64,000 bases of DNA, from positions 496,001 through 560,000 of the forward strand of contig NZ_CP021422.1 in assembly GCF_002201475.1 (NCBI RefSeq), read 5' to 3'. The notes beneath the pieces are model-generated. The model ran no database searches. It was not told the origin of the DNA and saw nothing but the letters and a program-made list of their open reading frames with translations. Origin of the DNA: Acutalibacter muris. Lineage in GTDB: Bacteria; Bacillota; Clostridia; Oscillospirales; Acutalibacteraceae. Positions within the stretch are counted from its first letter, which is position 1. Every line of letters starts with the position of its first letter. The translations under genes and the position numbers were made by a program. Below, piece by piece: positions 1 to 64,000 of this stretch.

Positions 1-434
1 GCTCCGGCTCTGAAAAGTTAGGGATGCTGCTGAATGCCATCGAGGAAAACTCGGGCCTGCCGAAGCTGATACTCTACTCCCTGAATCCCAATGACAACGC
101 CGCCATAGCGTCCATCATGGGCACTTTCCAGGGGGGCGGGGTGCCAGGCAAGCTCCAGCTGGGCAGCGCCTGGTGGTTCAACGACAGCCGCCCGGGCATG
201 CGCGCCCAGCTGACGGAACTGGCATGTAACGGTGTGCTGGGCCAGTTCGTGGGTATGCTCACCGACTCCCGGTCCTTTTTGAGCTATCCCCGGCACGAAT
301 ATTTCCGGCGTGTCCTCTGCGAACTCATAGGCGAATGGGTAGAGAGCGGCCAGTACCCGGACGACAGGCCGCGCCTTGAGAAAATAGTGGCGGACCTCTC
401 ATATAACAATACCAAAAACTACTTTGGCTTTTAA
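1..434 (+). CDS. uxaC: Glucuronate isomerase, C-terminal part (gene enters from the left edge)
   Basis: The reading frame is open from base 3 and ends at TAA 432-434, so only about the last 143 residues are present. They carry conserved C-terminal UxaC features: ILYSLNPND, the glycine run in GTFQGGGVPGK, the SAWWFNDSRPGM segment and the YPRHEYFRR motif. UxaC interconverts glucuronate with fructuronate and galacturonate with tagaturonate in the cytoplasm, the first step of hexuronate breakdown. The next gene starts 12 bases later and is the expected next enzyme, so the two form one operon. Family identity is clear; the substrate preference is taken from the family. Confidence 0.95.
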   Translation, partial: SGSEKLGMLLNAIEENSGLPKLILYSLNPNDNAAIASIMGTFQGGGVPGKLQLGSAWWFNDSRPGMRAQLTELACNGVLGQFVGMLTDSRSFLSYPRHEYFRRVLCELIGEWVESGQYPDDRPRLEKIVADLSYNNTKNYFGF

Positions 435-446
435 GGAGTGATATAT

Positions 447-1289
447 ATGGAACTGCCCTACAAGGTGGATTTCACCGGCAAGGTAGTGGTGGTCACCGGC
501 GCAGGGGGCGTGCTTTGCGGGGATATGGCCCGGGCCTTTGCCCAGGCCGGGGCGAAGGTCGCGGCCCTGGACATCAACCTCCCGGCGGTGGAGGAGCTGG
601 CCGCTGAGTGCCGGGAGCTGAACGAGACCTGCCTTGCATACAAGGCGGACGTGCTCAGTAAGGAGAGCCTTGAGGACGTGCATCAGCGCATACTCAAGGA
701 CCTTGGCCCCTGCGACCTCCTGATAAACGGCGCGGGGGGCAATAACCCCCGGGCCACCACCGACAACGAGTATCAGCACGAGGCAAAGGAGGGCCAGAAG
801 ACCTTCTTCGACCTGGAGCCCGAGGGCGTGGACTTCGTGTTTAAGCTCAACTTCCAGGGGACACTGCTGCCCACCCAGGTGTTCGCCGGGGATATGGCGG
901 AGAGGAAACGCGGCTGTATTCTGAACATCTCCTCCATGAACGCCTACGTGCCCCTGACAAAGATACCGGCATACTCCGGGGCGAAAGCTGCCGTCAGCAA
1001 TTTTACCCAGTGGCTGGCTGTGCACTTCGCCGGGACAGGCATACGCTGCAACGCCATTGCCCCGGGCTTTCTTGTGTCCGACCAGAACCGGGCCCTGCTC
1101 TTTAACGAGGACGGTTCTCCCACTACCCGCTCCGGCAAGATACTGACGGGCACGCCCATGGGCCGCTTTGTGGACAGCAGCGAGCTTCTCGGGGGGGTAT
1201 TCTTCCTCTGCGACGACAGGGCCGCCAGCGCCATCACCGGGGTGGTGCTGCCCATCGATGGCGGATTCGCCGCATATTCGGGGGTATAA
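447..1289 (+). CDS. SDR-family oxidoreductase, probable fructuronate reductase (mannonate dehydrogenase)
   Basis: A 280-residue short-chain dehydrogenase. The Rossmann motif TGAGGVLCG lies at residues 18-26 and the catalytic Tyr176-x3-Lys180 in YSGAK. ATG 447 is preferred over GTG 438 because AAGGAG (433-438) sits 8 bases before it. Clostridia often use an SDR enzyme instead of the classical UxuB for NAD-dependent reduction of fructuronate to mannonate, and the position directly behind uxaC supports that role. The reaction is inferred from context. Other sugar-acid reductases of this SDR group are possible. Confidence 0.85.
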   Translation: MELPYKVDFTGKVVVVTGAGGVLCGDMARAFAQAGAKVAALDINLPAVEELAAECRELNETCLAYKADVLSKESLEDVHQRILKDLGPCDLLINGAGGNNPRATTDNEYQHEAKEGQKTFFDLEPEGVDFVFKLNFQGTLLPTQVFAGDMAERKRGCILNISSMNAYVPLTKIPAYSGAKAAVSNFTQWLAVHFAGTGIRCNAIAPGFLVSDQNRALLFNEDGSPTTRSGKILTGTPMGRFVDSSELLGGVFFLCDDRAASAITGVVLPIDGGFAAYSGV

Positions 1290-1290
1290 C

Positions 1291-1331
1291 GAAAGTAAAA
1301 GGGGCTGCAAAAGCAGTCCCTTTTGACTTTC
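1291..1331. terminator. Bidirectional terminator between uxaC operon and merR
   Basis: Stem AAAAGGG-CTGC (1297-1308) pairs with GCAG-CCCTTTT (1313-1324) around an AAAA loop, with one G-T pair. Flanking GAAAGT/ACTTTC can extend it. It lies between two convergent genes. Confidence 0.85.
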
Positions 1332-2064
1332 ATTCCAGACCAGTTGCGGCGGCTATGGCCTTCGCCGCGAACTCAGCCGTCCCCGGCCCGCCCGTGTTGT
1401 CGATGCTCTCTGTAAAGTCCCCGCCGCCGGAGTACATCTTCCCCAGGCCCATAAGGGTCTTATCCGAGCAGGCGTAGAAATTCTCGGTAATGAAGCCTTG
1501 AAGCTCCCGGGCGAGGGCCATTGCCTCCGGGGACTCCGGGTTTGTCCCCCGCAGCTCCCCGAACCGTGCGAATATCCCCATTATCTGGGCTTCCATGGCC
1601 TTGTCCCGTTCCGGGGTCCAGTCCTTGGACTTCTCCAGAAACTCCTTATACTCCGGGGTGTTCTCATATATAGCCTTGGCTTCTTTTGCGTACTGGTCGA
1701 TCTTGCTTGTGTCAAACGCTGTAAAATCCATTTTTCTGTTCACTCCTATCAGCTTTATGCCCTTTGCCAGGAGTATCAGGTTCTCAATATGCTCCTTTTT
1801 CAGCTCCAGCAGGGTTATCTGCTGCTCCAACGCTCGGTTCTTGTCAAAGCCCGGGCTCTCAAGTATGGCCTTTATCTCCCGAAGGGGAAACTCCAGTTCC
1901 CGAAAGAGCAGTATCTGCTGCAAGCGTTCCAGGGCCGCATCGTCATACAGCCTGTAGCCTGCTTCAGAGACCGCCGTGGGCTTTAAGAGCCCCAGAGCGT
2001 CATAATGCCGGAGCGCGCGCGCCGTCACCCCGGATATCTCAGAGAGCTCATGTATGGTCATCAT
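1330..2064 (-). CDS. MerR-family regulator with TipAS-type effector domain
   Basis: 244 residues. The N-terminal winged helix-turn-helix (about 1-70) carries the MerR signature RALRHYDALGLLKP and YRLYDDAALERLQQI. A coiled dimerisation helix follows (about 75-115), then an all-helical TipAS antibiotic-recognition domain (about 120-240) with the typical SKDWTPE and MEAQIMGIFARFGEL segments. TipAL-type proteins bind small hydrophobic or thiopeptide ligands and twist promoters that have a 19-bp spacer. This gene has just such a promoter (2095-2125), so it is probably autoregulated. Start chosen from AGGAGG 7 bases upstream. The ligand is unknown. Confidence 0.9.
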   Translation of the reverse strand: MMTIHELSEISGVTARALRHYDALGLLKPTAVSEAGYRLYDDAALERLQQILLFRELEFPLREIKAILESPGFDKNRALEQQITLLELKKEHIENLILLAKGIKLIGVNRKMDFTAFDTSKIDQYAKEAKAIYENTPEYKEFLEKSKDWTPERDKAMEAQIMGIFARFGELRGTNPESPEAMALARELQGFITENFYACSDKTLMGLGKMYSGGGDFTESIDNTGGPGTAEFAAKAIAAATGLE

Positions 2065-2094
2065 AACCTGTCCTCCTTTGAAAGGTATGACAGA

Positions 2095-2125
2095 AGTATA
2101 AACTATGACGCAGGGTGAAGGTCAA
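2095..2125 (-). promoter_or_regulatory. MerR-type promoter with 19-bp spacer upstream of merR
   Basis: On the minus strand -35 TTGACC (2120-2125) and -10 TATACT (2095-2100) are 19 bp apart. The spacer holds a degenerate dyad (CCTTCACC...TGCGTCATAG). The overlong spacer is the hallmark of promoters activated by MerR proteins. Confidence 0.85.
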
Positions 2126-2134
2126 GAGGAAATT

Positions 2135-2650
2135 TCAAAGTTTTTCAGGCTTTTTTATCCGGGTGTAAAAGTGGGTCTCGTCCTCATGGTGCACATAAGC
2201 GCCGTTCTTCACCTGCACCCGCAGGGAGGCCGGGTTCCCCCTCCTGACGGACATGTAAATTTCCTCCTCCGGGATAATTTCCCAGGCTTTCTCTATAGTG
2301 AGCCTCAGCCCCTCGGTGGCATAGCCCCGCCCGCGGTACTCCGGGGCTATCTCATAGCCGATATGCCCCGCGCCGTTAGCAAGGGCTTCTGTCAGATAAT
2401 GGCGCAGTTTGAACAGACCCACAAGGTTATCGCCCTCCCAAAGAAAAAAAGCAGTGTCCGGCACGCGGCCCTCCTTAATCCCGATACCTTTGGAGTGGTT
2501 TATATATCCGGGCAGTATTTCCCTCTCAAACTCCTCCCTTGTGCACCCGGAGCCCGGGTTCATAAACCCGCACTCGTCCTTGGGCATACCGGTGATGAAC
2601 AGGTACTCCTTCTCAATGTCCTCAAGGTTCGCTTCCTTCAGGTATAGCAT
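2135..2650 (-). CDS. GNAT-family N-acetyltransferase (RimJ/RimL type)
   Basis: 171 residues from ATG 2648-2650, chosen over TTG 2671 because AGGGAG lies 8 bases before it. The acetyl-CoA binding loop is IGYEIAPEYRGRGYATEGLRL (about residues 90-110), followed by the usual NPASLRVQVKNG segment. This group acetylates protein alpha-amino groups or small amines such as antibiotics; the substrate cannot be told from sequence. It lies upstream of merR on the same strand, but merR has its own promoter, so the two are at most loosely linked. Confidence 0.85.
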   Translation of the reverse strand: MLYLKEANLEDIEKEYLFITGMPKDECGFMNPGSGCTREEFEREILPGYINHSKGIGIKEGRVPDTAFFLWEGDNLVGLFKLRHYLTEALANGAGHIGYEIAPEYRGRGYATEGLRLTIEKAWEIIPEEEIYMSVRRGNPASLRVQVKNGAYVHHEDETHFYTRIKKPEKL

Positions 2651-2683
2651 TACAATCACTCCCTGTTTCAAATTATGTGGTCA

Positions 2684-2712
2684 ATTATATCACAGATATC
2701 CATACGTTGCAA
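2684..2712 (-). promoter_or_regulatory. Sigma-A promoter of the acetyltransferase gene
   Basis: Minus strand: -35 TTGCAA (2707-2712), 17-bp spacer, -10 TATAAT (2684-2689). Confidence 0.7.
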
Positions 2713-2741
2713 CATAAAACACACAGAAAGCAGGTTATATT

Positions 2742-3758
2742 ATGACAAACTATCAGCTTTGGACAGGTACCTACACCCAGGGGGAGCCCCGGGACGGCAT
2801 ATACCGCCTGGGCTTCGACGGCAAAAATCTCAGTGTGCTGGAGAGCTGGGGCGGGCTTACCGACCCCTCATACCTACAGCCGGTGGGCGATAAGGTCTAC
2901 GCCGTGGAGGAGCTTTCGGAGGGCGGCTCAATAATCGAGCTTTCGCCGGGCAAAAAGGAGTACCGCCGCTGGACGCTCCCTGGCAGCGGGTACTGCCATG
3001 TGACGGCCCTGGGAAACCTCCTCTATGCTTCGGGCTACTCCGGCGGGTGCCTTGCGGGGTTTGACCTGGGCACAGAAAGGCTTTGTGAGTTTATAGAGCA
3101 CGAGGGCCGGGGAACGGACCAGAAGCGCCAGGAGCGGGCCCATATCCACTCGGCCCGGCCTACCCCCGACGGGGTTGGGCTGTTCGTGGCGGACCTGGGG
3201 CTTGATAAGCTGTTCCAGTACCGCGTGGGCCCGGGCGGAAGGCTTGCGCCCCATGAGGGCCAGCCCTTTGTGCGGGTTGCTCCCGGCCAGGGGCCAAGGC
3301 ATTTCGCGTATCACCCAAGCGGCAGGTTTCTGTACCTTGTGACGGAGATGGGCCAGACCCTTCGGACCTACTGCTATGACAGCGGTAGCTCTGCGCTGGA
3401 ATTCCTCAACGAGTACCCCCTCTATGAGACCGCCCCCGCCCCGGGGGATACCGCGGCTGACGTGCAGCTGGACCCGGCGGGCAGGTTTATATACGCCAGT
3501 GTGCGGGGCTCTGACAGGATATTCCGCTATAAGGTCACGGCGGACCCGGGGACCCTGGAACCGGCGGGCAGCTTCTCAAGCGGCGGCAAATATCCCCGGA
3601 GCATCAGCATAAGCCCGGACGGTAGGTATCTTGCGGCGGCGAATCAGCTCTCCGGAAAGGTGGCGGTGTTTGAGCTGGGGCCGGGCATACCTGCCGGAGG
3701 TGCCGCAAAGCTGCAAATACCCGGCGCGGTATGTGTGAAATGGGCCGGAAATAAATGA
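2742..3758 (+). CDS. Beta-propeller lactonase family protein (6-phosphogluconolactonase-like)
   Basis: 338 residues without signal peptide, so cytoplasmic. It follows the seven-bladed lactonase (Pgl/YbhE) pattern: N-terminal WTGTYTQGEPRDGIYRLGFD, then AHIHSARPTPDG near residue 125, ARHFAYHPSGRFLYLVTEMGQTLRTY and a repeat of the blade motif in PRSISISPDGRYLAAANQLSG. Enzymes of this family hydrolyse 6-phosphogluconolactone, but many homologues in Clostridia lack an oxidative pentose pathway, so another sugar lactone is possible. The ribosome binding site (AGCAGG) is weak. Transcribed alone, ending at the terminator at 3762-3786. Confidence 0.85.
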   Translation: MTNYQLWTGTYTQGEPRDGIYRLGFDGKNLSVLESWGGLTDPSYLQPVGDKVYAVEELSEGGSIIELSPGKKEYRRWTLPGSGYCHVTALGNLLYASGYSGGCLAGFDLGTERLCEFIEHEGRGTDQKRQERAHIHSARPTPDGVGLFVADLGLDKLFQYRVGPGGRLAPHEGQPFVRVAPGQGPRHFAYHPSGRFLYLVTEMGQTLRTYCYDSGSSALEFLNEYPLYETAPAPGDTAADVQLDPAGRFIYASVRGSDRIFRYKVTADPGTLEPAGSFSSGGKYPRSISISPDGRYLAAANQLSGKVAVFELGPGIPAGGAAKLQIPGAVCVKWAGNK

Positions 3759-3761
3759 AAA

Positions 3762-3786
3762 AAGGAGTCCCCTTGGGGGACTCCTT
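3762..3786. terminator. Bidirectional terminator, 11-bp stem
   Basis: AAGGAGTCCCC (3762-3772), loop TTG, GGGGACTCCTT (3776-3786). It overlaps the last bases of the convergent minus-strand gene and serves both. Confidence 0.9.
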
Positions 3787-4138
3787 ATTCCAGTTCAGGG
3801 AAGACCATAGGGTTCTGGCCCAGAACGCAGAGGGTATCGTTGGACTTTTTGCAGAACAGCATATACGCCTGCCGGTAGAACTGTGAGATGAGCTCCTTGT
3901 CCTCCAATATGTCCTCTCCGGGCTCAAAGCGGATACTGACCCGGCATCTGGCGTGGAAACGCAGGACGTTGCTTTTGCCGGAGTCGAACATCACTATAAC
4001 GGCGCGCAGGGGCATAGAGGGGTCGTTGGGAGTCTGTAGGCTGAACGCGATCTCCGGCTGGGTAGTGATGGGTTCGCTCTGATCGGTGGCGATAAGGAAG
4101 TCGAACAGGTCGAACTTCACCGAGTCTATTTTGGGCAT
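3785..4138 (-). CDS. Uncharacterised 117-residue protein
   Basis: Starts MPKIDSVKF after AGGAGG (ATG 4136-4138). Upstream in-frame ATG codons have no ribosome binding site and would run through the promoter. Soluble, no signal or membrane segment, one mixed alpha/beta domain rich in beta-strand-like stretches, ending in a helix (ISQFYRQAYMLF) and GQNPMVFPEL. The overall pattern of a beta sheet followed by a C-terminal helix and a proline-ended tail faintly recalls SecB-fold proteins, but I cannot support this. Function unknown. It has its own promoter and terminator. Confidence 0.75.
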   Translation of the reverse strand: MPKIDSVKFDLFDFLIATDQSEPITTQPEIAFSLQTPNDPSMPLRAVIVMFDSGKSNVLRFHARCRVSIRFEPGEDILEDKELISQFYRQAYMLFCKKSNDTLCVLGQNPMVFPELE

Positions 4139-4162
4139 GGTACCTCCTCCTAATTGTATCAT

Positions 4163-4191
4163 ATTGTACCAGAATCGGCCGGGGATGTCAA
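4163..4191 (-). promoter_or_regulatory. Sigma-A promoter of the 117-residue protein gene
   Basis: Minus strand: -35 TTGACA (4186-4191), 17-bp spacer, -10 TACAAT (4163-4168), about 25 bases before the start codon. Confidence 0.75.
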
Positions 4192-4233
4192 CATAGCAAT
4201 AGCGGGGGATATAATGCCCGCTGAGAAAAACAA

Positions 4234-4262
4234 TTGACATTTTTATGAATACGTGCTAAAAT
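4234..4262 (+). promoter_or_regulatory. Sigma-A promoter of the FIST two-gene operon
   Basis: -35 TTGACA (4234-4239), 17-bp spacer, -10 TAAAAT (4257-4262). A leader of about 95 bases follows, with GCGCTG/CAGCGC arms (about 4296-4332) and then a T run (4341-4346), which could act as a weak attenuator. Confidence 0.75.
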
Positions 4263-4364
4263 TACTGTATTATGATGGGGGGCGGCGGTTTCGCGCGCTG
4301 TCTCTTAGTGTAGTATACTTTTATCAGCGCTAGTCGGGATTTTTTATGAGAGAAGGTGAATTTA

Positions 4365-4565
4365 TTGGCAGGTCAGGTCTATAACATGATACAGCAGGTC
4401 ATTACCCAAAAGGGAAGAGGCAACCTGGTTATCGAAAATTCAGTTCGGACAAAGATGTATCTAAAGGGGATTGCTGTGGATAAATATACTGCGGTGTCTC
4501 CCGATGATCCGGCTACCATAAAAAAGGTGCGCGAGGTTGCCAAAGAATTTGGCATTATAGTCTGA
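4365..4565 (+). CDS. Small unknown protein (66 aa) in front of the FIST gene
   Basis: TTG 4365 is taken as start because AGAAGG lies 8 bases before it; GTG 4356 would overlap that site. The next gene also starts TTG-GC. The protein begins with a helix (GQVYNMIQQVI), has a beta-rich middle (GNLVIENSVRTKMYLKGI) and a C-terminal helix (PATIKKVREVAKEFGI). No signal or membrane segment. I do not recognise the family. The 37-base gap to the FIST gene and shared promoter suggest joint function, perhaps as its partner or output. Lower GC and ATC/ATT codons set both genes apart from their neighbours. Confidence 0.7.
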   Translation: MAGQVYNMIQQVITQKGRGNLVIENSVRTKMYLKGIAVDKYTAVSPDDPATIKKVREVAKEFGIIV

Positions 4566-4602
4566 GGTCTACAAAATTTGCTATGTAAAGGCGGGAAATA
4601 TA

Positions 4603-5700
4603 TTGGCAGTCAAGACGGTTTTAATTAAGGGAACAAATAGCCAGGATATGGCGCGGCAGGCCGGCGAAGCTTTGGCCGGTTTCCAGCCGAAGCTGTTGCT
4701 GTTTTTTGCCTCCAGCGTGTATGAGGAGCCCCAGGCGGCTCTGAAGGAGGCTTTCCCCAACAGCGAAATTATCGGCTCTACCTCCCATAGCGAGTATTGC
4801 GACGGGGAGTTTACAAGCGGCGCGGTCAGCATTATGGCGATGGATAAGGAGAGCGTTGAGGACGTTTGCGTGCGCGTTGTGGAAAACATCAGCGCGGAGC
4901 CGGACCTTAGAGGGGTTCTGGAGGATATGCACGGCTATTTTGGCGGTGTGGAGCAGGTCATCAACAATTACGAGAGCTATGTAGGGCTTGTTATGTTCGA
5001 GTCCAGCGCGAAGTCCGAGGAGATTTTTATGGACCGCCTGGGAACGGTGACAGACCTTCTCTTTGTGGGCGGCTCGTCCTCCACGGCCGACAGCGGAGAA
5101 TCGCTGGTCTATGCCAACGGCAAAAGCTATAGCGGCGCGGCAGTGCTGGCAATACTTAAAACAGTGAACGGCTACGATGTGATCAAGACCCAGAGCGCCC
5201 ATATTTTGTCAGAGCGCAAGCTGCTGGTTACTAAGTCCGATATGCGCAACCGTATCCTTTACGAATTTGACGGACGCCCCTGCGGCGAGGTCTATGCCGA
5301 GGTTTTGGGGGTTGCCCAGGAGGATATTCAGAATTGCTTTGTAAGCAATCCCTTGGGGGTTGTGGCTGACGGCGAAATTTTCGTCCGTACCTTCAATCAG
5401 ATCCAGGACGGCGGCATCACCCTGCACTGTGGTCTGCCGGAGGGGACAGAGATCAATGTTCTGGAGATCGGCGATATAGTTGATGATACCAGAAAGGCCC
5501 TGGACCAGGCGATCACCTATAAACTCGCCGGCCTGATCAACTTTAACTGTCTCTACCGCACTCTGGAGATGCAGAAGGAGAACCAGGTCGAGCCTTACTG
5601 TGAGCTTTTCGGGCGGTATCCCAGCATAGGCTTCTCCACTAATGGCGAAGCGTTTTTCGGGCATATCAATGAAACGTCCACAATTTTGGTCATAAAATAA
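4603..5700 (+). CDS. FIST-domain sensor protein (FIST_N + FIST_C)
   Basis: 365 residues from TTG 4603 (AAAGGCGGG upstream). FIST_N covers about residues 30-205 (LLLFFASSVYEEPQAALKEAFPNSEIIGSTSHSEYCDGEF, VGGSSSTADSGESLVYANGKSY) and FIST_C about 210-350 (FDGRPCGEVYAEVLGVAQED, GVVADGEIFVRTFNQIQDGG, INFNCLYRTLEMQ, FGRYPSIGFSTNGEAFFGHINETSTILVI). FIST domains are cytoplasmic sensors, probably of small ligands such as amino acids, usually fused to or beside kinases, chemotaxis or diguanylate-cyclase proteins. Here no output domain is attached; only the small upstream protein is linked. Codon use differs from neighbours, so acquisition by transfer is plausible. Confidence 0.88.
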   Translation: MAVKTVLIKGTNSQDMARQAGEALAGFQPKLLLFFASSVYEEPQAALKEAFPNSEIIGSTSHSEYCDGEFTSGAVSIMAMDKESVEDVCVRVVENISAEPDLRGVLEDMHGYFGGVEQVINNYESYVGLVMFESSAKSEEIFMDRLGTVTDLLFVGGSSSTADSGESLVYANGKSYSGAAVLAILKTVNGYDVIKTQSAHILSERKLLVTKSDMRNRILYEFDGRPCGEVYAEVLGVAQEDIQNCFVSNPLGVVADGEIFVRTFNQIQDGGITLHCGLPEGTEINVLEIGDIVDDTRKALDQAITYKLAGLINFNCLYRTLEMQKENQVEPYCELFGRYPSIGFSTNGEAFFGHINETSTILVIK

Positions 5701-5733
5701 ATTGTTCTCAGTCCCGGATCGGGGCTGGAATAT

Positions 5734-5761
5734 GGAAGCCGTCTCTTTTGGGACGGCTTCC
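5734..5761 (+). terminator. Terminator of the FIST operon
   Basis: GGAAGCCGTCTC (5734-5745), TTTT loop, GGGACGGCTTCC (5750-5761), then ATTTATTTA. Confidence 0.85.
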
Positions 5762-5781
5762 ATTTATTTATGAATATCCCA

Positions 5782-5810
5782 TTGCCAATTCCCCGACCGT
5801 CTGTTATTAT
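5782..5810 (+). promoter_or_regulatory. Probable promoter of the GH3 gene
   Basis: -35 TTGCCA (5782-5787), 17-bp spacer, -10 TATTAT (5805-5810), 35 bases before the start codon. Confidence 0.55.
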
Positions 5811-5844
5811 GTATATAACCAATTTTATAAAAGGAGCGGTGCGC

Positions 5845-7953
5845 ATGGATAGAGAGACTGCCCGGAAACGGGCCCAGGAGCTGGTGGAAAGCATGACCAC
5901 GGAGGAGAGGGCCTCACAGTTGAGATACGACGCCCCGGCCATACCCCGGCTGGGGATACCGGCCTATAACTGGTGGAACGAGGCTCTGCACGGAGTGGCC
6001 CGGGCGGGGACAGCCACCATGTTCCCCCAGGCTATCGGCTTGGCGGCGGCCTTCGACCCGGAGCTTATGCGGCAGGTGGGGGACTGCATCAGCACCGAGG
6101 GCCGGGCAAAGTATAACGAGAGCAGCGCCCGGGGGGACAGGGACATCTATAAGGGGCTCACCTTCTGGTCCCCCAACGTAAACATCTTCCGGGACCCCCG
6201 CTGGGGCCGGGGCCACGAGACCTATGGCGAGGACCCGGAACTGACCTCCCGGCTGGGTGTGGCCTTTGTTCAGGGAATACAGGGGGACGGGGAGTATATG
6301 AAGGCCGCCGCCTGTGCAAAGCACTTCGCCGTGCACTCCGGCCCGGAGGCCGAGCGCCACCGCTTTAACGCCGTGGCCAGCCCCAAGGACATGGAGGAGA
6401 CCTATCTGCCCGCCTTCGAGGCCTGTGTGAAGGAGGGTAAGGTGGAGGCGGTCATGGGCGCTTATAACCGCACCAACGGCGAGCCCTGCTGCGGCAGCCC
6501 CAGCCTGCAAAAGGTACTGCGGGGGGAGTGGGGCTTTGAGGGCCACTTCGTGTCGGACTGCTGGGCCATCGCGGATTTCCACGAGTACCATAAGATAACT
6601 AAGCGGCCAGAGGAGTCGGTGAAGCTGGCTCTGGAAAACGGCTGCGACGTGAACTGCGGCTGCACCTACCAGCGAATACTGAATGCCCTGGAGGAGGGCC
6701 TGCTGGAGGAGAAGTACGTGACAGAGTCCTGCGTGCGGCTGTTCACCACCCGGTTCCTGCTGGGAATGTTCGACAAGACGGAATATGACGGCTTTGGCCG
6801 TCTGGACGTGGAGACCAGAGAGCACCTGGCCCTCTCCCGGCGGGCGGCAAGGGAGAGCCTGGTGCTGCTGAAAAATGACGGCCTGCTGCCCTTAAAGCTG
6901 GAGGAGCTGCATACTATAGGGGTCGTCGGCCCCAACGCCAACAGCCGCAGTGCTCTTATCGGCAACTACCACGGCACGGCCTCCCGGTACATAACCGTGC
7001 TGGAGGGGATACAGGATATTGCGGAGACGGCGGGCAAGAGGGTGCTATACGCCGAGGGCTGCCATCTCTCCCAGGACAAGACCGAGGGGCTGTCCCAGAA
7101 TGCGGACGACAGACTGAGCGAGGCAAAGGCGGTGGCGGAGCTCTCCGACGTTGTTATCCTGGTCACCGGCCTGGACGAGACCCTGGAGGGCGAAGAAGGA
7201 GATACGGGCAACGCATATTTCTCTGGAGACAAAAAGGACCTGCATCTGCCCGCCTCCCAGGAGCGGCTCATGGGGGAGCTGCTGGACTGCGGCAAGCCGG
7301 TGGTGCTTGTAAATATGAGCGGCAGTTCCGTGGACCTGCGCGCCGCCCAGGAGAGGGCCGGGGCCCTCCTACAGGCCTGGTACCCCGGCTCAGAGGGAGG
7401 CCGGGCCGTGGCCCAGGTGCTGTTTGGAGAGGCCTCCCCCTCCGGCAAGCTGCCGGTGACCTTCTACAACAGCACCGAGGACCTGCCGGACTTTAACGAC
7501 TACTCCATGGAGAACCGCACCTACCGCTACTATCAGGGCACGCCCCTTTACCCCTTCGGGTATGGGCTGACCTATGGCCGCTGCGAAGCCGTTAAGGCGG
7601 AGTGGGAAAAGCGGCCCTCAAAAGATGGGGAGTCCGCCCTCCTGCGGGTCACCGTCAGCAACAGCGGGAACCCCACGGAGGAGGTGCTGCAAGTATACGT
7701 CAAAGCCGGGGACACGGAGTGGGCACCGAGGAACCCGGCCCTGGGGGCTTTCCAGAGGATAAGGCTGGAAAAGGGGGAGACCAGGGACGTGACGGTGGAG
7801 CTGCCCATGCGGGCGTTCACCACGGTGGATAAAGACGGCGTGCGGGCCCTGCGGGGATCGCACTTCGAGGTCTGCGCCGGGTTCTCCCAGCCGGACAGGC
7901 GGAGTGTGGAGCTTACCGGCACTGAGCCGGTAAGGCTTGAAACTACGATATAA
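5845..7953 (+). CDS. GH3 glycoside hydrolase, probable beta-xylosidase / arabinosidase
   Basis: 702 residues, no signal peptide, so it acts on imported oligosaccharides. Start chosen from AAAGGAG 8 bases upstream; an in-frame ATG at 5770 lacks one and would cover the promoter. The N-terminal TIM barrel carries WWNEALHGVARAG and KHFAVHSGPE, with the nucleophile Asp238 in VSDCWA. The second domain has GLDETLEGEE (Glu448-451, likely acid/base region) and LHLPASQERLM, the pattern of xylosidase-type GH3 enzymes. A fibronectin-III-like domain ends the protein (about 610-690). The exact sugar (xylose, arabinose or glucose) is inferred from motif style only. Confidence 0.92.
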   Translation: MDRETARKRAQELVESMTTEERASQLRYDAPAIPRLGIPAYNWWNEALHGVARAGTATMFPQAIGLAAAFDPELMRQVGDCISTEGRAKYNESSARGDRDIYKGLTFWSPNVNIFRDPRWGRGHETYGEDPELTSRLGVAFVQGIQGDGEYMKAAACAKHFAVHSGPEAERHRFNAVASPKDMEETYLPAFEACVKEGKVEAVMGAYNRTNGEPCCGSPSLQKVLRGEWGFEGHFVSDCWAIADFHEYHKITKRPEESVKLALENGCDVNCGCTYQRILNALEEGLLEEKYVTESCVRLFTTRFLLGMFDKTEYDGFGRLDVETREHLALSRRAARESLVLLKNDGLLPLKLEELHTIGVVGPNANSRSALIGNYHGTASRYITVLEGIQDIAETAGKRVLYAEGCHLSQDKTEGLSQNADDRLSEAKAVAELSDVVILVTGLDETLEGEEGDTGNAYFSGDKKDLHLPASQERLMGELLDCGKPVVLVNMSGSSVDLRAAQERAGALLQAWYPGSEGGRAVAQVLFGEASPSGKLPVTFYNSTEDLPDFNDYSMENRTYRYYQGTPLYPFGYGLTYGRCEAVKAEWEKRPSKDGESALLRVTVSNSGNPTEEVLQVYVKAGDTEWAPRNPALGAFQRIRLEKGETRDVTVELPMRAFTTVDKDGVRALRGSHFEVCAGFSQPDRRSVELTGTEPVRLETTI

Positions 7954-7963
7954 GCCAAAAAGC

Positions 7964-7998
7964 CGGGCTGTCCTAAAAAGGACGGCCCGACTTTTTTA
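7964..7998. terminator. Bidirectional terminator between GH3 and kinase genes
   Basis: CGGGCTGTCC (7964-7973), loop TAAAAA, GGACGGCCCG (7980-7989), followed by CTTTTTT. The convergent kinase gene ends at its edge. Confidence 0.88.
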
Positions 7999-8592
7999 GT
8001 CCGCAAATTCAAGCTCAATATAAAAGTTGCATTTCTCCTCTGGCAAGAAAGCTCGAAAATACGCCTCCTCCAGAGGAATCCATCTGTCCTTGAAAACCTC
8101 CAGGGTCTCCGGTCCGTTCCGCGCCTTAATGCGCCTTAGCTGCTCTTTTGGCCCCACGTCCATAAAGATACGTAGGTCGTAATAGTCCCAAAGCTCCGGG
8201 TGGCAGCTATAGGAGCCCTCCACAACGGTGACAGGGGAGGGCTCCAGACGCACAGGCTCCAGCAGGGCGGGCTTGTGCGCGTCATAGGGCCGGTATACCA
8301 CCGGGCGGCCCGCCCTGAAGGGGAGCAGAACCTCCTCCAGCACCCGCTCCCGGTCCACGTTCCCACCGGGCTCTTTAAAGCGCTCCGGGGTTCGCTGCTC
8401 GGCCCGCAGGAAGAAGTGGTCCATATGCACCACCGCCGCACCCGCCTCTTTTTCCAGCGCCCCTGCCAGGGTGGTCTTCCCGGACCCGCAGCGTCCGTCT
8501 ATGGCAAGCAGTATGGGTCGTTTGGGGTACTGGCCGAGGAATTCCAGAATTGCGCCCGTGGCAGAGACCAGGTCAGCTTTCAGCCTTTTCAT
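7996..8592 (-). CDS. P-loop kinase of the uridine kinase / phosphoribulokinase family
   Basis: 198 residues. Walker A is GRCGSGKTT (33-41). Further family features are VVHMDHFFLR, the GGNVDRERV segment, VYRPYDAH, VVEGSYSCHPEL and a lid-like KARNGPETLEVFKDRW. The enzyme should phosphorylate a small alcohol such as a nucleoside, pantothenate-like vitamin or sugar. Its start lies 20 bases inside the end of the upstream ECF S-component gene, so translation is coupled. That pairing suggests it traps the imported compound by phosphorylation. Substrate unknown. Confidence 0.85.
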   Translation of the reverse strand: MKRLKADLVSATGAILEFLGQYPKRPILLAIDGRCGSGKTTLAGALEKEAGAAVVHMDHFFLRAEQRTPERFKEPGGNVDRERVLEEVLLPFRAGRPVVYRPYDAHKPALLEPVRLEPSPVTVVEGSYSCHPELWDYYDLRIFMDVGPKEQLRRIKARNGPETLEVFKDRWIPLEEAYFRAFLPEEKCNFYIELEFAD

Positions 8593-9142
8593 TGTTCATA
8601 TCCCGCTTCGTCTTAAAGGGCACAAGCCCGGTGCGGCCCAGGGCCAGCATGATAAGGGGGAGGAGGATAAGCTGGGCCAGTATGCCGGGAAGGGCGTTGA
8701 TGAAGGCTCCCGCCAGGAACATCTGCACCGAGAAGCCGCTGCCGAAGACCCCCAGCTGGATTGTCTGGACGACTCCCCACACCACGCGCCCCGCCAGCAT
8801 AGCGATTACCAGGCTCCTGTAGAGAGCCAGCATACATTTCCATTTGGACAGGGAGTAGAGCAGCCCGGCCACAAGACCATAGGTCATCAGCTCAAAGGCC
8901 ATCGCCGTGCCCGCGGGGAAGAACACCGGCATACCGAATATGGCCGACCGCAGAAGGGGCAGCACAAAGCCCACAAGGGCGCCGCTCTGCCAGCCGCATA
9001 CAAAGCCGCAGAGCAGGACGGGTATGTGCATGGGCAGCAGCATCTGGCCTATCTGGGGAATCTGGGCGGTGAACAGGGGCAGAATCAGGCCGATGGCCAG
9101 GAACATGGCGGAGAGAACAAGGTTTTTAGTCATTGGTTTCAT
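8573..9142 (-). CDS. ECF transporter substrate-binding (S) component
   Basis: 189 residues with five or six hydrophobic segments. The N-terminal FLAIGLILPLFTAQIPQIGQMLLPMHIPVLLCGFVCGW and GFVLPLLRSAIFGMPVFFPAGTAMAFELMTYG are typical of one group of energy-coupling-factor S components in Firmicutes. These integral membrane proteins bind a vitamin or related compound and share the EcfA/A'/T module, which is not encoded here. AAGGAG stands 9 bases before the ATG. The coupled kinase gene hints at a substrate that is phosphorylated after uptake. Vitamin specificity cannot be read from sequence. Confidence 0.88.
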   Translation of the reverse strand: MKPMTKNLVLSAMFLAIGLILPLFTAQIPQIGQMLLPMHIPVLLCGFVCGWQSGALVGFVLPLLRSAIFGMPVFFPAGTAMAFELMTYGLVAGLLYSLSKWKCMLALYRSLVIAMLAGRVVWGVVQTIQLGVFGSGFSVQMFLAGAFINALPGILAQLILLPLIMLALGRTGLVPFKTKRDMNNEKAES

Positions 9143-9178
9143 TGAAGCAGCTCCTTTTCATTTTTCCATTGTGGACAT

Positions 9179-9209
9179 ATTATAACATATTGAGTAGACT
9201 CGAAGTCAA
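9179..9209 (-). promoter_or_regulatory. Probable promoter of the ECF-S/kinase operon
   Basis: Minus strand: -35 TTGACT (9204-9209), -10 TATAAT (9179-9184). The spacer is 19 bp, longer than optimal, so a regulator may help. Confidence 0.55.
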
Positions 9210-9245
9210 GCGTTTTCTCCGGGAGAAATTTTCTTTTGAAACGCC

Positions 9246-9274
9246 TTGACAAAGATACGCATTGATATTATAAT
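9246..9274 (+). promoter_or_regulatory. Consensus sigma-A promoter of the SPFH operon
   Basis: -35 TTGACA (9246-9251), 17-bp spacer, -10 TATAAT (9269-9274): full consensus. Confidence 0.85.
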
Positions 9275-9326
9275 GATATCAAACAGCGAGCTAAGGCCCG
9301 CGTACATATGAAAGGGGACTGAAGGT

Positions 9327-10349
9327 ATGGAACAAAACGAGAAGATAGTCAACCGCTATGAGGAGAAGTCCGCAAAGACCCTGAGCGGCTTTGGGATGCT
9401 GGCGCTGGTCCTGCTGCTGATACTGGGCGGCATAGCCGTGATGGTGCTGGGTATAGTCGGGGTGGTGCAGTACAGCATCGAGATGGGAAATGAGGACGCG
9501 GTCAGCGCCGCCGGCCTGGTGATGCTTTTTGGCGGCATTATCCTCATGGTGCTGGGCTTTGTGCTCTGCGCGGGCTTCAAGGTGATAAACCCCAACGAGG
9601 CCATGGTGCTGACCCTGTTCGGCAAGTATTACGGCACCATTAAGAAGGACGGCTTCTTCTGGACCAACATCTTTTGCTCGGGCATGAACCCGGGCTCGGA
9701 CCGAAGCAGCGTGTCGGTGGGGGCCAACGGCAGCGTGAATATTTCCGGCGGCAACAAAAAGGTGAGCCTGAAGACCATGACACTGAATAACGAGAAGCAG
9801 ACCGTAAACGACGAGCGGGGCAACCCAATTATTATCGGCACCATAGTTATCTGGCGGATAGTGGACACCACCAAGGCTGTCTTTAATGTGCAGAACTACC
9901 GCACGTTCCTCTCCACCCAGTGCGACTCGGCCACCAGGAACATAGCGAGGATGTACCCCTATGACCTCTTCGAGGAGGACGACCAGAACGAGAAGACCCT
10001 TCGTGGCAGCAGCCAGGAGATAGCCGCCATGATGACAAAGGATTTACAGGAACGGGTGGCTATAGCGGGCCTTGAGATACTGGAGGTGCGCATAACTCAT
10101 CTGAGCTACGCCCCGGAGATAGCGGCGGCCATGCTCCAGCGCCAGCAGGCCGAGGCCATTGTGGCTGCACGGAAGAAGATAGTAGAGGGGGCCGTGGGCA
10201 TGGTGGAGATGGCCCTGGACCAGCTCAATGAGGACCAGGTGGTGGCCCTGGACGACGAGCGCAAGGCGGCCATGGTCAGTAACCTCTTGGTGGTGCTCTG
10301 CGGCAGCAAGGATGCCCAGCCGGTGGTGAACAGCGGCTCGATATATTAA
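9327..10349 (+). CDS. SPFH / Band 7 domain membrane protein
   Basis: 340 residues. Two N-terminal membrane segments (about 20-45 and 57-80) precede an SPFH domain (about 85-290) with [58 protein letters not shown] and [51 protein letters not shown], the hallmark of the family. Members form oligomeric rings that organise membrane microdomains, often around proteases. It is followed after 25 bases by a small DNA-binding-type protein. The partner process here is unknown. Confidence 0.92.
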
Positions 10350-10374
10350 CGACAGAAGAAACAGGAGACTGCCT

Positions 10375-10548
10375 ATGGACGAGAAGGAGAAAGCCAAAAA
10401 GCAGATACTGCTTAGGATATCGCCCACCCTCTGGAGGGAGCTGGCACAGTGGGCGGAGGAGGACTTTCGCTCTATCAACGGGCAGATAGAGTTTTTGCTG
10501 ACGGAGTGCGTAAGAAAGAGGAAGGGCGGAAAGAAGCCGGAGGAGTAA
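10375..10548 (+). CDS. Small Arc-type ribbon-helix-helix protein
   Basis: 57 residues, AGGAG 8 bases before ATG 10375. The sequence KKQILLRISPTLWRELAQWA followed by EDFRSINGQIEFLLTECVRK fits the beta-strand/helix/helix pattern of Arc/MetJ-type DNA-binding proteins, with a Lys-rich tail. It follows the SPFH gene in the same transcript. It could regulate this operon or, since the strand is short, mediate protein contact instead. Not an antitoxin by context, as no toxin gene is adjacent. Confidence 0.8.
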   Translation: MDEKEKAKKQILLRISPTLWRELAQWAEEDFRSINGQIEFLLTECVRKRKGGKKPEE

Positions 10549-10761
10549 AAAGTTCGTCAACCTTTCAAGGTTGTGGGGTTCTTAGGGGCAAAGCCCCTAA
10601 GTCGCCGAAGGCTGTAAATGTACAAAAAGAAATTAGGACTTTTCCAAAGGAAAAGTCCTAAAATGTTTTGGTTTATCAGTTGGCTTCTTCGCTTCGCTCA
10701 GTCGCAAGACCGTGGGACTCTGTCCCACACCCTGCGGCCTTGAAAGGCCGGCGAACTTTTT
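10547..10761. repeat. Intergenic hairpin-rich repeat, copy 1 (with inverted ends)
   Basis: Fills the whole gap between two convergent stop codons. Its ends are inverted repeats: 10547-10570 and 10738-10761 match at 21 of 24 positions and read AAAAAGTTCG...CCTTTCAAGG. Inside are a GGGGCAAAGCCCC hairpin (about 10585-10598), a perfect 13-bp stem TTAGGACTTTTCC/GGAAAAGTCCTAA (10633-10661), and GTGGGACTCTGTCCCAC (10712-10728) followed by ACCCTGC. Related copies are at 36272-36335, 36896-37029 and 59562-59690. It likely terminates transcription from both sides. Confidence 0.85.
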
Positions 10762-12550
10762 ACTCTATCCTCTCAAAATCCGCAGGCCCATGCTTGCACA
10801 GGGGGCAGACAAAATCCTCCGGCAGTTCGTCCCCCTCATACACATACCCGCATACCTTGCAGACCCAGCCCTTCTTACCCTCCGTCTCCGGCTTGGGCTT
10901 CACGTTCTGCTGATAGTAGGTGTACGTCATAGTCTCCACATGGGATATAACCCGGCTCTCGGTGACGCTGCAAATAAACATACCGTGGGTGTCCAGGTCC
11001 ACATACTGCTCCACCTTCAGCGACATGAAGGAGTTGATATACATGGGCAGAAACGCCAGCCCGTTATCAGAGCGCAGTATCTCCTGCCCCGCGAACTTGT
11101 CCGCAGAGCGCCCGCTCTGGAAGCCGAAGTTCTGGAACACCGAGAAGGGCGCGTCCTGGGAAAGGCAGTTGATGTTCATTATGCCGGTCTGCTTTATCAC
11201 ATGGTGAGAGTAATTGTCCTTATTGATGCAAACGGCGATGCGGTTGGGGGTGTTGGTCACCTGGGTGACGGTGTTCACGATAAGGCCGTTGTCCTTCTTG
11301 CCGTCGTTGCTGGTGATGACATAGAGACCGTAGCCGATATTAAAGAGGGCCGTCAGGTCGTGCTTGTCGGCAGTGTCATCCTGGCGGGCCAGATAGTCCT
11401 GGCAGAGGTTCGCGGCCAGTGTCTCCAGCTTCTCGCCGCTCTCGGCGCTGAGGGCGGAGCGGATAGTGACCACCGGCTCCGCCATAGTCAGCTTCTTGGA
11501 CTTTTCCAGCATCCCCTTCATGACCCTGGCGGCCATGGGGGCCCAGGAGCCGTTCTCGATAAGGGCCACGGTGCGGTTCTGGAAGTTCCGCTCGGTGAGG
11601 TGGGTGATGAACTCCCGCATAAAGGGGAATATCTCCGCGTTATAGGTGGTGGTGGCCAGCACCAGCTTGTTATAGCGGAACGCGTCCTCTACGGCCTCGG
11701 CCATGTCCGCGCGGGCCAGATCGTGTATAACCACCTTCGGGCAGCCCTTCTGCCGCAGCTTCTCCGCGAACTGCTCCACGGCCTTTTTGGTGTTGCCGTA
11801 GATGGAGGTATAGGCTATCACTATGCCCTCGCTCTCGGGGGTATAGGAGGACCATAGGTCATACTTTTTGATATAGTGGCCGAGATTCTCCTTGAGCACC
11901 GGCCCGTGGGTGGGGCAGATGATCTGTATGTCCAGGCCCGCCGCCTTCTTTAAGAGCGCCTGGACCTGGGCCCCGTACTTGCCCACTATGCCGATATAGT
12001 ACCTGCGGGCCTCACAGTCCCAGTCCTCCTCCACGTCCAGGGCCCCGAACTTGCCGAAGCCGTCGGCGGAGAACAGCACCTTGTCTGTGGTATCGTAGGT
12101 GACGATGACCTCGGGCCAGTGGACCATGGGGGCGGCCACAAAGGCGAAGGTGTGCCTGCCGGTATTGAGGGTGTCCCCCTCCTTGACGAGGAGGCGGCGG
12201 TCGGCAAAATCGTCCCCGAAGAACTGGCCCATCATGGCAAAGGCCTTCTCGCTGGAGACGATGGTGGTCTCCTTATAGGTCTGCATGAAAGCGGCAATGC
12301 TCCCGGCGTGGTCGGGCTCCATATGCTGGATTATAAGGTAGCTGGGCTTGCGGCCCCCAAAGACGCCCTCTAAGTTATCCAGCCACTGGTGGGTGAAGTG
12401 CGCGTCCACCGTGTCGAAGACGGCAACCTTCTCGTCCAGCACCACATAGGAATTATAGGCCATGCCGTTTGGCACCAGATACTGGCCCTCGAACAGGTCA
12501 ACCTCATGGTCGTTTACGCCGACATACTTGATATCCTGGGTGATTTCCAT
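10760..12550 (-). CDS. Flavodiiron protein fused to flavin reductase and rubredoxin
   Basis: 596 residues in four modules. The beta-lactamase-like diiron domain (1-240) has all ligands: His76, Glu78, Asp80, His81, His144, Asp163 and His215. A flavodoxin domain follows (about 243-385, YTSIYGNTKKA). A flavin-reductase-like FMN domain (about 405-545) and a C-terminal rubredoxin (CKVCGYVY...CPLCK, about 556-590) complete the electron path. Flavodiiron proteins reduce O2 to water and/or NO to N2O in anaerobes, so this is an oxygen/NO defence enzyme that carries its own electron donors. It has a consensus promoter of its own. Confidence 0.95.
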   Translation of the reverse strand: MEITQDIKYVGVNDHEVDLFEGQYLVPNGMAYNSYVVLDEKVAVFDTVDAHFTHQWLDNLEGVFGGRKPSYLIIQHMEPDHAGSIAAFMQTYKETTIVSSEKAFAMMGQFFGDDFADRRLLVKEGDTLNTGRHTFAFVAAPMVHWPEVIVTYDTTDKVLFSADGFGKFGALDVEEDWDCEARRYYIGIVGKYGAQVQALLKKAAGLDIQIICPTHGPVLKENLGHYIKKYDLWSSYTPESEGIVIAYTSIYGNTKKAVEQFAEKLRQKGCPKVVIHDLARADMAEAVEDAFRYNKLVLATTTYNAEIFPFMREFITHLTERNFQNRTVALIENGSWAPMAARVMKGMLEKSKKLTMAEPVVTIRSALSAESGEKLETLAANLCQDYLARQDDTADKHDLTALFNIGYGLYVITSNDGKKDNGLIVNTVTQVTNTPNRIAVCINKDNYSHHVIKQTGIMNINCLSQDAPFSVFQNFGFQSGRSADKFAGQEILRSDNGLAFLPMYINSFMSLKVEQYVDLDTHGMFICSVTESRVISHVETMTYTYYQQNVKPKPETEGKKGWVCKVCGYVYEGDELPEDFVCPLCKHGPADFERIE

Positions 12551-12585
12551 TATGACTCTCCTTTATGAATTGGGTTTCTGTCCAT

Positions 12586-12614
12586 ATTATACCCAGATAA
12601 CTAAGGTTTGTCAA
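12586..12614 (-). promoter_or_regulatory. Consensus promoter of the flavodiiron gene
   Basis: Minus strand: -35 TTGACA (12609-12614), 17-bp spacer, -10 TATAAT (12586-12591). It starts one base after the stop codon of the upstream gene. Confidence 0.85.
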
Positions 12615-13610
12615 TCAGATATCCCGCCGCTTTATCTCCATGCCGCCGGAGGTGGTGTTCATGCGTATTTCCGCGCCGCCGCTGCCGCAGCGCACACGGC
12701 CGCCCCCAAGGTCCTCGGTGGGGAAGTCGGAGCGGAAGCTGCCGGAGACAGAGTCGTGCTCCACGGTGAAACCCGCAGCGGGGGGCAGCTCCAGCGTTAA
12801 TCGGCCGGAAACGGAGTCCATATCCACATCAAGGGGCTCTGCCGAAAGGCTTGCGGATATATCGCCGGAGATGGTGCTAACGTTAAGCTCCTGGACCTGG
12901 CCGTCCAGCTTGCAGCCCCCTGAAACGGTGTCCAGGGTAAGGGCCTCAGAGTCAACGCCCGCAAGCTCCATGACGCCGCTGACGGTGTTTACCGTTAAGC
13001 TCTCGGTGGCGGAAATCTCGTTTAGAAAAGCCTCCCCGCTGACGGTGTTCACCTCCATCCGCTCTGCGGAGCAGGAGCTGAGGGAGAGGCTGCCGCTTAC
13101 TGTAGACACGCTCATATCCTCAGATTTGCAGCCCGCCACGGACATATCCCCGCTGGTGTTTGAAACGTCCAGGGTGACCAGCTCCACCATTAGCTCCCGG
13201 GGCAGGAGCACCTCCAGCTCCTTGTCCTTCTGGCCGAACCAGCCCAGGTTCACGTTGAAGAACTTGCGGAACCACTGGCCGTCCCAGCGGATCTTGAGGG
13301 CGCCGGAGCCTGTTTCCACCTTCATGCGGTCGGCCTCGTCAATGGCCTTTGCGCTGCGCTCGGTGACGTGTATTTTATTGTCGGGGCTTATACCTACCGT
13401 AACCGGGCCCGTGAGCCAGGATATATCAAGGCTGTCTATCTCCTCTTCGGCCGGGTCGATGACAAGGGCGTTCTCATGGCCGCGGGCTATCTTTGTATTA
13501 ACGCTCCTGTCCGGTTCGGCGGCAAGGCCGATGGCCAGCACCGAGGCGAAGAATAGGGCGGCAAGGGCGCAGGCCGTTATGGTGAATATCTGGCTCTTTT
13601 TAAGCTTCAT
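12615..13610 (-). CDS. DUF4097 (toastrack) repeat protein, membrane-anchored
   Basis: 331 residues from the ATG preceded by GGGAGG. A short cytoplasmic stretch leads to one membrane segment (about 9-30, IFTITACALAALFFASVLAIGLA), then an outer beta-helix-like domain of repeated blades of the form S-x-S-T-V-S-G-x-L/V, e.g. MSVSTVSGSLSLSS, MEVNTVSGEAFL and LTLDTVSGGCKL, ending GGMEIKRRDI. Such adhesin-like DUF4097 proteins are regularly encoded with PadR and HAAS proteins, as here. The overlap of 14 bases between its upstream ribosome binding site region and the previous gene indicates coupling. Role probably envelope sensing; not established. Confidence 0.85.
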   Translation of the reverse strand: MKLKKSQIFTITACALAALFFASVLAIGLAAEPDRSVNTKIARGHENALVIDPAEEEIDSLDISWLTGPVTVGISPDNKIHVTERSAKAIDEADRMKVETGSGALKIRWDGQWFRKFFNVNLGWFGQKDKELEVLLPRELMVELVTLDVSNTSGDMSVAGCKSEDMSVSTVSGSLSLSSCSAERMEVNTVSGEAFLNEISATESLTVNTVSGVMELAGVDSEALTLDTVSGGCKLDGQVQELNVSTISGDISASLSAEPLDVDMDSVSGRLTLELPPAAGFTVEHDSVSGSFRSDFPTEDLGGGRVRCGSGGAEIRMNTTSGGMEIKRRDI

Positions 13611-13623
13611 CTCACGCCCTCCC

Positions 13624-14328
13624 TTACTTGCCGCCATTTTGCTTCATCATGGAGCCCAGCAAGGTGTTCACGATCACGTCTATAGCCGGGGCGATAAGGA
13701 ATATCACCCAAGTGATGTACCACTTGCCTGTGCCAAAGCTTATGATGAAGTAGAAGGCCAGCACCAAGGGCCAGAAGGCTCCGTTAAAGGCAGCGATATA
13801 GTGCTTTTTTCTCTGCTTCTGCTGCTGCCACTGCTGAAAGTCCTTTACCACTGACCCGGGCACGGGCTGGGGCTGCTCCGGGTGGGACCACTTATCGTAG
13901 ACTAAAAGCCCGACTCCCACGGCTATCATCATGAACATACCGATGGGCCCCAGGGCCCCGCCGAAGAAGCTGCCGCCAAAAAGCTCCTCGAAAACTATTG
14001 GCGGCACGGGGCTCAGTATAAACAGCATGACCGCCGCCGTGCGCACCAGGGCCCTGCGGTGGTCGGGCCGGGGCTGGGGGTAGTACACCGGCGGGGGGAC
14101 CGGGTCACCGTTCTCGTCGTCCTCCAGCTGGGAAAAAAGCTCCCGCACGTCGCCAATGCTCCCGATGGTCAGGTTATATGCGTCGTCGGGGGTCTTGCCC
14201 TCTCCTATAAAAGCGTAATATTTCTCGATGAGGTTTTGGGTGAGCTCTATCTTCAACTCATAGGCCCGCTGGGTGTGGGGCGCGCTTTCAAAAAGCTGGT
14301 CCATGTATTCTCGTATTCTGTATTCCAT
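13624..14328 (-). CDS. HAAS / DUF1700-type membrane protein
   Basis: 234 residues. The N-terminal helical domain (about 1-65, LTQNLIEKYYAFIGEGKTPDDAYNLTIGSIGDVRELFSQLE) is the HAAS/DUF1700 type. Membrane segments lie near 93-112, 118-143 and 175-222. Proteins of this type are tied by gene neighbourhood to PadR regulators and toastrack proteins and probably form a membrane signalling unit with them. It starts 38 bases after padR. Confidence 0.8.
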   Translation of the reverse strand: MEYRIREYMDQLFESAPHTQRAYELKIELTQNLIEKYYAFIGEGKTPDDAYNLTIGSIGDVRELFSQLEDDENGDPVPPPVYYPQPRPDHRRALVRTAAVMLFILSPVPPIVFEELFGGSFFGGALGPIGMFMMIAVGVGLLVYDKWSHPEQPQPVPGSVVKDFQQWQQQKQRKKHYIAAFNGAFWPLVLAFYFIISFGTGKWYITWVIFLIAPAIDVIVNTLLGSMMKQNGGK

Positions 14329-14366
14329 GTAGGTGTCTCCTTTTTACCTTTTTTATTAGAGTAAGG

Positions 14367-14693
14367 TCATGGGGTTATAAGTGTCTCGATAAGCCGCTGG
14401 GACTGCTCCCATTCTCCCAGCATACGGTGGTACTCCTGCACTCCCGCCTGGGTGATGGAGTAGTACCGCCGCCGGGCCCCGGTGTTCTCGTCCCCCCAGT
14501 AAGAGGTGATGAGCCCCATCTGTTCAAGCCTGCGAAAGGCCGTATAGAGCGTGGCCTCCTTAAGCTCATACTGTCCGCCGGTCTTCTCGGCTATAGAGCG
14601 GTTTATCTTGTAGCCGTAGCTGTCGCCGCTCAGCAGATGGGCCAAAATGATGGTGTCGGTGTGTCCGCGTATCATATCCGACGCAATGGACAT
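14367..14693 (-). CDS. PadR-family transcriptional regulator
   Basis: 108 residues: winged helix domain with the PadR hallmarks ILAHLLSGDSYGYKINRSI, LKEATLYTAFRRLEQMGLITSYWG and RRYYSITQAGVQEYHRML. The short C-terminal helix places it in the PadR-s2 group. First gene of the padR-HAAS-toastrack operon, behind a consensus promoter with palindromic GTATAT/ATATAC sequences nearby. Probably an autorepressor. Confidence 0.92.
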   Translation of the reverse strand: MSIASDMIRGHTDTIILAHLLSGDSYGYKINRSIAEKTGGQYELKEATLYTAFRRLEQMGLITSYWGDENTGARRRYYSITQAGVQEYHRMLGEWEQSQRLIETLITP

Positions 14694-14716
14694 ATTACCC
14701 CTCCTTTCATGGTATT

Positions 14717-14745
14717 ATTATATATCCATATACTTCGACTGTCAA
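14717..14745 (-). promoter_or_regulatory. Consensus promoter of the padR operon
   Basis: Minus strand: -35 TTGACA (14740-14745), 17-bp spacer, -10 TATAAT (14717-14722). Confidence 0.85.
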
Positions 14746-14767
14746 GGTATATTTGCGCAAAATATAC
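14724..14767. promoter_or_regulatory. Candidate PadR operators
   Basis: A near-palindrome GTATATTTGCGC-AAAATATAC (14747-14767) lies just upstream of the -35 box. A second ATATAC/GTATAT pair (about 14728-14752) spans the -35. The ATATAC half-site style fits known PadR operators; binding is inferred. Confidence 0.5.
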
Positions 14768-14782
14768 TTACGGATTTATTAC

Positions 14783-14815
14783 AAAAAAACAGACAGCTCC
14801 ATAAATGGAGCTGTC
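14783..14815 (-). terminator. Terminator of the methyltransferase gene
   Basis: Perfect inverted repeat GACAGCTCCAT/ATGGAGCTGTC (14792-14815). On the minus strand it is followed by TGTTTTTTTG. Confidence 0.88.
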
Positions 14816-14830
14816 CTGATATTCAATAAA

Positions 14831-15592
14831 TCAGCCGGGCTTTCTGGCCATCAGGCAGTACCAGCCAATCTCATCAAAGGGCTTGTCCTCAAACCATGGG
14901 CAGGGCCTTATCTCGGGCTGGGAGTAGCCCATATTATGGAGCTCAGTCTTGACGGTTTCCAGGGAAAAGGGGTGCAGGTGCTCCTGAAAGTTGTTGGTAT
15001 CGAATATTCTGCGTCCTTTTTCGTAGCTGTGAACGATGTTTATGGTTATGGTCCCGTCGGCGTTATAGTCCCACACCTGGACGCAGCCAATGCGGGTTCC
15101 GTCCTCCTTATAGAAGGGCTGGGGTATGATAAACCGATTGGCGCTTTTTGGGGCCGCGTCCCAGTTTCTGCTGTCAAAATAGAGCCAGCCGCCGGGGACG
15201 ATACATTTGTCCATTTCATGTATGGTTTTGAGAACATCGGCATTCGTCACGTGACCAAGGGCGCTGCCTGTGCTCATAACGCAGTCAAATTTACGGTCAA
15301 AATGGCCGGAAAGCTCCCGGAAATCGCACTGGGCAAGGGGAACGTCAAATCCCTTCTCCCGGGCCTTCTTTGCCGCCTTTTCCAACATTGGCGCGCTGAT
15401 GTCTGAACCTGATACCTCATAGCCCAGCTCCAGAAGGGGAAAGGTCAGGTTGCCGGTGCCGAAGCTGCAATCAAGGATAGAACGGAGGCTTTTGCTGACG
15501 AGCATTTTTTCATAGTGCTGCTTATATGCTTGGTTAGCGCCGTCGGTGAAGCGCTCGTCGTATATCTCGGGGAAATCGTAAAGGTCAGCCAT
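14831..15592 (-). CDS. Class I SAM-dependent methyltransferase
   Basis: 253 residues from the ATG preceded by AAGGAG (7 bases); a Met codon 18 bases upstream has no ribosome binding site. Rossmann motif I is ILDCSFGTGNLTFPLLELG (about 39-57), motif II GSDIS, and DCVMSTGSALGH marks the post-motif region. The C-terminal WYCLMARKP resembles stand-alone methyltransferases of unknown substrate in Clostridia. Base composition is more AT-rich than the flanks, so it may be a recent arrival. It ends at a strong terminator. Confidence 0.85.
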   Translation of the reverse strand: MADLYDFPEIYDERFTDGANQAYKQHYEKMLVSKSLRSILDCSFGTGNLTFPLLELGYEVSGSDISAPMLEKAAKKAREKGFDVPLAQCDFRELSGHFDRKFDCVMSTGSALGHVTNADVLKTIHEMDKCIVPGGWLYFDSRNWDAAPKSANRFIIPQPFYKEDGTRIGCVQVWDYNADGTITINIVHSYEKGRRIFDTNNFQEHLHPFSLETVKTELHNMGYSQPEIRPCPWFEDKPFDEIGWYCLMARKPG

Positions 15593-15651
15593 TTTTATAC
15601 TCCTTTTCACTTTTTTATTATCTTACTCAGCGCGGGAAATTCATATAAGCC

Positions 15652-15819
15652 CTATTTCATCACAACATTCCGCTCCCCCTCCTCCGAGGAGAGAAGTTCC
15701 CCCTCGTACCTGTCGGCGGTAAAGAGGAACACGATGTACCTGCCGGTTTCTATAGCGAACTGCTTCACCCCGCAGAGCCTTGGGGCCAGTACCGTCAGGC
15801 CGGTCTCATCTTCCCCAAT
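15652..15819 (-). pseudogene. Truncated NUDIX hydrolase (MutT-like) relic
   Basis: The minus strand encodes EDETGLTVLAPRLCGVKQF, then a continuation with RYIVFLFTADRYEGELLSSE and a premature end after NVVMK. This matches the second half of the Nudix box (EExTGL) and the downstream strand pair of 8-oxo-dGTP-type MutT proteins. The first half, with the essential REUxEE residues and the glycine-rich start, is missing, and the usual tryptophan-containing C-terminus is lost. No start codon or ribosome binding site fits. It is a decayed gene. Confidence 0.75.
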
Positions 15820-15853
15820 ATTATATCAGTTTGTCACTTATAGGGCACCCCCC

Positions 15854-15882
15854 TTGCAAAATCCGTGGCAATCGTATACAAT
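15854..15882 (+). promoter_or_regulatory. Promoter of the histidine phosphatase gene
   Basis: -35 TTGCAA (15854-15859), 17-bp spacer, -10 TACAAT (15877-15882). Confidence 0.65.
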
Positions 15883-15913
15883 ATTCAAAAACAAACGGAA
15901 AGGTCCTGATAAA

Positions 15914-16645
15914 ATGAAACTTCTTATCGTGCGCCACGGCGACCCGGACTACAGCATAGACTCCCTGACCGAAAAGGGCTGGCGGGAGGCCCACTACCTT
16001 GCGGATAGGCTTACAAAAACACCCGCCGACTTCTACTACTGCTCGCCTCTGGGCCGGGCGCAGGATACGGCCAAGGAGACAATGGAAAGACTTCATAGGA
16101 GCTATGAGGTCCTTCCTTGGCTCCGGGAATTCCAGACGGCTATACATAGGCCCGACGTGCCCGACCGGCTGATGAACTGTTGGGACTGGCTGCCCGGCGA
16201 CTGGGCAGAGGTGCCAGAGTTCCACCGGCAGGCTGACTGGCTTACCCACCCCGCCATGGAGGAGGGGAACGTCAGGAGGGAGTACGACTGGGTCATAAGC
16301 GGCCTGGACGAGCTCCTCCTCCGCCACGGCTACAGGCGGGAGGGAAACCTCTATAAGGTGGAGCAGGGAAACAACGACGCCATAGTGCTGTTCTGCCACT
16401 TCGGGGTGGAGTCGGTGCTATTGAGTCGGCTGATAAACCTCCCGCCCATGCTCATCTGGCACGGTATGGCGGCAGCCCCTACGTCGGTGACCACGGTGGT
16501 GACAGAGGAGCGCCGGGAGGGCACGGCCTACTTTAGGATGACGGCCTTCGGGGACACGTCGCACCTATATGCAAACGGCGAGCCGCCAGCCTTTGCGGCG
16601 CGGTTTGTTGAGAAGTGGGGGAACCCCGGGGAGCGAGTAGATTGA
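15914..16645 (+). CDS. Histidine phosphatase family protein (phosphoglycerate mutase-like)
   Basis: 243 residues, cytoplasmic. The catalytic motif is LIVRHGD (Arg7-His8-Gly9), with SPLGRAQDTAKET supplying the second arginine and LFCHFGVESVLLSRL the C-terminal catalytic histidine. These enzymes move or remove phosphate through a phosphohistidine. The inserted segment (about 70-130, WLREFQTAIHRPDVPDRLMNCWDWLPGDW) is typical of a Clostridia subgroup of unknown substrate, so a glycolytic role should not be assumed. AAAGG lies upstream. A folded non-coding region and a toxin gene follow. Confidence 0.88.
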   Translation: MKLLIVRHGDPDYSIDSLTEKGWREAHYLADRLTKTPADFYYCSPLGRAQDTAKETMERLHRSYEVLPWLREFQTAIHRPDVPDRLMNCWDWLPGDWAEVPEFHRQADWLTHPAMEEGNVRREYDWVISGLDELLLRHGYRREGNLYKVEQGNNDAIVLFCHFGVESVLLSRLINLPPMLIWHGMAAAPTSVTTVVTEERREGTAYFRMTAFGDTSHLYANGEPPAFAARFVEKWGNPGERVD

Positions 16646-16647
16646 CA

Positions 16648-16885
16648 GGGCCGAAGAAATCTCTTGCTTTTGCCGGAAATATCTTGGTGTTATGTCTGTA
16701 AGGAGTTCGCCAAGCGGTGGACGCTGGCTTGCGCCAGGTCCCGGAGATTTTCCTCGGCTATGAAATAGCCGCCTTTTCCTTCGGAAAAGTACCGGAAAAC
16801 TCCTGCCTCTACAGAGGGCCTGAAACCTCTGATTACATAGAAACCCGCTCTATCAAGGGCAGGAATCTGGTGTAAAGGAGGAGAG
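16648..16885 (+). ncRNA. Strongly folded leader upstream of the type I toxin gene (candidate structured RNA)
   Basis: No protein is encoded beyond a possible 23-codon ORF. Pairings visible by eye: GGAGTT (16702-16707) with AACTCC (16798-16803) closing a multiloop; inside it GGAC-CTGGC/TTGC/GCCAG-GTCC (about 16718-16740), GGCTAT/ATAGCC (about 16756-16770) and CTTTTCC/TTC/GGAAAAG (about 16774-16790). Next, CCTGCC (16802-16807) pairs with GGCAGG (16858-16863), enclosing GAGG/CCTC and ATAGA/TCTAT hairpins. The two closing helices share bases 16802-16803 and so compete. No known RNA family recognised. Confidence 0.5.
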
Positions 16886-16889
16886 CTTA

Positions 16890-17036
16890 ATGAGTGACTA
16901 TCAGATACTGCACCTGGTCATGATGCTGTTACAGCTCTTACTGACCGTAATAGGAATATGTGATAGTATAAATCACAAAAAAGTAAGCAACCGTTCCAGG
17001 GCACGGAACGGTTGCTGTTCTCATAGCAATACCTAA
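16890..17036 (+). CDS. Putative holin-like type I toxin
   Basis: 48 residues, too short for most gene callers, with AAAGGAGGAG before ATG 16890. MSDYQILHLVMMLLQLLLTVIGICDSINHKK has the sequence style of the Firmicutes holin-like toxin group (TxpA-like): short polar start, a single membrane helix (about 6-25) and a basic end. Such peptides insert into the membrane and are silenced by an antisense RNA. A convergent RNA with consensus promoter and terminator overlaps its 3' end (see 16977-17076). The last 17 codons run through the hairpin, as in other members. Confidence 0.8.
   Translation: MSDYQILHLVMMLLQLLLTVIGICDSINHKKVSNRSRARNGCCSHSNT
16977..17016 (-). terminator. Terminator of the antitoxin RNA
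   Basis: Stem AGCAACCGTTCC/GGAACGGTTGCT, 7-base loop, U-tract on the minus strand (A run 16977-16982). On the plus strand there is no U-tract, so it serves the antisense RNA. Confidence 0.88.
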
Positions 17037-17076
17037 ACCCGGGCCAGCCGTCTGTCGGCGGGCTCCACTTTTTTCT
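16977..17076 (-). ncRNA. Antisense RNA, probable antitoxin of the holin-like toxin
   Basis: A consensus promoter (17083-17111) fires leftward and should start near 17076. A perfect 12-bp hairpin (16986-16997 with 17005-17016), followed on the minus strand by TACTTTTTTG, ends the RNA near 16977. The roughly 100-nt product pairs with the last 60 bases of the toxin ORF and its 3' end. This matches the RatA/TxpA layout. Ends are predicted, not measured. Confidence 0.75.
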
Positions 17077-17082
17077 GTCTCT

Positions 17083-17111
17083 ATTATAGACCATAGCGGC
17101 CCGTTTGTCAA
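17083..17111 (-). promoter_or_regulatory. Consensus promoter of the antitoxin RNA
   Basis: Minus strand: -35 TTGACA (17106-17111), 17-bp spacer, -10 TATAAT (17083-17088): full consensus, with no gene downstream other than the antisense RNA. Confidence 0.85.
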
Positions 17112-17141
17112 GTCAAAGCTTCCGCGGACCGATTCCGCGCT

Positions 17142-17687
17142 CTACTCTATCCCATACTTCTTAGCATACTCCTTCAGCACATCCCTCCAGTGCTCATGCA
17201 CAAACCCATGCTCGATGTCCTCCGGACTGAAATACGCCCCATCCATCATTGCCTGGATGGCCGCCTCTGCTATAAAGCACTCGCGCAGGTAGTCATCCGC
17301 CAGGCCCTCCTCCAGGTCAGTGTTCATCTTAAGGTTCACGCCACCGATGGCTCCCTTATAGAAGAAGCTCCCCTTCCCCAAAAGCTCCCCTATGCGCTCA
17401 AAGCAGTCGATGCCCTCGCGCATCTGGGCTATAGTGGCCGTGCGTGTGTACTGTTCGGGTGTTTTCATAGGTCTTTCACCTCCGTTAAGAATATTGTCAA
17501 CTGTCGTGGACAGCACCTCTGCCAGGTCTGGCAGCAGGTTCACATCCGGGAGGGTCTCCCCCCGCTCCCACTTGCTGACGGCCTGGAAGGAGATGTGGAG
17601 CAGCTCCCCCAGCTGGTTCTGAGTCAGGTCCCGGGCCCTGCGCAGGGCGTGGATGTGCCGCCCTACTTTTATGGGGTCAACTGGCAT
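17142..17687 (-). CDS. XRE-family helix-turn-helix regulator
   Basis: 181 residues. HTH_3 domain at about 8-62 (IHALRRARDLTQNQLGELLHISFQAVSKWERGETLPDVNLLPDLAEVLSTTVDNIL). The C-terminal part (75-181) is a helical domain of unknown role with no membrane segment. GGAGG stands 8 bases before the ATG. A TTGCGC/TATAAT pair with an 18-bp spacer (about 17745) may be its promoter. The antitoxin RNA starts 30 bases after its stop codon, but that RNA has its own promoter. Targets unknown; it might include itself or tex, whose gene diverges from it. Confidence 0.88.
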   Translation of the reverse strand: MPVDPIKVGRHIHALRRARDLTQNQLGELLHISFQAVSKWERGETLPDVNLLPDLAEVLSTTVDNILNGGERPMKTPEQYTRTATIAQMREGIDCFERIGELLGKGSFFYKGAIGGVNLKMNTDLEEGLADDYLRECFIAEAAIQAMMDGAYFSPEDIEHGFVHEHWRDVLKEYAKKYGIE

Positions 17688-17806
17688 TTTTGTGTCCTCC
17701 TTTGGTGCGTTTTTTAAGCGCGCTTTACAGGTATATTATAGCCCCGGGGGCGCATTTCGCGCAATAACCCCTCAGGTTATTTTCCGGGCGAGGGCTCAAT
17801 TAGGGG

Positions 17807-17835
17807 TTGAGGGGCCGGGAGGGTTGTGCTATAAT
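17807..17835 (+). promoter_or_regulatory. Promoter of the tex operon
   Basis: -35 TTGAGG (17807-17812), 17-bp spacer, -10 TATAAT (17830-17835). Confidence 0.75.
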
Positions 17836-17868
17836 ATCTTGGTAAAATTTCATGTAAAGGAGCCTTAT

Positions 17869-20031
17869 ATGGACAAGATTATAGAGACCCTCTCAAAGGA
17901 GCTGAACGTCCGCCCGGAGCACGCCGGGGCCGTTGTAAGCCTGCTGGACGAAGGCAATACCGTTCCCTTCATCGCCCGATACCGTAAGGAGCAGCACGGC
18001 ACCATGGACGACCAGACCATACGCACCTTGGCGGACAGATTACAGTACCTTCGCGGCCTTGAGCAGCGCAAGAACGAGGTGATAGCTGCGGTTACGGCCC
18101 TTGAGAAGCTTACCCCGGAGCTGGAGAGCGCCGTTATGAACGCCGCCACCATGGCCGAGGTGGAGGACCTCTACCGGCCCTACCGCCCCAAGCGCCGCAC
18201 CAGGGCCGGCATAGCCAGAGAGAAGGGGCTGGAGCCCCTTGCGAAGCTCCTTTTCACCGGCCTTGATGATGACGGGAAAATCACCAAAGAGAGTGCGGAA
18301 AGCCTTGCGGGGGGGTATATAGACCCGGAAAAGGACGTAAATACTATTGAGGAGGCCCTGCAGGGGGCCAAGGACATTATCGCCGAGGACCTGTCGGACG
18401 ACGCGGAGATACGCAAGAAGCTTCGGGAGCGCATACAGCAGGGCGGCGCGCTGAAATCCTCGGCGAATACGGAGGAGGACACGGTCTATAGGCTGTACTA
18501 CGACTTCCAGGAATCTCTGAAGAAGCTCCAGAGCCACCAGATACTTGCTATGGACCGGGGCGAGCGGGAGGGGGTGCTGAAGGTGTCGGTGCTGTCCGGG
18601 GAGTTCGGGCCGGTGCAGGTGATGCTGCAAAAGGTCTACTCCCGGCACCCCTTTATGGAGCTGCTGCGGGAGGTGGCGGAGGATGCCTGGGACAGGCTCA
18701 TCTTCCCGTCCCTTGAGCGGGAGATCAGAAAGGAGCTGACCGAGCGGGCGGCGGAGCAGGCCATACACACCTTCGCATTAAATCTGCGGCCCCTTCTCAT
18801 GCAGCCGCCGGTGAAATCCAAGGTGACCCTGGGCTTTGACCCGGCCTATAGGACCGGCTGCAAGCTGGCGGTGGTGGACGGCACCGGCAAGGTGCTGGAG
18901 ACCGCCGTCATATACCCCACAAAGCCCCATAACCAGACGGAGAAATCCAAAGCGGTGCTGAAAAAGCTCTGTGATAAGCACAAGGTAGAGTGCATAGCCA
19001 TCGGCAACGGTACGGCCAGCCGGGAGTCGGAAATATTTATAAGCGAGTTCATAAAGGAGTACCCGAGTAATCTGTCGTACATGGTGGTCAGCGAGGCGGG
19101 GGCCTCGGTGTATTCAGCGTCGAAGCTGGGGGCCGAGGAGTTCCCGGACTTCGACGTAAGCCTGCGTTCGGCGGTGTCCATCGCAAGGCGGCTGCAGGAC
19201 CCTCTTGCCGAGCTTGTGAAGATAGACCCCAAGGCCATCGGTGTGGGGCAGTACCAGCATGATATGCCCCAGGCCCGGCTTTCGGAGACTTTGGACGGCG
19301 TGGTGGAGGACTGCGTGAACGCAGTGGGGGTGGATCTGAACACGGCGTCGCCCTCGCTGCTCAGAAGGGTGGCGGGGATAACCCCCACGGTGGCCAAAAA
19401 CGTTACGGTGTACCGGGAGGAGAACGGCAGCTTCAAGACCCGGCGGGAGCTCTTAAAAGTCCCCAAGCTGGGCCCAAAGGCCTTCGAGCAGTGCGCGGGC
19501 TTTTTAAGGGTGCCCGAGAGCAGGCAGGTGCTGGACCGCACCGCCGTGCACCCGGAGTCCTACAAAGCCGCGGAGAAGCTCCTTGAGATATGCGGGTACA
19601 CTTTAAAGGACGTGGGCAGCCTGTTTGAGCTGGATAAGCGTCTGAAAGAGCTGGGTACTGATAAAGCCGCCGAGGCCTGCGGCGTGGGCGTGCCCACTCT
19701 TAGGGACATCGCGGCAGAGCTCCAGAAGCCCGGCCGGGACCCCCGTGACCAGCTGCCCCCGCCAATTCTCAGGACAGACGTGATGGATATAGCGGACCTG
19801 AAGCCCGGCATGAAGCTCACCGGCACGGTGCGCAACGTGGTGGACTTTGGGGCCTTTGTGGATATCGGCGTGCACCAGGACGGACTTGTACACATCTCCC
19901 AGCTTTCAGATAGGTTCGTCAGGGACCCTAGCCTTGTGGTGAAGGTTGGCGACATTGTAGAGGTGACGGTGCTGGAGGTGGACGAGAGGAAGAAGCGCAT
20001 CTCCCTGAGCATGAAGAAGCAGGCCCAGTGA
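17869..20031 (+). CDS. tex: Tex-family RNA-binding transcription accessory protein
   Basis: 720 residues, the usual Tex length. N-terminal helical domain (MDKIIETLSKELNVRPEH, VPFIARYRKEQHGTMDDQTIRTLADRLQYLRGLEQRK), central YqgF/RNase H-like domain (about 325-445, LGFDPAYRTGCKLAVVDGTGKVLET), helix-hairpin-helix repeats (about 490-560, VGVDLNTASPSLLRRVAGITPTVAKNVTVYREENG) and a C-terminal S1 domain (about 645-716, GMKLTGTVRNVVDFGAFVDIGVHQDGLVHISQLSDRFV). It is a conserved nucleic-acid-binding factor linked to transcription; its precise job in Clostridia is open. Start chosen from AAAGGAG 7 bases upstream. Confidence 0.96.
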   Translation: MDKIIETLSKELNVRPEHAGAVVSLLDEGNTVPFIARYRKEQHGTMDDQTIRTLADRLQYLRGLEQRKNEVIAAVTALEKLTPELESAVMNAATMAEVEDLYRPYRPKRRTRAGIAREKGLEPLAKLLFTGLDDDGKITKESAESLAGGYIDPEKDVNTIEEALQGAKDIIAEDLSDDAEIRKKLRERIQQGGALKSSANTEEDTVYRLYYDFQESLKKLQSHQILAMDRGEREGVLKVSVLSGEFGPVQVMLQKVYSRHPFMELLREVAEDAWDRLIFPSLEREIRKELTERAAEQAIHTFALNLRPLLMQPPVKSKVTLGFDPAYRTGCKLAVVDGTGKVLETAVIYPTKPHNQTEKSKAVLKKLCDKHKVECIAIGNGTASRESEIFISEFIKEYPSNLSYMVVSEAGASVYSASKLGAEEFPDFDVSLRSAVSIARRLQDPLAELVKIDPKAIGVGQYQHDMPQARLSETLDGVVEDCVNAVGVDLNTASPSLLRRVAGITPTVAKNVTVYREENGSFKTRRELLKVPKLGPKAFEQCAGFLRVPESRQVLDRTAVHPESYKAAEKLLEICGYTLKDVGSLFELDKRLKELGTDKAAEACGVGVPTLRDIAAELQKPGRDPRDQLPPPILRTDVMDIADLKPGMKLTGTVRNVVDFGAFVDIGVHQDGLVHISQLSDRFVRDPSLVVKVGDIVEVTVLEVDERKKRISLSMKKQAQ

Positions 20032-20864
20032 AGAAGCCGGGTTTTAGGAAGAAGCTGCTGGCCTTTGCGGGAGCCGCCCTGCTGGCGCTTATAGTGTGGA
20101 CCCTCTGGGGGAACACCGCGATGATGGTCACGAATATCACGGTGAAAGCCCCCAGGGAGGTCTCCGGCCTGCGGATAGCCCACGTCTCCGACCTGCACAA
20201 TGCGGAGTTCGGGGCGGGGAACCGGGAGCTTCTCGGGCTGCTGGCAGAGCAGGAGCCTGACCTTATCGCCGTCACCGGGGACCTTGTGGACTCAAGACAT
20301 ACGGACATGAACACAGCCCTGAGCTTTGTGGGGGAGGCGGTGGAAATTGCCCCGGTGTATTATGTGCCCGGCAACCACGAGGCGCGGCTTTCGGATTATG
20401 GAGAGCTCCGGGCCGGCCTTGAGGCGGCGGGAGCCGTGGTGCTGGAGGACCGGGCCGTGAAGTACATGGGGGCGAACCTTATCGGCCTTTCGGACCCGGA
20501 CTTCGCCCTTTTGGGGGATATCTTCGGGGAGGTCCCGGCCATGACAAGGGCAAAGCTCTCAGAGCTTACGGACCCTGGAGGCTATAACCTCCTGCTCTCC
20601 CATAGGCCGGAGCATTTTGAGACCTATAAAGACAGCGGCATAGACCTGGTCCTCACCGGCCACGCCCACGGCGGACAGTTCCGGCTGCCCTTTATCGGCG
20701 GGCTTATAGCTCCTAATCAGGGCTTTTTCCCAAAGTATGACTCCGGGCTCTATACGGACGGCCGGACAAATATGGTGGTCAGCCGGGGGCTTGGGAACAG
20801 TATTATACCCCTGCGCTTTAACAACAGGCCGGAGATAGTAATAGTTGAGCTTGTGGAGGAATGA
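20028..20864 (+). CDS. Membrane-anchored calcineurin-like metallophosphoesterase (YkuE-like)
   Basis: 278 residues from GTG 20028, overlapping the tex stop by 4 bases (GTGA), so coupled. One N-terminal membrane helix (about 9-28) is followed by the dinuclear metal motifs: SDLHNAE (Asp55, His57), TGDLVD (Asp85), GNHE (Asn116, His117), LSHRPEHF and GHAHGG. Close relatives remove phosphate from lipid or sugar-phosphate substrates at the outer face of the membrane; the true substrate is unknown. Confidence 0.93.
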   Translation: MKKPGFRKKLLAFAGAALLALIVWTLWGNTAMMVTNITVKAPREVSGLRIAHVSDLHNAEFGAGNRELLGLLAEQEPDLIAVTGDLVDSRHTDMNTALSFVGEAVEIAPVYYVPGNHEARLSDYGELRAGLEAAGAVVLEDRAVKYMGANLIGLSDPDFALLGDIFGEVPAMTRAKLSELTDPGGYNLLLSHRPEHFETYKDSGIDLVLTGHAHGGQFRLPFIGGLIAPNQGFFPKYDSGLYTDGRTNMVVSRGLGNSIIPLRFNNRPEIVIVELVEE

Positions 20865-20989
20865 AAGAAACCCCGGCTCCGGGCGGCAGGGCACATATAA
20901 TGTGGAGGGAAATATCCGCCGGGAGCGGGCTGGTCCACAGCGGGTATCGTTATAAACTGATAGGGAACTATGGATTTGAGGTGGAAACT

Positions 20990-21445
20990 GTGATAAGTAT
21001 CAGAAATTACCAGGATATGGATTGGGACTCTGTCAGCAGCATTCATGACAGAGCAAGAAGGCTGGAGCTGGAACTTGCCGGTCTGAAGGAGGCCTTTTTG
21101 CCGTTAAGGATCGCCGCAGAACGGGAGGGCCTGTTTGATTATCCTGGCCTTTACGTAGCGGAAGAGAAGGGCACGGTAATCGGCTTTGCGGCCTGCACGG
21201 AGGACGAGCTTGCGTGGCTGTACGTTGCTCCCGAAAAGATGCGCCGTGGAGTCGGACGCAGCCTTTCCCAATATGCCATGAAAATGCATCCCGGAATCAG
21301 GTATATTGAAGCGCTTAAAGGCAATGTGCCGGTACTAAAGCTGTATGAAAGCCTTGGGTTCAGGCTTAAAGGGATCGAAGAAGGAAAAATGCCGGGGAAT
21401 GAATCGTTTACTGTTCAAGTATATTCATTGGAAAGAACAGTGTAA
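20990..21445 (+). CDS. GNAT-family N-acetyltransferase
   Basis: 151 residues. GTG 20990, with GAGGTGG just upstream, gives a normal GNAT start (VISIRNYQDMDWDSVSSIHDRARRLE). An in-frame ATG at 20861 overlapping the previous stop is possible but adds 43 residues of non-family sequence. Acetyl-CoA motif: LAWLYVAPEKMRRGVGRSLSQYAM (about 83-106), then VPVLKLYESLGF. The gene is more AT-rich than tex and the phosphoesterase, suggesting separate origin. Substrate unknown. Confidence 0.82.
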   Translation: MISIRNYQDMDWDSVSSIHDRARRLELELAGLKEAFLPLRIAAEREGLFDYPGLYVAEEKGTVIGFAACTEDELAWLYVAPEKMRRGVGRSLSQYAMKMHPGIRYIEALKGNVPVLKLYESLGFRLKGIEEGKMPGNESFTVQVYSLERTV

Positions 21446-21510
21446 ATTCGGGCCTCCTGCCCCCAAAACAAGGCCCTGAAAGCTTTATGATGGGCCCAAC
21501 ACCATAAAAA

Positions 21511-21550
21511 GGACAAGGCAAATCCTTGCGGTCTGCCTTGTCCTTAACTT
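21511..21550. terminator. Terminator between convergent acetyltransferase and isomerase genes
   Basis: GGACAAGGCA (21511-21520) pairs with TGCCTTGTCC (21534-21543), followed by TTAACTTATTT. Confidence 0.8.
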
Positions 21551-21593
21551 ATTTATGATGCTTTACCCTTCACAAGGGGCGCTCTTATGTGCT

Positions 21594-22502
21594 TTAATCC
21601 AAAATCATCAAATCGCGGATATACTTGATGGTGTACTTAACGCCCTTCTCGCCCTTGTCGCCGCGCCAGGTGGCGGAGTGGGGCTCGATGGCAAGATAGC
21701 CGTCATAACCGTACTTGTAGAGAAGGGCGAAGAAGGCCCGCCAGTTTATCACATCGATGCCCGCAGGGGGGTTGTCATAGGAGTTGTCCGGGCCGAAGGC
21801 TTTAGCCAGCAGCTCGTCTTTAAGCTCCGGGTGAGCCATGGCGAAGTCGCGGAGGGCCCAGTGCTCGGGCTCCTGAGAGTCGCCCCTCTGTATAACGCCC
21901 TTCACGTGGCAGTATTTGAAGTGGGCGCCCCACTCCAGGCCCTCCTCCAGGTACGCGCCGTTCTGGCCGCCGTGGACAAAGCTGTGGGAGGGGTCGTACT
22001 TGATGCCCAGCCCCGGCACCTCGCTTAGAACCAGCTTCCACTGCTCGGGGGTGCGGATGTAGTTGCCGCCCATCATGCAGTTGACGATGGCGGTCTCCAT
22101 GCCACGCTCTTTGGCGTAGGCCACTATCTCATTGAGAATTTTGATGGCCGCCGTGATGTTCTTATAGTAGCTGAGCTCCTGCACGTAGTTCACGCTGCAC
22201 AGATAGTGCTTGGCCCCCAGGTACGCGCCAAAGTCGATAACGGCCTTGACCTGGGCCCACTCGTCGGGGTCGGGCTCGCCGTTGGGGCCCAGCACCGGGC
22301 TGGCCCAGCGGCCTACCGCGCCCACCTCAACGCCGGTGGACTCGCTGGCGGCCTTCAGCTCCTCCTTGCCGGCCTCCAGCTCGGACACCGGCACGCCGAA
22401 GAAGCTTGTGGGGTTGCAGTCGAACTCCACGAAGTCAAGGCCTAAGGACTTGGCCTGCTGGAAGCTCTCGGGTTTTGGCGGCATGATAATGCCTAGTTTC
22501 AT
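21594..22502 (-). CDS. Sugar phosphate isomerase/epimerase (xylose isomerase-like TIM barrel)
   Basis: 302 residues. The AP-endonuclease-2-like TIM barrel signature is seen in LGLDFVEFDCNP near the start, the LGAKHYLCSVNY strand, GLGIKYDPSHSF with the metal-site Asp and His, HFKYCHVKG and GYLAIEPHSATW with the C-terminal acidic ligand. These enzymes isomerise or epimerise sugars or inositol-type polyols using a divalent metal. AAGGAGG lies upstream. It is the last gene of the lacZ operon, 55 bases behind the propeller gene. The substrate is unknown. Confidence 0.88.
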   Translation of the reverse strand: MKLGIIMPPKPESFQQAKSLGLDFVEFDCNPTSFFGVPVSELEAGKEELKAASESTGVEVGAVGRWASPVLGPNGEPDPDEWAQVKAVIDFGAYLGAKHYLCSVNYVQELSYYKNITAAIKILNEIVAYAKERGMETAIVNCMMGGNYIRTPEQWKLVLSEVPGLGIKYDPSHSFVHGGQNGAYLEEGLEWGAHFKYCHVKGVIQRGDSQEPEHWALRDFAMAHPELKDELLAKAFGPDNSYDNPPAGIDVINWRAFFALLYKYGYDGYLAIEPHSATWRGDKGEKGVKYTIKYIRDLMILD

Positions 22503-22557
22503 AAAATTTTCCTCCTTGACATTTTTATAATATTTGGTATTGCTTTTATAAACTTGT

Positions 22558-23416
22558 TCAGTTTGTCAGGTCCAGCCTGAGCATATCTATCCCCGGTATG
22601 TTCCGGGAGGAAATGTACAGGCGATCCACGTCTATAACAGCCCTTCCTGAAAGCTTCAGCGGCACGCTAAGAAGCTGTGTCCTCTCCATGCTGCCCCGGT
22701 CCCAGAAGGCAATCTCCGAGCAGGGATGTGAGACCGTAATAATCGCGTCTCCATACACCCCCGCAAGACGGAACATCTTTTTGTGGGCGTTCTTGACCTG
22801 CGCCAGTACCTCAAGGGTATCCGGGTCGATTTTAAAGAGCCTGCCGTCCTGCCCGGCGGCGTAGAGAATACCGCCGCCGGCAAGCAGGCTGGCGATGTTC
22901 TTCTTCCCCAGTGCCAGCTCCCTTTTAACGGTTAAGCTGCTCTTATCAATGTCCAGCAGTTTTCCGTTCACCGTCCCGCATAGGAGACCATTGCCATAAA
23001 CCTTTACGCTCCACATGCTGCTGCCGGAGACCAGGTTTTCCCTCATCAAGTATGACTGCCTGTCAAGGGCCATAAGCTTTCCGTTTCGGATGGAGCAGTA
23101 GACGGCGTTCTTGTCCACGGCCATGCCGCAGATATCGGAGCTCAGGTCCTCTCCCAGCTGCCGGCTCCAGAGGGGCTCGAAATCCTCCCGCCGGAAAATA
23201 TGCAGCGTGCAGAAATCATAGACGAACAGCTCTCCGCCGCGGGCAATTAGCTTTCTTGACAGTCCGTCCTTCTCAAAAACGGTCCGTCTGAGCAGGATAT
23301 CCCCGGTATTCTTGTCAAGCTTCAATAGCTCCCTGCCGAAGATACAGTCTATACGCGGCCCGGCCACGGCAAAATCCGCCACGGCCCCGCCCAGGTCCGC
23401 TATCCGTTCCGCGGGC

Positions 23417-23424
<8 letters not shown>
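22558..23424 (-). CDS. PQQ/WD40-like beta-propeller protein of unknown function
   Basis: 288 residues, no signal peptide. At least six repeats of the form x-hydrophobic-G-x-L-x-x-I/L-D-x-x-T are visible, for example LLKLDKNTGDIL, GKLMALDRQSYLM, GKLLDIDKSSLTV and GRLFKIDPDTLEV, typical of PQQ-like propellers. It lacks residues known for quinoprotein catalysis, so a binding or scaffold role is likely. It overlaps the RNHCP gene by 8 bases. GGAGG touches the ATG directly, so the true start may lie slightly further in. Not recognised as a named family. Confidence 0.75.
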
Positions 23425-26972
<3,548 letters not shown>

Positions 26973-26980
26973 ATATGTGA

Positions 26981-27009
26981 AGTCTACACTAAACCGAGGA
27001 AATAGTCAA
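26981..27009 (-). promoter_or_regulatory. Promoter of the lacZ operon
   Basis: Minus strand: -35 TTGACT (27004-27009), 17-bp spacer, -10 TAGACT (26981-26986). The leader to the lacZ ATG is about 100 bases. Bases 27010-27081 are AT-rich with no clear plus-strand promoter. Confidence 0.65.
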
Positions 27010-27081
27010 TAAGAAATATGTAAAAAATCAAAAATTTTCTAAACGTATTCAACTATAACAGATATCAAAGGAGAACATACG

Positions 27082-30000
27082 ATGAGCGGTATAATATATA
27101 TGTGCGCCGTCTTCTGCGCCCTCTGTCTCCTGCTCTGCGGCAGAAGGCAGAAGGAACAAGGGCGCCCGGGCTTTCCGGTATGGGCGGGGCTTCTGCTGCT
27201 GGGGGCGCTGGCCCTTCGGCTGGCGCTGGGCTACAACTCCGACGGCTTCAGCGTGGACATGGATACCTTCAAGTCCTGGGGCATGACTCTCGGCAGGGTG
27301 GGCCTTTCCGAGATATACCAGCAGGATATGTTCCTGGACTATCCCCCGGGGTACCTCTACGTGCTTATGCTCCTTGAGAAGATACGCCAGTGGACGCACC
27401 TGGCCTGGGAGGGTCAGATGTACACCCTTGTGATGAAGCTGCCCTCAATAGGCGCGGACCTGCTCTGCGGCGGGGCCCTTTTGTGGCTGGGCCGGAGAAA
27501 GCTGGGGGACCGGGCCGCCCTGCTGGTCTCGGCGGCTTATCTGTTCTGTCCGGCGGTATTCGTAAACTCGGTACAGTGGGGGCAGGCGGATTCCTTCTGC
27601 ACCATGATACTCGTCTGCTCGGCGCTGCTGCTCTATGGGGAAAAATGGATCCCCTCGGGGCTGCTGTACGGCCTTGCGGTGATCTGCAAGCCACAGATGC
27701 TGGCTTTCGCGCCCATGTATATCTTCTTCGCCGTGAAACGCAGAAAATGGGCGGGCCTTGGCGTGGGCATAGTATGCGCCATAGGGGCGGTGCTGCTGGT
27801 GGCCGCACCCTTCACCAAAAGCTTTGACTACTGGTGGCTGGTGCAGAAGTACCAGTCTACCATGGACTACTACAACTACTACTCGGTGAACGCCTATAAC
27901 TTCTGGACCCTTATCGGCCGCAACTGGTGGGGGCTGCCGGGCGGCATAAGTGGCGCCCTGCTGACCTGGACCGCGCCGGTGATAGCCACGGCGGCCTGCG
28001 GGGGGCTTATGCTGTTTTCCAAGAGAAAAGACGCGGTATTCGCCGCCGCGCCGCTTCTGATGGGCATAGTGTACATCTTCGGTGTGAAGATGCACGAGCG
28101 GTATCTCTTTCCGGCGTTCATTTTCCTCCTGCTCTGCTATCTGTTCACAAGGGACAGGCGGCTTATCCGGGCCTTCGCCTTCATGGCCGGGGCTAACTAC
28201 CTGAACGTCAGCTACACCCTGTGGATATTCCGGGAGAAGGGCAACAACTACGACCCCAACAGCCAGCCGGGCAGGATAATAGCCCTGCTGCAGATAGCGG
28301 CCCTACTCTATCTGATATGGGTGGACTACAGCGTATATATAATGGGCGGGATAAAGGAGCCGAAGGAGGGGGAGCCCTTCCTCCGCCAGAGCAGGGAGCC
28401 CATCGCCCCCCCAGAGGACAGGCGGCTCTCAGGGCCTGACTGGGCGCTGATGCTGGGCATCACGCTGATCTACGGCGTCGTGGCCTTCTGGCAGCTTGGG
28501 GACAGGTCGCTGCCCCTTACCAACTGGACCCCGGAGGAGGGCCAGAGCGTGGTGCTGGAGACGGACCGCACCTGCCATATCCTCTACTACCTTCCGGGGC
28601 TGGAGCCCGACGGCCGGCACTATAGGGCCCGGGTGGGGTCAGCTATGCGGGTAGAGTCCAGCGAGGATGGAGTTACCTGGGAGGACTGCGGGGAGCTGGA
28701 GAATGCCTATGTGTTCGCCTGGTGCAGAGAGTACCTGGAGGTCCCCGGTAAATATGTGCGGGTAACGGCCCTGGACGGAAATGTTACTGTCAGCGAGATG
28801 GCCATAGTCCCGGCGGGCTCCGGCAGCATACCTGCCATTACCGCCACGGGTCCGGGGGCGGAGCTACTCACAGATGAGCAGGGCACTGTGCCCCTATATA
28901 AAACCTATGAGAATTCCAGCTACTTCGACGAGATATACCATGCCCGGACGGCCTATGAGCATATCCTGGGCCTTGAGCCCTATGAAAACACCCACCCGCC
29001 CTTGGGAAAGCATATCATCTCTTTGGGAATACGCGTGTTCGGCATGAACCCCTTTGGCTGGCGGTTCATGGGGACCCTGTTCGGGGTGCTAATGCTCCCG
29101 GCGCTGTATGTTCTCTGTAAGGACCTGTTCGGAAAGACATGGCTGTGCGCCCTTGGAACGCTGATGTTCGCCTTTGACTTCATGCACTTCACCCAGACGC
29201 GTATTGCCACCATCGACACCTATTCAGTGTTCTTCCTGCTGCTGATGTACGACGCCATGGTGCGCTTCATGCATAAGGATATCGTAAGGGCAAAGCTCCG
29301 CGAGCTGCTCCTGCCTCTTGCCCTGGGCGGGGTATTTATGGGCCTTGGCATAGCCTCCAAGTGGACGGCGGCCTATGGGGCCGTGGGTCTTGCGGTGCTG
29401 TACTTCGGAAAGCTCCTTCACACCTGCCTGTATGAAAAAAAGGCCGGTGGGCTCACCCCGGCGCTCCGGCGCTGCGGGGTACTCTGCGGCTGGTGCTGCC
29501 TGCTGTTCCTAGCGGTGCCCTTGGGCATATACTTCTGCGCCTTCCTGCCAATGACCACCCTGCCCCACAACCGGGGCGATATGCTCTGGGCCTTCTGGAA
29601 CTATCAGACCACCATGTTCAACTACCACTCGGGCCTGGTGGCCGAGCACAGCTTCGCCTCCCCTTGGTACGACTGGCCTTTGGACGTGCGGCCCATCTGG
29701 TTCTTCAGCTCCGACCCCTGCAATGAGCTGGGACAGTACAGCACCATTTCCTCTATGGGCAGTCCCCTCCTGTGGTGGGGCTGTCTGCCCGCCCTGGCAT
29801 ACGCCCTCTGGGAGTGGCTGAGAAAGCGAAGTCTATACTGCGCCGTGGCCCTGACGGGCTTTTTGTCGGTGTACCTGCCCTGGGTGCTGGTGCCAAGACT
29901 CACCTTCATCTATCATTACTTCACAGCTGTGCCCTTTTTGGTGCTGGCCCTGCTGGCCCTCTTTAAACGCCTCTCAGAGAGCGGGCCATTATCAGGGCGG

Positions 30001-30171
30001 GTCACCATAGGCGGCAGGATAGAGGTACGGTGGGCCCAGCTTTTGATGGGGGCCATGGCCGTGGGGTGCGTAGCGCTGTTTATCATCTACTTCCCCATAA
30101 TCTCCGGCGCGCCCACCACACGGGGCTACGCGGACAGCCTGGAGCTGTTTGAAAGCTGGTACTTCGGCTAA
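27082..30171 (+). CDS. Double membrane glycosyltransferase with C-terminal PMT (GT39) module
   Basis: 1029 residues with about 20 membrane segments. The N-terminal half (1-430) resembles GT-C mannosyltransferases, with an acidic motif NSDGFSVDMDTFKSWG in the first loop. A soluble beta-rich insert (about 470-600) looks like a carbohydrate-binding sandwich. The C-terminal half (about 600-1029) is a protein-O-mannosyltransferase-type module: Asp616-Glu617 in YFDEIYHARTAYE and His638 in NTHPPLGKH, followed by WRFMGTLFGVLMLP. PMT enzymes move a sugar from a lipid carrier to an acceptor outside the membrane. Two GT-C units in one chain with a lectin-like insert is unusual. Confidence 0.88.
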   Translation: MSGIIYMCAVFCALCLLLCGRRQKEQGRPGFPVWAGLLLLGALALRLALGYNSDGFSVDMDTFKSWGMTLGRVGLSEIYQQDMFLDYPPGYLYVLMLLEKIRQWTHLAWEGQMYTLVMKLPSIGADLLCGGALLWLGRRKLGDRAALLVSAAYLFCPAVFVNSVQWGQADSFCTMILVCSALLLYGEKWIPSGLLYGLAVICKPQMLAFAPMYIFFAVKRRKWAGLGVGIVCAIGAVLLVAAPFTKSFDYWWLVQKYQSTMDYYNYYSVNAYNFWTLIGRNWWGLPGGISGALLTWTAPVIATAACGGLMLFSKRKDAVFAAAPLLMGIVYIFGVKMHERYLFPAFIFLLLCYLFTRDRRLIRAFAFMAGANYLNVSYTLWIFREKGNNYDPNSQPGRIIALLQIAALLYLIWVDYSVYIMGGIKEPKEGEPFLRQSREPIAPPEDRRLSGPDWALMLGITLIYGVVAFWQLGDRSLPLTNWTPEEGQSVVLETDRTCHILYYLPGLEPDGRHYRARVGSAMRVESSEDGVTWEDCGELENAYVFAWCREYLEVPGKYVRVTALDGNVTVSEMAIVPAGSGSIPAITATGPGAELLTDEQGTVPLYKTYENSSYFDEIYHARTAYEHILGLEPYENTHPPLGKHIISLGIRVFGMNPFGWRFMGTLFGVLMLPALYVLCKDLFGKTWLCALGTLMFAFDFMHFTQTRIATIDTYSVFFLLLMYDAMVRFMHKDIVRAKLRELLLPLALGGVFMGLGIASKWTAAYGAVGLAVLYFGKLLHTCLYEKKAGGLTPALRRCGVLCGWCCLLFLAVPLGIYFCAFLPMTTLPHNRGDMLWAFWNYQTTMFNYHSGLVAEHSFASPWYDWPLDVRPIWFFSSDPCNELGQYSTISSMGSPLLWWGCLPALAYALWEWLRKRSLYCAVALTGFLSVYLPWVLVPRLTFIYHYFTAVPFLVLALLALFKRLSESGPLSGRVTIGGRIEVRWAQLLMGAMAVGCVALFIIYFPIISGAPTTRGYADSLELFESWYFG

Positions 30172-30195
30172 AATGTAAATAAACTGTGGCTTTTC

Positions 30196-30225
30196 TTGCA
30201 ATCCATGGTAAAGGCATGGTATAAT
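30196..30225 (+). promoter_or_regulatory. Promoter of secA
   Basis: -35 TTGCAA (30196-30201), 18-bp spacer, -10 TATAAT (30220-30225). Confidence 0.7.
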
Positions 30226-30259
30226 AGGCCTTATCGAGACAAAAGAAAGGAAAACTGAT

Positions 30260-33013
30260 ATGGCTAATAATTTCCTTACAAAGCTTTTCGGAAACTATAG
30301 CAAAAAGGAGCTGAAGCGTATCCAGCCCCTGGTAGACGAGGTCCTGAGGCTGGAGGAGAAATATAAGGGGCTTTCGGATGATGAGCTCAAGGGAGAGACC
30401 CCAAGGCTCAGAAAGCGGCTGGAGGAGGGCAGCAGCCTTGACGACCTCCTCCCCGAGGCCTTCGCCGCCTGCCGGGAGGCCATGGACCGGGTGCTGGGCA
30501 AGCGTCTTTTCCCTGTGCAGGTACAGGGCGGCGTGATACTCCACCAGGGGCGCATAGCCGAGATGAAGACCGGCGAGGGCAAGACCTTCACCCTGGCCCT
30601 GCCCGCCTACCTTAACGGCCTGTCGGGCAAGGGCGTGCATATCGTCACCGTCAACGAGTATCTGGCAAAGTACCAGGGAGAGATGATGGCCCGTGTCTTC
30701 AACTTTATGGGGCTCACTGTGGGTCTCTGCCTTGTGGGTATGAACTCGGAGGAGAAGCAGGCGGCCTATAACTGTGACATCACCTACGGCACCAACAACG
30801 AGTTTGGCTTTGACTACCTTAGGGACAATATGGTGATATATAAGGACCGAAAGGTACAGCGGGGCCACCACTACGCCATTGTGGACGAGGTGGACTCCAT
30901 ACTCATCGACGAGGCCCGCACCCCCCTTATCATCTCAGGCCAGGGGGAGAAGGCCGATGAGTATTATGCTCTTGCCAACAGCTTCGCCAGCAGACTGAAG
31001 CCCATAAAGGTCAAGGAGACCGACCAGAAGGAGGACAACGACGAACTCTACGCAGACTATGACTATATCGTAAACGAGAAGCTGAAAACCTGTTCTTTGA
31101 CCCGTCGGGGCGTTAAGAAGGCCGAGGAGGCCTTTCATATCGACAACCTGACGGACCCGGAAAATATTCTCCTACAACACCGCATAAACCAAGCCATACG
31201 GGCCTGGGGCATAATGCACCGGGACCAGGACTACGTGGTGAAGGACGGCGAGGTGATAATCGTCGACGAGTTCACCGGGCGCCTGATGTACGGCAGAAGG
31301 TATAACGAGGGCCTGCACCAGGCCATAGAGGCCAAGGAGGGCGTGCAGGTCGCAAGGGAGAGCAGGACTTTAGCTACCATCACCTTCCAGAACTACTTTA
31401 GAATGTACGAGAAGCTCTCCGGTATGACGGGCACAGCCATGACCGAGCAGGAGGAGTTTTCGGAGATATACAAGCTGGACGTGGTGGAGATACCCACAAA
31501 CAGGCCTATGATTCGGGAGGACTGCCCGGACGTGGTGTATAAGACTGTTAACGCCAAGTATAAGGCGGTGATAGACGACATTGTGGAGCACCATCAGAAG
31601 GGCCAGCCGGTGCTGGTGGGTACCATCACCATCGAGAAGTCTGAGGAACTGAGCAAGCTCTTAAAGCAGCGGGGCGTGAAGCACCAGGTGCTCAACGCCA
31701 AGTTCCATGAGAAGGAGGCCCAGATAGTGGCCCAGGCCGGCCGCAAGGGGGCCGTCACCATCGCCACCAACATGGCTGGCCGCGGCACGGATATACTTCT
31801 GGGAGGCAACGCCGAGTTCATGGCCAAGGCTGAAATGAGAAAGAAAGGCTACAGCGACGAGCTCTTAGTTGAAGCCACGGCCTTCAGCCATACCGAGGAC
31901 CAGGAGATACTGGACGCCCGGGAGGAGTTCGCGCGGCTCAATAAGGAGTTCGAGGAGCAGATAGCCCCAGAGGCCAGAGAGGTCAAGGAGCTGGGAGGAC
32001 TGTATATCATCGGCACCGAGAGGCATGAGTCAAGGCGTATTGATAATCAGCTGAGAGGACGTTCAGGCCGTCAGGGCGACCCGGGCAAGAGCCGCTTCTA
32101 TATCTCTCTGGAGGACGACCTGATGCGCCTGTTCGGCGGCGAGCGGCTCTATAACATGATGGAAAAGCTGAGGATAGACGACGATATACCTATCGAGGCG
32201 GGAATGGTCTCCAACGCCATCGAGAACGCCCAGAGCAAGGTGGAGAGCAGGAACTTCGGCATACGCAAGAATGTATTGCAGTATGACGAGGTCATGAACA
32301 ACCAGCGCCAGATAATCTACGGCCAGCGGGACCAGGTGCTGGACGGCAGGGACATGAAAGAGGCTATCATGAAGATGATAGAAGAGGCCATCGGCGAGAA
32401 GGTCAGCACCCACCTGCCCGAGAACGTGCCCCACGACGACTGGGACCTTACCGGCCTTCGGGAGCACTATATGGGCTGGCTCATAGGCGAGGAGGACATG
32501 GATTACAGCCTTCGGGAGCTGGAGGACCTGGAGCCGGAGTATGCCAAAAATTTCCTCCTGGAGAAGGCCCGGAAGCTCTATGAGAGCCGGGAGCAGGAGT
32601 TCACCCCGCAGGTCATGCGGGAACTGGAGCGGGTGGTGCTGCTGCGCACCGTGGACCAGGAGTGGATGGACCACATCGACGCCATGGAGCAGCTGCAGGA
32701 GGGCATACGCCTTCGTGCCTACGCCCAGCAGGACCCGGTGGTGGAGTACCGTTTAGAGGGCTTCGATATGTTCGACGCCATGATAGCCGCCATACGCGAG
32801 CAGACCGCCAAAGCCATACTCACCGTGCGGCTGCGCACCAAGGAGGCCCCCAAACGTGAGCAGGTGGCCAAGGAGACCGGCACGGGGGCCGCGGCGGGAG
32901 CCCGGGCCGCAAAGCGCCAACCCGTGAAGAAGGCCCAGAAGCCCGGGCGCAACGACCCGTGCCCCTGCGGCAGCGGGAAGAAGTATAAGAAGTGCTGCGG
33001 AAGAGATGAATAA
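30260..33013 (+). CDS. secA: Preprotein translocase ATPase SecA
   Basis: 917 residues. Nucleotide-binding fold 1 has MKTGEGKT (102-109) and the DEVDSILIDEARTPLIISG segment with the Walker B aspartates. The preprotein cross-linking domain follows, then NBF2 (GTITIEKSEELSKLL, ATNMAGRGTDILLGGNAEF, GRSGRQGDPGKSRFYISLEDDLMRLF). The C-terminal zinc site CPCGSGKKYKKCC binds SecB or ribosomes in other bacteria. SecA drives protein export through SecYEG. Start fixed by GAAAGGAAAA before ATG. Near the stop codon a hairpin GAGATGAAT/ATTCATCTC (33003-33023) may attenuate transcription into the next gene. Confidence 0.98.
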   Translation: MANNFLTKLFGNYSKKELKRIQPLVDEVLRLEEKYKGLSDDELKGETPRLRKRLEEGSSLDDLLPEAFAACREAMDRVLGKRLFPVQVQGGVILHQGRIAEMKTGEGKTFTLALPAYLNGLSGKGVHIVTVNEYLAKYQGEMMARVFNFMGLTVGLCLVGMNSEEKQAAYNCDITYGTNNEFGFDYLRDNMVIYKDRKVQRGHHYAIVDEVDSILIDEARTPLIISGQGEKADEYYALANSFASRLKPIKVKETDQKEDNDELYADYDYIVNEKLKTCSLTRRGVKKAEEAFHIDNLTDPENILLQHRINQAIRAWGIMHRDQDYVVKDGEVIIVDEFTGRLMYGRRYNEGLHQAIEAKEGVQVARESRTLATITFQNYFRMYEKLSGMTGTAMTEQEEFSEIYKLDVVEIPTNRPMIREDCPDVVYKTVNAKYKAVIDDIVEHHQKGQPVLVGTITIEKSEELSKLLKQRGVKHQVLNAKFHEKEAQIVAQAGRKGAVTIATNMAGRGTDILLGGNAEFMAKAEMRKKGYSDELLVEATAFSHTEDQEILDAREEFARLNKEFEEQIAPEAREVKELGGLYIIGTERHESRRIDNQLRGRSGRQGDPGKSRFYISLEDDLMRLFGGERLYNMMEKLRIDDDIPIEAGMVSNAIENAQSKVESRNFGIRKNVLQYDEVMNNQRQIIYGQRDQVLDGRDMKEAIMKMIEEAIGEKVSTHLPENVPHDDWDLTGLREHYMGWLIGEEDMDYSLRELEDLEPEYAKNFLLEKARKLYESREQEFTPQVMRELERVVLLRTVDQEWMDHIDAMEQLQEGIRLRAYAQQDPVVEYRLEGFDMFDAMIAAIREQTAKAILTVRLRTKEAPKREQVAKETGTGAAAGARAAKRQPVKKAQKPGRNDPCPCGSGKKYKKCCGRDE

Positions 33014-33079
33014 AATTCATCTCTGGATGAATAAACCCATCTCTTGTAAACCGGGAGGAGGAAAGGGGAAATTTCTGTT

Positions 33080-33874
33080 ATGACAGCTTTGAAAAGATTG
33101 GCGGCGCTTCTGCTGGCGGCGCTGATGTGCATGGGACTTTCGGGGTGCGATTTTCTGCCCTCTGAGGAGTTCAACGACTATGACGTTTCCGGCTATATCC
33201 AGGCCCTTCTGGACAGCAGCTACCACGACGACCACCGCGCCTTTATGGCCATATCCCAGGCCCTTGAGGACAGCGCCAAGGCCAACAATATCACCACCGT
33301 GGAGAACGCCGCAATAAACTTCTGCAACGCCTACAGCCTGAACCCTGACGAGGAGCAGATGGAGCGGCTGGAGGGCGTTATGGCCACGGCGCTGATGGGG
33401 GCAAGATACCAGGTGAAGGACGAGGTAAAGGTGGAGACCGGCTATACCGTAGAGGTCACCGTCTCGCCCATAACCACTTTTGCGGGGCTTACCGGGGAGT
33501 TTACCTCTATCAGGAGTCAGGCCCAGGAGGAGGTCAACAGGACCAGCATGGTGAACCTCCAGGAGGGAGAGGACCAGGAGGACGGCGGCGAAGACGGAGA
33601 CGAATGGAATGGGGAGGAGGGCGAGGAGCCCGCTCCCACGCCGGTTCCAACGCCCGCGCCCCAGATGAAAACCGCCGCAGAGCTGTATCTGGACAGGGTG
33701 CTGGACCTGTGCGAGCAGAAGGCCGCGGCGCTGGAGTTCGGCGGCGAGGATACGGTGATAGTCCTGGATATCAGGCTGACGGACAAGGGCGAGCTTCAGC
33801 TGGATTTGAACCAGATCGACGAGATCGACCGGGCGGTGCTGGCCTTTACAGTAAACAGCCCTATATTATCATAG
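33080..33874 (+). CDS. Lipoprotein of unknown function
   Basis: 264 residues. A signal peptide ends in the lipobox LSGC with Cys23 as the lipidated residue. The mature part has a helical domain (about 30-125, SGYIQALLDSSYHDDHRAFMAISQALED), then VKVETGYTVEVTVSPIT and a low-complexity acidic/proline linker (about 165-200, EGEDQEDGGEDGDEWNG and PAPTPVPTPAPQ) before a final domain. Surface-anchored by a diacylglycerol. Similar lipoproteins occur beside cell-wall genes in Clostridia, but I cannot name a function. GGGAGGAGG lies upstream. Confidence 0.8.
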   Translation: MTALKRLAALLLAALMCMGLSGCDFLPSEEFNDYDVSGYIQALLDSSYHDDHRAFMAISQALEDSAKANNITTVENAAINFCNAYSLNPDEEQMERLEGVMATALMGARYQVKDEVKVETGYTVEVTVSPITTFAGLTGEFTSIRSQAQEEVNRTSMVNLQEGEDQEDGGEDGDEWNGEEGEEPAPTPVPTPAPQMKTAAELYLDRVLDLCEQKAAALEFGGEDTVIVLDIRLTDKGELQLDLNQIDEIDRAVLAFTVNSPILS

Positions 33875-33889
33875 AAAGAGGTGGAGCAT

Positions 33890-34555
33890 ATGGAGCTTGG
33901 AACCCACAGACTTCTGGACCTGACCCATACCGCCGCCGCGCCCCTGCTGGCGGGGACCGAATACCCCTGGCAGGCGCTGCCGGGGATAGGGGAGTTCATT
34001 TTGGAGCTGGGAGCGGCGCTCTCCGGGGACGATTATGAGGAGATAGAGGAGCAGGTGTGGCTCCATAAAACCGTGAAGCGTTTTCCGGGGAACTTCATCG
34101 CCGGGCCCTGTATCATAGGACCGGAAACCGAGGTGCGCCCCGGGGCGTTTATCCGGGGGAACGCCTTAGTTGGCGCGGGCTGCGTGGTGGGAAACTCCAC
34201 GGAGCTTAAAAATGTGATAATCTTTGACAGCGTGCAGGTGCCACACTATAACTATGTGGGGGACTCCATACTGGGCTTCAAGTCCCATATGGGCGCGGGG
34301 GCCCTTACCTCGAACGTGAAGCAGGATAAGTCCCTGGTAACTGTCGGCCTGCCCGGCGGAGAGAGGATAGAGACCGGCCTTAAAAAGTTCGGGGCAATAC
34401 TGGGCGACCATGTGGAGATAGGCTGTAACTCGGTGCTGAACCCGGGGACCGTCATCGGCCGGGGGAGCAGGGTGTACCCCCTATCCATGGTGCGGGGGGC
34501 CGTGCCGGAGAACAGCATTTATAAGCGCGCTGGAGATATAACAGGGATAAGATAG
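33890..34555 (+). CDS. Left-handed beta-helix acyltransferase-like protein (GlmU C-terminal-like)
   Basis: 221 residues; ATG 33890 chosen because GAGGTGG sits just before it, rather than GTG 33881. A short helical start leads to hexapeptide repeats (about 70-205): FIAGPCIIGPETEVRPGAFIRGNALVGAGCVVGNSTELKNVIIFDSVQVPHYNYVGDSILGFKSHMGAGA, very close in style to the GlmU acetyltransferase domain. The uridylyltransferase domain of GlmU is absent. It may acylate or simply bind a sugar nucleotide; role uncertain. Part of the secA-downstream run, 15 bases after the lipoprotein gene. Confidence 0.85.
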   Translation: MELGTHRLLDLTHTAAAPLLAGTEYPWQALPGIGEFILELGAALSGDDYEEIEEQVWLHKTVKRFPGNFIAGPCIIGPETEVRPGAFIRGNALVGAGCVVGNSTELKNVIIFDSVQVPHYNYVGDSILGFKSHMGAGALTSNVKQDKSLVTVGLPGGERIETGLKKFGAILGDHVEIGCNSVLNPGTVIGRGSRVYPLSMVRGAVPENSIYKRAGDITGIR

Positions 34556-34575
34556 GGAGATAGCGGAGGTTTGCT

Positions 34576-36267
34576 TTGGAGCAGATAGGAGCTTTTTTAG
34601 AGTCAGGGGTGGCGCCCACGGCGCTGCTGATAATCCGAATAATAGTCCCCCTTTTGGCGGGCTATGTGTCCTTTCGGTGCTATACCTCCTTCAAGGCCGG
34701 CCAGCGCCGCCGGGACCCGGTGGTAATGCTGCTGGACGAGAGCTCGGGGGCCCGGTTTCCCGTGCTGTACTGGGAGAACTCTGTGGGCCGCAGCCGCAGC
34801 TGTGACATCTGCCTGCCGGTGGCCGAGGTCTCAAGGGACCACGCGGTGTTTATGCGCCGGGAGGAGGGCTGGTTTGTCTGCGACACCGGCTCGAAAGGGG
34901 GCGTGCTGGTAAACGGGCGCAGGATAAGCGGCCCAAGGCTTGTGCGCATCGGCGACAGCATGACCTTCGGCGGCGTGACTCTGACCCTATATAACACTTC
35001 TCAGCTGCCGGAGAAGAAGCGCAGGTTCCAGGCGTTCCTGAGGGGTCAGGGGGCGAGCCCTTTCTTTCTCATGCTCATGGCGACTATTGCGCACCTTTTA
35101 ATGGCGCTGCAGGCCTCGGCCACAAGCGAGGGCTTTGACCCCATGCTTCTGCTGCCAGAGGCTGGGGTGCTGGTCCTGGGCTGGGGGCTCTATGCTTACT
35201 CCATGGGGGCACAGCACCGCATAAGCTTTGAGATAGAGACGGTGGCCTATCTGCTCTCGGGCATAGGCATAAACCTGCTGGCGGCTGCTGATCTGGGTAC
35301 GGCCCGGACACAGCTTATAGCCATGCTTATGGGTATAATAATGTTCTGTTTCCTCATATGGTTCATGAACGACATGGACCGGGTGGCAAAGTTCAGACTG
35401 CCCATCGGCATTGGGGCCCTCTGCCTGTTCGTTCTGAACCTTATTCTGGGCACCACCAGCTTCGGCTCTCGCAACTGGATATACATCGGACCCATCAGCC
35501 TACAGCCCTCTGAGTTCATAAAGATAGCCTTTGTGTTTGTGGGCACCTCCACACTGGACAGGCTTCAGACCAAGAAGAATATAACGGAGTTCCTGGTGTT
35601 CACCGGGGCCTGCATAGGCTTTTTATTCCTCATGCGTGACCTGGGCACGGCGCTGATATTCTTCGCCACCTTCCTGGTGATAGCCTTCATGCGCTCGGGC
35701 AGCGTGCGCACTATCGTGCTTATTTTAGCCGCGGCGGCCCTTGGGGTGTTCCTTATCCTCACCTTTATGCCCTACGTTGCCGACCGTTTCAGCTCCTGGG
35801 GCCACGTCTGGGAGGACCCCTACGACTCCGGCCTCCAGCAGACCCGGGTGCTTACCTACACCGCCAGCGGCGGGCTCTTCGGCATGGGCCTGGGGCATGG
35901 GTACCTGGGCGGCATCTTCGCCGCAGACAGCGACCTGGTGTTCGGGCTCCTCTGCGAGGAACAGGGGCTGCTTCTGGGGCTTATAGTGATCATGAGCATA
36001 GCGGGCTTCACCCTCTACGCCCGCAGCGACGTTACCCGCAGCCGCTCCACCTTCTTCTCCATCGCGGCCTGCGCCGTGGCGGGGCTGCTGCTGTTCCAGA
36101 CCTGCCTTAATGTGTTCGGAGTAACTGACATCTTACCATTGACCGGCGTGACCCTGCCGTTTATAAGTGCGGGTGGTTCAAGCATGGCCTCCACCTGGGG
36201 CCTGATGGCCTTCCTGAAAGCCTCGGACGAGCGCACCTACGCCGTGCGCCGCGCGGGCAAGCACTAA
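34576..36267 (+). CDS. FHA domain fused to a SEDS (FtsW/RodA/SpoVE) cell-wall polymerase
   Basis: 563 residues from TTG 34576 (GGAGG 6 bases before). One membrane helix (about 15-33), then a cytoplasmic FHA domain (about 55-135: VGRSRSCDICLPVAEVSRDHAVFMRREEGWFVCDTGSKGGVLVNGRRI), then the SEDS membrane domain from about 160 with Gln310-Pro-Ser-Glu in LQPSEFIKI, RDLGTALIFF and PLTGVTLPFISAGGSSM. SEDS proteins polymerise peptidoglycan from lipid II with a partner PBP. FHA reads phosphothreonine, so control by a Ser/Thr kinase is likely. No PBP gene follows here, which differs from common arrangements. Confidence 0.93.
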   Translation: MEQIGAFLESGVAPTALLIIRIIVPLLAGYVSFRCYTSFKAGQRRRDPVVMLLDESSGARFPVLYWENSVGRSRSCDICLPVAEVSRDHAVFMRREEGWFVCDTGSKGGVLVNGRRISGPRLVRIGDSMTFGGVTLTLYNTSQLPEKKRRFQAFLRGQGASPFFLMLMATIAHLLMALQASATSEGFDPMLLLPEAGVLVLGWGLYAYSMGAQHRISFEIETVAYLLSGIGINLLAAADLGTARTQLIAMLMGIIMFCFLIWFMNDMDRVAKFRLPIGIGALCLFVLNLILGTTSFGSRNWIYIGPISLQPSEFIKIAFVFVGTSTLDRLQTKKNITEFLVFTGACIGFLFLMRDLGTALIFFATFLVIAFMRSGSVRTIVLILAAAALGVFLILTFMPYVADRFSSWGHVWEDPYDSGLQQTRVLTYTASGGLFGMGLGHGYLGGIFAADSDLVFGLLCEEQGLLLGLIVIMSIAGFTLYARSDVTRSRSTFFSIAACAVAGLLLFQTCLNVFGVTDILPLTGVTLPFISAGGSSMASTWGLMAFLKASDERTYAVRRAGKH

Positions 36268-36271
36268 AACG

Positions 36272-36335
36272 AAAAAGTTGCAGGGGTGCGGGGGCAGAGC
36301 CCCTGCGGTCTTGTTTCGAGCGAAGCGAAGAAAGG
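36272..36335. repeat. Intergenic hairpin repeat, copy 2
   Basis: Starts 5 bases after the ftsW-like stop: AAAAAGTTGCAGGGG, a GGGGGCAGAGCCCC hairpin, CGGTCTTG and GAGCGAAGCGAAGAA. It equals the inverted right half of copy 1 (same order of elements). Its end runs into the ribosome binding site of the next gene. Confidence 0.8.
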
Positions 36336-36343
36336 AGTCCCTT

Positions 36344-36895
36344 ATGAAACTTCTATTCCTGATCGGCAACGGCGCTGTCGGCAAAATGACCGTGGGCCAG
36401 GAGCTCATGAAAATAACGGACCTGCGCCTGTTCCACAACCACATGACCATCGAGCCGGTAATAGAGATATTCGGACATTTCCACCCGCCGGCCATAGAAC
36501 GCGTCAGAGAGGTCATCTTTGAGGAGTTCGCCAAGTCCGACAATTACGGCATGATTTTCACTTATATGTGGGCCTTCGACCAGCAGAGCGACTGGGACTA
36601 CGTGGAGCACGTCAAGAGTATCTTTGCCCCATATAGCACTGAGTTTTACTATGTAGAGCTGGTCGCGTCCCAGGAGGTACGGTTAGAGCGTAATGCCACT
36701 GAGAACCGCCTGAAGCACAAGGCCTCCAAACGCGATCTGGACTTCTCCAATCAGCGGCTTATCAGCGATGACGCTAACTACCGCATTGAGAGCCTGGACG
36801 GGGAGATACCCTTTGAGAACTACGTCAAGATAGACAACACTGACCTGCCGCCTGATGAGGTAGCGAAGATGATAAAAGAAAGCTTCGGCTTATAA
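36344..36895 (+). CDS. P-loop nucleotide kinase-like protein
   Basis: 183 residues from ATG 36344 with AAAGGAG before it. Walker A is GNGAVGKMT (8-16). A helix-rich middle (IEPVIEIFGHFHPPAIERVREVIFEEFAKSD) and FYYVELVASQEVRLERNATENRLKHKASKRD (lid) resemble shikimate/gluconate kinase-type P-loop proteins. Substrate unknown; homologues are often annotated simply as AAA or shikimate kinase-like. It is flanked on both sides by copies of the intergenic repeat. Confidence 0.8.
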   Translation: MKLLFLIGNGAVGKMTVGQELMKITDLRLFHNHMTIEPVIEIFGHFHPPAIERVREVIFEEFAKSDNYGMIFTYMWAFDQQSDWDYVEHVKSIFAPYSTEFYYVELVASQEVRLERNATENRLKHKASKRDLDFSNQRLISDDANYRIESLDGEIPFENYVKIDNTDLPPDEVAKMIKESFGL

Positions 36896-37029
36896 ATTTT
36901 TAGGGCTTTTCCGCAAGGAAAAGCCCTAATTTTTTTCATTTTTACAGCCTTACGGCCAGACCGTGGGGCTCCGCCCCACACCCTGCCAAGGGAGCCTGCT
37001 CCCCTGGACCCCTTCCCGCTGCGCGCCGG
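36896..37029. repeat. Intergenic hairpin repeat, copy 3
   Basis: Fills the gap between two convergent stop codons. A perfect 13-bp stem TTAGGGCTTTTCC/GGAAAAGCCCTAA (36900-36929) with a GCAA loop and T7 tail forms a strong terminator. Then AGCCTTACGGCC, GTGGGGCTCCGCCCCAC (36962-36978), ACCCTGCC, a GGGAGC/GCTCCC hairpin and GGACCCCTTCCCGCTGCGCGCC. Read on the minus strand it aligns with copy 4 and with the left half of copy 1. Confidence 0.85.
36898..36937 (+). terminator. Strong terminator within repeat copy 3
   Basis: 13-bp perfect stem with a GNRA-type GCAA loop followed by seven T (36930-36936). Confidence 0.92.
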
Positions 37030-39303
37030 TTATTTCAGGTGCCACACGTCCTCGTTATATTGGGCGATTGCCCTGTCGCTGGAGAAGAACCCAGCCTTTG
37101 CCACGTTCACCAACATCTTCTTCGCCCAGGCCTGCCGGTCCTCATACTCAGAGAGCAGCCGCTCCTTGGCCGCGATATACTCCTTCGTATCCAGCAGCGC
37201 CATGAACCAGTCCTTCCGGCTCATATCCCGATAAAGCCGCCCCAGGTTCTCCGGGTCCCCCATACGCATAAGCGCGGGGCTGATGATAAAGTCCAAAAGC
37301 TCCTCTATCTCCGGGTCGCAGGGATAGTAGGCCGCTGGGCTGTACCGCCCCTCGCCCTCCTTATAGAGCTCAAGGACCTCCTCGCTGGACTTGCCGAATA
37401 TGCAGATATTCTCGTCTCCCACCAGCTCGTGTATCTCCACATTGGCCCCGTCCTCTGTGCCCAGGGTCACCGCGCCGTTTAGCATGAACTTCATGTTCCC
37501 GGTGCCGCTGGCCTCCTTAGAGGCCAGGGATATCTGCTCGGAGATATCGCAGGCAGGTATCAGCTTCTCTGCCCAGGTGACGTTGTAGTTTTCCACCATG
37601 CGCACCTCAAGCCAGGGCGAAACCTCGGGGTCATTGGCAATCAAATCAGACAGGCACAGTATCAGGTGTATAATGTCCTTTGCGATGATATACGCCGGGG
37701 CCGCCTTTGCCCCAAAGAGCAGGGTAAGCTTTCTTGCGGGCTTATGCCCTGCCTTTATCTGCTTATACTTCCAGATAATATACAGCGCGTTCATCTGCTG
37801 CCGCTTATACTCGTGCAGCCGCTTTATCTGTATGTCGAAGATGGACTCCGGGTCCAGCTCCACCCCGGCCCGCTCCTTCATATACTGGCAGAGCTGCTCC
37901 TTCTTCTGTCCCTTTATCTTAAGGAGTTCCTCAAGGGCTTCGGGGTCGTCCTTGAACGCCAGGAGCTTTTCCAGCTCGTCCGCGTTCTTCTTCCAGCCGT
38001 CCCCTATCTTCCTGGTAATAAAAGCGCTCAGTTCCGGGTCGCAGTGCATCAGCCACCGCCGGAAGGTCACCCCGTTGGTCTTATTGTTAAACTTCTCCGG
38101 GTACACCTCTGCAAAGCACTTGAGCTCTGCCTCCTTCAAAATGTCCGTGTGCAGGGCCGCCACGCCGTTCACCGAGAAGCCATAGTGTATATCCATATTG
38201 GCCATATGCACCAGGTTGTGCTCATCAATAATTGCCAGCTTTTCGTCGTCAAACTTCGCCCGCACCCGTCGGTCAAGCTCTTTGATTATGGGCACCAGCT
38301 CCGGCACGGCCTTCTCCAGGTAGTGCAGGGGCCACTTCTCCAAGGCCTCGGCCAGTATGGTGTGGTTGGTATACGCGCAGGTCTTGGACACAAGGGAGAT
38401 GGCCTCGTCCATGTGTATGCCGTCCTTTAGCATGAGCCTTATGAGCTCCGGGATTATCATGGACGGGTGGGTGTCGTTTATCTGTACCACCGCGTGCTTG
38501 TGCAGATCCCGAAGGGCATACCCCTTCCCTGCGAGCTCCTTTATAATAAGCTGGGCCGCGTTGCTCACCATGAAATACTGCTGGTACACCCGCAAAAGCC
38601 GTCCGTTGTCGTCGCTGTCGTCGGGGTACAGGAACAGGGTCAGGTTCTTCGCTATATCTGTCTTGTCAAAGTCAATACCGTCCTTCACAAGGCTTTCATC
38701 TACCGTCTCAAGGTCGAACAGGTGCAGCCGGTTGGTCCCGCCCTCATAGCCGGACACGGTCACGTCGTACATCACCGACTTCACCGCGCCTCCCAGGAAG
38801 GGTACCGTGAAGCTCACGTCCGTTTTCTCCGCCCAGCACTCTGGGCCGCTCTCTGCGGGCAGCCAGCGGTCGGGCTTCTCATATTGCTTATGGTCCCAGA
38901 AGCTCTGACGGAAGAGCCCGAAGTGATACAGCAGTCCCACGCCGTCCGCTGGCAGGTCAAGCGTCGCCGCAGAATCCAGATAGCAGGCCGCAAGCCTGCC
39001 AAGGCCGCCGTTGCCAAGAGAGGGCTCCGGCTCTATCTCCTCTATCTCCGAAAGGGACTTCCCGGCATCTTCAAGGGCCTCTCGGACCTCGTCGAACAAC
39101 CCCAGATTTATGAGGTTATTGGACAGCAGCTTGCCCACAAGGAACTCCGCCGATACATAGTAGAGCTTCCTGTCCCCCGCTATGCGCGGAGCCGCCGCCA
39201 GCTTTTCCTTTGTCAGCTCCAGAAGCGCGGCGTAAATTTCGCCGTTCTCCGCCTCACTCAGACTTTTTCCGTTTAGCCTTTTTTCCAGTTCGTTTTTTAT
39301 CAT
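37030..39303 (-). CDS. glgP: Glycogen phosphorylase
   Basis: 757 residues, the usual length for the clostridial type. Conserved blocks: [116 protein letters not shown] and the pyridoxal-phosphate segment [28 protein letters not shown]. It releases glucose 1-phosphate from alpha-1,4-glucan. Its start lies 50 bases inside malQ, with GGAGG 9 bases before the ATG, so the pair is coupled. Confidence 0.97.
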
Positions 39304-40816
39304 TCTTAGGTTCCTCCATTTCCGCCCTTGCGGTTATAATTGTCAGCCGGGCAATTTTTTCTGCAAGCTCTTTAGTGTTCGCGCCCTTCTCCATGCGCCA
39401 GCTCCAGTTCATGGGGCTGACGGTAGAGGGGGCGTTCATGCGGGCTTCGGAGCCCAGCACAAGATAGTCCTGCATGGGCACTACAGCCAAATCCCCAACG
39501 CTTGTGAGGGCCGCGCGGATAAAGCACCAGACCCCCTGCTCCTCGTCCGTAAAGCCCAGATAGTCCTTTGCCATCTCCAGGTCCCCCTCCGGGGCGTGGC
39601 GTATCCAGCCAAGGGTTGTGTCGTTATCATGGGTGCCGGTATATACCACACAGTGGGTGCCGTAGTTATGGGGCAGATAGCTGCTGTCCTCCCATGAAGT
39701 AAAGGCGAAGTGCAGCACCTTCATTCCCGGATAGGTGCTCCTCTTTAACAGTGTCTTCACCGCCGGGGTCAAATATCCCAGGTCCTCGGCGATAATGGGC
39801 GCGCCGGGCACGGCCTTGTTTATGGCGGAGATAAAGTCGTACCCCGGGCCCTTCACCCACTTGCCGCCCCGGGCGGTCTCGTCCCCGTAGGGCATGGCCC
39901 AGTAGCTCTCAAAGCCCCTAAAGTGGTCGATGCGCAGCACGTCGAACATACTAAGCTTCGCCTTTATGCACTCTATCCACCAGGAGTAGCCCTCCTTCTT
40001 CATCAGGTCCCAGCGGTATATGGGGTTGCCCCAGAGCTGGCCGTCCTCAGAGAACGCGTCCGGCGGGCACCCGGCCACCACCGTGGGGTTGTTGTCTGCG
40101 TCCAGCTGGAACTGACCGGGGTTGGCCCAAACGTCCGAGCTGTCCCCGGACACGTATATGGGCGTGTCGCCGATAATGGAGACGCCCTTCTTGTTGGCGT
40201 ACTTCTTAACCTTCTCCCACTGCCCGAAGAAAAGGTACTGGGTGAAGACGTGATAGCTTATCTCCCCCTCCAGCTCCTTTTTTGCCCTCTTCATGGCGGC
40301 GGGTTTTCTAAGGCGGATATCCTCCTCCCACTGGTACCAGGGCCGTCCCTCGTGGGCCGATTTCAGGGCCATAAAGAGGGCGTAGTCCTCTATCCAGGCG
40401 GCGTTCTGGTTCCTGAAGCGGGAGAGGGCCTTGTCCTTTTTGAAGTTATCGAAGGCCTTGCGCAGAAGGGGCTCCCGGGCCTTACGCACCGCGTCATAGT
40501 CCACCCGGCCAGGGTCCTCGCCCCAGCCGGATTTTTTCAGCTTCTTGCCATTGATAAGCCCGTCCTCCACGAGAAGGTCCAGGTCGATGTAGATGGGTTC
40601 ACCCGCAAAGGCCGAGAAGCTCTGATAAGGGCTGTTGCCAAAGCCCGTGGGCCCCATGGGCAGCACCTGCCAGAAGCCCTGCTTCGCCCGGGCCAGGAAA
40701 TCCACCCAGTCCCGGGCGGCCTTTCCAAGGCTGCCGATACCGTACTTTGACGGCAGGCTGCTCACCGGCAGCAGTATGCCGGCCCGCCGCTTCATCCATT
40801 TTTCTTGTGTTGGCAT
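39254..40816 (-). CDS. malQ: 4-alpha-glucanotransferase (amylomaltase)
   Basis: 520 residues of GH77. Motifs: [84 protein letters not shown] with the nucleophile Asp, [13 protein letters not shown] with the acid/base Glu, and [11 protein letters not shown]. It rearranges maltodextrins and works with GlgP on glycogen. The C-terminal tail (about 495-520) is Lys-rich and covers the glgP start; it may have grown from the overlap. GGAGG stands before the ATG. Confidence 0.97.
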
Positions 40817-40864
40817 AAGTTTCCTCCGTATCTCCCCAGGAGTGGGACGATGTATTTAAGTAAT

Positions 40865-40873
40865 AGTATAGCA
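40865..40873 (-). promoter_or_regulatory. Extended -10 promoter of the malQ-glgP operon
   Basis: Minus strand TGC-TATACT (TATACT at 40865-40870) is a TGn-extended -10; the -35 region is poor, suggesting activation or the extended element alone. Confidence 0.5.
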
Positions 40874-40924
40874 TATCCCGCCGGATTTTTCCATATATTT
40901 TGGCGGTTAGGGGAAATTTTTACA

Positions 40925-40950
40925 AAAAGAGAAAGGCCCAAAGGCCTTTC
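40925..40950 (-). terminator. Terminator of the ilvE operon
   Basis: GAAAGGCC (40931-40938), loop, GGCCTTTC (40943-40950), followed on the minus strand by TCTTTTTG. Confidence 0.85.
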
Positions 40951-40953
40951 CCA

Positions 40954-41451
40954 CTAACCTATACCCTCATAGTATTCTTCAGTATAAGGCACTGCGCTCA
41001 TATCAAAGGAGTCTTGCAGCTCTTTTAGGTACTTGTAGGGCAGGGGCATGGGCGTTATATCAAGCCCGCGCCCTATGGCCTCCAGAACCTCCCGGGTCTC
41101 AGAGTCGGGCCTGCATTTAATAAGAAACTCCCCGAAGCTCTGCTTGCTGTCAAACATATGGGCCTGAGCCGGGGCCGCCATGTCACCGCAGGCCAGCAGC
41201 AGCCGGAGCATATCGGTGACGCTGCGGGCTATGGGGTGCACAGGGTCGTCGCCGGCCATTGGGTCCACCACGAACACGGTCTCGTCCAGGCCCAGCGCCT
41301 GGCAGTAATGTATGCCGTCCACTCCCGCCCAGCCCAGGAGGAAAGCGTCCCTGGGGGTGCAGAAGTAACCCTCGTTATCTTCGCGCTGCATAAGCCCCAC
41401 CCGCTCCAGGTCAAGGCCCAGGGAGAGGAGCTTTTGGAATGTGATGTCCAT
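40954..41451 (-). CDS. Uncharacterised 165-residue protein
   Basis: Soluble, starts after GAGGTGA. The sequence GYFCTPRDAFLLGWAGVDGIHYCQ, then TVFVVDPMAGDDPVHPIARSVTDMLRLLLACGD and FGEFL, shows a mixed alpha/beta fold that loosely recalls SMI1/KNR4 (SUKH) proteins, which often act as immunity proteins. No toxin gene is nearby, so I do not assign that role. Last gene of the ilvE-ATPase operon, 31 bases behind the ATPase. Confidence 0.7.
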   Translation of the reverse strand: MDITFQKLLSLGLDLERVGLMQREDNEGYFCTPRDAFLLGWAGVDGIHYCQALGLDETVFVVDPMAGDDPVHPIARSVTDMLRLLLACGDMAAPAQAHMFDSKQSFGEFLIKCRPDSETREVLEAIGRGLDITPMPLPYKYLKELQDSFDMSAVPYTEEYYEGIG

Positions 41452-41482
41452 TGCAGGTCACCTCATTTATAATCGGTACGTT

Positions 41483-42214
41483 CTATATGGCCGGTCCTGT
41501 GCCGAGCAGCTCCTTCAGCACCTGCTCCCGGCGTTCTATAAACATCTTCGTCACCTGGAAGCTGTCCGTCTCCTCATAGGCGAGGGGGTGCACCTGGCCG
41601 CCGTCAAAGCTGAGTATCTCCGCGCCGGGAAACCCCAGCAGAATAGGCGAGTGGGTGACGATAAAGAACTGGGAGCCCTCTGCGGCGCAGGAGTGTATGT
41701 CTAAAAGCAGTGTAAGCTGGCGCTGTGGGGACAGCGCGGCCTCGGGCTCGTCCAGAAAGTATAGGCTCTGCGGCCGGAGGTGGCTCTGCGCCACGGTCAG
41801 AAAGCTCTCCCCATGGGAGCGCTCATGCAGGCCGGCCGAGGGGACGCGGCCCTCCCGGGCGTAAAGCTCCTCCTGGGTGGCCACGTTGTAGAAGCTCTCG
41901 GCCCGAAGAAAGTACCCCCAGCCGGGCCTCTGCCAGCCCCTTATGAGCCGCATGGCCCCGCATAGCTCAGAGTGGCTGTCGCGGGTGGAGAAGCTGTAAT
42001 TTTTCGTGCCCCCCTCCGGGTTAAACCCCGCCGCCACAGCCATGGCCTCCAGCAGAGTGGATTTGCCGCTGCCGTTCTCCCCAGCGAAAAGGGTGACGGG
42101 CTTTGTGAACCGCAGCCCGTCAAGACCGCTGACAGCGGGGATATCCCTTACATAGCTCTCCGGACCCAGCCGGCCCGCGTCTATTTCAAGGCCGTTTATG
42201 AACAGGCCGTCCAT
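41483..42214 (-). CDS. AAA-type ATP-binding protein (RecF/ABC-like ATPase)
   Basis: 243 residues. Walker A GENGSGKST (45-53), Walker B LYFLDEPEAALSP, an ABC-like signature region HGESFLTVAQSHL and a switch-like FFIVTHSPILLGFPGAEIL. It has no membrane partner gene, so it is not a transporter. It resembles stand-alone AAA_21/OLD-like ATPases seen in many Firmicutes with unknown role. Starts 9 bases after ilvE, with GAGGCGG before the ATG. Confidence 0.87.
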   Translation of the reverse strand: MDGLFINGLEIDAGRLGPESYVRDIPAVSGLDGLRFTKPVTLFAGENGSGKSTLLEAMAVAAGFNPEGGTKNYSFSTRDSHSELCGAMRLIRGWQRPGWGYFLRAESFYNVATQEELYAREGRVPSAGLHERSHGESFLTVAQSHLRPQSLYFLDEPEAALSPQRQLTLLLDIHSCAAEGSQFFIVTHSPILLGFPGAEILSFDGGQVHPLAYEETDSFQVTKMFIERREQVLKELLGTGPAI

Positions 42215-42223
42215 TTTGCCGCC

Positions 42224-43291
42224 TCACTTCACCTCGACCGTCCAACCGAACTCGTCCTCTATCCGCCCGGTCTGTATCCCGGTCACCGTGTCATAAAGCC
42301 GCTGGCTCAAGGGCCCTATGCCGCCCCCGGAGATCTCCATCACCTCGTCCCCAAAGCGTAACACGCCCACCGGGGAGATGACGGCGGCGGTGCCGCTGCC
42401 GAAGCACTCATCCAAAGAGCCGTCCCGGGCGGCCGAGACCAGCTCCTCCACGCTTATGCGGCGCTCCTCCACCTCTAAGCCCCAGTGGCGGCAAAGGTCC
42501 AGGCAGCTGGCCCTGGTTACGCCGGGCAGGATGCTGCCGTTGAGCTTAGGGGTGACAACTTTTCCGGCAATCTTAAAGAAGATGTTCATGGAGCCCACCT
42601 CCTCGATATACTTGCGCTCCACGCCGTCCAGCCAGAGCACCTGGGCATACCCCTCCGCGTCGGACTTCTCCTGGGCTTTAAGGCTCGCGGCGTAGTTGCC
42701 GCCGGCCTTGGCCTCGCCTATGCCCCCGCGCACGGCGCGCACATAGTCGTCCTCTATCCATATCTTTACCGGGTCCAGGCCGCTGGCGTAGTAGGCCCCG
42801 GAGGGGGAGAGTATAACGAGGAATTTATAGGAGAGCGACGGGTGCACGCCCAAGTGGTTGTCTGTGGCGATGATAAAGGGGCGGATATACAGGGAGGTGC
42901 CGGGCTTTGTGGGTATCCAGTCCCTGTCCACGCTCACCACGGTCTTGATGGCGTTGATAAAGTCCTCCTGGGGCACCGGCGGGATGCAAAGGCGCTTGCA
43001 GGAATTCTCGGCCCTCTGGGCGTTCCTGTCGGGCCTAAAGAGCAATACCCGGCCGTCCCCGGTGTGGTAGGCCTTGAGCCCCTCGAACATCTCCTGGGCA
43101 TAGTGGAACACCATGGCCGAGGGATCCAGGCTCAGGGGCCCATAGGGGACGATTCGGGGGTCGTGCCATCCCCGTCCCTCGTCGTAGTCCATTATGTACA
43201 TATGGTCGGTGAAAATCTGGCCGAAGCCCAGCTTGTCCTCGTTGGGCTTTTCCTTTGGCGCTGTGGTGCGCTGGAGCTTGATATTCTGCAT
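42224..43291 (-). CDS. ilvE: Branched-chain amino acid aminotransferase
   Basis: 355 residues, fold-type IV aminotransferase of the long (eukaryote-like) IlvE group. The pyridoxal-phosphate lysine is Lys195 in EAKAGGNYAAS. Other conserved segments are FGQIFTDHMYIMDYDEGRGWHDPRIVPYGP, MFEGLKAYHTGDG, LFRPDRNAQRAENSCKRLCIP, VLWLDGVERKYIEEVGSMNIFF, LPGVTRASCLDL and CFGSGTAAVISPVG. It exchanges amino groups between Leu/Ile/Val and 2-oxoglutarate. Own promoter; heads a three-gene operon. Confidence 0.97.
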   Translation of the reverse strand: MQNIKLQRTTAPKEKPNEDKLGFGQIFTDHMYIMDYDEGRGWHDPRIVPYGPLSLDPSAMVFHYAQEMFEGLKAYHTGDGRVLLFRPDRNAQRAENSCKRLCIPPVPQEDFINAIKTVVSVDRDWIPTKPGTSLYIRPFIIATDNHLGVHPSLSYKFLVILSPSGAYYASGLDPVKIWIEDDYVRAVRGGIGEAKAGGNYAASLKAQEKSDAEGYAQVLWLDGVERKYIEEVGSMNIFFKIAGKVVTPKLNGSILPGVTRASCLDLCRHWGLEVEERRISVEELVSAARDGSLDECFGSGTAAVISPVGVLRFGDEVMEISGGGIGPLSQRLYDTVTGIQTGRIEDEFGWTVEVK

Positions 43292-43330
43292 GCTTGACGA
43301 CCTTCTCTCTTTACTTTATTGATGTAACAT

Positions 43331-43359
43331 ATTATAATACCCTATGTAGAAAAATGCAA
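43331..43359 (-). promoter_or_regulatory. Promoter of the ilvE operon
   Basis: Minus strand: -35 TTGCAT (43354-43359), 17-bp spacer, -10 TATAAT (43331-43336). Confidence 0.75.
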
Positions 43360-43381
43360 GGAAAAAAGGCAGGGAAATACT

Positions 43382-43951
43382 ATGGATATGTTTGAGCTGT
43401 TTTTGATAGCCGTGGGCCTTTCCATGGACGCCTTCGCGGTGTCCATATGCAAGGGCCTTGCAATGCGCCGTGCGGACCCCAAAAGCATGGGGCTCGTGGG
43501 CCTATGGTTTGGCGGGTTCCAGGCGCTGATGCCGGTGCTGGGGTACCTGGTGGGCGTACAGTTCCGGGAGGCCATCACCGCAGTGGACCACTGGATCGCC
43601 TTTGGGCTTTTAGCAGTGATAGGCGGCAATATGCTCAGAGAAGCCCTCTCCGGCGAAGAGGACGAGGACGGCGACGCGTCGCTGGCCCCGAAGACTATGG
43701 TGCTTTTAGCCCTAGCCACCAGCATAGACGCGCTGGCGGTGGGGGTCGGGTTTGCGTTTCTGGATGTGAACATCACCGCCGCAGCCGGGTTCATAGGAGC
43801 AGTCACCTTCACGCTGTCAGCGGTGGGCGTTAAGGTGGGCAGTGTTTTCGGGGCAAAGTACAAGGCTCGGGCGGAGATTGCCGGAGGGGCAATACTGATA
43901 CTTATGGGCACAAAAATATTGCTGGAGCATTTAGGGGTCATAAACTTCTAG
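43382..43951 (+). CDS. mntP: MntP-family manganese efflux pump
   Basis: 189 residues, six membrane helices in two related halves. Halves begin [21 protein letters not shown] and [22 protein letters not shown], both with the conserved intramembrane Asp needed for Mn2+ transport. A charged loop ([11 protein letters not shown]) separates them. Exports excess Mn2+. No yybP-ykoY riboswitch is visible in the short upstream gap, unlike in many bacteria. AGGCAGGG serves as ribosome binding site. Confidence 0.93.
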
Positions 43952-43995
43952 GGCGGGAGGAGTTCTAAAGGTGAATTACAGAAAGGAGTATTCTT

Positions 43996-44496
43996 ATGGA
44001 AAAATGGGACCTATACACAAAAGACAGAGTAAAGACCGGCCGCTCCCACACCCGGGGCGAGGAACTGCCGGAGGGCCTGTTCCACCTGGTAGTACACATC
44101 TGGCTGAAAAACCCAGAGGGCCGGTACCTTATCTCACAGCGCTCGGCGGACAGGCCCACCTTTCCGCTCATGTGGGAGACCACCGGCGGCTCGGTGCTCC
44201 TCTCTGAGGACAGTCTTGAGGGGGCCCTTCGGGAAGTTAGGGAGGAGCTGGGTATAGACCTGCCCCCGAAAGAGGGTAAGCTGCTGTTCTCAAGGGTCCG
44301 CGACTGGGTGGACGGCAAGCGTTTCGGGGATATTCTTGACGTATGGGAGTTCCCCTTTGAGGGCGAAGCGGACTTGACCGCTGCCGAGGGCGAAGTGTGC
44401 GATACCCGCTGGGCGGACGTTACAGAGATAGGGCGTATGCTGGAAAGCGGGGAGATGGTGGGGACTTTGGGATATATTCTGGAGCGGAAGCCTTGA
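43996..44496 (+). CDS. NUDIX hydrolase
   Basis: 166 residues. The Nudix box runs from Gly65 with Glu71 and the metal-binding Arg79-Glu80-x2-Glu83-Glu84 (LREVREELG). The start (WDLYTKDRVKTGRSHTRGEELPEGLFHLVVHIWL) is typical of the IPP-isomerase-like/YfcD NUDIX group. It cleaves a nucleoside diphosphate-X compound or related pyrophosphate; substrate unknown. AGAAAGGAG precedes the ATG. Confidence 0.92.
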   Translation: MEKWDLYTKDRVKTGRSHTRGEELPEGLFHLVVHIWLKNPEGRYLISQRSADRPTFPLMWETTGGSVLLSEDSLEGALREVREELGIDLPPKEGKLLFSRVRDWVDGKRFGDILDVWEFPFEGEADLTAAEGEVCDTRWADVTEIGRMLESGEMVGTLGYILERKP

Positions 44497-44559
44497 CCGG
44501 CATGGGAGTTTGTGCTAAAATAAGCTCTGCTCTGAATTTTACGGCAAGGAGGGAGAAAC

Positions 44560-45147
44560 ATGAACCTTTTCGACCAGAAGAAGCATATGCTGGTGCTGTT
44601 CTGCTCCCCGAACCCCCACGGCAGCACAAGGAGGCTGCTGGACAGCTTTATGGAGGAGTTCAAGGACCGGGTGGACTGGAGAACCGCCGAGGTGAACGCC
44701 TATGAGCTTAACGCCCATCCCTGTACGGGCTGCCGGGCCTGCGCCAAGAAGGAGAAGTGTACATATGACGACCTGGACAAGTTCGACAAGGAGCTTAGAA
44801 AATGCGACCTCCTGGTGGTGGCCTCGCCGGTATATAACGACTCCTTCCCCTCGCCCATGAAGGCTATTCTGGACAGGACCCAGCGGTATTTTGAGGCGAG
44901 GTTCTCCCTGGGGCTCCGCCAGCCCATAAAGAAGCACAGGGACGCGGTGCTGCTCTTGACCATGGGCCGGGAGGAGGACTTCCCCTTAGAGGTTACTGCC
45001 CACCAGCTCCAGCGGGCCTTCAGCGTCATGAACACCACTTTGACCGGCTGCGCCGTCTGGGACGGCACGGACCTGGGCCGCAGGAACCTGGGCCCGGCCC
45101 AGCAAAAAGCCCGGGCGCTGGCTCTTGAAATCCTCAAGGAACCATGA
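44560..45147 (+). CDS. Iron-sulfur flavoprotein / NAD(P)H-dependent FMN reductase
   Basis: 195 residues. The flavodoxin-like fold starts VLFCSPNPHGSTRRLLDSF (phosphate loop for FMN). The compact cysteine motif Cys55-x2-Cys58-x2-Cys61-x5-Cys67 matches the [4Fe-4S] site of archaeal/clostridial iron-sulfur flavoproteins. VASPVYNDSFPSPMKAILDRTQRYF is the second flavin contact. Such proteins reduce O2 or peroxide, or pass electrons from ferredoxin; the exact partner is unknown. Possibly reads through into yebC, since no promoter is seen between them. Confidence 0.87.
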   Translation: MNLFDQKKHMLVLFCSPNPHGSTRRLLDSFMEEFKDRVDWRTAEVNAYELNAHPCTGCRACAKKEKCTYDDLDKFDKELRKCDLLVVASPVYNDSFPSPMKAILDRTQRYFEARFSLGLRQPIKKHRDAVLLLTMGREEDFPLEVTAHQLQRAFSVMNTTLTGCAVWDGTDLGRRNLGPAQQKARALALEILKEP

Positions 45148-45188
45148 TAAAATAAGAAGAAAACTTAAAACAGTAAGGCGGTTTTAAT

Positions 45189-45932
45189 ATGTCTGGACAT
45201 TCAAAATGGAACAACATCAAGCGCAAGAAGGAGAAGGCCGACGGCGCGAAGGCCAAGGTCTTCACTAAGATAGGCCGCGAGCTGGCCGTAGCCGTTAAAG
45301 AGGGCGGCAGCGGCGACCCGGCGGCTAACTCCCGGCTTCGGGACTGCATAGCAAAGGCTAAGGCGGCCAATGTGCCCAACGACAACATCGACCGCATAAT
45401 CAAGCGGGCTATGGGCGACGGCAACGCCGACAACTATGAGAACATCACCTACGAGGGCTACGGCCCCAGCGGGGTGGCGGTCATCGTAGAGACCCTTACC
45501 GACAACCGCAACCGCACCGCCGCCGACGTGCGCCACGCCTTCGACAAGTACGGCGGGAACCTGGGCACCACCGGCTGCGTCAGCTTCATGTTCAAGGAGA
45601 AGGGCGTTATCGTGGTGGAGCGCGAGGGATTGGACGAGGATACCGTCATGGCCGACGCCCTTGAAGCCGGAGCCTCGGACTTCGCCGCGGACGAGGACGT
45701 GTTCGAGATATCCACCGAGCCCGCGGACTTCAGCGGCGTCCGGGAGGACCTGGAGAAGAAGGGCTATGAGTTCGTCTCCGCCGAGGTGGAGATGGTGCCC
45801 GACACCTATACGGCCATCACCGACGAGGAGACCGTCATAAAGATGCAGAAGATGCTGGACCTCTTGGAGGACAACGACGACGTGCAGAACGTCTGGCACA
45901 ACTGGGAAGCGCCGGAGGACGACGAGGAGTAA
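45189..45932 (+). CDS. YebC/PmpR-family protein (translation factor/regulator)
   Basis: 247 residues, the family standard. Starts [40 protein letters not shown], followed by [66 protein letters not shown] and the final [15 protein letters not shown]. YebC proteins were described as transcription regulators and more recently as factors easing translation of proline-rich stretches. Cytoplasmic. A riboswitch-controlled gene follows. Confidence 0.97.
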
Positions 45933-45957
45933 GCAAAACTAAATAAACGGCAGAGAT

Positions 45958-46097
45958 AAAAACGCAACGCGCCTCCCCCTTTGGGGACTGTGCCAGAGCC
46001 GGTAGGTAGCCCGGCCGTCTCGTTTATCAAACGAGGTAAGTAACCCTCCCCTCCGGGTCGTCCGTTCCCTGTCCTTGGCAATTCTTAGGAGGGAAGG
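45958..46097 (+). promoter_or_regulatory. yjdF riboswitch (azaaromatic-responsive)
   Basis: A 140-base leader directly before a yjdF-family gene, opening with ACGCAACGCGCCTCCCC, then the hairpin CCCC/TTT/GGGG, GAGCCGGTAGGTAGCCCGGC, the hairpin CTCGTTT/AAACGAG (about 46018-46034) and CTCCCCTCCGGG. This element order and its place in front of YjdF fit the yjdF RNA motif, which senses azaaromatic compounds and controls translation near the ribosome binding site (AGGAGGG, 46088-46094). Assigned from context and remembered features; a covariance-model search was not possible. Confidence 0.75.
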
Positions 46098-46099
46098 TT

Positions 46100-46516
46100 A
46101 TGGACGAGGAGAGCGTAAAGCTGACGGTGTTCTTCGAGGGGCCCTTTTGGGTCGGCGTTTTCGAGCGCGTGTCAGAGGGAAAGCTGACCGTGTGCAAGGT
46201 CACCTTCGGGGCTGAGCCGAAGGACGGCGAGGTATGGGAGTTTATCCTAAAGAACTACCACCGGCTGAGCTTCAGCCCGGCGGTGGGGGCCCCGGCAAAG
46301 CGCGCCGCAGGCAGCCCCAAACGCAGGCAGCGCAGCGCCGGAAAGGAGCTGCGGGCCCCGGGTATTGGGACAAAGTCTCAGCAGGCGTTAAAGCTCCAGC
46401 AGGAGACAGCCAAAGACCAACGCCGGGAGCTTCGCAGAGAACGGCGGGAGGCCGGGAGAGACCGGCAGTTTGAGCTCCGGCAGGAAAAGCGCCGGGAGAA
46501 GCATAGAGGACATTAA
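46100..46516 (+). CDS. yjdF: YjdF family protein (DUF2992)
   Basis: 138 residues. The N-terminal domain (KLTVFFEGPFWVGVFERVSEGKLTVCKVTFGAEPKDGEVWEFILKNYHRLSFS) is the DUF2992 signature. The C-terminal half is a highly basic helix (KSQQALKLQQETAKDQRRELRRERRE), typical of the family and likely to bind RNA. The function is unknown; genes of this family are often under the yjdF riboswitch, as here. It ends at a perfect terminator. Confidence 0.93.
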   Translation: MDEESVKLTVFFEGPFWVGVFERVSEGKLTVCKVTFGAEPKDGEVWEFILKNYHRLSFSPAVGAPAKRAAGSPKRRQRSAGKELRAPGIGTKSQQALKLQQETAKDQRRELRRERREAGRDRQFELRQEKRREKHRGH

Positions 46517-46547
46517 AAGGGACCGTGCCAAAAGGCACGGTCCCTTT
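46516..46547. terminator. Bidirectional terminator, perfect 14-bp stem
   Basis: AAAGGGACCGTGCC (46516-46529), AAAA loop, GGCACGGTCCCTTT (46534-46547), between convergent yjdF and traX. Confidence 0.95.
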
Positions 46548-46553
46548 ACCTCG

Positions 46554-47291
46554 TCATGTCCACCGAAGGAGCCCCAGCGCCAATAAGTGCGCCGGATAGA
46601 ACACATAGAAGAACCACTTATGCACTGGCCTCCTGCTCCCGCCCTGTCCGTTATATAAAAACCGAAGCGCGAGTATGGGCAGCAGCACCCCCAGGTGGAA
46701 CCAGTTGTTTGCAAGTCCCCCCGCCAGGGCCATGCCCACGCAGGGCAGCAGGAACGTAAGGCCATAGGCTGTCCACATGGCCCGGGGCCGCTCCCGGTAC
46801 ACGTGCACGAACAGCACACCCAACACGTCCATCACCGGCCAGTCCCCGGGCAGAGACAGTATGCAGAGCCCGATTACGCACAGCACCTTCACCGGCTTTT
46901 TAAGCCTTTGGCTCTCCCAGACCCTTATGGCCGTAAGGCCCAGGAAAAGGGTGTAGGTCACGCCCTGGACGATGTTGAAGGCAAAGGGTATGGTGGGGTG
47001 GAGGAAGGGGAAATAGCCGAACTCAAAGTAGATGAACGGCCCCCAGGACGCCAGGGCGCAGAGTCCCAGGCGCAGCTGGTATTTTTTCACGTCCCGGGTG
47101 TATATGTAGCCCTGGCCCACGAAGAAAGCCATGGTCGGGCCGGTAAAACGCCCGATAAAGTGCATTATCTGGCCGAGAAGGGGGTGAATCGGGTCCACAA
47201 CTCCCCAGGCGATATGGTCGATGAGCATGGCGATTATGGCGACATACTTTATCTGGTTTCGATTGAGCCCTTTGCGGGCGGCATATGACAT
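46554..47291 (-). CDS. traX: TraX family membrane protein (probable acetyltransferase-like)
   Basis: 245 residues with seven or eight membrane segments. LNRNQIKYVAIIAMLIDHIAWG near the start is the TraX signature, with FTGPTMAFFVGQGYIYTRDVKKYQLRLGLCALAS and VFYPAHLLALGLL. TraX in F plasmid acetylates pilin, but chromosomal homologues are common in Clostridia and not linked to conjugation; no conjugation genes are near. Its start codon lies directly after a hairpin that encloses the ribosome binding site (47292-47322). Confidence 0.87.
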   Translation of the reverse strand: MSYAARKGLNRNQIKYVAIIAMLIDHIAWGVVDPIHPLLGQIMHFIGRFTGPTMAFFVGQGYIYTRDVKKYQLRLGLCALASWGPFIYFEFGYFPFLHPTIPFAFNIVQGVTYTLFLGLTAIRVWESQRLKKPVKVLCVIGLCILSLPGDWPVMDVLGVLFVHVYRERPRAMWTAYGLTFLLPCVGMALAGGLANNWFHLGVLLPILALRFLYNGQGGSRRPVHKWFFYVFYPAHLLALGLLRWT

Positions 47292-47322
47292 AAGGGCAGC
47301 TCCTTTACTGTAAGCTGCCCTT
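47292..47322 (-). promoter_or_regulatory. 5'-end hairpin enclosing the traX ribosome binding site
   Basis: On the minus strand AAGGGCAGCT (47313-47322) pairs perfectly with AGCTGCCCTT (47292-47301). The AAAGGAG ribosome binding site lies in the loop and the start of the stem, and the ATG follows directly. Since the promoter places the RNA start within a few bases of the hairpin, folding would limit ribosome access or protect the 5' end. Confidence 0.6.
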
Positions 47323-47323
47323 A

Positions 47324-47353
47324 ATTATATCTTAGAGATACATCGCCTGTCAA
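47324..47353 (-). promoter_or_regulatory. Promoter of traX
   Basis: Minus strand: -35 TTGACA (47348-47353), 18-bp spacer, -10 TATAAT (47324-47329). Confidence 0.8.
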
Positions 47354-47375
47354 TGTATATTTTCTTAAGAAAGTC

Positions 47376-47990
47376 TTAAGACTGGTCCCCGCTCCAGTCC
47401 ACGTCGTACTCCCGCTCCACGGTAAACTTTGTCATCTGCCCCGAGGTCATGTCAAAATTTAGATCGTACTTATATTCAAGGCCGTATTTCAGCCACATCA
47501 CCTCGTCCCCGGTCCAGTCGGGGTACATCTCCCCGGCCTTCTCCCGGGTGAGCTCCGTCACAGGGACCCCGTCGAACTCTATCTTCGAGAGTACCGCCGG
47601 ATCGTCCTCGCTGTGCATATAGAACTCGAGCCGGGCTATCACGGCTTCACCCAGAGGTATGGCCTCCTCCTCGGTGACAAAGGATATCTGGGCGAAGATG
47701 TTCTCATTAACATTGATGCTGCCGCCGGTATAGTAGGAATTGGGTTCCAGCTCCATATCGGGGTCCACGTCCACCCGCTCGTAATTCTCGTCCACCCAGC
47801 CTACGTTCATGCCCTGGTCCAGAAGGGTCTGCACGGTGGTCTCGCCCACACGTATTTCTGTGCCGTTGATCTTAATGGGCAGCAGCTTCTCCTGCTCCTT
47901 CTCGCTGCTGCTGCCGCTCTCCCCCGAACAGGCGGGGAGCAGCAGGACCAGCGCCAGCAGAAGGCAGATAATTTTAAGTACGTTCCTCAT
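47376..47990 (-). CDS. Lipoprotein of unknown function
   Basis: 204 residues. Signal peptide with lipobox LPAC (Cys21), then a Ser/Gly/Glu linker (SGESGSSSEKEQEK). The mature domain (about 38-200) starts LPIKINGTEIRVGETTVQTLLDQGMNVGW and looks like a beta-rich surface domain. Follows a membrane-protein gene after 22 bases, so the two share a transcript. Not recognised as a named family. Confidence 0.82.
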   Translation of the reverse strand: MRNVLKIICLLLALVLLLPACSGESGSSSEKEQEKLLPIKINGTEIRVGETTVQTLLDQGMNVGWVDENYERVDVDPDMELEPNSYYTGGSINVNENIFAQISFVTEEEAIPLGEAVIARLEFYMHSEDDPAVLSKIEFDGVPVTELTREKAGEMYPDWTGDEVMWLKYGLEYKYDLNFDMTSGQMTKFTVEREYDVDWSGDQS

Positions 47991-48012
47991 AGCTTTTTCT
48001 CTCCTCTAAGTT

Positions 48013-48705
48013 CTATTTTTCACCCCATAGGCTTTTCGCCTTGGGGCAGAATTTTTCAATAAGGGCCTGGGCCTCTCCTATCTGCTTCATGTTCTCCATA
48101 TACACCTTCGCGTTGGGATAGCTTGAGGCAAAGGCGGTGCCGTCTCTATAGCCGACAACGATGGACACCCCCATGCCTATGGTCTGGCGCACCCGGGTGC
48201 TGCCCATATTATAGCCTATCCGGCCGGTCTCCTCTATGACCTTCAGGCTTTCCATGTCCGAGACCCGGAACACATGGCAGCTGTCCCGGAAGTATATCCA
48301 GAATTCCGGGCCTATAATGAGCCTTGCGGGGTATTTGTCCGTGGTGCCGTTTGTAAAGTCCGCCCGGCCTGTTGGAGCCTGCTTTGCAAGGGCCTCCTGG
48401 TCGGAGGGCGAGAGCTTTGAAAGCGTCTGCTCGTACATCTGCCGGACCTTTTTCATAGAGGTGCTGCGGGTCTGTATCCAGAAGCACAGCCAGATAAACA
48501 GCGCGAAGCCTACGCCTATAAGCAGGTGCACCTTCATGACGTACTGCCACTCGTACCCAACGCCGAAGCCCAGCGCCACCATAGCGGCGACGCTTAAAGC
48601 CATCCATAGGGGCACCCGTTTCATCAGCCGCCGGTTAAAGGCCTTGAACCTGGGGGCATAGTCCTTCATCTCAGCGTCCAGCCACTGCCGGAGAGCCTCG
48701 TTCAT
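48013..48705 (-). CDS. Membrane protein of unknown function
   Basis: 230 residues from ATG 48703-48705, with GAGAGGA upstream; longer in-frame starts have none and cross the promoter. A charged cytoplasmic start (MNEALRQWLDAEMKDYAPRFKAFNRR) leads to two membrane helices (about 32-50 and 57-78), then a cytoplasmic domain with SLSKLSPSDQEALAKQ-like helix and a PH-like beta domain (ARLIIGPEFWIYFRDSCHVFRVSDMESLKV). It may be a PH-type membrane sensor; function unknown. Confidence 0.78.
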   Translation of the reverse strand: MNEALRQWLDAEMKDYAPRFKAFNRRLMKRVPLWMALSVAAMVALGFGVGYEWQYVMKVHLLIGVGFALFIWLCFWIQTRSTSMKKVRQMYEQTLSKLSPSDQEALAKQAPTGRADFTNGTTDKYPARLIIGPEFWIYFRDSCHVFRVSDMESLKVIEETGRIGYNMGSTRVRQTIGMGVSIVVGYRDGTAFASSYPNAKVYMENMKQIGEAQALIEKFCPKAKSLWGEK

Positions 48706-48741
48706 AATACCAGTCCTCTCAATTTTGTATATTGCGAAAAT

Positions 48742-48770
48742 ATTATATACCCGCGTATATAAATATGCAA
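48742..48770 (-). promoter_or_regulatory. Promoter of the membrane protein/lipoprotein pair
   Basis: Minus strand: -35 TTGCAT (48765-48770), 17-bp spacer, -10 TATAAT (48742-48747). Confidence 0.75.
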
Positions 48771-48789
48771 GCCCCGATTTTCTTTTGTC

Positions 48790-48818
48790 TTGACAAGCCC
48801 ACAGCCAGCGGATATAAT
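48790..48818 (+). promoter_or_regulatory. Consensus promoter of the DUF5054/GH123-like operon
   Basis: -35 TTGACA (48790-48795), 17-bp spacer, -10 TATAAT (48813-48818). It diverges from the membrane-protein promoter with only 19 bases between the -35 boxes. Confidence 0.85.
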
Positions 48819-48858
48819 CGTGGTAACCTGAAATAACCCACAAGGGGGAATAGCCGCA

Positions 48859-50856
48859 ATGAGCATTAAAAAAGTCATCGTAGTACATAAGACACACCTG
48901 GACATTGGCTTCACCGATTCCGCCGAAAACGTCCTGCATAAATATCTGGAAACCTTCATACCCGGGGCCGTAAGGACCGCCCGGGAGTGCAACAAAGACG
49001 GCAAAAGGAACTTTGTCTGGACCGTGGGCTCATACCTTATTGAGCGCTACTTAAAGGAGGGCAGCGACCCCGAAATGCTGGCAGAGGCCATCAAGAACGG
49101 CTTTATAGCCTGGCACGGTCTGCCCCTTACCACCCATACGGAGCTGATGGACGGTAAGCTCTTCGAGTATGGTCTGAGCATATCTAAAAGGCTTGACGAA
49201 CGCTTTGGCCGGCGCACCATAGCAGCCAAGATGACCGACGTGCCCAGCCACACTCACGCCATGGTTCCATATCTTGCGAAAGCCGGGATAAAGTACCTGC
49301 ATATCGGCATAAACGGCTCCTCCAAGCTTGTGAAGCTGCCGCCTCTTTGCCGGCTGCGCTATGGAGACGACGAGATAATTCTGGATTACGCGGCTCTTTA
49401 TGGCGCCTCCAGTGTCTGTGGGGAGTATGCCCTGGAGTTCGCCCACACCCCAGATAACAGCGGCCCTCCTTCGCCGGAGAGTGTGGCCGCCGAGATGGAG
49501 CGTCTCCGGGAGAAGTACCCCGGGGCGGAGATAGCCTCCGGGACCATGGACCAGTTCGCAGAGGTGGTGCTGGAACGCATAGACGAGCTGCCGGTAGTCA
49601 CCGAGGAGCTGGGGGACACCTGGATACACGGCGTGGCCACCGACCCGTATAAGACCGCCGCCTATTACGAGCTTCTGCGCCTGCGGGACCAGTGGGAGCG
49701 GGAGGAGCCTAAGGCTGTGGCTTCCCCGGCGTGGCGGGACTTCTGCGGGGGCCTTCTGATGGTATGCGAGCACTCCTGGGGCCGGGACGTGAAGCGCTGG
49801 CTCTCGGACTGGAAAAACTGGGAGAAGCAGGACTTCTATAAGGCCCGGGAGCGGGACCATATTACCGCCGAAGACGTGATGCCCGCCGGGGAGCTCCTTC
49901 GGGAGTTCACCCTGCATAACGAGCCCACCTTTGTCCAGGGGCTATGCTCCTATAAGCTTATGGAGGAGTCTTGGCTGGAGCAGAGGGGGTATATCCGTGA
50001 GGCTGTCACGGCACTGCCGGAGAAGTGGCGGCGCAGGGCCATAGAGAGGCTCGAAACCCTTCGCCCCGCAGGCCCTGGTGTGTGCGCGGAGCCCACTTCG
50101 GAGAGGAGCTTTGAAATTAGCGGGTACAAGGTGGAAGTGGATAATGACGGAACGGTGAAGGCAGGCGGAAACTGGCTGGGCAGGCTGGTATACGAGGTCT
50201 ACAGCGCCAGGACGGTGTTTGACAACCTTGAGAAGTACAACCGAGATCTGGAGCACACCCGGGTCTGGGCCGAGGGGGACTTCTCAAAGCCCGGCCTTGA
50301 CAGGGTGGAGGAGCTTCGGGACGAGGCCTTTGCCTACGAACTCCAGGGCGTGGAGCGGGAGGATAATACACTGCGGCTGTGGCTGAAGGCCCCGGAGCGT
50401 GCCGCCGAAAGGTACGGCGCGCCGCGGGCCGTGACGGTGGCGTACACCTTCGGGGAGAATATTGATGTAGAGCTTCGGTGGTTTGATAAGGACGAGAGCA
50501 GAATACCCGAGGGGCTGTTCTTCGGCTTCGGCTTGGGCTATGGAAAGGGGGAGCCTGTGCGCCTTGAGAAGCTGAGCTTGCCCATAGATCCCTATAACGT
50601 CCGGGAGGGCGGCAACCGCAAGCTCCACGCTTCGCCTGTAGTAGAGGGCGGCAGCGGCACGGTCAAGAGCCTGCACGCGCCCCTTCTGAGCGTGGGTGGC
50701 CGGCACCTATACGATGAAAACGAGGAGTACGGCAGGCCGGAGGACGGCATGTGGTATCTTCTTCACAATAACCGCTGGGGTACTAATTTCCCCCTGTGGT
50801 ATGGGGAAAACGCAAGATTTGAGTTCAAAATAAGCATAAACGGGGGCAGAAAATGA
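48859..50856 (+). CDS. DUF5054 protein, probable GH38-like glycoside hydrolase
   Basis: 665 residues, no signal peptide. The opening KVIVVHKTHLDIGFTDSAE has the HxDxGF metal-site pattern of alpha-mannosidase-type (GH38-like) enzymes, and VPSHTHAMVPYLAKAGIKYLHIGINGSS and TMDQFAEVV fit a deacetylase-like barrel. A helical bundle (about 330-390) and a C-terminal beta-sandwich (about 415-665) follow. GGGGG-rich ribosome site upstream. The family is uncharacterised; a role in glycan cleavage is inferred from fold and from the coupled GH123-like gene. Confidence 0.82.
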   Translation: MSIKKVIVVHKTHLDIGFTDSAENVLHKYLETFIPGAVRTARECNKDGKRNFVWTVGSYLIERYLKEGSDPEMLAEAIKNGFIAWHGLPLTTHTELMDGKLFEYGLSISKRLDERFGRRTIAAKMTDVPSHTHAMVPYLAKAGIKYLHIGINGSSKLVKLPPLCRLRYGDDEIILDYAALYGASSVCGEYALEFAHTPDNSGPPSPESVAAEMERLREKYPGAEIASGTMDQFAEVVLERIDELPVVTEELGDTWIHGVATDPYKTAAYYELLRLRDQWEREEPKAVASPAWRDFCGGLLMVCEHSWGRDVKRWLSDWKNWEKQDFYKARERDHITAEDVMPAGELLREFTLHNEPTFVQGLCSYKLMEESWLEQRGYIREAVTALPEKWRRRAIERLETLRPAGPGVCAEPTSERSFEISGYKVEVDNDGTVKAGGNWLGRLVYEVYSARTVFDNLEKYNRDLEHTRVWAEGDFSKPGLDRVEELRDEAFAYELQGVEREDNTLRLWLKAPERAAERYGAPRAVTVAYTFGENIDVELRWFDKDESRIPEGLFFGFGLGYGKGEPVRLEKLSLPIDPYNVREGGNRKLHASPVVEGGSGTVKSLHAPLLSVGGRHLYDENEEYGRPEDGMWYLLHNNRWGTNFPLWYGENARFEFKISINGGRK

Positions 50857-52463
50857 GTATTTCCGGCAGATTAGTCACTTCAATGTGCAAGGTTTTTCCC
50901 ACGAGAGAGCCCGGCCCGGTCCTGGGGGAGCTTTGCGCCCTTAGGGGCGAGAGCCTGTCGTTTCAGCTGGCCTACCGCTGGGAGGGGCCCTATAGAGCCT
51001 GGGGCAAGGTGGAGGTGGAGTCAAAGCTCCCTGTGCGGGTGCGGGAGGTGGGCTTAGTGCCCTGCGAATACCCCTGCCACCCCTGGCACGACGAGGGGTA
51101 TCTGGCCACAGAGCCGGGACTTTACCCGGATCTTCTCAGGGAGCCAAAGCGGTTTGGCATACCACTGGTAGCGGGCCAGTGGAGGAGCGTCTGGCTGGAC
51201 GTTAAGACAGAAGGTATCACGGCCGGAAAATACCCGGTAACTGTAAGGATAGTGGGAGAGGAGGGCGTGCTCTGTGAGGAGAGCGCCCCAGTGGAGATAC
51301 TGGATATGGAGCTGCCGAAGCTGCCCATACCCCATACCGAGTGGTTTCACAGCGACTGCCTGGCGGACTACTACGGCGCGGAGGTCTTCTCAGAGCGCTG
51401 GTGGGAGATAGTGGGGAACTTTGTGGAAACGGCGGCGGAGCATAGGTGCAATATGCTTCTGACCCCGGTGTTCACCCCGCCCTTAGATACGGCTGTAGGC
51501 GGCCAGCGCCGCACCGTCCAGCTTGTGGACGTTGAGGTTATGGGCGAGGGATATAGGTTCGGCTTTGAAAATTTCCGGCGCTGGGTGAAGCTGGCCCTGG
51601 ACCGGGGCATTGAGTATATCGAGATATCCCACCTTTTCAGCCAGTGGGGGGCAAAGGCCGCGCCCAAGGTCATGGGCACGGAGAAGGGCGAGTACAGGCA
51701 GCTCTTCGGCTGGGACACCGACGGCGGCGGGGAGGAGTATACCGGCTTTCTAAGGCAGTTTTTGCGGGCTCTGAAGCCGGTGCTTGAGGAGTTAGGTATA
51801 AGCGGGCGCACCTATTTCCACATCTCCGACGAGCCCTCTTTAGAGCATATGGACAGCTATAAGCGGGCCTTTGAGGGCGTGAAGGAGGAGCTGGCGGGCT
51901 ATAATATGATGGACGCGCTGTCAGAACGCACCTACTATGATATGGGCCTTGTACAGCAGCCGGTCTGCGCCATAGACCACCTGGAGAAGTTCCTAGCGGG
52001 CCGGCCGGAAAAGCTCTGGGGTTACTACTGCACCGGCCAGGCGGTGGACGTGCCCAACCGCTTCATTGTCCAGCCCGGGTCTCGGACCCGGATACTTGGG
52101 GCTCTGCTCTATAAGTATGAGCTTGCGGGGTTTTTGCAGTGGGGCTATAACTTCTATAACTCTCAGGTGTCTCTCTACCAGATTGATCCCTACCGCGTCA
52201 CCGACGCGGGCGGGGCCTTCCCCTCCGGCGACCCCTTCCTCGTCTACCCCGGCCCGGAGGGCAGGCCGGAGGAGTCCCAGCGGCTCCTGCTCATGGACGA
52301 GGCCATGTGTGACTACTGTGCCCTTTATGCCCTTGAGGGTCTTGTGGGCCGGGAGCGGGTCACGGAGCTTGTCGGGGAAATGACGTTTAAAAGCTACCCG
52401 GACGAGGCGGGGCTTTTGGAGGTGCGCAGACGGGTGAACGAGGAGATAAAGGCGAATATTTAA
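50853..52463 (+). CDS. DUF4091 / GH123-like glycoside hydrolase
   Basis: 536 residues, overlapping the DUF5054 gene by 4 bases (ATGA), so coupled. An N-terminal beta-sandwich (about 1-150) is followed by a TIM barrel with the adjacent pair Asp326-Glu327 in FHISDEPS, the arrangement used by GH123 N-acetyl-beta-galactosaminidases for substrate-assisted catalysis. FLQWGYNFYNS and the C-terminal DALSERTYYDMGL-type segments match DUF4091. No signal peptide, so it would act on imported glycans. The sugar is a guess; GalNAc or GlcNAc is most likely from mechanism. Confidence 0.83.
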   Translation: MSISGRLVTSMCKVFPTREPGPVLGELCALRGESLSFQLAYRWEGPYRAWGKVEVESKLPVRVREVGLVPCEYPCHPWHDEGYLATEPGLYPDLLREPKRFGIPLVAGQWRSVWLDVKTEGITAGKYPVTVRIVGEEGVLCEESAPVEILDMELPKLPIPHTEWFHSDCLADYYGAEVFSERWWEIVGNFVETAAEHRCNMLLTPVFTPPLDTAVGGQRRTVQLVDVEVMGEGYRFGFENFRRWVKLALDRGIEYIEISHLFSQWGAKAAPKVMGTEKGEYRQLFGWDTDGGGEEYTGFLRQFLRALKPVLEELGISGRTYFHISDEPSLEHMDSYKRAFEGVKEELAGYNMMDALSERTYYDMGLVQQPVCAIDHLEKFLAGRPEKLWGYYCTGQAVDVPNRFIVQPGSRTRILGALLYKYELAGFLQWGYNFYNSQVSLYQIDPYRVTDAGGAFPSGDPFLVYPGPEGRPEESQRLLLMDEAMCDYCALYALEGLVGRERVTELVGEMTFKSYPDEAGLLEVRRRVNEEIKANI

Positions 52464-52466
52464 AGA

Positions 52467-52495
52467 AGAAGCCCCCGGAGCTGCCGGGGGCTTCT
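52467..52495. terminator. Bidirectional terminator, 12-bp stem
   Basis: AGAAGCCCCCGG (52467-52478), AGCTG loop, CCGGGGGCTTCT (52484-52495), overlapping the stop of the convergent 66-residue gene. Confidence 0.92.
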
Positions 52496-52694
52496 ATTCG
52501 TCAATACCGCTGCCCCTCTCTCGGAGCACGGAGACCGCAGCCCTTTTGACCTCCTCAGAGACAGCTGTGCGGTGTATCTGCCTGAGATGCCCGTCGTCAT
52601 AGCGGCGGAACTCGGCCATATAGCACTCAATTATCTGCCGGCGCTCGGAGCCGGGAGCCTTTATGAAGCCTTTTAGTTTTGTGAAGAGTCCCAT
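52494..52694 (-). CDS. Small protein of unknown function (66 aa)
   Basis: Starts MGLFTKLKGFIKAPGSERRQ (ATG 52692-52694) with AAAGGAG 10 bases upstream. A basic amphipathic start, then helices (IIECYMAEFRRYDDGHLRQI, AVSEEVKRAAVSVLRERG). No membrane segment. Divergent from an XRE regulator, whose predicted operator covers its -35 box, so it is probably that regulator's target. Unrecognised. Confidence 0.7.
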   Translation of the reverse strand: MGLFTKLKGFIKAPGSERRQIIECYMAEFRRYDDGHLRQIHRTAVSEEVKRAAVSVLRERGSGIDE

Positions 52695-52745
52695 GGGGTT
52701 GCGTCTCCTTTCGAGGAAATCTGAGCCGCTTCGGCCACTGACGAC

Positions 52746-52774
52746 ATGATAGCACATAATTTTGTTTGTGTCAA
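52746..52774 (-). promoter_or_regulatory. Promoter of the 66-residue gene
   Basis: Minus strand: -35 TTGACA (52769-52774), 17-bp spacer, -10 TATCAT (52746-52751). Confidence 0.75.
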
Positions 52775-52796
52775 TAACAATATGTTACTTACACAA
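52766..52796. promoter_or_regulatory. 31-bp palindromic operator, likely bound by the XRE protein
   Basis: Arms TTGTGTCAATAACA (52766-52779) and TGTTACTTACACAA (52783-52796) match as inverted repeats at 12 of 14 positions around ATA. It covers the -35 box of the divergent gene, as expected of a repressor site. Confidence 0.65.
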
Positions 52797-52846
52797 GGTT
52801 TATTATGTGCTCCACCTACCCTAAAATCAATGGGGGAGGTGATTGC

Positions 52847-53074
52847 GTGAAACAGGAATACAAGGGCATGTACGAGCGGTTCGGGCTGAACGTGGTGTAC
52901 TACCGCAAAATGAAGCGCATGACCCAGCTGCAGCTGGCGGAACTTCTGGACATTGACAGAAGCCATATCAGCTCCATAGAGCTTGGCAACGTGGGCGTGT
53001 CCATGGATCTTATCTTCAAGATGTGCGAGGTTTTCGGCATCAAGCCAAAAGAACTTTTTGACTTCCGGGACTAG
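52847..53074 (+). CDS. Short XRE-family regulator (single HTH domain)
   Basis: 75 residues from GTG 52847, after GGGGGAGG (7 bases). The protein is one HTH_3 domain: FGLNVVYYRKMKRMTQLQLAELLDIDRSHISSIELGNVGVSMDLIFKMCEVFGIKPKELF. Phage-repressor-like, but no phage gene is near. Divergent from a 66-residue unknown gene with a shared palindromic operator. An upstream in-frame ATG at 52805 lacks a ribosome binding site. Confidence 0.9.
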   Translation: MKQEYKGMYERFGLNVVYYRKMKRMTQLQLAELLDIDRSHISSIELGNVGVSMDLIFKMCEVFGIKPKELFDFRD

Positions 53075-53095
53075 ACGGGAGTCCGCAAATTTCCC

Positions 53096-53124
53096 TTGAC
53101 TTTCCCGGCGTTTCGTGCTATATT
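53096..53124 (+). promoter_or_regulatory. Promoter of the rplU operon
   Basis: -35 TTGACT (53096-53101), 17-bp spacer, -10 TATATT (53119-53124). Confidence 0.8.
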
Positions 53125-53130
53125 ATATAA

Positions 53131-53207
53131 GCCGCATACTGCGGGCTTTTAAAGCGGCGCTTAAAGAGCGTCCGCCCGAGAGTAGCGAGACTATAATAAA
53201 GGCAGGA
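53131..53207 (+). promoter_or_regulatory. L21 leader (ribosomal protein autoregulatory RNA)
   Basis: The 80-base 5' UTR before rplU shows CCGCATACTGCGG, then GGCGC/GCGTCC-type pairing and GAGAGTAGCGAGACTATAATAAAGG. Its place and small size match the Firmicutes L21 leader, through which L21 represses its own operon. Assigned by context; details of the fold were not computed. Confidence 0.65.
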
Positions 53208-53213
53208 TAAGAA

Positions 53214-53522
53214 ATGTTTGCAGTGATCGAGACAGGCGGTAAGCAGTACAAGGTTCAGTACGGCGACGTTATCTATGTGGAGAAACTGGACGCAGAGGAG
53301 AACAGCACCGTTGAGTTCCCGGTGGTGGCTGTCTTCGGCGAGGGGGAGCCCAAGGTGGGCGCGCCCTATGTGGAGGGCGCCACGGTTACCGGTAAAGTGG
53401 TAAAGAACGGCAAGGCAAAGAAGATAACCGTCTTCACCTATAAGCCCAAGAAGAACTCCAAGCGGAAGATGGGTCATCGCCAGCCCTATACCAAGATACA
53501 GATCGAGGCCGTGAAGGCCTGA
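53214..53522 (+). CDS. rplU: Ribosomal protein bL21
   Basis: 102 residues, full length: [90 protein letters not shown] protein of the large ribosomal subunit near the exit tunnel. First gene of the rplU-prp-rpmA operon; its stop overlaps the start of prp by one base. Confidence 0.99.
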
Positions 53523-53839
53523 TGATCGAAGTGGGTTTCCTCACCCACACCGGAGGCCTGCTGGGCTTTCATATCACCGGCCACGCCGGTGGAGCGGCCG
53601 GCACGGACATAGTGTGCGCGGCGGTTTCCTCTGCGGCGTACCTTGTGGCAAATACCGTCACCGATGTGATGGGCGCGGTTCCAAGGGAGCTGACGGCTGA
53701 AGAAGGGGATATGCTTCTGCGGCTCTCGCCGGAGGACGTGCCAAAGTGCCGGACGGTGCTCCTGGGGCTCAGGCTGCACCTTACAGGGCTTGAGGAACAG
53801 TATCCGGAGGATATCCGGGTGAGCTATATGGAAATTTGA
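53522..53839 (+). CDS. prp: Ribosomal-processing cysteine protease Prp
   Basis: 105 residues with the catalytic pair His21 (GHAG) and Cys32 (TDIVCAAVS). Prp (YsxB) removes the N-terminal extension of ribosomal protein L27 in Firmicutes and related bacteria. It sits between rplU and rpmA in the usual order and is translated by coupling (TGATG). The substrate extension is present in the next gene. Confidence 0.97.
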
Positions 53840-53877
53840 GAGCATCTATAACAATAATCGAAAGGAAGGCTTTTATT

Positions 53878-54156
53878 ATGCTGAAAATCAATATCCAGCT
53901 TTTCGCCCATAAAAAGGGCATGGGCTCCACAAAGAACGGCCGCGACTCCGAGTCTAAGCGCCTGGGCGTAAAGCGCGCCGACGGCCAGTTCGTGCTGGCG
54001 GGGAACATCCTTGTCAAGCAGCGCGGCACCAAGATCCATCCCGGCACCAACGTGGGCAGGGGCAAGGACGACACCCTGTTCGCCATGGTGGACGGCAAGG
54101 TGCGCTTCGAGCGCATGGGCGCGGACCGCAAGAAGGTCAGCGTCTACGCCGAGTAA
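53878..54156 (+). CDS. rpmA: Ribosomal protein bL27 with cleavable N-terminal extension
   Basis: 92 residues from ATG 53878 (AAAGGAAGG upstream). The start [24 protein letters not shown] shows the extension cut by Prp after Ala10, exposing the mature N-terminus that reaches the peptidyl-transferase centre. The rest ([31 protein letters not shown]) is standard. A terminator follows, so rpmA ends the ribosomal operon. Confidence 0.98.
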
Positions 54157-54174
54157 GCAGGGTTCTGAAGGTAG

Positions 54175-54206
54175 AAAAAGCCTCTTCGCGGTGAAGGGGC
54201 TTTTTT
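54175..54206 (+). terminator. Terminator of the rplU-prp-rpmA operon
   Basis: AAAAAGCCTCTTC (54175-54187) pairs with GAAGGGGCTTTTT (54193-54205), ending in TTTTTT. Confidence 0.88.
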
Positions 54207-54227
54207 GTAATAGGGGGGAGGAATACT

Positions 54228-54839
54228 GTGGATTTGACGAAGTTCCAGTGGACCAGAAAGCCGGAGAGCTTTACTATAAATGACAAGAGGATAGAGATAG
54301 TCACAAGGCCCTATACAGACCTGTGGCAGAGGACCTACTACCATTTTCAAAATGACAACGCCCCGGTACTCCAGACGGAGACCGATGAAAAGTATTTCAG
54401 CTTCACGGTGAAGACGGACTTTATGGACAGCGGCCACCGCTTTGACCAGTGCGGCGTTGTCATGTACCTGGACAGTGAGAACTGGCTGAAGGCCTCGGCG
54501 GAGTACGAGAATGAGGAGTTCTCCCACCTGGGCAGCGTGGTTACAAACGGCGGCTTCTCCGACTGGGCCACCACGGCGATACCCGCTAGCGTAAAGTCCA
54601 TGTGGTATAGGCTCAGCCGCCGGGAGGACGACTACAAGATAGAGTGCTCCCGGGACGGGACCAGCTTTGAGCAGATGCGCATATGCCATATGCAGAAGGG
54701 CGGGGGCAGGATACGTTTCGGGATATATGCCTGCTCGCCGGAGAATTCCAGCTTTAAAGCGGTGTTCACAAATATGAAAGTGTCGGAGTGCAAATGGCCG
54801 GCCCATGAGGGCCAGCCGCCGGAGGGGCGTAAATCATGA
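54228..54839 (+). CDS. DUF1349 (concanavalin-like fold) protein
   Basis: 203 residues from GTG 54228 with GGGGAGG before it. A jelly-roll fold with FTVKTDFMDSGHRFDQCGVVMYLDSENWLKASAEYENEEFSHLGSVVTNGGFSDW, the DUF1349 signature. These intracellular proteins occur with sugar-metabolism genes; the role is unknown. It opens a four-gene accessory group inserted between rpmA and obgE and overlaps the next gene by 4 bases. Confidence 0.9.
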   Translation: MDLTKFQWTRKPESFTINDKRIEIVTRPYTDLWQRTYYHFQNDNAPVLQTETDEKYFSFTVKTDFMDSGHRFDQCGVVMYLDSENWLKASAEYENEEFSHLGSVVTNGGFSDWATTAIPASVKSMWYRLSRREDDYKIECSRDGTSFEQMRICHMQKGGGRIRFGIYACSPENSSFKAVFTNMKVSECKWPAHEGQPPEGRKS

Positions 54840-55639
54840 CAAGACTATTTATTGTAGAGGGACTACCCTGCTCGGGCAAGAGTACCACGGCGAAATATAT
54901 GGCGGAGAGGCTTTCGGCCATGGGCAGGAGGGTGCTCTGCGTGGACGAGGGCACCGGGGAGCACCCCGCCGACTATGAGCAGAGCGCCTATGTCACCGGC
55001 GGGCAGCTGGCCTCCTTCCCGCCGGGGCTTCGGGAGATGATACGCTCACGGTCAGAGCCAAGGCTGGACGGCTATGTTGTCCCTCTCTCAAAGCTGGGCG
55101 GTGCGGCCCTTCAGCGGCTCATACCCTATAAGATATATGACTCCCTGCCCTGGGAGGCGGAGATGCCCCTGATGCTGGACAAGTGGAGGTGCTTTACAGA
55201 GAGCGCCGAGGAGCATATGCTCTATGTTTTCAACGCCGTTCTCCTACAGAACCCCATGTGCGAGACCATGATGCGGTTCAACTTTTCCATGGAGCAGTCC
55301 CTGGAATATATCGAAAAAATAGCGGAGATAATCGCGCCTATGGACCCTGCGGTGATATATCTGAAAAGCGATAATATTGCGGAGAGCGTCCGGGCGGTCT
55401 CGGAGGAGCGCCCGGGCTGGCTGGAGTCCGTTATCGGCTACCACGTAAACGGCGCATACGGCGAAAGCATAGGCGCGAAGGGCTTTGAGGGGTACATCGC
55501 CTGCCTTGAGGAGCGCCAGCGCAGGGAGCTGGAAATACTGGAGAGGCTTGGCATTAACCGCCTGGTCCTTGAGGGTCCTCGGCAGGAGTGGAACACAAGG
55601 ATATGCTCCTTCATCGGGGTGCGCCCCAGGAGCTTTTAA
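54836..55639 (+). CDS. P-loop kinase-like protein
   Basis: 267 residues. Walker A GLPCSGKST (9-17) follows MTRLFIVE. Then VLCVDEGTGEHPADYEQSAYV, LPWEAEMPLMLDKWRCF and a C-terminal helical half with SMEQSLEYIEKIAEIIAPMDPAVIYLKSDNI. It resembles small-molecule kinases or topology-modulation-type P-loop proteins; substrate unknown. Coupled to DUF1349 and immediately followed by the hydrolase gene. Confidence 0.78.
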   Translation: MTRLFIVEGLPCSGKSTTAKYMAERLSAMGRRVLCVDEGTGEHPADYEQSAYVTGGQLASFPPGLREMIRSRSEPRLDGYVVPLSKLGGAALQRLIPYKIYDSLPWEAEMPLMLDKWRCFTESAEEHMLYVFNAVLLQNPMCETMMRFNFSMEQSLEYIEKIAEIIAPMDPAVIYLKSDNIAESVRAVSEERPGWLESVIGYHVNGAYGESIGAKGFEGYIACLEERQRRELEILERLGINRLVLEGPRQEWNTRICSFIGVRPRSF

Positions 55640-56341
55640 ATGGCTATGGAGATAGCGCTGCACTATGAAGAAAAGGGCGCTGGCAATCCCCTTGTCCTCC
55701 TGCACGGCAACGGCGAGGACGGCTCGTATTTTAAGAGCCAGATAGAGTTTTTCTCCGAAAGTTACAGGGTGATAGCCGTAGACACCCGGGGCCATGGCAG
55801 GTCCCCCAGAGGGGACGCGCCCTTTACCATCGCCCAGTTTGCCGAAGATTTGGCGGGCTTTATGGACGGCCTGGGGCTCCGGCGGGCTATTATCCTGGGT
55901 TTCTCTGACGGCGCAAATATCGCCATGCGGTTCGCCCTCAACTGCCCCGAGAGGGTGCGGGCGCTGGTACTGAACGGCGGCAACCTGGACCCCTCCGGGA
56001 TAAAGCGCAGTGTGCAGGTGCCCATCGAGCTGGGCTATAGGCTCACAAAAAATTTCGCCAAAAGGTCAGCGGAGGCGAAGCGCCATATGGAGCTTCTGGG
56101 GCTCATGGTCAACGAGCCCAATATAAAGCCGGAGGAGCTGGGAGCCATAAGAGCCCCCACGCTGGTGTTAGCCGGCACCCGGGACATGGTGAAGGAGAGC
56201 CACACCCGGCTGATAGCAAGGAGTATCCCGGGGGCGAAGCTGTCAATAATAGAGGGGGACCACTTTATTGCCGGGAAGAAGCCGGAGAGGTTCAATGTGG
56301 CGGTGGGGGAGTTTTTGAAAGAAATTGAGGAGAACTGCTGA
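55640..56341 (+). CDS. Alpha/beta hydrolase
   Basis: 233 residues, starting at the base after the previous stop. Oxyanion motif LLHGNGEDG (about 20-28), nucleophile Ser89 in GFSDG, acid Asp in LAGTRDMV and His in EGDHFIAGKKPERF. VDTRGHGRS is the usual strand-4 segment. An esterase or hydrolase of small molecules; substrate unknown. Confidence 0.9.
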   Translation: MAMEIALHYEEKGAGNPLVLLHGNGEDGSYFKSQIEFFSESYRVIAVDTRGHGRSPRGDAPFTIAQFAEDLAGFMDGLGLRRAIILGFSDGANIAMRFALNCPERVRALVLNGGNLDPSGIKRSVQVPIELGYRLTKNFAKRSAEAKRHMELLGLMVNEPNIKPEELGAIRAPTLVLAGTRDMVKESHTRLIARSIPGAKLSIIEGDHFIAGKKPERFNVAVGEFLKEIEENC

Positions 56342-56342
56342 G

Positions 56343-56858
56343 ATGAAACTACAGATAACCACCGAAAGACTAACAATAACCCCCTTCACCCTCCAATGGC
56401 TTGAAGCCTACCACCAAAATTTCACCCCCGAGGTCACAAGATATCAGTACCCTGACCCCTTCCCTGACCCGGAGACAGCCCAACAGGTGCTCTCCGGGTT
56501 CATAGCGGACATGGAGCGGGGGGATATGCTGGAGCTTGCGATACTCGGCCACAAGGGGGAATTCCTGGGCAGCGCAGAGGTCTTTGGGCTTAGGGAAAAG
56601 GCCCCGGAGTTGGGAATATGGCTGAAGGGCTCCGCCCAGGGGCAAGGGTACGGAAAAGAGGTACTTGAGGGGACCCTTGGGTATCTTGATGGGTTTCGGC
56701 GGTACGAATACTATATCTATGAGGCCGACGAGAGGAACGCGCCCAGTATATGTCTTGTGGAGAAATTTCCCCACGAAAGAGGCAGGCTCCAGAGGGTCAT
56801 AACAGAGTCCGGCAAGGAGCTGATGCTTCGGACCTACCATATACGCGCCAGGAGGTAA
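56343..56858 (+). CDS. GNAT-family N-acetyltransferase (RimJ/RimL type)
   Basis: 171 residues from ATG 56343, one base after the hydrolase stop. TTERLTITPFTLQWLEAYHQNF is the usual start; LGIWLKGSAQGQGYGKEVLEGTLGYL is the acetyl-CoA loop and NAPSICLVEKF matches the family's NxxSxxLxEK. Last of the accessory genes before obgE. Substrate unknown. Confidence 0.87.
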   Translation: MKLQITTERLTITPFTLQWLEAYHQNFTPEVTRYQYPDPFPDPETAQQVLSGFIADMERGDMLELAILGHKGEFLGSAEVFGLREKAPELGIWLKGSAQGQGYGKEVLEGTLGYLDGFRRYEYYIYEADERNAPSICLVEKFPHERGRLQRVITESGKELMLRTYHIRARR

Positions 56859-56861
56859 ATT

Positions 56862-58133
56862 ATGTTTATAGACATGGCAAAAATATATATCAAGGCCGGG
56901 GACGGCGGGGACGGCGCGGTGTCCTTCCACCGGGAAAAGTACGTGGCGGCGGGCGGCCCCGACGGCGGGGACGGCGGGCGCGGCGGCAGCGTGGTGTTCC
57001 AGGGAGACAGCAACCTCTCCACCCTGGCGGACTTTCGGTACAAGCGCAAGTATCTTGCGCCCCGGGGGGAGAACGGCCGGGGCGGCAGGTGTGCCGGAAA
57101 GTCGGCTCAGGATCTGGTGGTGAGGGTGCCCATAGGGACCCTTGTGAAGGAGGCCGAAACGGGCCGGATAATCGCGGACATCTGGGACGGCGAGCCCCAG
57201 GTGATAGCCAGAGGCGGCCGTGGCGGCTGGGGGAACACCCACTTTGCCACCCCCACCCGGCAGGCCCCACGCTTCGCGAAGCCCGGCCTGCCCGGACAGG
57301 AGCTGGAGGTACAGCTGGAGCTGAAGCTTCTGGCGGACGTGGGCCTGGTGGGCTTTCCCAACGTGGGCAAGTCCACTTTAATCTCTGTGGTGTCTGAGGC
57401 AAAGCCCAATATCGCCAACTACCACTTCACCACCCTGACCCCGGTGCTGGGGGTGGTACGCCGGGGGGAGGGCCTCTCCTTTGTGATGGCGGACATCCCC
57501 GGGCTCATAGAGGGGGCTTGGGAGGGCAAGGGCCTTGGGCACCAGTTCCTGCGGCACGTGGAACGGTGCCGTATTCTCGTGCATATAGTGGACGTGTCCG
57601 GCAGCGAGGGCCGGGACCCCAAAGAGGACTTTGAAACCATAAACCGTGAGCTTAAACGGTTTAACCCAGAGCTCTCCGAGCGGCCCATGCTGGTGGCCGG
57701 GAACAAGTGCGACTTGGCGGAGCCCGGGCAGATAGAGGAGTTCAGAAGCTTCATAGAGGGCCTTGGCTACCGCTTTTTCCCCATGATAGCTCCCATAAAC
57801 GAGCAGGTGGACCCGCTTTTGGACGCGATAACGGCGGAGCTCTCAAAGCTCCCGCCTATTTTACGGTACGAGCCCGACCCGGTGGAACTGCGGCCCCTGG
57901 AGGAACTGGACCGGGGCGCGGTGACGGTCACAGAGGAGGATGGCGTGTTCTCTGTGGAGGCCCAGTGGCTGCTGCGGATAATGCGCACGGTAGACTTTGA
58001 CGACAGCGAGTCCCTACAGTATTTCCAGCGGGTGCTCATTGATACCGGGGTGATAGACGCTCTGAGAGAGGCCGGCTGCGGCGAGGGGGACACCGTGGAC
58101 ATCTACGGGCTGGAATTTGACTTTGTGGATTAG
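56862..58133 (+). CDS. obgE: GTPase Obg/CgtA
   Basis: 423 residues. Glycine-rich Obg domain (1-158, FIDMAKIYIKAGDGGDGAVSFHREKYVAAGGPDGGDGGRGGSVVF), G domain with GFPNVGKST (G1), DIPGL (G3), NKCD (G4), and a C-terminal OCT domain (about 350-423). A ribosome-associated GTPase needed for 50S assembly and growth control. AGGAGG precedes the ATG. Confidence 0.98.
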   Translation: MFIDMAKIYIKAGDGGDGAVSFHREKYVAAGGPDGGDGGRGGSVVFQGDSNLSTLADFRYKRKYLAPRGENGRGGRCAGKSAQDLVVRVPIGTLVKEAETGRIIADIWDGEPQVIARGGRGGWGNTHFATPTRQAPRFAKPGLPGQELEVQLELKLLADVGLVGFPNVGKSTLISVVSEAKPNIANYHFTTLTPVLGVVRRGEGLSFVMADIPGLIEGAWEGKGLGHQFLRHVERCRILVHIVDVSGSEGRDPKEDFETINRELKRFNPELSERPMLVAGNKCDLAEPGQIEEFRSFIEGLGYRFFPMIAPINEQVDPLLDAITAELSKLPPILRYEPDPVELRPLEELDRGAVTVTEEDGVFSVEAQWLLRIMRTVDFDDSESLQYFQRVLIDTGVIDALREAGCGEGDTVDIYGLEFDFVD

Positions 58134-58147
58134 GGGGCGGCTTTAAT

Positions 58148-58549
58148 TTGGACACATTACTGAAAGCCCCCTGCCCTGATATGCGGCGCATGAGCGCTCT
58201 GGACCTGGCGTTTGTGGGCGACGGAGTGTACGACCTTTTGGCAAGAGAATACCTTTTGCAGGAGGGGCCAAGCCCTGTGAAAAAGCTCCACGTCCGCAAG
58301 ACGGCCCTGGTCTGCTGCAAGGCCCAGTCAAGGGCTCTGGCGGGACTTTGGGAGGGCCTGTCCCAGGAGGAGCGGGAGATAGCTTTAAGAGGGCGCAACG
58401 CCCATGTGGGCCATGTGCCCAAAAACGCGGATATAGCCGACTATCACGGCGCAACGGCCCTGGAGGCGCTGTTCGGCTGGCTGTACCTTATAGGTGACAT
58501 AGACAGGGCCAGAGAGCTCTTTCTCCTGGCGGTGGAGGTACTGGGCTAA
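58148..58549 (+). CDS. mrnC: Mini-ribonuclease III
   Basis: 133 residues from TTG 58148. RNase III-like fold without double-stranded RNA-binding domain: ALDLAFVGDGVYDLLAREYLL carries the catalytic acidic residues, RGRNAHVGHVPKNADIADYHGATALEALFGWLYLIGDIDRARELF the second half with the final Glu. It matures 23S rRNA in Firmicutes. No strong ribosome binding site is present, so coupling to obgE is likely. Confidence 0.95.
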   Translation: MDTLLKAPCPDMRRMSALDLAFVGDGVYDLLAREYLLQEGPSPVKKLHVRKTALVCCKAQSRALAGLWEGLSQEEREIALRGRNAHVGHVPKNADIADYHGATALEALFGWLYLIGDIDRARELFLLAVEVLG

Positions 58550-58550
58550 T

Positions 58551-58623
58551 ATAGTAAACGCATTGGTGGCTGCGCCGCCTGGTTCAAAAGAAGTGTTTAC
58601 CTCGTTTGAACTGCGTTAACTAT
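58551..58623 (+). ncRNA. Three-way-junction element between mrnC and yitT (candidate structured RNA)
   Basis: ATAGTAAACGCA (58551-58562) pairs with TGCGTTAACTAT (58612-58623) at 11 of 12 positions. Inside are the hairpin GGTGGC/TGC/GCCGCC (58565-58579) and the stem GTTCAAA/TTTGAAC (58582-58588 with 58605-58611). TATT follows, so it may double as a terminator. No known family recognised. Confidence 0.5.
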
Positions 58624-58646
58624 TATTCTGAAGGGAGAGGGTAAGC

Positions 58647-59561
58647 ATGGCTCATATAGCCAGGCAAAAGGATATTTTTCTGGATGTTTTGTTTATAACG
58701 GCGGGAGCCGCTGTGTACGCCACGGCGGTCACCGCCCTGACCGCGCCAAACAATATAGCCCCGGGCGGGGTGACGGGCCTTTGTACCATGCTGAACTTTA
58801 TGTTCGGAACGCCCATAGGTCTTATGAGCTTTTTCATCAATATCCCCATAATCCTGTGGGCCGTGGTGGACATAGGCTATAAGCTGGTGGTGCGGACCAT
58901 GGCGGCCATTGTGCTGTCGTCCCTGTTCATCGACCTTTTCACCGGCTTCATGCCCGTGTACAGCGGAAACCCCATACTGGTGGCGGTGTTCTCCGGGGTG
59001 TGCGAGGGCCTGGGGCTGTCGCTGACCTTTATCCGGGGCGCTACCACTGGGGGCACCGATATGGTGGCAAGGCTCCTGGAGCGCCGTCTGCCCCATATGT
59101 CCATGGGCAAGCTGATGTTGGCCCTGGACGGCGTGATAGTAGCCCTGTCGGCGGTGGTCTTCGGCAGCATTGAAAACGCCATGTACGCCTGTATCGCCAT
59201 CTTCATCAGCACCAGCGTGATCGACAAAATACTCTACGGCACGGACCTGGGCACAGGAAAGCTTTTCTATGTTATGAGCCCCAGGGTGCGGGAGATGGGA
59301 AAACGGGTCATTGAGGAGCTGGACCGAACGGTGACCTACCTTGACAGCCACGGGGGCTACAGCAACGAGTCTGGCGAGACCATGCTCTGCGTGGTGCGCC
59401 GGTTCGAGGTCTACCAGATACAGGCCATAATCAGGGAGGAGGACAAGGACGCCTTTGTGATCGTGGGGGACGCGGGCCAGATAACCGGCGAGGGCTTCAG
59501 GCCCATGCGCCCGGACGATAAGTCGCTGAAAGAGCTGCTGGGCGAAATAAAGAAAAAGTAG
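58647..59561 (+). CDS. YitT family membrane protein (DUF161 + DUF2179)
   Basis: 304 residues. The first 190 residues hold five membrane helices with NNIAPGGVTGLCTMLNFMF, GNPILVAVFSGVCEGLGLSLTFIRGATTGGTDMVARLLER. The C-terminal cytoplasmic DUF2179 domain (about 215-290) has RVTKRVIEELDRTVTYLDSHGGYSNESGETMLCVVRRFE-type sequence. Widespread in Firmicutes with no fixed function; possible transporter with regulatory domain. GGGAGAGGG lies upstream; preceded by the folded element. Confidence 0.92.
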   Translation: MAHIARQKDIFLDVLFITAGAAVYATAVTALTAPNNIAPGGVTGLCTMLNFMFGTPIGLMSFFINIPIILWAVVDIGYKLVVRTMAAIVLSSLFIDLFTGFMPVYSGNPILVAVFSGVCEGLGLSLTFIRGATTGGTDMVARLLERRLPHMSMGKLMLALDGVIVALSAVVFGSIENAMYACIAIFISTSVIDKILYGTDLGTGKLFYVMSPRVREMGKRVIEELDRTVTYLDSHGGYSNESGETMLCVVRRFEVYQIQAIIREEDKDAFVIVGDAGQITGEGFRPMRPDDKSLKELLGEIKKK

Positions 59562-59690
59562 CGCGAAGCGTGAAGGGGTCAAGGGGAGTTATGCTCCCCT
59601 TGCAGGGTTTGGGGCAGCGCCCCAAGGTCTGCGCTGAGAGCGAAGCTCGAAAAAGCAAAGGTCCGGCTGTAAGCCGGACCTTCGCCCGCA
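59562..59690. repeat. Intergenic hairpin repeat, copy 4
   Basis: Begins at the yitT stop codon. GAAGGGGTCAAGGGGAG-TTAT-GCTCCCCTTGCAGGG, GGGGCAGCGCCCC, AGGTCTG and GAGAGCGAAGCTCG align with the inverted copy 3. A further hairpin GGTCCGGCT/GTA/AGCCGGACC (59659-59682) ends it; this may be an added terminator. It lies between the convergent yitT and Q/N-rich genes. Confidence 0.82.
59659..59684. terminator. Terminator-like hairpin downstream of yitT
   Basis: GGTCCGGCT (59660-59668), loop GTA, AGCCGGACC (59672-59680), followed by TTCG; serves convergent genes. Confidence 0.65.
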
Positions 59691-59705
59691 GACAAGGCAG
59701 ACAAG

Positions 59706-59891
59706 TTAGTACAGCTCGTCCTGCTCCTGCTCATAGCTGGATTTCTGGTTCTTGGACTTCTGGTTCTGGCTCTGAGAGTTCTGCTTGTTCTGAGAATTCT
59801 GAGAGCGGCTGTTCTGGTTGTTCTGATTCTGCTGGTTCTGGGAGTTATTCCTCTGCTGGTTCTGGTTCTGATTGTTCTGATTGCTGCTCAT
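59706..59891 (-). CDS. Small Q/N-rich low-complexity protein (61 aa)
   Basis: From ATG 59889-59891 with AAAGGAAG 8 bases before it. Almost entirely Asn, Gln and Ser (MSSNQNNQNQNQQRNN..., later SRSQNSQNKQNSQSQNQKSKNQKSS), ending in the acidic tail YEQEQDELY. Upstream in-frame ATGs lack ribosome sites. Such prion-like composition suggests an unfolded or phase-separating peptide, or a spore/coat-type structural protein. Coding is supported by the ribosome site and the clean open frame; function unknown. Confidence 0.7.
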   Translation of the reverse strand: MSSNQNNQNQNQQRNNSQNQQNQNNQNSRSQNSQNKQNSQSQNQKSKNQKSSYEQEQDELY

Positions 59892-60050
59892 AACAATGAC
59901 TTCCTTTCCTGCAATGATGACGAAGCTGAAGCCCTCCACAAGGCCCTGATTTTTTGGGCGGTGTGGACGTCTTCCAAAAGGTATTGTAGACAGGTTGGGC
60001 GGGATTATGCGCAGGGTGCAGGGAAATTTAATTTTGACGGAGGGCGTCAA

Positions 60051-60587
60051 ATGAGTTATTATAAAAAGATGATGGGTAAAAATATATACCTCGCGCCAAT
60101 AGACCCAAGGGAGACCGACAGCTTTATCAAGTGGATGAACGACAGAGCAGTGGCGGAGCCCTTTGGCGAGTATGGAAATACAATATCCTCCAAAGACGAT
60201 TTAAAGTGGATATATGAGCCCCCGGCGCATATGCAGCGGTATGCAATAGTGCTTACAGAAGACGATGAGCTGATAGGCAGCATAAGCATACACAATATCG
60301 ACCACCTTAACCGCAACGCCTTTTTGGGCATTTTTATCGGCGATGAGAAGCATCGTGGCAGGGGCTATGGCCGGGAGGCCATAGGGCTGGTACTGGAATA
60401 CGGTTTTAAGACGCTGAACCTGCACAATATTATGCTCTCGGTCCACGCGGATAACCACGCGGGGATAGCCTGCTATAAAAAAGCCGGTTTCCGCGAGGAC
60501 GGGCGGCTGCGGGAGTGGGTATATAAGGACGGCAGATATGTGGACAAGCTCTATATGAGCATTATGGAGCACGAATTTTTGAACTGA
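60051..60587 (+). CDS. GNAT-family N-acetyltransferase (RimJ/RimL type)
   Basis: 178 residues from ATG 60051, GGAGGG 7 bases before. NIYLAPIDPRETDSFIKWMND is the usual start; FLGIFIGDEKHRGRGYGREAIGLVLEYGF is the acetyl-CoA loop and HADNHAGIACYKKAGFREDGRLREWVYKDGRYVDKLYMSIME matches the YjcK/SpeG-like end. More AT-rich than neighbours. Substrate unknown. It ends 6 bases before rsmF. Confidence 0.9.
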   Translation: MSYYKKMMGKNIYLAPIDPRETDSFIKWMNDRAVAEPFGEYGNTISSKDDLKWIYEPPAHMQRYAIVLTEDDELIGSISIHNIDHLNRNAFLGIFIGDEKHRGRGYGREAIGLVLEYGFKTLNLHNIMLSVHADNHAGIACYKKAGFREDGRLREWVYKDGRYVDKLYMSIMEHEFLN

Positions 60588-60593
60588 GGTGGT

Positions 60594-61922
60594 ATGATGT
60601 CCCTGCCCGAAGAATTCCTCAGCAGGATGAAAACTCAGCTCGGGTCCGAGTTCCCGGACTTTTTAGACTGCTATGGCCGCCCGGCATACCGGGGCGTGCG
60701 GCTGAATACATTGAAGTGCGGCGTGGGTTTGCTAAAAGAAAGTCTGCCCTTTATGCTGACAGCTTCTCCCTTTTCAAGATTTTCCTTCTACGCGGACTAT
60801 GAGGGCGGCTTTGGCAGGCTCCCGGCCCACCACGCCGGGATGTTCTATTCACAGGAGCCCTCGGCCTCCTCGGCGGTGACAGCCCTGGACCCAAAGCCCG
60901 GGGAGCGCATTTTGGACCTCTGCGCCGCCCCGGGGGGCAAGGCCACCCAGATAGCCGGGGCTATGGAGGGCAAAGGGCTGCTCTGGGCCAATGAGCCGGT
61001 AAGGCAGCGGGCTGGGGCGCTGCTGTCGAACCTGGAGCGCATGGGGGCCGTGAACGCCGTGGTTTCCTGCGCCTACCCCCAGCGGCTCTGCCCGGGGCTT
61101 GCGGGTTACTTTGACCGGGTGCTGGTGGACGCGCCCTGCTCCGGGGAGGGTATGTTTAGAAGGGAGCCCCGGACCATAGAGGAGTGGTCCCCGGAGGGGG
61201 TGAGGGCCTGCGCCAAGCGCCAGCTTGCCATTCTCGACCAGGCGGCCCTGACCGTAAAGGAGGGCGGAGTGCTGGTCTACTCCACCTGTACCTTCTCCTA
61301 TGAGGAGAACGAGGGGACCGTTAAATGCTTCCTTTCGGCCCACCCGGAATTTATAGCTGAGAGGATACCCCATGAGTTTGGACGGGAGGATATGGCCGGC
61401 GGGCTTGGCCGGCGGATATATCCCATGGAGGGGGGCGAGGGTCACTTTGTGGCCCGCTTTAGGCGCGTGGGGGAGAATATATGCAGGGCCGGGGAGTATA
61501 GGGATCTCCTAAAGGGGGGGCTTGCGGCCCAGGCTCAGAGGCTTCTGGAGGAGCTCTTTCCCGGCGATAAAAGCGGCCTGGGGCTGGCCCGAGCAGGGGA
61601 CAAAATATTCCTTCTGCCAGAGAAGCTGCCGGAGCTTTCGGGGCTGGGGGTGCTCCGGGCCGGGGTGGAGCTCTTTGAGGTGAGAAAGGACCGGCTTGAG
61701 CCTTTACACGGCGCGTTCATGTGCCATGGGCCCTGCCGGAACACCCTGGAACTACCCATAGACGGCCCGGAGATACTGGCGTACCTTCGCGGCGAGGAGC
61801 TGGACTGTGAGGGCGGCGGGTATACGGCGGTGTGCGTGAACGGCGTTGTCACCGGCTTTGGCAAGGCCTCTGGAGGACGGCTGAAGAACCGCTATCCCAA
61901 GGGGCTCAGGAACCGGGGCTAG
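60594..61922 (+). CDS. rsmF: 16S/23S rRNA m5C methyltransferase, RsmF-like (NOL1/NOP2/sun)
   Basis: 442 residues from ATG 60594 (GAGGTGGT before it). N-terminal RNA-binding segment (FPDFLDCYGRPAYRGVRLNTLKC), SAM domain with LDLCAAPGGKATQIAG, the catalytic cysteines in VDAPCSGEGMFRR and YSTCTFSYEENEG, then a PUA-like C-terminal domain (about 300-442). Methylates cytosine C5 in rRNA. It converges on tmcAL with 4 bases of overlap at the stop codons. Confidence 0.93.
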   Translation: MMSLPEEFLSRMKTQLGSEFPDFLDCYGRPAYRGVRLNTLKCGVGLLKESLPFMLTASPFSRFSFYADYEGGFGRLPAHHAGMFYSQEPSASSAVTALDPKPGERILDLCAAPGGKATQIAGAMEGKGLLWANEPVRQRAGALLSNLERMGAVNAVVSCAYPQRLCPGLAGYFDRVLVDAPCSGEGMFRREPRTIEEWSPEGVRACAKRQLAILDQAALTVKEGGVLVYSTCTFSYEENEGTVKCFLSAHPEFIAERIPHEFGREDMAGGLGRRIYPMEGGEGHFVARFRRVGENICRAGEYRDLLKGGLAAQAQRLLEELFPGDKSGLGLARAGDKIFLLPEKLPELSGLGVLRAGVELFEVRKDRLEPLHGAFMCHGPCRNTLELPIDGPEILAYLRGEELDCEGGGYTAVCVNGVVTGFGKASGGRLKNRYPKGLRNRG

Positions 61923-63094
61923 AGCCTTATAAACCCCTCTGTATAGTCCCGGCCCGTGGGCTGTATTGTGGGCGCGGCAAGGGCATAGAGGTCGTCCGCA
62001 AGGGCCTCCAGCCTGAAAATATCCTGGGCCCCGTGGGAAAGCCGACCGATATCCGAGCTTCTGACCACCACCGGCAGGCGGGAGGCTTTAAGAAGCTCAA
62101 GGCCCTTTTTTGTGCCGCCCAGGGCCCTAAGATAAGGCGGCAGCCCCATAAGGGGCGCCCTTACCCCCAGGAACGCCCAGAGGACCAGCCGGCGCACACG
62201 GGCGTGGGAGACCCGCTTGACCTTTGTGAGGACGTACAACTCTTCTAAGGAGCGGGCCTGTCCCGCGGCCCGGAACAGCCGGTGCTCGATACCCTCGGAG
62301 AGGTCCGGCAGGGCGGCGAGTTCCTCCTTCGGCATGGCCCGCAGCCTTGAGAGAATTGCCCGCTCAAGATACGCGATATCCGCCAGCCGCCCCTCCCGCC
62401 GGGCGGCTTCAACGCACCGAAGGGTGCTCTCGGGCACAAGGCCGTGAAGGTCCCCGCCGGAGAGGGCCCGCCGCCTTATCTCGCTGCCGGAGAGGGGGCC
62501 GCTTTCTCCCCCAGCTTCATCATGCCCAGCGCCCTCCCGCTTTATGGCGGTGGGCTCAAGGGCCGCGCCCTGGCACAGTATGGCCTTGCAGTATTCTATG
62601 CCCAGGTTTGCGTTTGGTCTGGACAGGGCAAAGCCAGCTTCACTGCCCAGCAGCTTCTCTATGGCCAGCTGCCGCCGGGCGGCAAAGCCTAGGTTTGGGG
62701 GGCCTTCCCCGAGGGCCTGGGAGAACTCCTCTGAGAGCAGGGCCTCCGCTATCCTTTGCAACAGATCTATGTCAGGGACCTCGCTGCCAAAGCACAGCGG
62801 TCCGGCTCCCAGGGCGGCGGCCAGAGCCACGCCACCCCCGGCGAACCGCTCCGCCCCGGCGCAGGCCCAGCTGAGGGGCAGCTCCACCACTAGGTCCGCG
62901 CCGTTTAAAAGGGCCAGCCGGGCGCGCTCCCACTTGTCCAGCATAGAGGGGCCCCCCCGCTGGACAAAATTGCCGCTCATGACGCATACCACCGGGTTCC
63001 CGAAGGCCCGGGCCCGCTCTAAAAGGAGCCTATGGCCGTAGTGCAGGGGGTCGAACTCGCAAATAATGGCAGAAAGGGCATTTTTCTGTGGCAT
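61919..63094 (-). CDS. tmcAL: tRNA(Met) cytidine acetate ligase (TmcAL)
   Basis: 391 residues. The nucleotidyltransferase motif HYGH (His18, His21) in CEFDPLHYGHRLLLERA, then SGNFVQRGGPSMLDKWERARLAL, LSWACAGAERFA, and SGSEIRRRAL. It makes N4-acetylcytidine in elongator tRNA-Met from acetate and ATP, so it uses the acetate pool made by the neighbouring acetate kinase pathway. The tmcAL-ackA pairing is common in Firmicutes. AAGGAG stands 11 bases before the ATG. Confidence 0.95.
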   Translation of the reverse strand: MPQKNALSAIICEFDPLHYGHRLLLERARAFGNPVVCVMSGNFVQRGGPSMLDKWERARLALLNGADLVVELPLSWACAGAERFAGGGVALAAALGAGPLCFGSEVPDIDLLQRIAEALLSEEFSQALGEGPPNLGFAARRQLAIEKLLGSEAGFALSRPNANLGIEYCKAILCQGAALEPTAIKREGAGHDEAGGESGPLSGSEIRRRALSGGDLHGLVPESTLRCVEAARREGRLADIAYLERAILSRLRAMPKEELAALPDLSEGIEHRLFRAAGQARSLEELYVLTKVKRVSHARVRRLVLWAFLGVRAPLMGLPPYLRALGGTKKGLELLKASRLPVVVRSSDIGRLSHGAQDIFRLEALADDLYALAAPTIQPTGRDYTEGFIRL

Positions 63095-63109
63095 TTTCTG
63101 TAAAACTCC

Positions 63110-63138
63110 TTGAATTTTTCAATATTGTATAGTATAAT
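63110..63138 (+). promoter_or_regulatory. Promoter of ackA
   Basis: -35 TTGAAT (63110-63115), 17-bp spacer, -10 TATAAT (63133-63138); a leader of about 75 bases follows. Confidence 0.7.
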
Positions 63139-63217
63139 GTGATATGCGCAGATAATATGGTTGAAGGTCTTAACTGTATCTATTATACGAAATTATTGTC
63201 TGAAAGGAAAGAGAGAT

Positions 63218-64000
63218 ATGAAAATTCTTGTAATCAATGCGGGCAGCTCCTCGCTCAAATATCAGCTTATCGATATGGACGGGGAAAAGATGCTCTGCAA
63301 GGGCAACTGCGAGCGCATAGGCCTTGACGGGGGCATCTTTACCCACAAGACCGCCGATGGCAGGGAGCTGCATAAGGACGTGGACATGCCTGATCACACC
63401 GCCGCCTTTACCCAGGTGAAGGACGCGCTGCTGGACCCGGAGAAGGGCGTTATAAAGCACCTCAGTGAGGTGTCTGCCATAGGCCACAGGGTGGTCCAGG
63501 GCGGGGCCATCTTCCACCAGTCCTGCCTTGTGGACGACAAGGTGATAGCGGATATCGAGAGTCTTATTCCACTTGCCCCCCTACATAACGGAGCCCATGT
63601 ACAAGGCATCAAGGCCTGCCGGAACCTGTTCGGCGAGGAGGTCCCCGAGGCGGTGGTCTTCGACACCTCCTTCCACGCCACCATGCCCCCGAAGGCCTAT
63701 ATGTACAACGTCCCCTACGAGTATTACGAGAAGTACGCCGTGCGGCGCTACGGGGCCCACGGCACCTCCCACCGCTATGTAAGCGCGCGCTGCGCAGAGC
63801 TTATGGGCAGGGACATAAAGGACCTGAAGATAATCACCTGCCATTTGGGCAACGGCTCCTCTATAACAGCCGTGGACGGCGGCAAGGTCATCGACACCAG
63901 CATGGGCCTGACTCCTCTTGACGGCTTCATGATGGGCGGGCGCACAGGAACCCTTGACCCCTCGGTGGTCACCTTCATAATGGAGAAGGAACAGCTGTCT
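63218..64000 (+). CDS. ackA: Acetate kinase, N-terminal part (gene leaves at the right edge)
   Basis: The first 261 residues of an about 400-residue enzyme. Conserved: MKILVINAGSSSLKYQLID with Asn7, GHRVVQGG with the substrate arginine, HNGAHVQGIKACRNL, VFDTSFHATMPPKAYMYNVPYEYYEKYAVRRYGAHGTSHRYVS and ITCHLGNGSSITAVDGGKVIDTSMGLTPLDGFMMGGRTGTLDPS. It makes ATP and acetate from acetyl phosphate in the cytoplasm. AAAGG/GAGAG upstream of the ATG. Own promoter; pta is not upstream of it. Confidence 0.98.
   Translation, partial: MKILVINAGSSSLKYQLIDMDGEKMLCKGNCERIGLDGGIFTHKTADGRELHKDVDMPDHTAAFTQVKDALLDPEKGVIKHLSEVSAIGHRVVQGGAIFHQSCLVDDKVIADIESLIPLAPLHNGAHVQGIKACRNLFGEEVPEAVVFDTSFHATMPPKAYMYNVPYEYYEKYAVRRYGAHGTSHRYVSARCAELMGRDIKDLKIITCHLGNGSSITAVDGGKVIDTSMGLTPLDGFMMGGRTGTLDPSVVTFIMEKEQLS

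Follow-up and report, generated by a model that had tools for sequence, protein, structure and literature searches.

The question raised by this locus is whether a short gene for a membrane-type peptide and the convergent promoter beyond it form a type I toxin-antitoxin module, as a sequence-only reading had proposed for the window (the whole stretch of 64,000 nucleotides from Acutalibacter muris that was analysed). The parts named in that proposal were present. The plus strand contains an ORF of 48 codons (16890–17036), with a Shine-Dalgarno (SD) sequence, AAAGGAGGAG, at 16874–16883. The minus strand contains a promoter (TTGACA-17-TATAAT, 17083–17111) that agrees with the consensus at 12 of 12 positions, and a 12-bp terminator, whose stem (17016–16986) is followed by TACTTTTTTG; together they predict an antisense RNA of 99 nt (16978–17076), close to the 100 nt claimed, over the 3′ end of the putative toxin gene. 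This RNA was predicted to fold at −40.7 kcal/mol (z −4.08; none of 200 shuffles was equally stable), and the predicted mRNA fold was also more stable than its shuffles (z −5.76). Terminator-like sites numbered four in the 1.4-kb region against 1.1 expected, and perfect TTGACA/TATAAT sites with a spacing of 16–18 numbered six across the 64 kb of the window, where dinucleotide shuffles predict 0.02. The six full-consensus promoters, of sigma-70 type, lie at window positions 9246, 12614, 14745, 17111, 47353 and 48790.

We consider it probable, at roughly two chances in three (0.68), that the window holds one copy of a chromosomal, multi-copy cassette that resembles type I toxin-antitoxin systems and works as follows. 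A weak promoter would give rise to an mRNA with a 5′ module (M) that folds back, the tail of M pairing with the ribosome-binding site (RBS) and leaving the mRNA silent. A strong convergent promoter would produce an antisense RNA of about 93–101 nt, which shares the central terminator hairpin and would therefore be complementary to the mRNA 3′ end. The antisense RNA would also carry a look-alike module (M′) with a tail complementary to the same RBS. Upon depletion of the antisense RNA and removal or refolding of M, the mRNA would yield a presumably toxic membrane peptide some 31 residues long. Legible in the sequence are the layout, the coding constraint on the larger groups of peptides, the leader structure, the SD masking in silico and the conserved antisense promoter; transcription, RNA–RNA contact, silencing and toxicity are inferred.

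The ORF claimed as a 48-codon toxin gene exists, but its length is not typical, as relatives mostly end around residue 31. A protein search yielded eight clusters, comprising P0001 (48 aa), P0002 (45 aa) and six clusters of 31 aa with an NHKK end, one of which (P0003) was identical to the window peptide across residues 1–31. A profile search raised the number of clusters to 13, the five newly gained being 29–31 aa long. Most related clusters have 29–31 residues and end just ahead of the terminator, and in 107 of the 113 ORFs of the family the last two residues are QK or KK; the gene end coincides with an A-rich stretch, which on the opposite strand forms the antisense terminator's T tract. In the window, this A-run (16977–16982) provides Lys-Lys codons on the plus strand and the terminator T tract on the minus strand. 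Since the relatives mostly stop near residue 31, the portion of the ORF matching them (16890–16982) was distinguished from the last 17 residues, which are an extension (17 codons and stop, 16983–17036) through the terminator stem. The window A-run is longer, by one compared with the paralogue L002, and the frame consequently runs through the stem, whereas the stop codon of L002 follows immediately after the A-run. The 48-codon length was common only to the window and cluster P0001 (nine member sequences), which has the extension of the window with three residues changed; P0002 represents another extension. In a second paralogue, L156 (G000:C1:3493572), a longer A-run likewise takes the frame beyond the usual stop. 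An assembly error may lie behind the A-run of L156, but is less likely for that of the window, because the extension in P0001 is the same but for three residues.

The peptide has a hydropathy of about 2.2 across residues 5–27 and KK at 30–31, i.e., one hydrophobic stretch with a basic end. Lack of conservation of the frame in relatives had been named as a refutation; the larger groups of peptides showed codon-position bias. Counted by codon position, the substitutions in the MLT group (1444/369/2417) and in the MDI group (353/158/1418) indicated coding constraint; two MSD pairs gave 12/2/14, and the comparison of the window with L002 (8/5/7) was uninformative. Membrane-type peptide and convergent antisense gene were also retained together in relatives and paralogues. 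The suggested holin-like toxin profile (Hol_Tox, PF16935) fared worse: neither the window peptide nor anything in the whole genome of A. muris matched it. Every cassette peptide tested stayed below the curated cut-off of 23.3 bits, the best being P0011 (19.1 bits, all 34 profile positions aligned, E 0.0012), followed by P0008 (14.2 bits), with the others tested lower or without a score. The likeness to Hol_Tox comprises length, an M-S-D/x-Y start and one hydrophobic stretch. Pfam and NCBIfam scans matched no Fst family among the peptides and no TxpA-type family for the window peptide, and the PXXXG motif was absent from the peptides inspected for it. Peptides of the MSDYQ type were uncommon: among the 29 genomes in the genus, a P0008 query matched three at E 0.1 (A. 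muris, G019 and, weakly, G006). The window peptide as query gave matches in 20 of 99 relatives at E 1, mostly at chance level. A pattern search for close peptide relatives picked out 25 stretches of genome_contigs and 64 of viral_contigs, none of them confirmed.

The family is marked by its RNA, with a covariation-supported leader and predicted convergent transcripts that start with near-identical modules. The 20-nt leader core occurred in at least 119 stretches of genome_contigs (one genome per species), and in most of 120 core occurrences a short hydrophobic ORF followed downstream. One leader preceded unlike peptide groups (MLTIEGL, MDILGL, MSIVDF, MSDFEL and MSVPIGDV). Further analysis covered 124 distinct records, those with enough flank, retrieved by core, leader model R1 or peptide; the core, and in some records M or the ORF, is thus present by construction, but M′ and the antisense promoter are not. 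A short ORF was present in 113 records, M and M′ in 107, and M, M′ and ORF together in 101. Of the 29 genomes in the genus, model R1 matched 16 at E 0.01; it also matched at least 5 of 150 genomes of the taxonomic family at 0.001 and at least 12 of 391 genomes of the class at 1e-4, the latter two counts being lower bounds owing to stricter filters. The class matches were A. muris itself, ten genomes of one other family and one of a third. Lachnospiraceae were named in 40 of the 80 titles among the core matches listed, and many of the other genera among them we take to belong to Lachnospiraceae as well. A few listed matches named other groups (Muribaculaceae, Gastranaerophilales), perhaps through binning error. 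Judged by these matches, the hosts appear to be Acutalibacter and, above all, Lachnospiraceae. A phage origin of the module was rejected, as positions 16640–17140 were unmatched in 50,697 phage records and the core was found in only eight stretches of viral_contigs. The 1.8-Mb genome G017 contained 21 leader-model matches, several of which formed tandem arrays with a distance of about 430 bases; the peptide of one of its loci, L181, has no evident standard start codon.

In the window, the leader includes hairpin HP2 (16812–16831), the conserved core GATTACATAGAAACC (16831–16845) and the HP3 region (16843–16863), all on the plus strand and with covariation of both hairpins in relatives. RNAalifold analysis of 39 leaders recovered HP1, HP2, HP3 and a helix linking the M tail to the SD sequence. 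In this consensus structure 96.3% of cells pair, and double-change cells numbered 33 versus 10.6 when shuffled, with none of 500 shuffles as high; shifting the helix partners abolished the fit. The helix between M tail and SD varied mostly on one side, and its support is therefore conserved complementarity more than covariation. In the 100 of 105 loci that were testable, the cost of opening the SD sequence was 6.10 kcal/mol with M and 2.53 without M, and shuffling of the 5′ part gave 3.69; with M, the cost lay more than 1 kcal/mol above the M-less value in 85 and above the shuffled value in 74 of the 100 loci. Pairing of the M tail with the RBS beat shuffles in 98 of 101 loci. At the family level, the M tail is thus predicted in silico to mask the RBS. 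Other leaders (e.g., L068, L118 and L010) contained different hairpin insertions in HP2.

The antisense RNA starts with M′ (17040–17066, minus strand, in the window), which resembles the mRNA 5′ module M in the same sense. No M′ score as high was obtained in 124 shuffled regions or on the opposite strand. M and M′ of one locus scored 12.7 against each other, compared with 9.7 for modules from different loci and 5.9 in opposite sense; of 82 loci, 50 had identical 8-nt tails in both modules, where shuffling gave a mean of 14.2. Across 41 disjoint nearest pairs of loci, which allowed 328 position comparisons, a change in both tails led to the same letters eight times and never to different ones, with M changing alone 5 times and M′ alone 14 times (Fisher p 1.1e-7). 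This co-change analysis left out 25 of the 107 loci, whose tails lay outside the pattern; in 16 loci with the tail pair GGCTAGTTC/GGCTAGTCC, the M tail was outside the co-change pattern. The co-change may come from shared function, gene conversion or pairing in a read-through RNA. Of 62 unique pairs, 56 showed better complementarity of the M′ tail to the RBS than shuffled tails did and 54 better than with a shuffled RBS, in a post hoc test picked after wider duplex and two-strand tests had failed. Tail and RBS did not covary, and cognate pairs were no better than cross-locus pairs. Broad binding of the leader by M′ was ruled against by comparison with shuffles, both as a wider duplex (−17.8 versus −18.3 shuffled; better in 40 of 101) and by two-strand folding (−4.5 versus −6.3 shuffled; better in 24 of 100), in which M′ left SD opening nearly as it was (6.00, versus 6.08 for the leader alone). 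Some of the wider-leader duplexes showed the M tail paired with the HP2 loop. On the modelled pairing, M′ could plausibly serve in trans as an anti-RBS strand, a role that does not by itself account for the co-change. That M masks the RBS in cis, that M′ gives the same anti-RBS strand in trans after removal or refolding of M, and that selection keeps the two copies alike, is a combination which we put forward tentatively and with more doubt than belief.

Promoter strength was asymmetric across loci. On the antisense side, at least 10 of 12 consensus positions were present in 72 of 107 loci and all 12 in 26 (shuffled mean 7.5); the toxin side reached these values in 20 of 103 loci and in 4, respectively (shuffled mean 7.6). 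The candidate toxin promoter of the window (TTGCTT-18-TGTTAT, 16664–16693, plus strand) was read from the sequence and not reported by the consensus scan; its paralogues L002 and L003 have TTGCAA-17-TATTAT and TTGCAT-17-TATTAT, respectively. A peptide search of the 3.80-Mb single-contig genome of A. muris recovered the window copy, L002 (67% identical to the window peptide over residues 1–33) and the decayed L003, while R1 gave five matches at E < 0.001. The antisense hexamers were perfect in five of the six cassettes compared in this genome (window, L002, L156, L158 and L160), with spacers unlike one another. The antisense promoter of the window is more than chance, because the other five cassettes have one too. 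In L003 (G000:C1:2746141), the front of the peptide gene is missing while the antisense promoter (TTGACA-17-TATATA) and the terminator are kept, and the locus would be an orphan gene for a predicted antisense RNA. Among five cassettes compared, each antisense RNA paired best with its own mRNA (−86.2 to −104.3); non-cognate pairing ranged from −41.6 to −65.1, and from −59.2 to −65.1 among the window, L002 and L003, so partial cross-talk within the genome is possible in these models.

The window copy itself showed several degenerate features: a repeat in the leader, loss of the M tail, the missed usual stop and a weak plus-strand terminator. The repeat (16736–16805) is a 70-nt palindromic, interspersed element with seven matches in the genome. 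It was also seen at L158, L231, L232 and L234–L236; judged by eye, some copies adjoin apparent ends of rRNA operons and one lies within a gene. In L158 the same repeat follows an intact GGTTGG, and by this comparison the anti-RBS tail of the window M (16700–16728, plus strand) has apparently been lost. Weak in the window copy were the pairing of the M tail with the RBS (−3.5 kcal/mol; shuffled mean −5.1) and the SD masking, which showed no excess over shuffled 5′ parts (opening 4.18 with M, 1.51 without and 4.44 with the 5′ part shuffled). The 18-nt spacer and the TGTTAT hexamer of the candidate toxin promoter count among the signs of decay too. Pairing of M′ with the RBS was also weak (−7.6, shuffled mean −5.2, versus −14.0 in L002). 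As a toxin gene the window copy is thus probably impaired; the antisense gene, by contrast, looks to have been kept intact. The same site, between a phosphatase and an HTH gene, lacks the module in G018, G010 and G021; in G019 (L197) it holds a cassette with a different peptide of the MSVPIGDV type. G010 was identified as Acutalibacter sp. 1XD8-36, of the same genus, because L099 contains a 300-base piece of L163. As far as these genomes indicate, the cassette is locally gained, lost or swapped.

These features bear on the view that the window copy works in full and that its natural product is a toxin of 48 residues. Its membrane stretch is whole, L156 is extended as well, and the nine sequences of P0001 carry the like extension with three changed residues; this has to be set against the QK or KK end of nearly all family ORFs, the course of the extension across the terminator stem, and the combination of a lost M tail with a poor plus-strand T tract, and we regard a working 48-residue toxin as unlikely, if deserving of some weight. 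A different objection concerns the whole family, whose peptide could be a small regulatory membrane protein rather than a toxin, with the antisense RNA and masked SD tuning its dose. Coding constraint in the peptides would fit such a role, as would the chromosomal location of the cassettes and the rarity of the core in viral contigs (eight stretches). Less easily explained in this way are the presence, absence and swap of peptide type at one site among sister species, the tandem arrangement with many copies per genome, the strong antisense promoter facing a weak sense promoter and the unlike peptides under one leader, which make a regulatory protein improbable.

The cassette could also be a mobile inverted-repeat element, with M and M′ as its ends, alike through mobility or gene conversion and not through silencing. 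In DNA, M and M′ are indeed inverted repeats that co-change, the same site is empty in three sister genomes, and tandem arrays occur. However, both promoters lie outside M and M′ and yet accompany the cassette, leader structure and peptides are under selection, and no target-site duplication was seen when the site was inspected by eye in the sister genomes. We consider this origin very improbable, and the preferred reading remains a type I-like cassette.

In TxpA/RatA of Bacillus subtilis, a convergent antisense RNA covers the toxin 3′ end, as the predicted cassette antisense RNA does. The earlier analogy with this system holds for the convergent layout; kinship does not follow, and the layout of par/Fst (Fst/Ldr family) matches better. 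To our knowledge, TxpA/RatA has no counterpart of the cassette leader or of the M/M′ pair. The pair is named in PMC11228461, which also gives the type I logic of a silent nascent mRNA and an antisense RNA. By sequence, the closest layout is that of par/Fst. For par of pAD1, PMC7472228 describes promoters that converge, a terminator common to both transcripts, a 5′ structure that masks the SD, and direct repeats through which RNA II can cover the initiation site. The cassettes too have predicted convergent toxin and antisense promoters and, at the family level in silico, SD masking by the 5′ structure of the toxin mRNA; the candidate shared terminator has T tracts on both sides in L002, but a poor plus-strand tract in the window. 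For the second complementary region, pairing of the M′ tail with the RBS was positive, while the wider duplex and two-strand tests were negative and covariation was absent. The cassettes differ from par in that their peptides have neither an Fst-type match nor, in those inspected, PXXXG, their second region is a module present in the same sense in both RNAs, one leader serves unlike peptides, and they are chromosomal whereas pAD1 is a plasmid. In Clostridioides difficile, type I pairs such as CD2517.1-RCd8 are convergent as well (PMC6563280); their toxins have 50–53 residues, and the available part of that article mentions neither a shared leader nor a twin module.

If M′ is a mimic, the antitoxin RNA copies the toxin mRNA's own 5′ end and does so for cassettes whose peptides are unlike; none of the type I systems used for comparison is built this way. 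If the wider proposal is true, common gut commensals hold a class of membrane peptides, silenced by RNA, that has gone unrecorded, the 5′ module that both RNAs share offers a handle to annotate them, and whether an antitoxin RNA copies the masking strand of the toxin mRNA becomes testable. Neither Lachnospiraceae nor Clostridia appeared in a term search of the main text of a recent type I study (PMC11264685). No paper describing the cassette family was found by title and start of abstract, a scope outside which most subscription papers fall, and such a paper may exist elsewhere.

No Rfam, Pfam or NCBIfam family scored above its cut-off for the cassette, and Rfam scans at the window locus and at L037 gave no score near the gathering threshold. 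A PDB sequence search returned a single match at chance level, and PHROGs and PADLOC searches returned no meaningful match. Elsewhere in the window, an azaaromatic (yjdF) riboswitch was detected on the plus strand at 45946–46081 with 57.7 bits.
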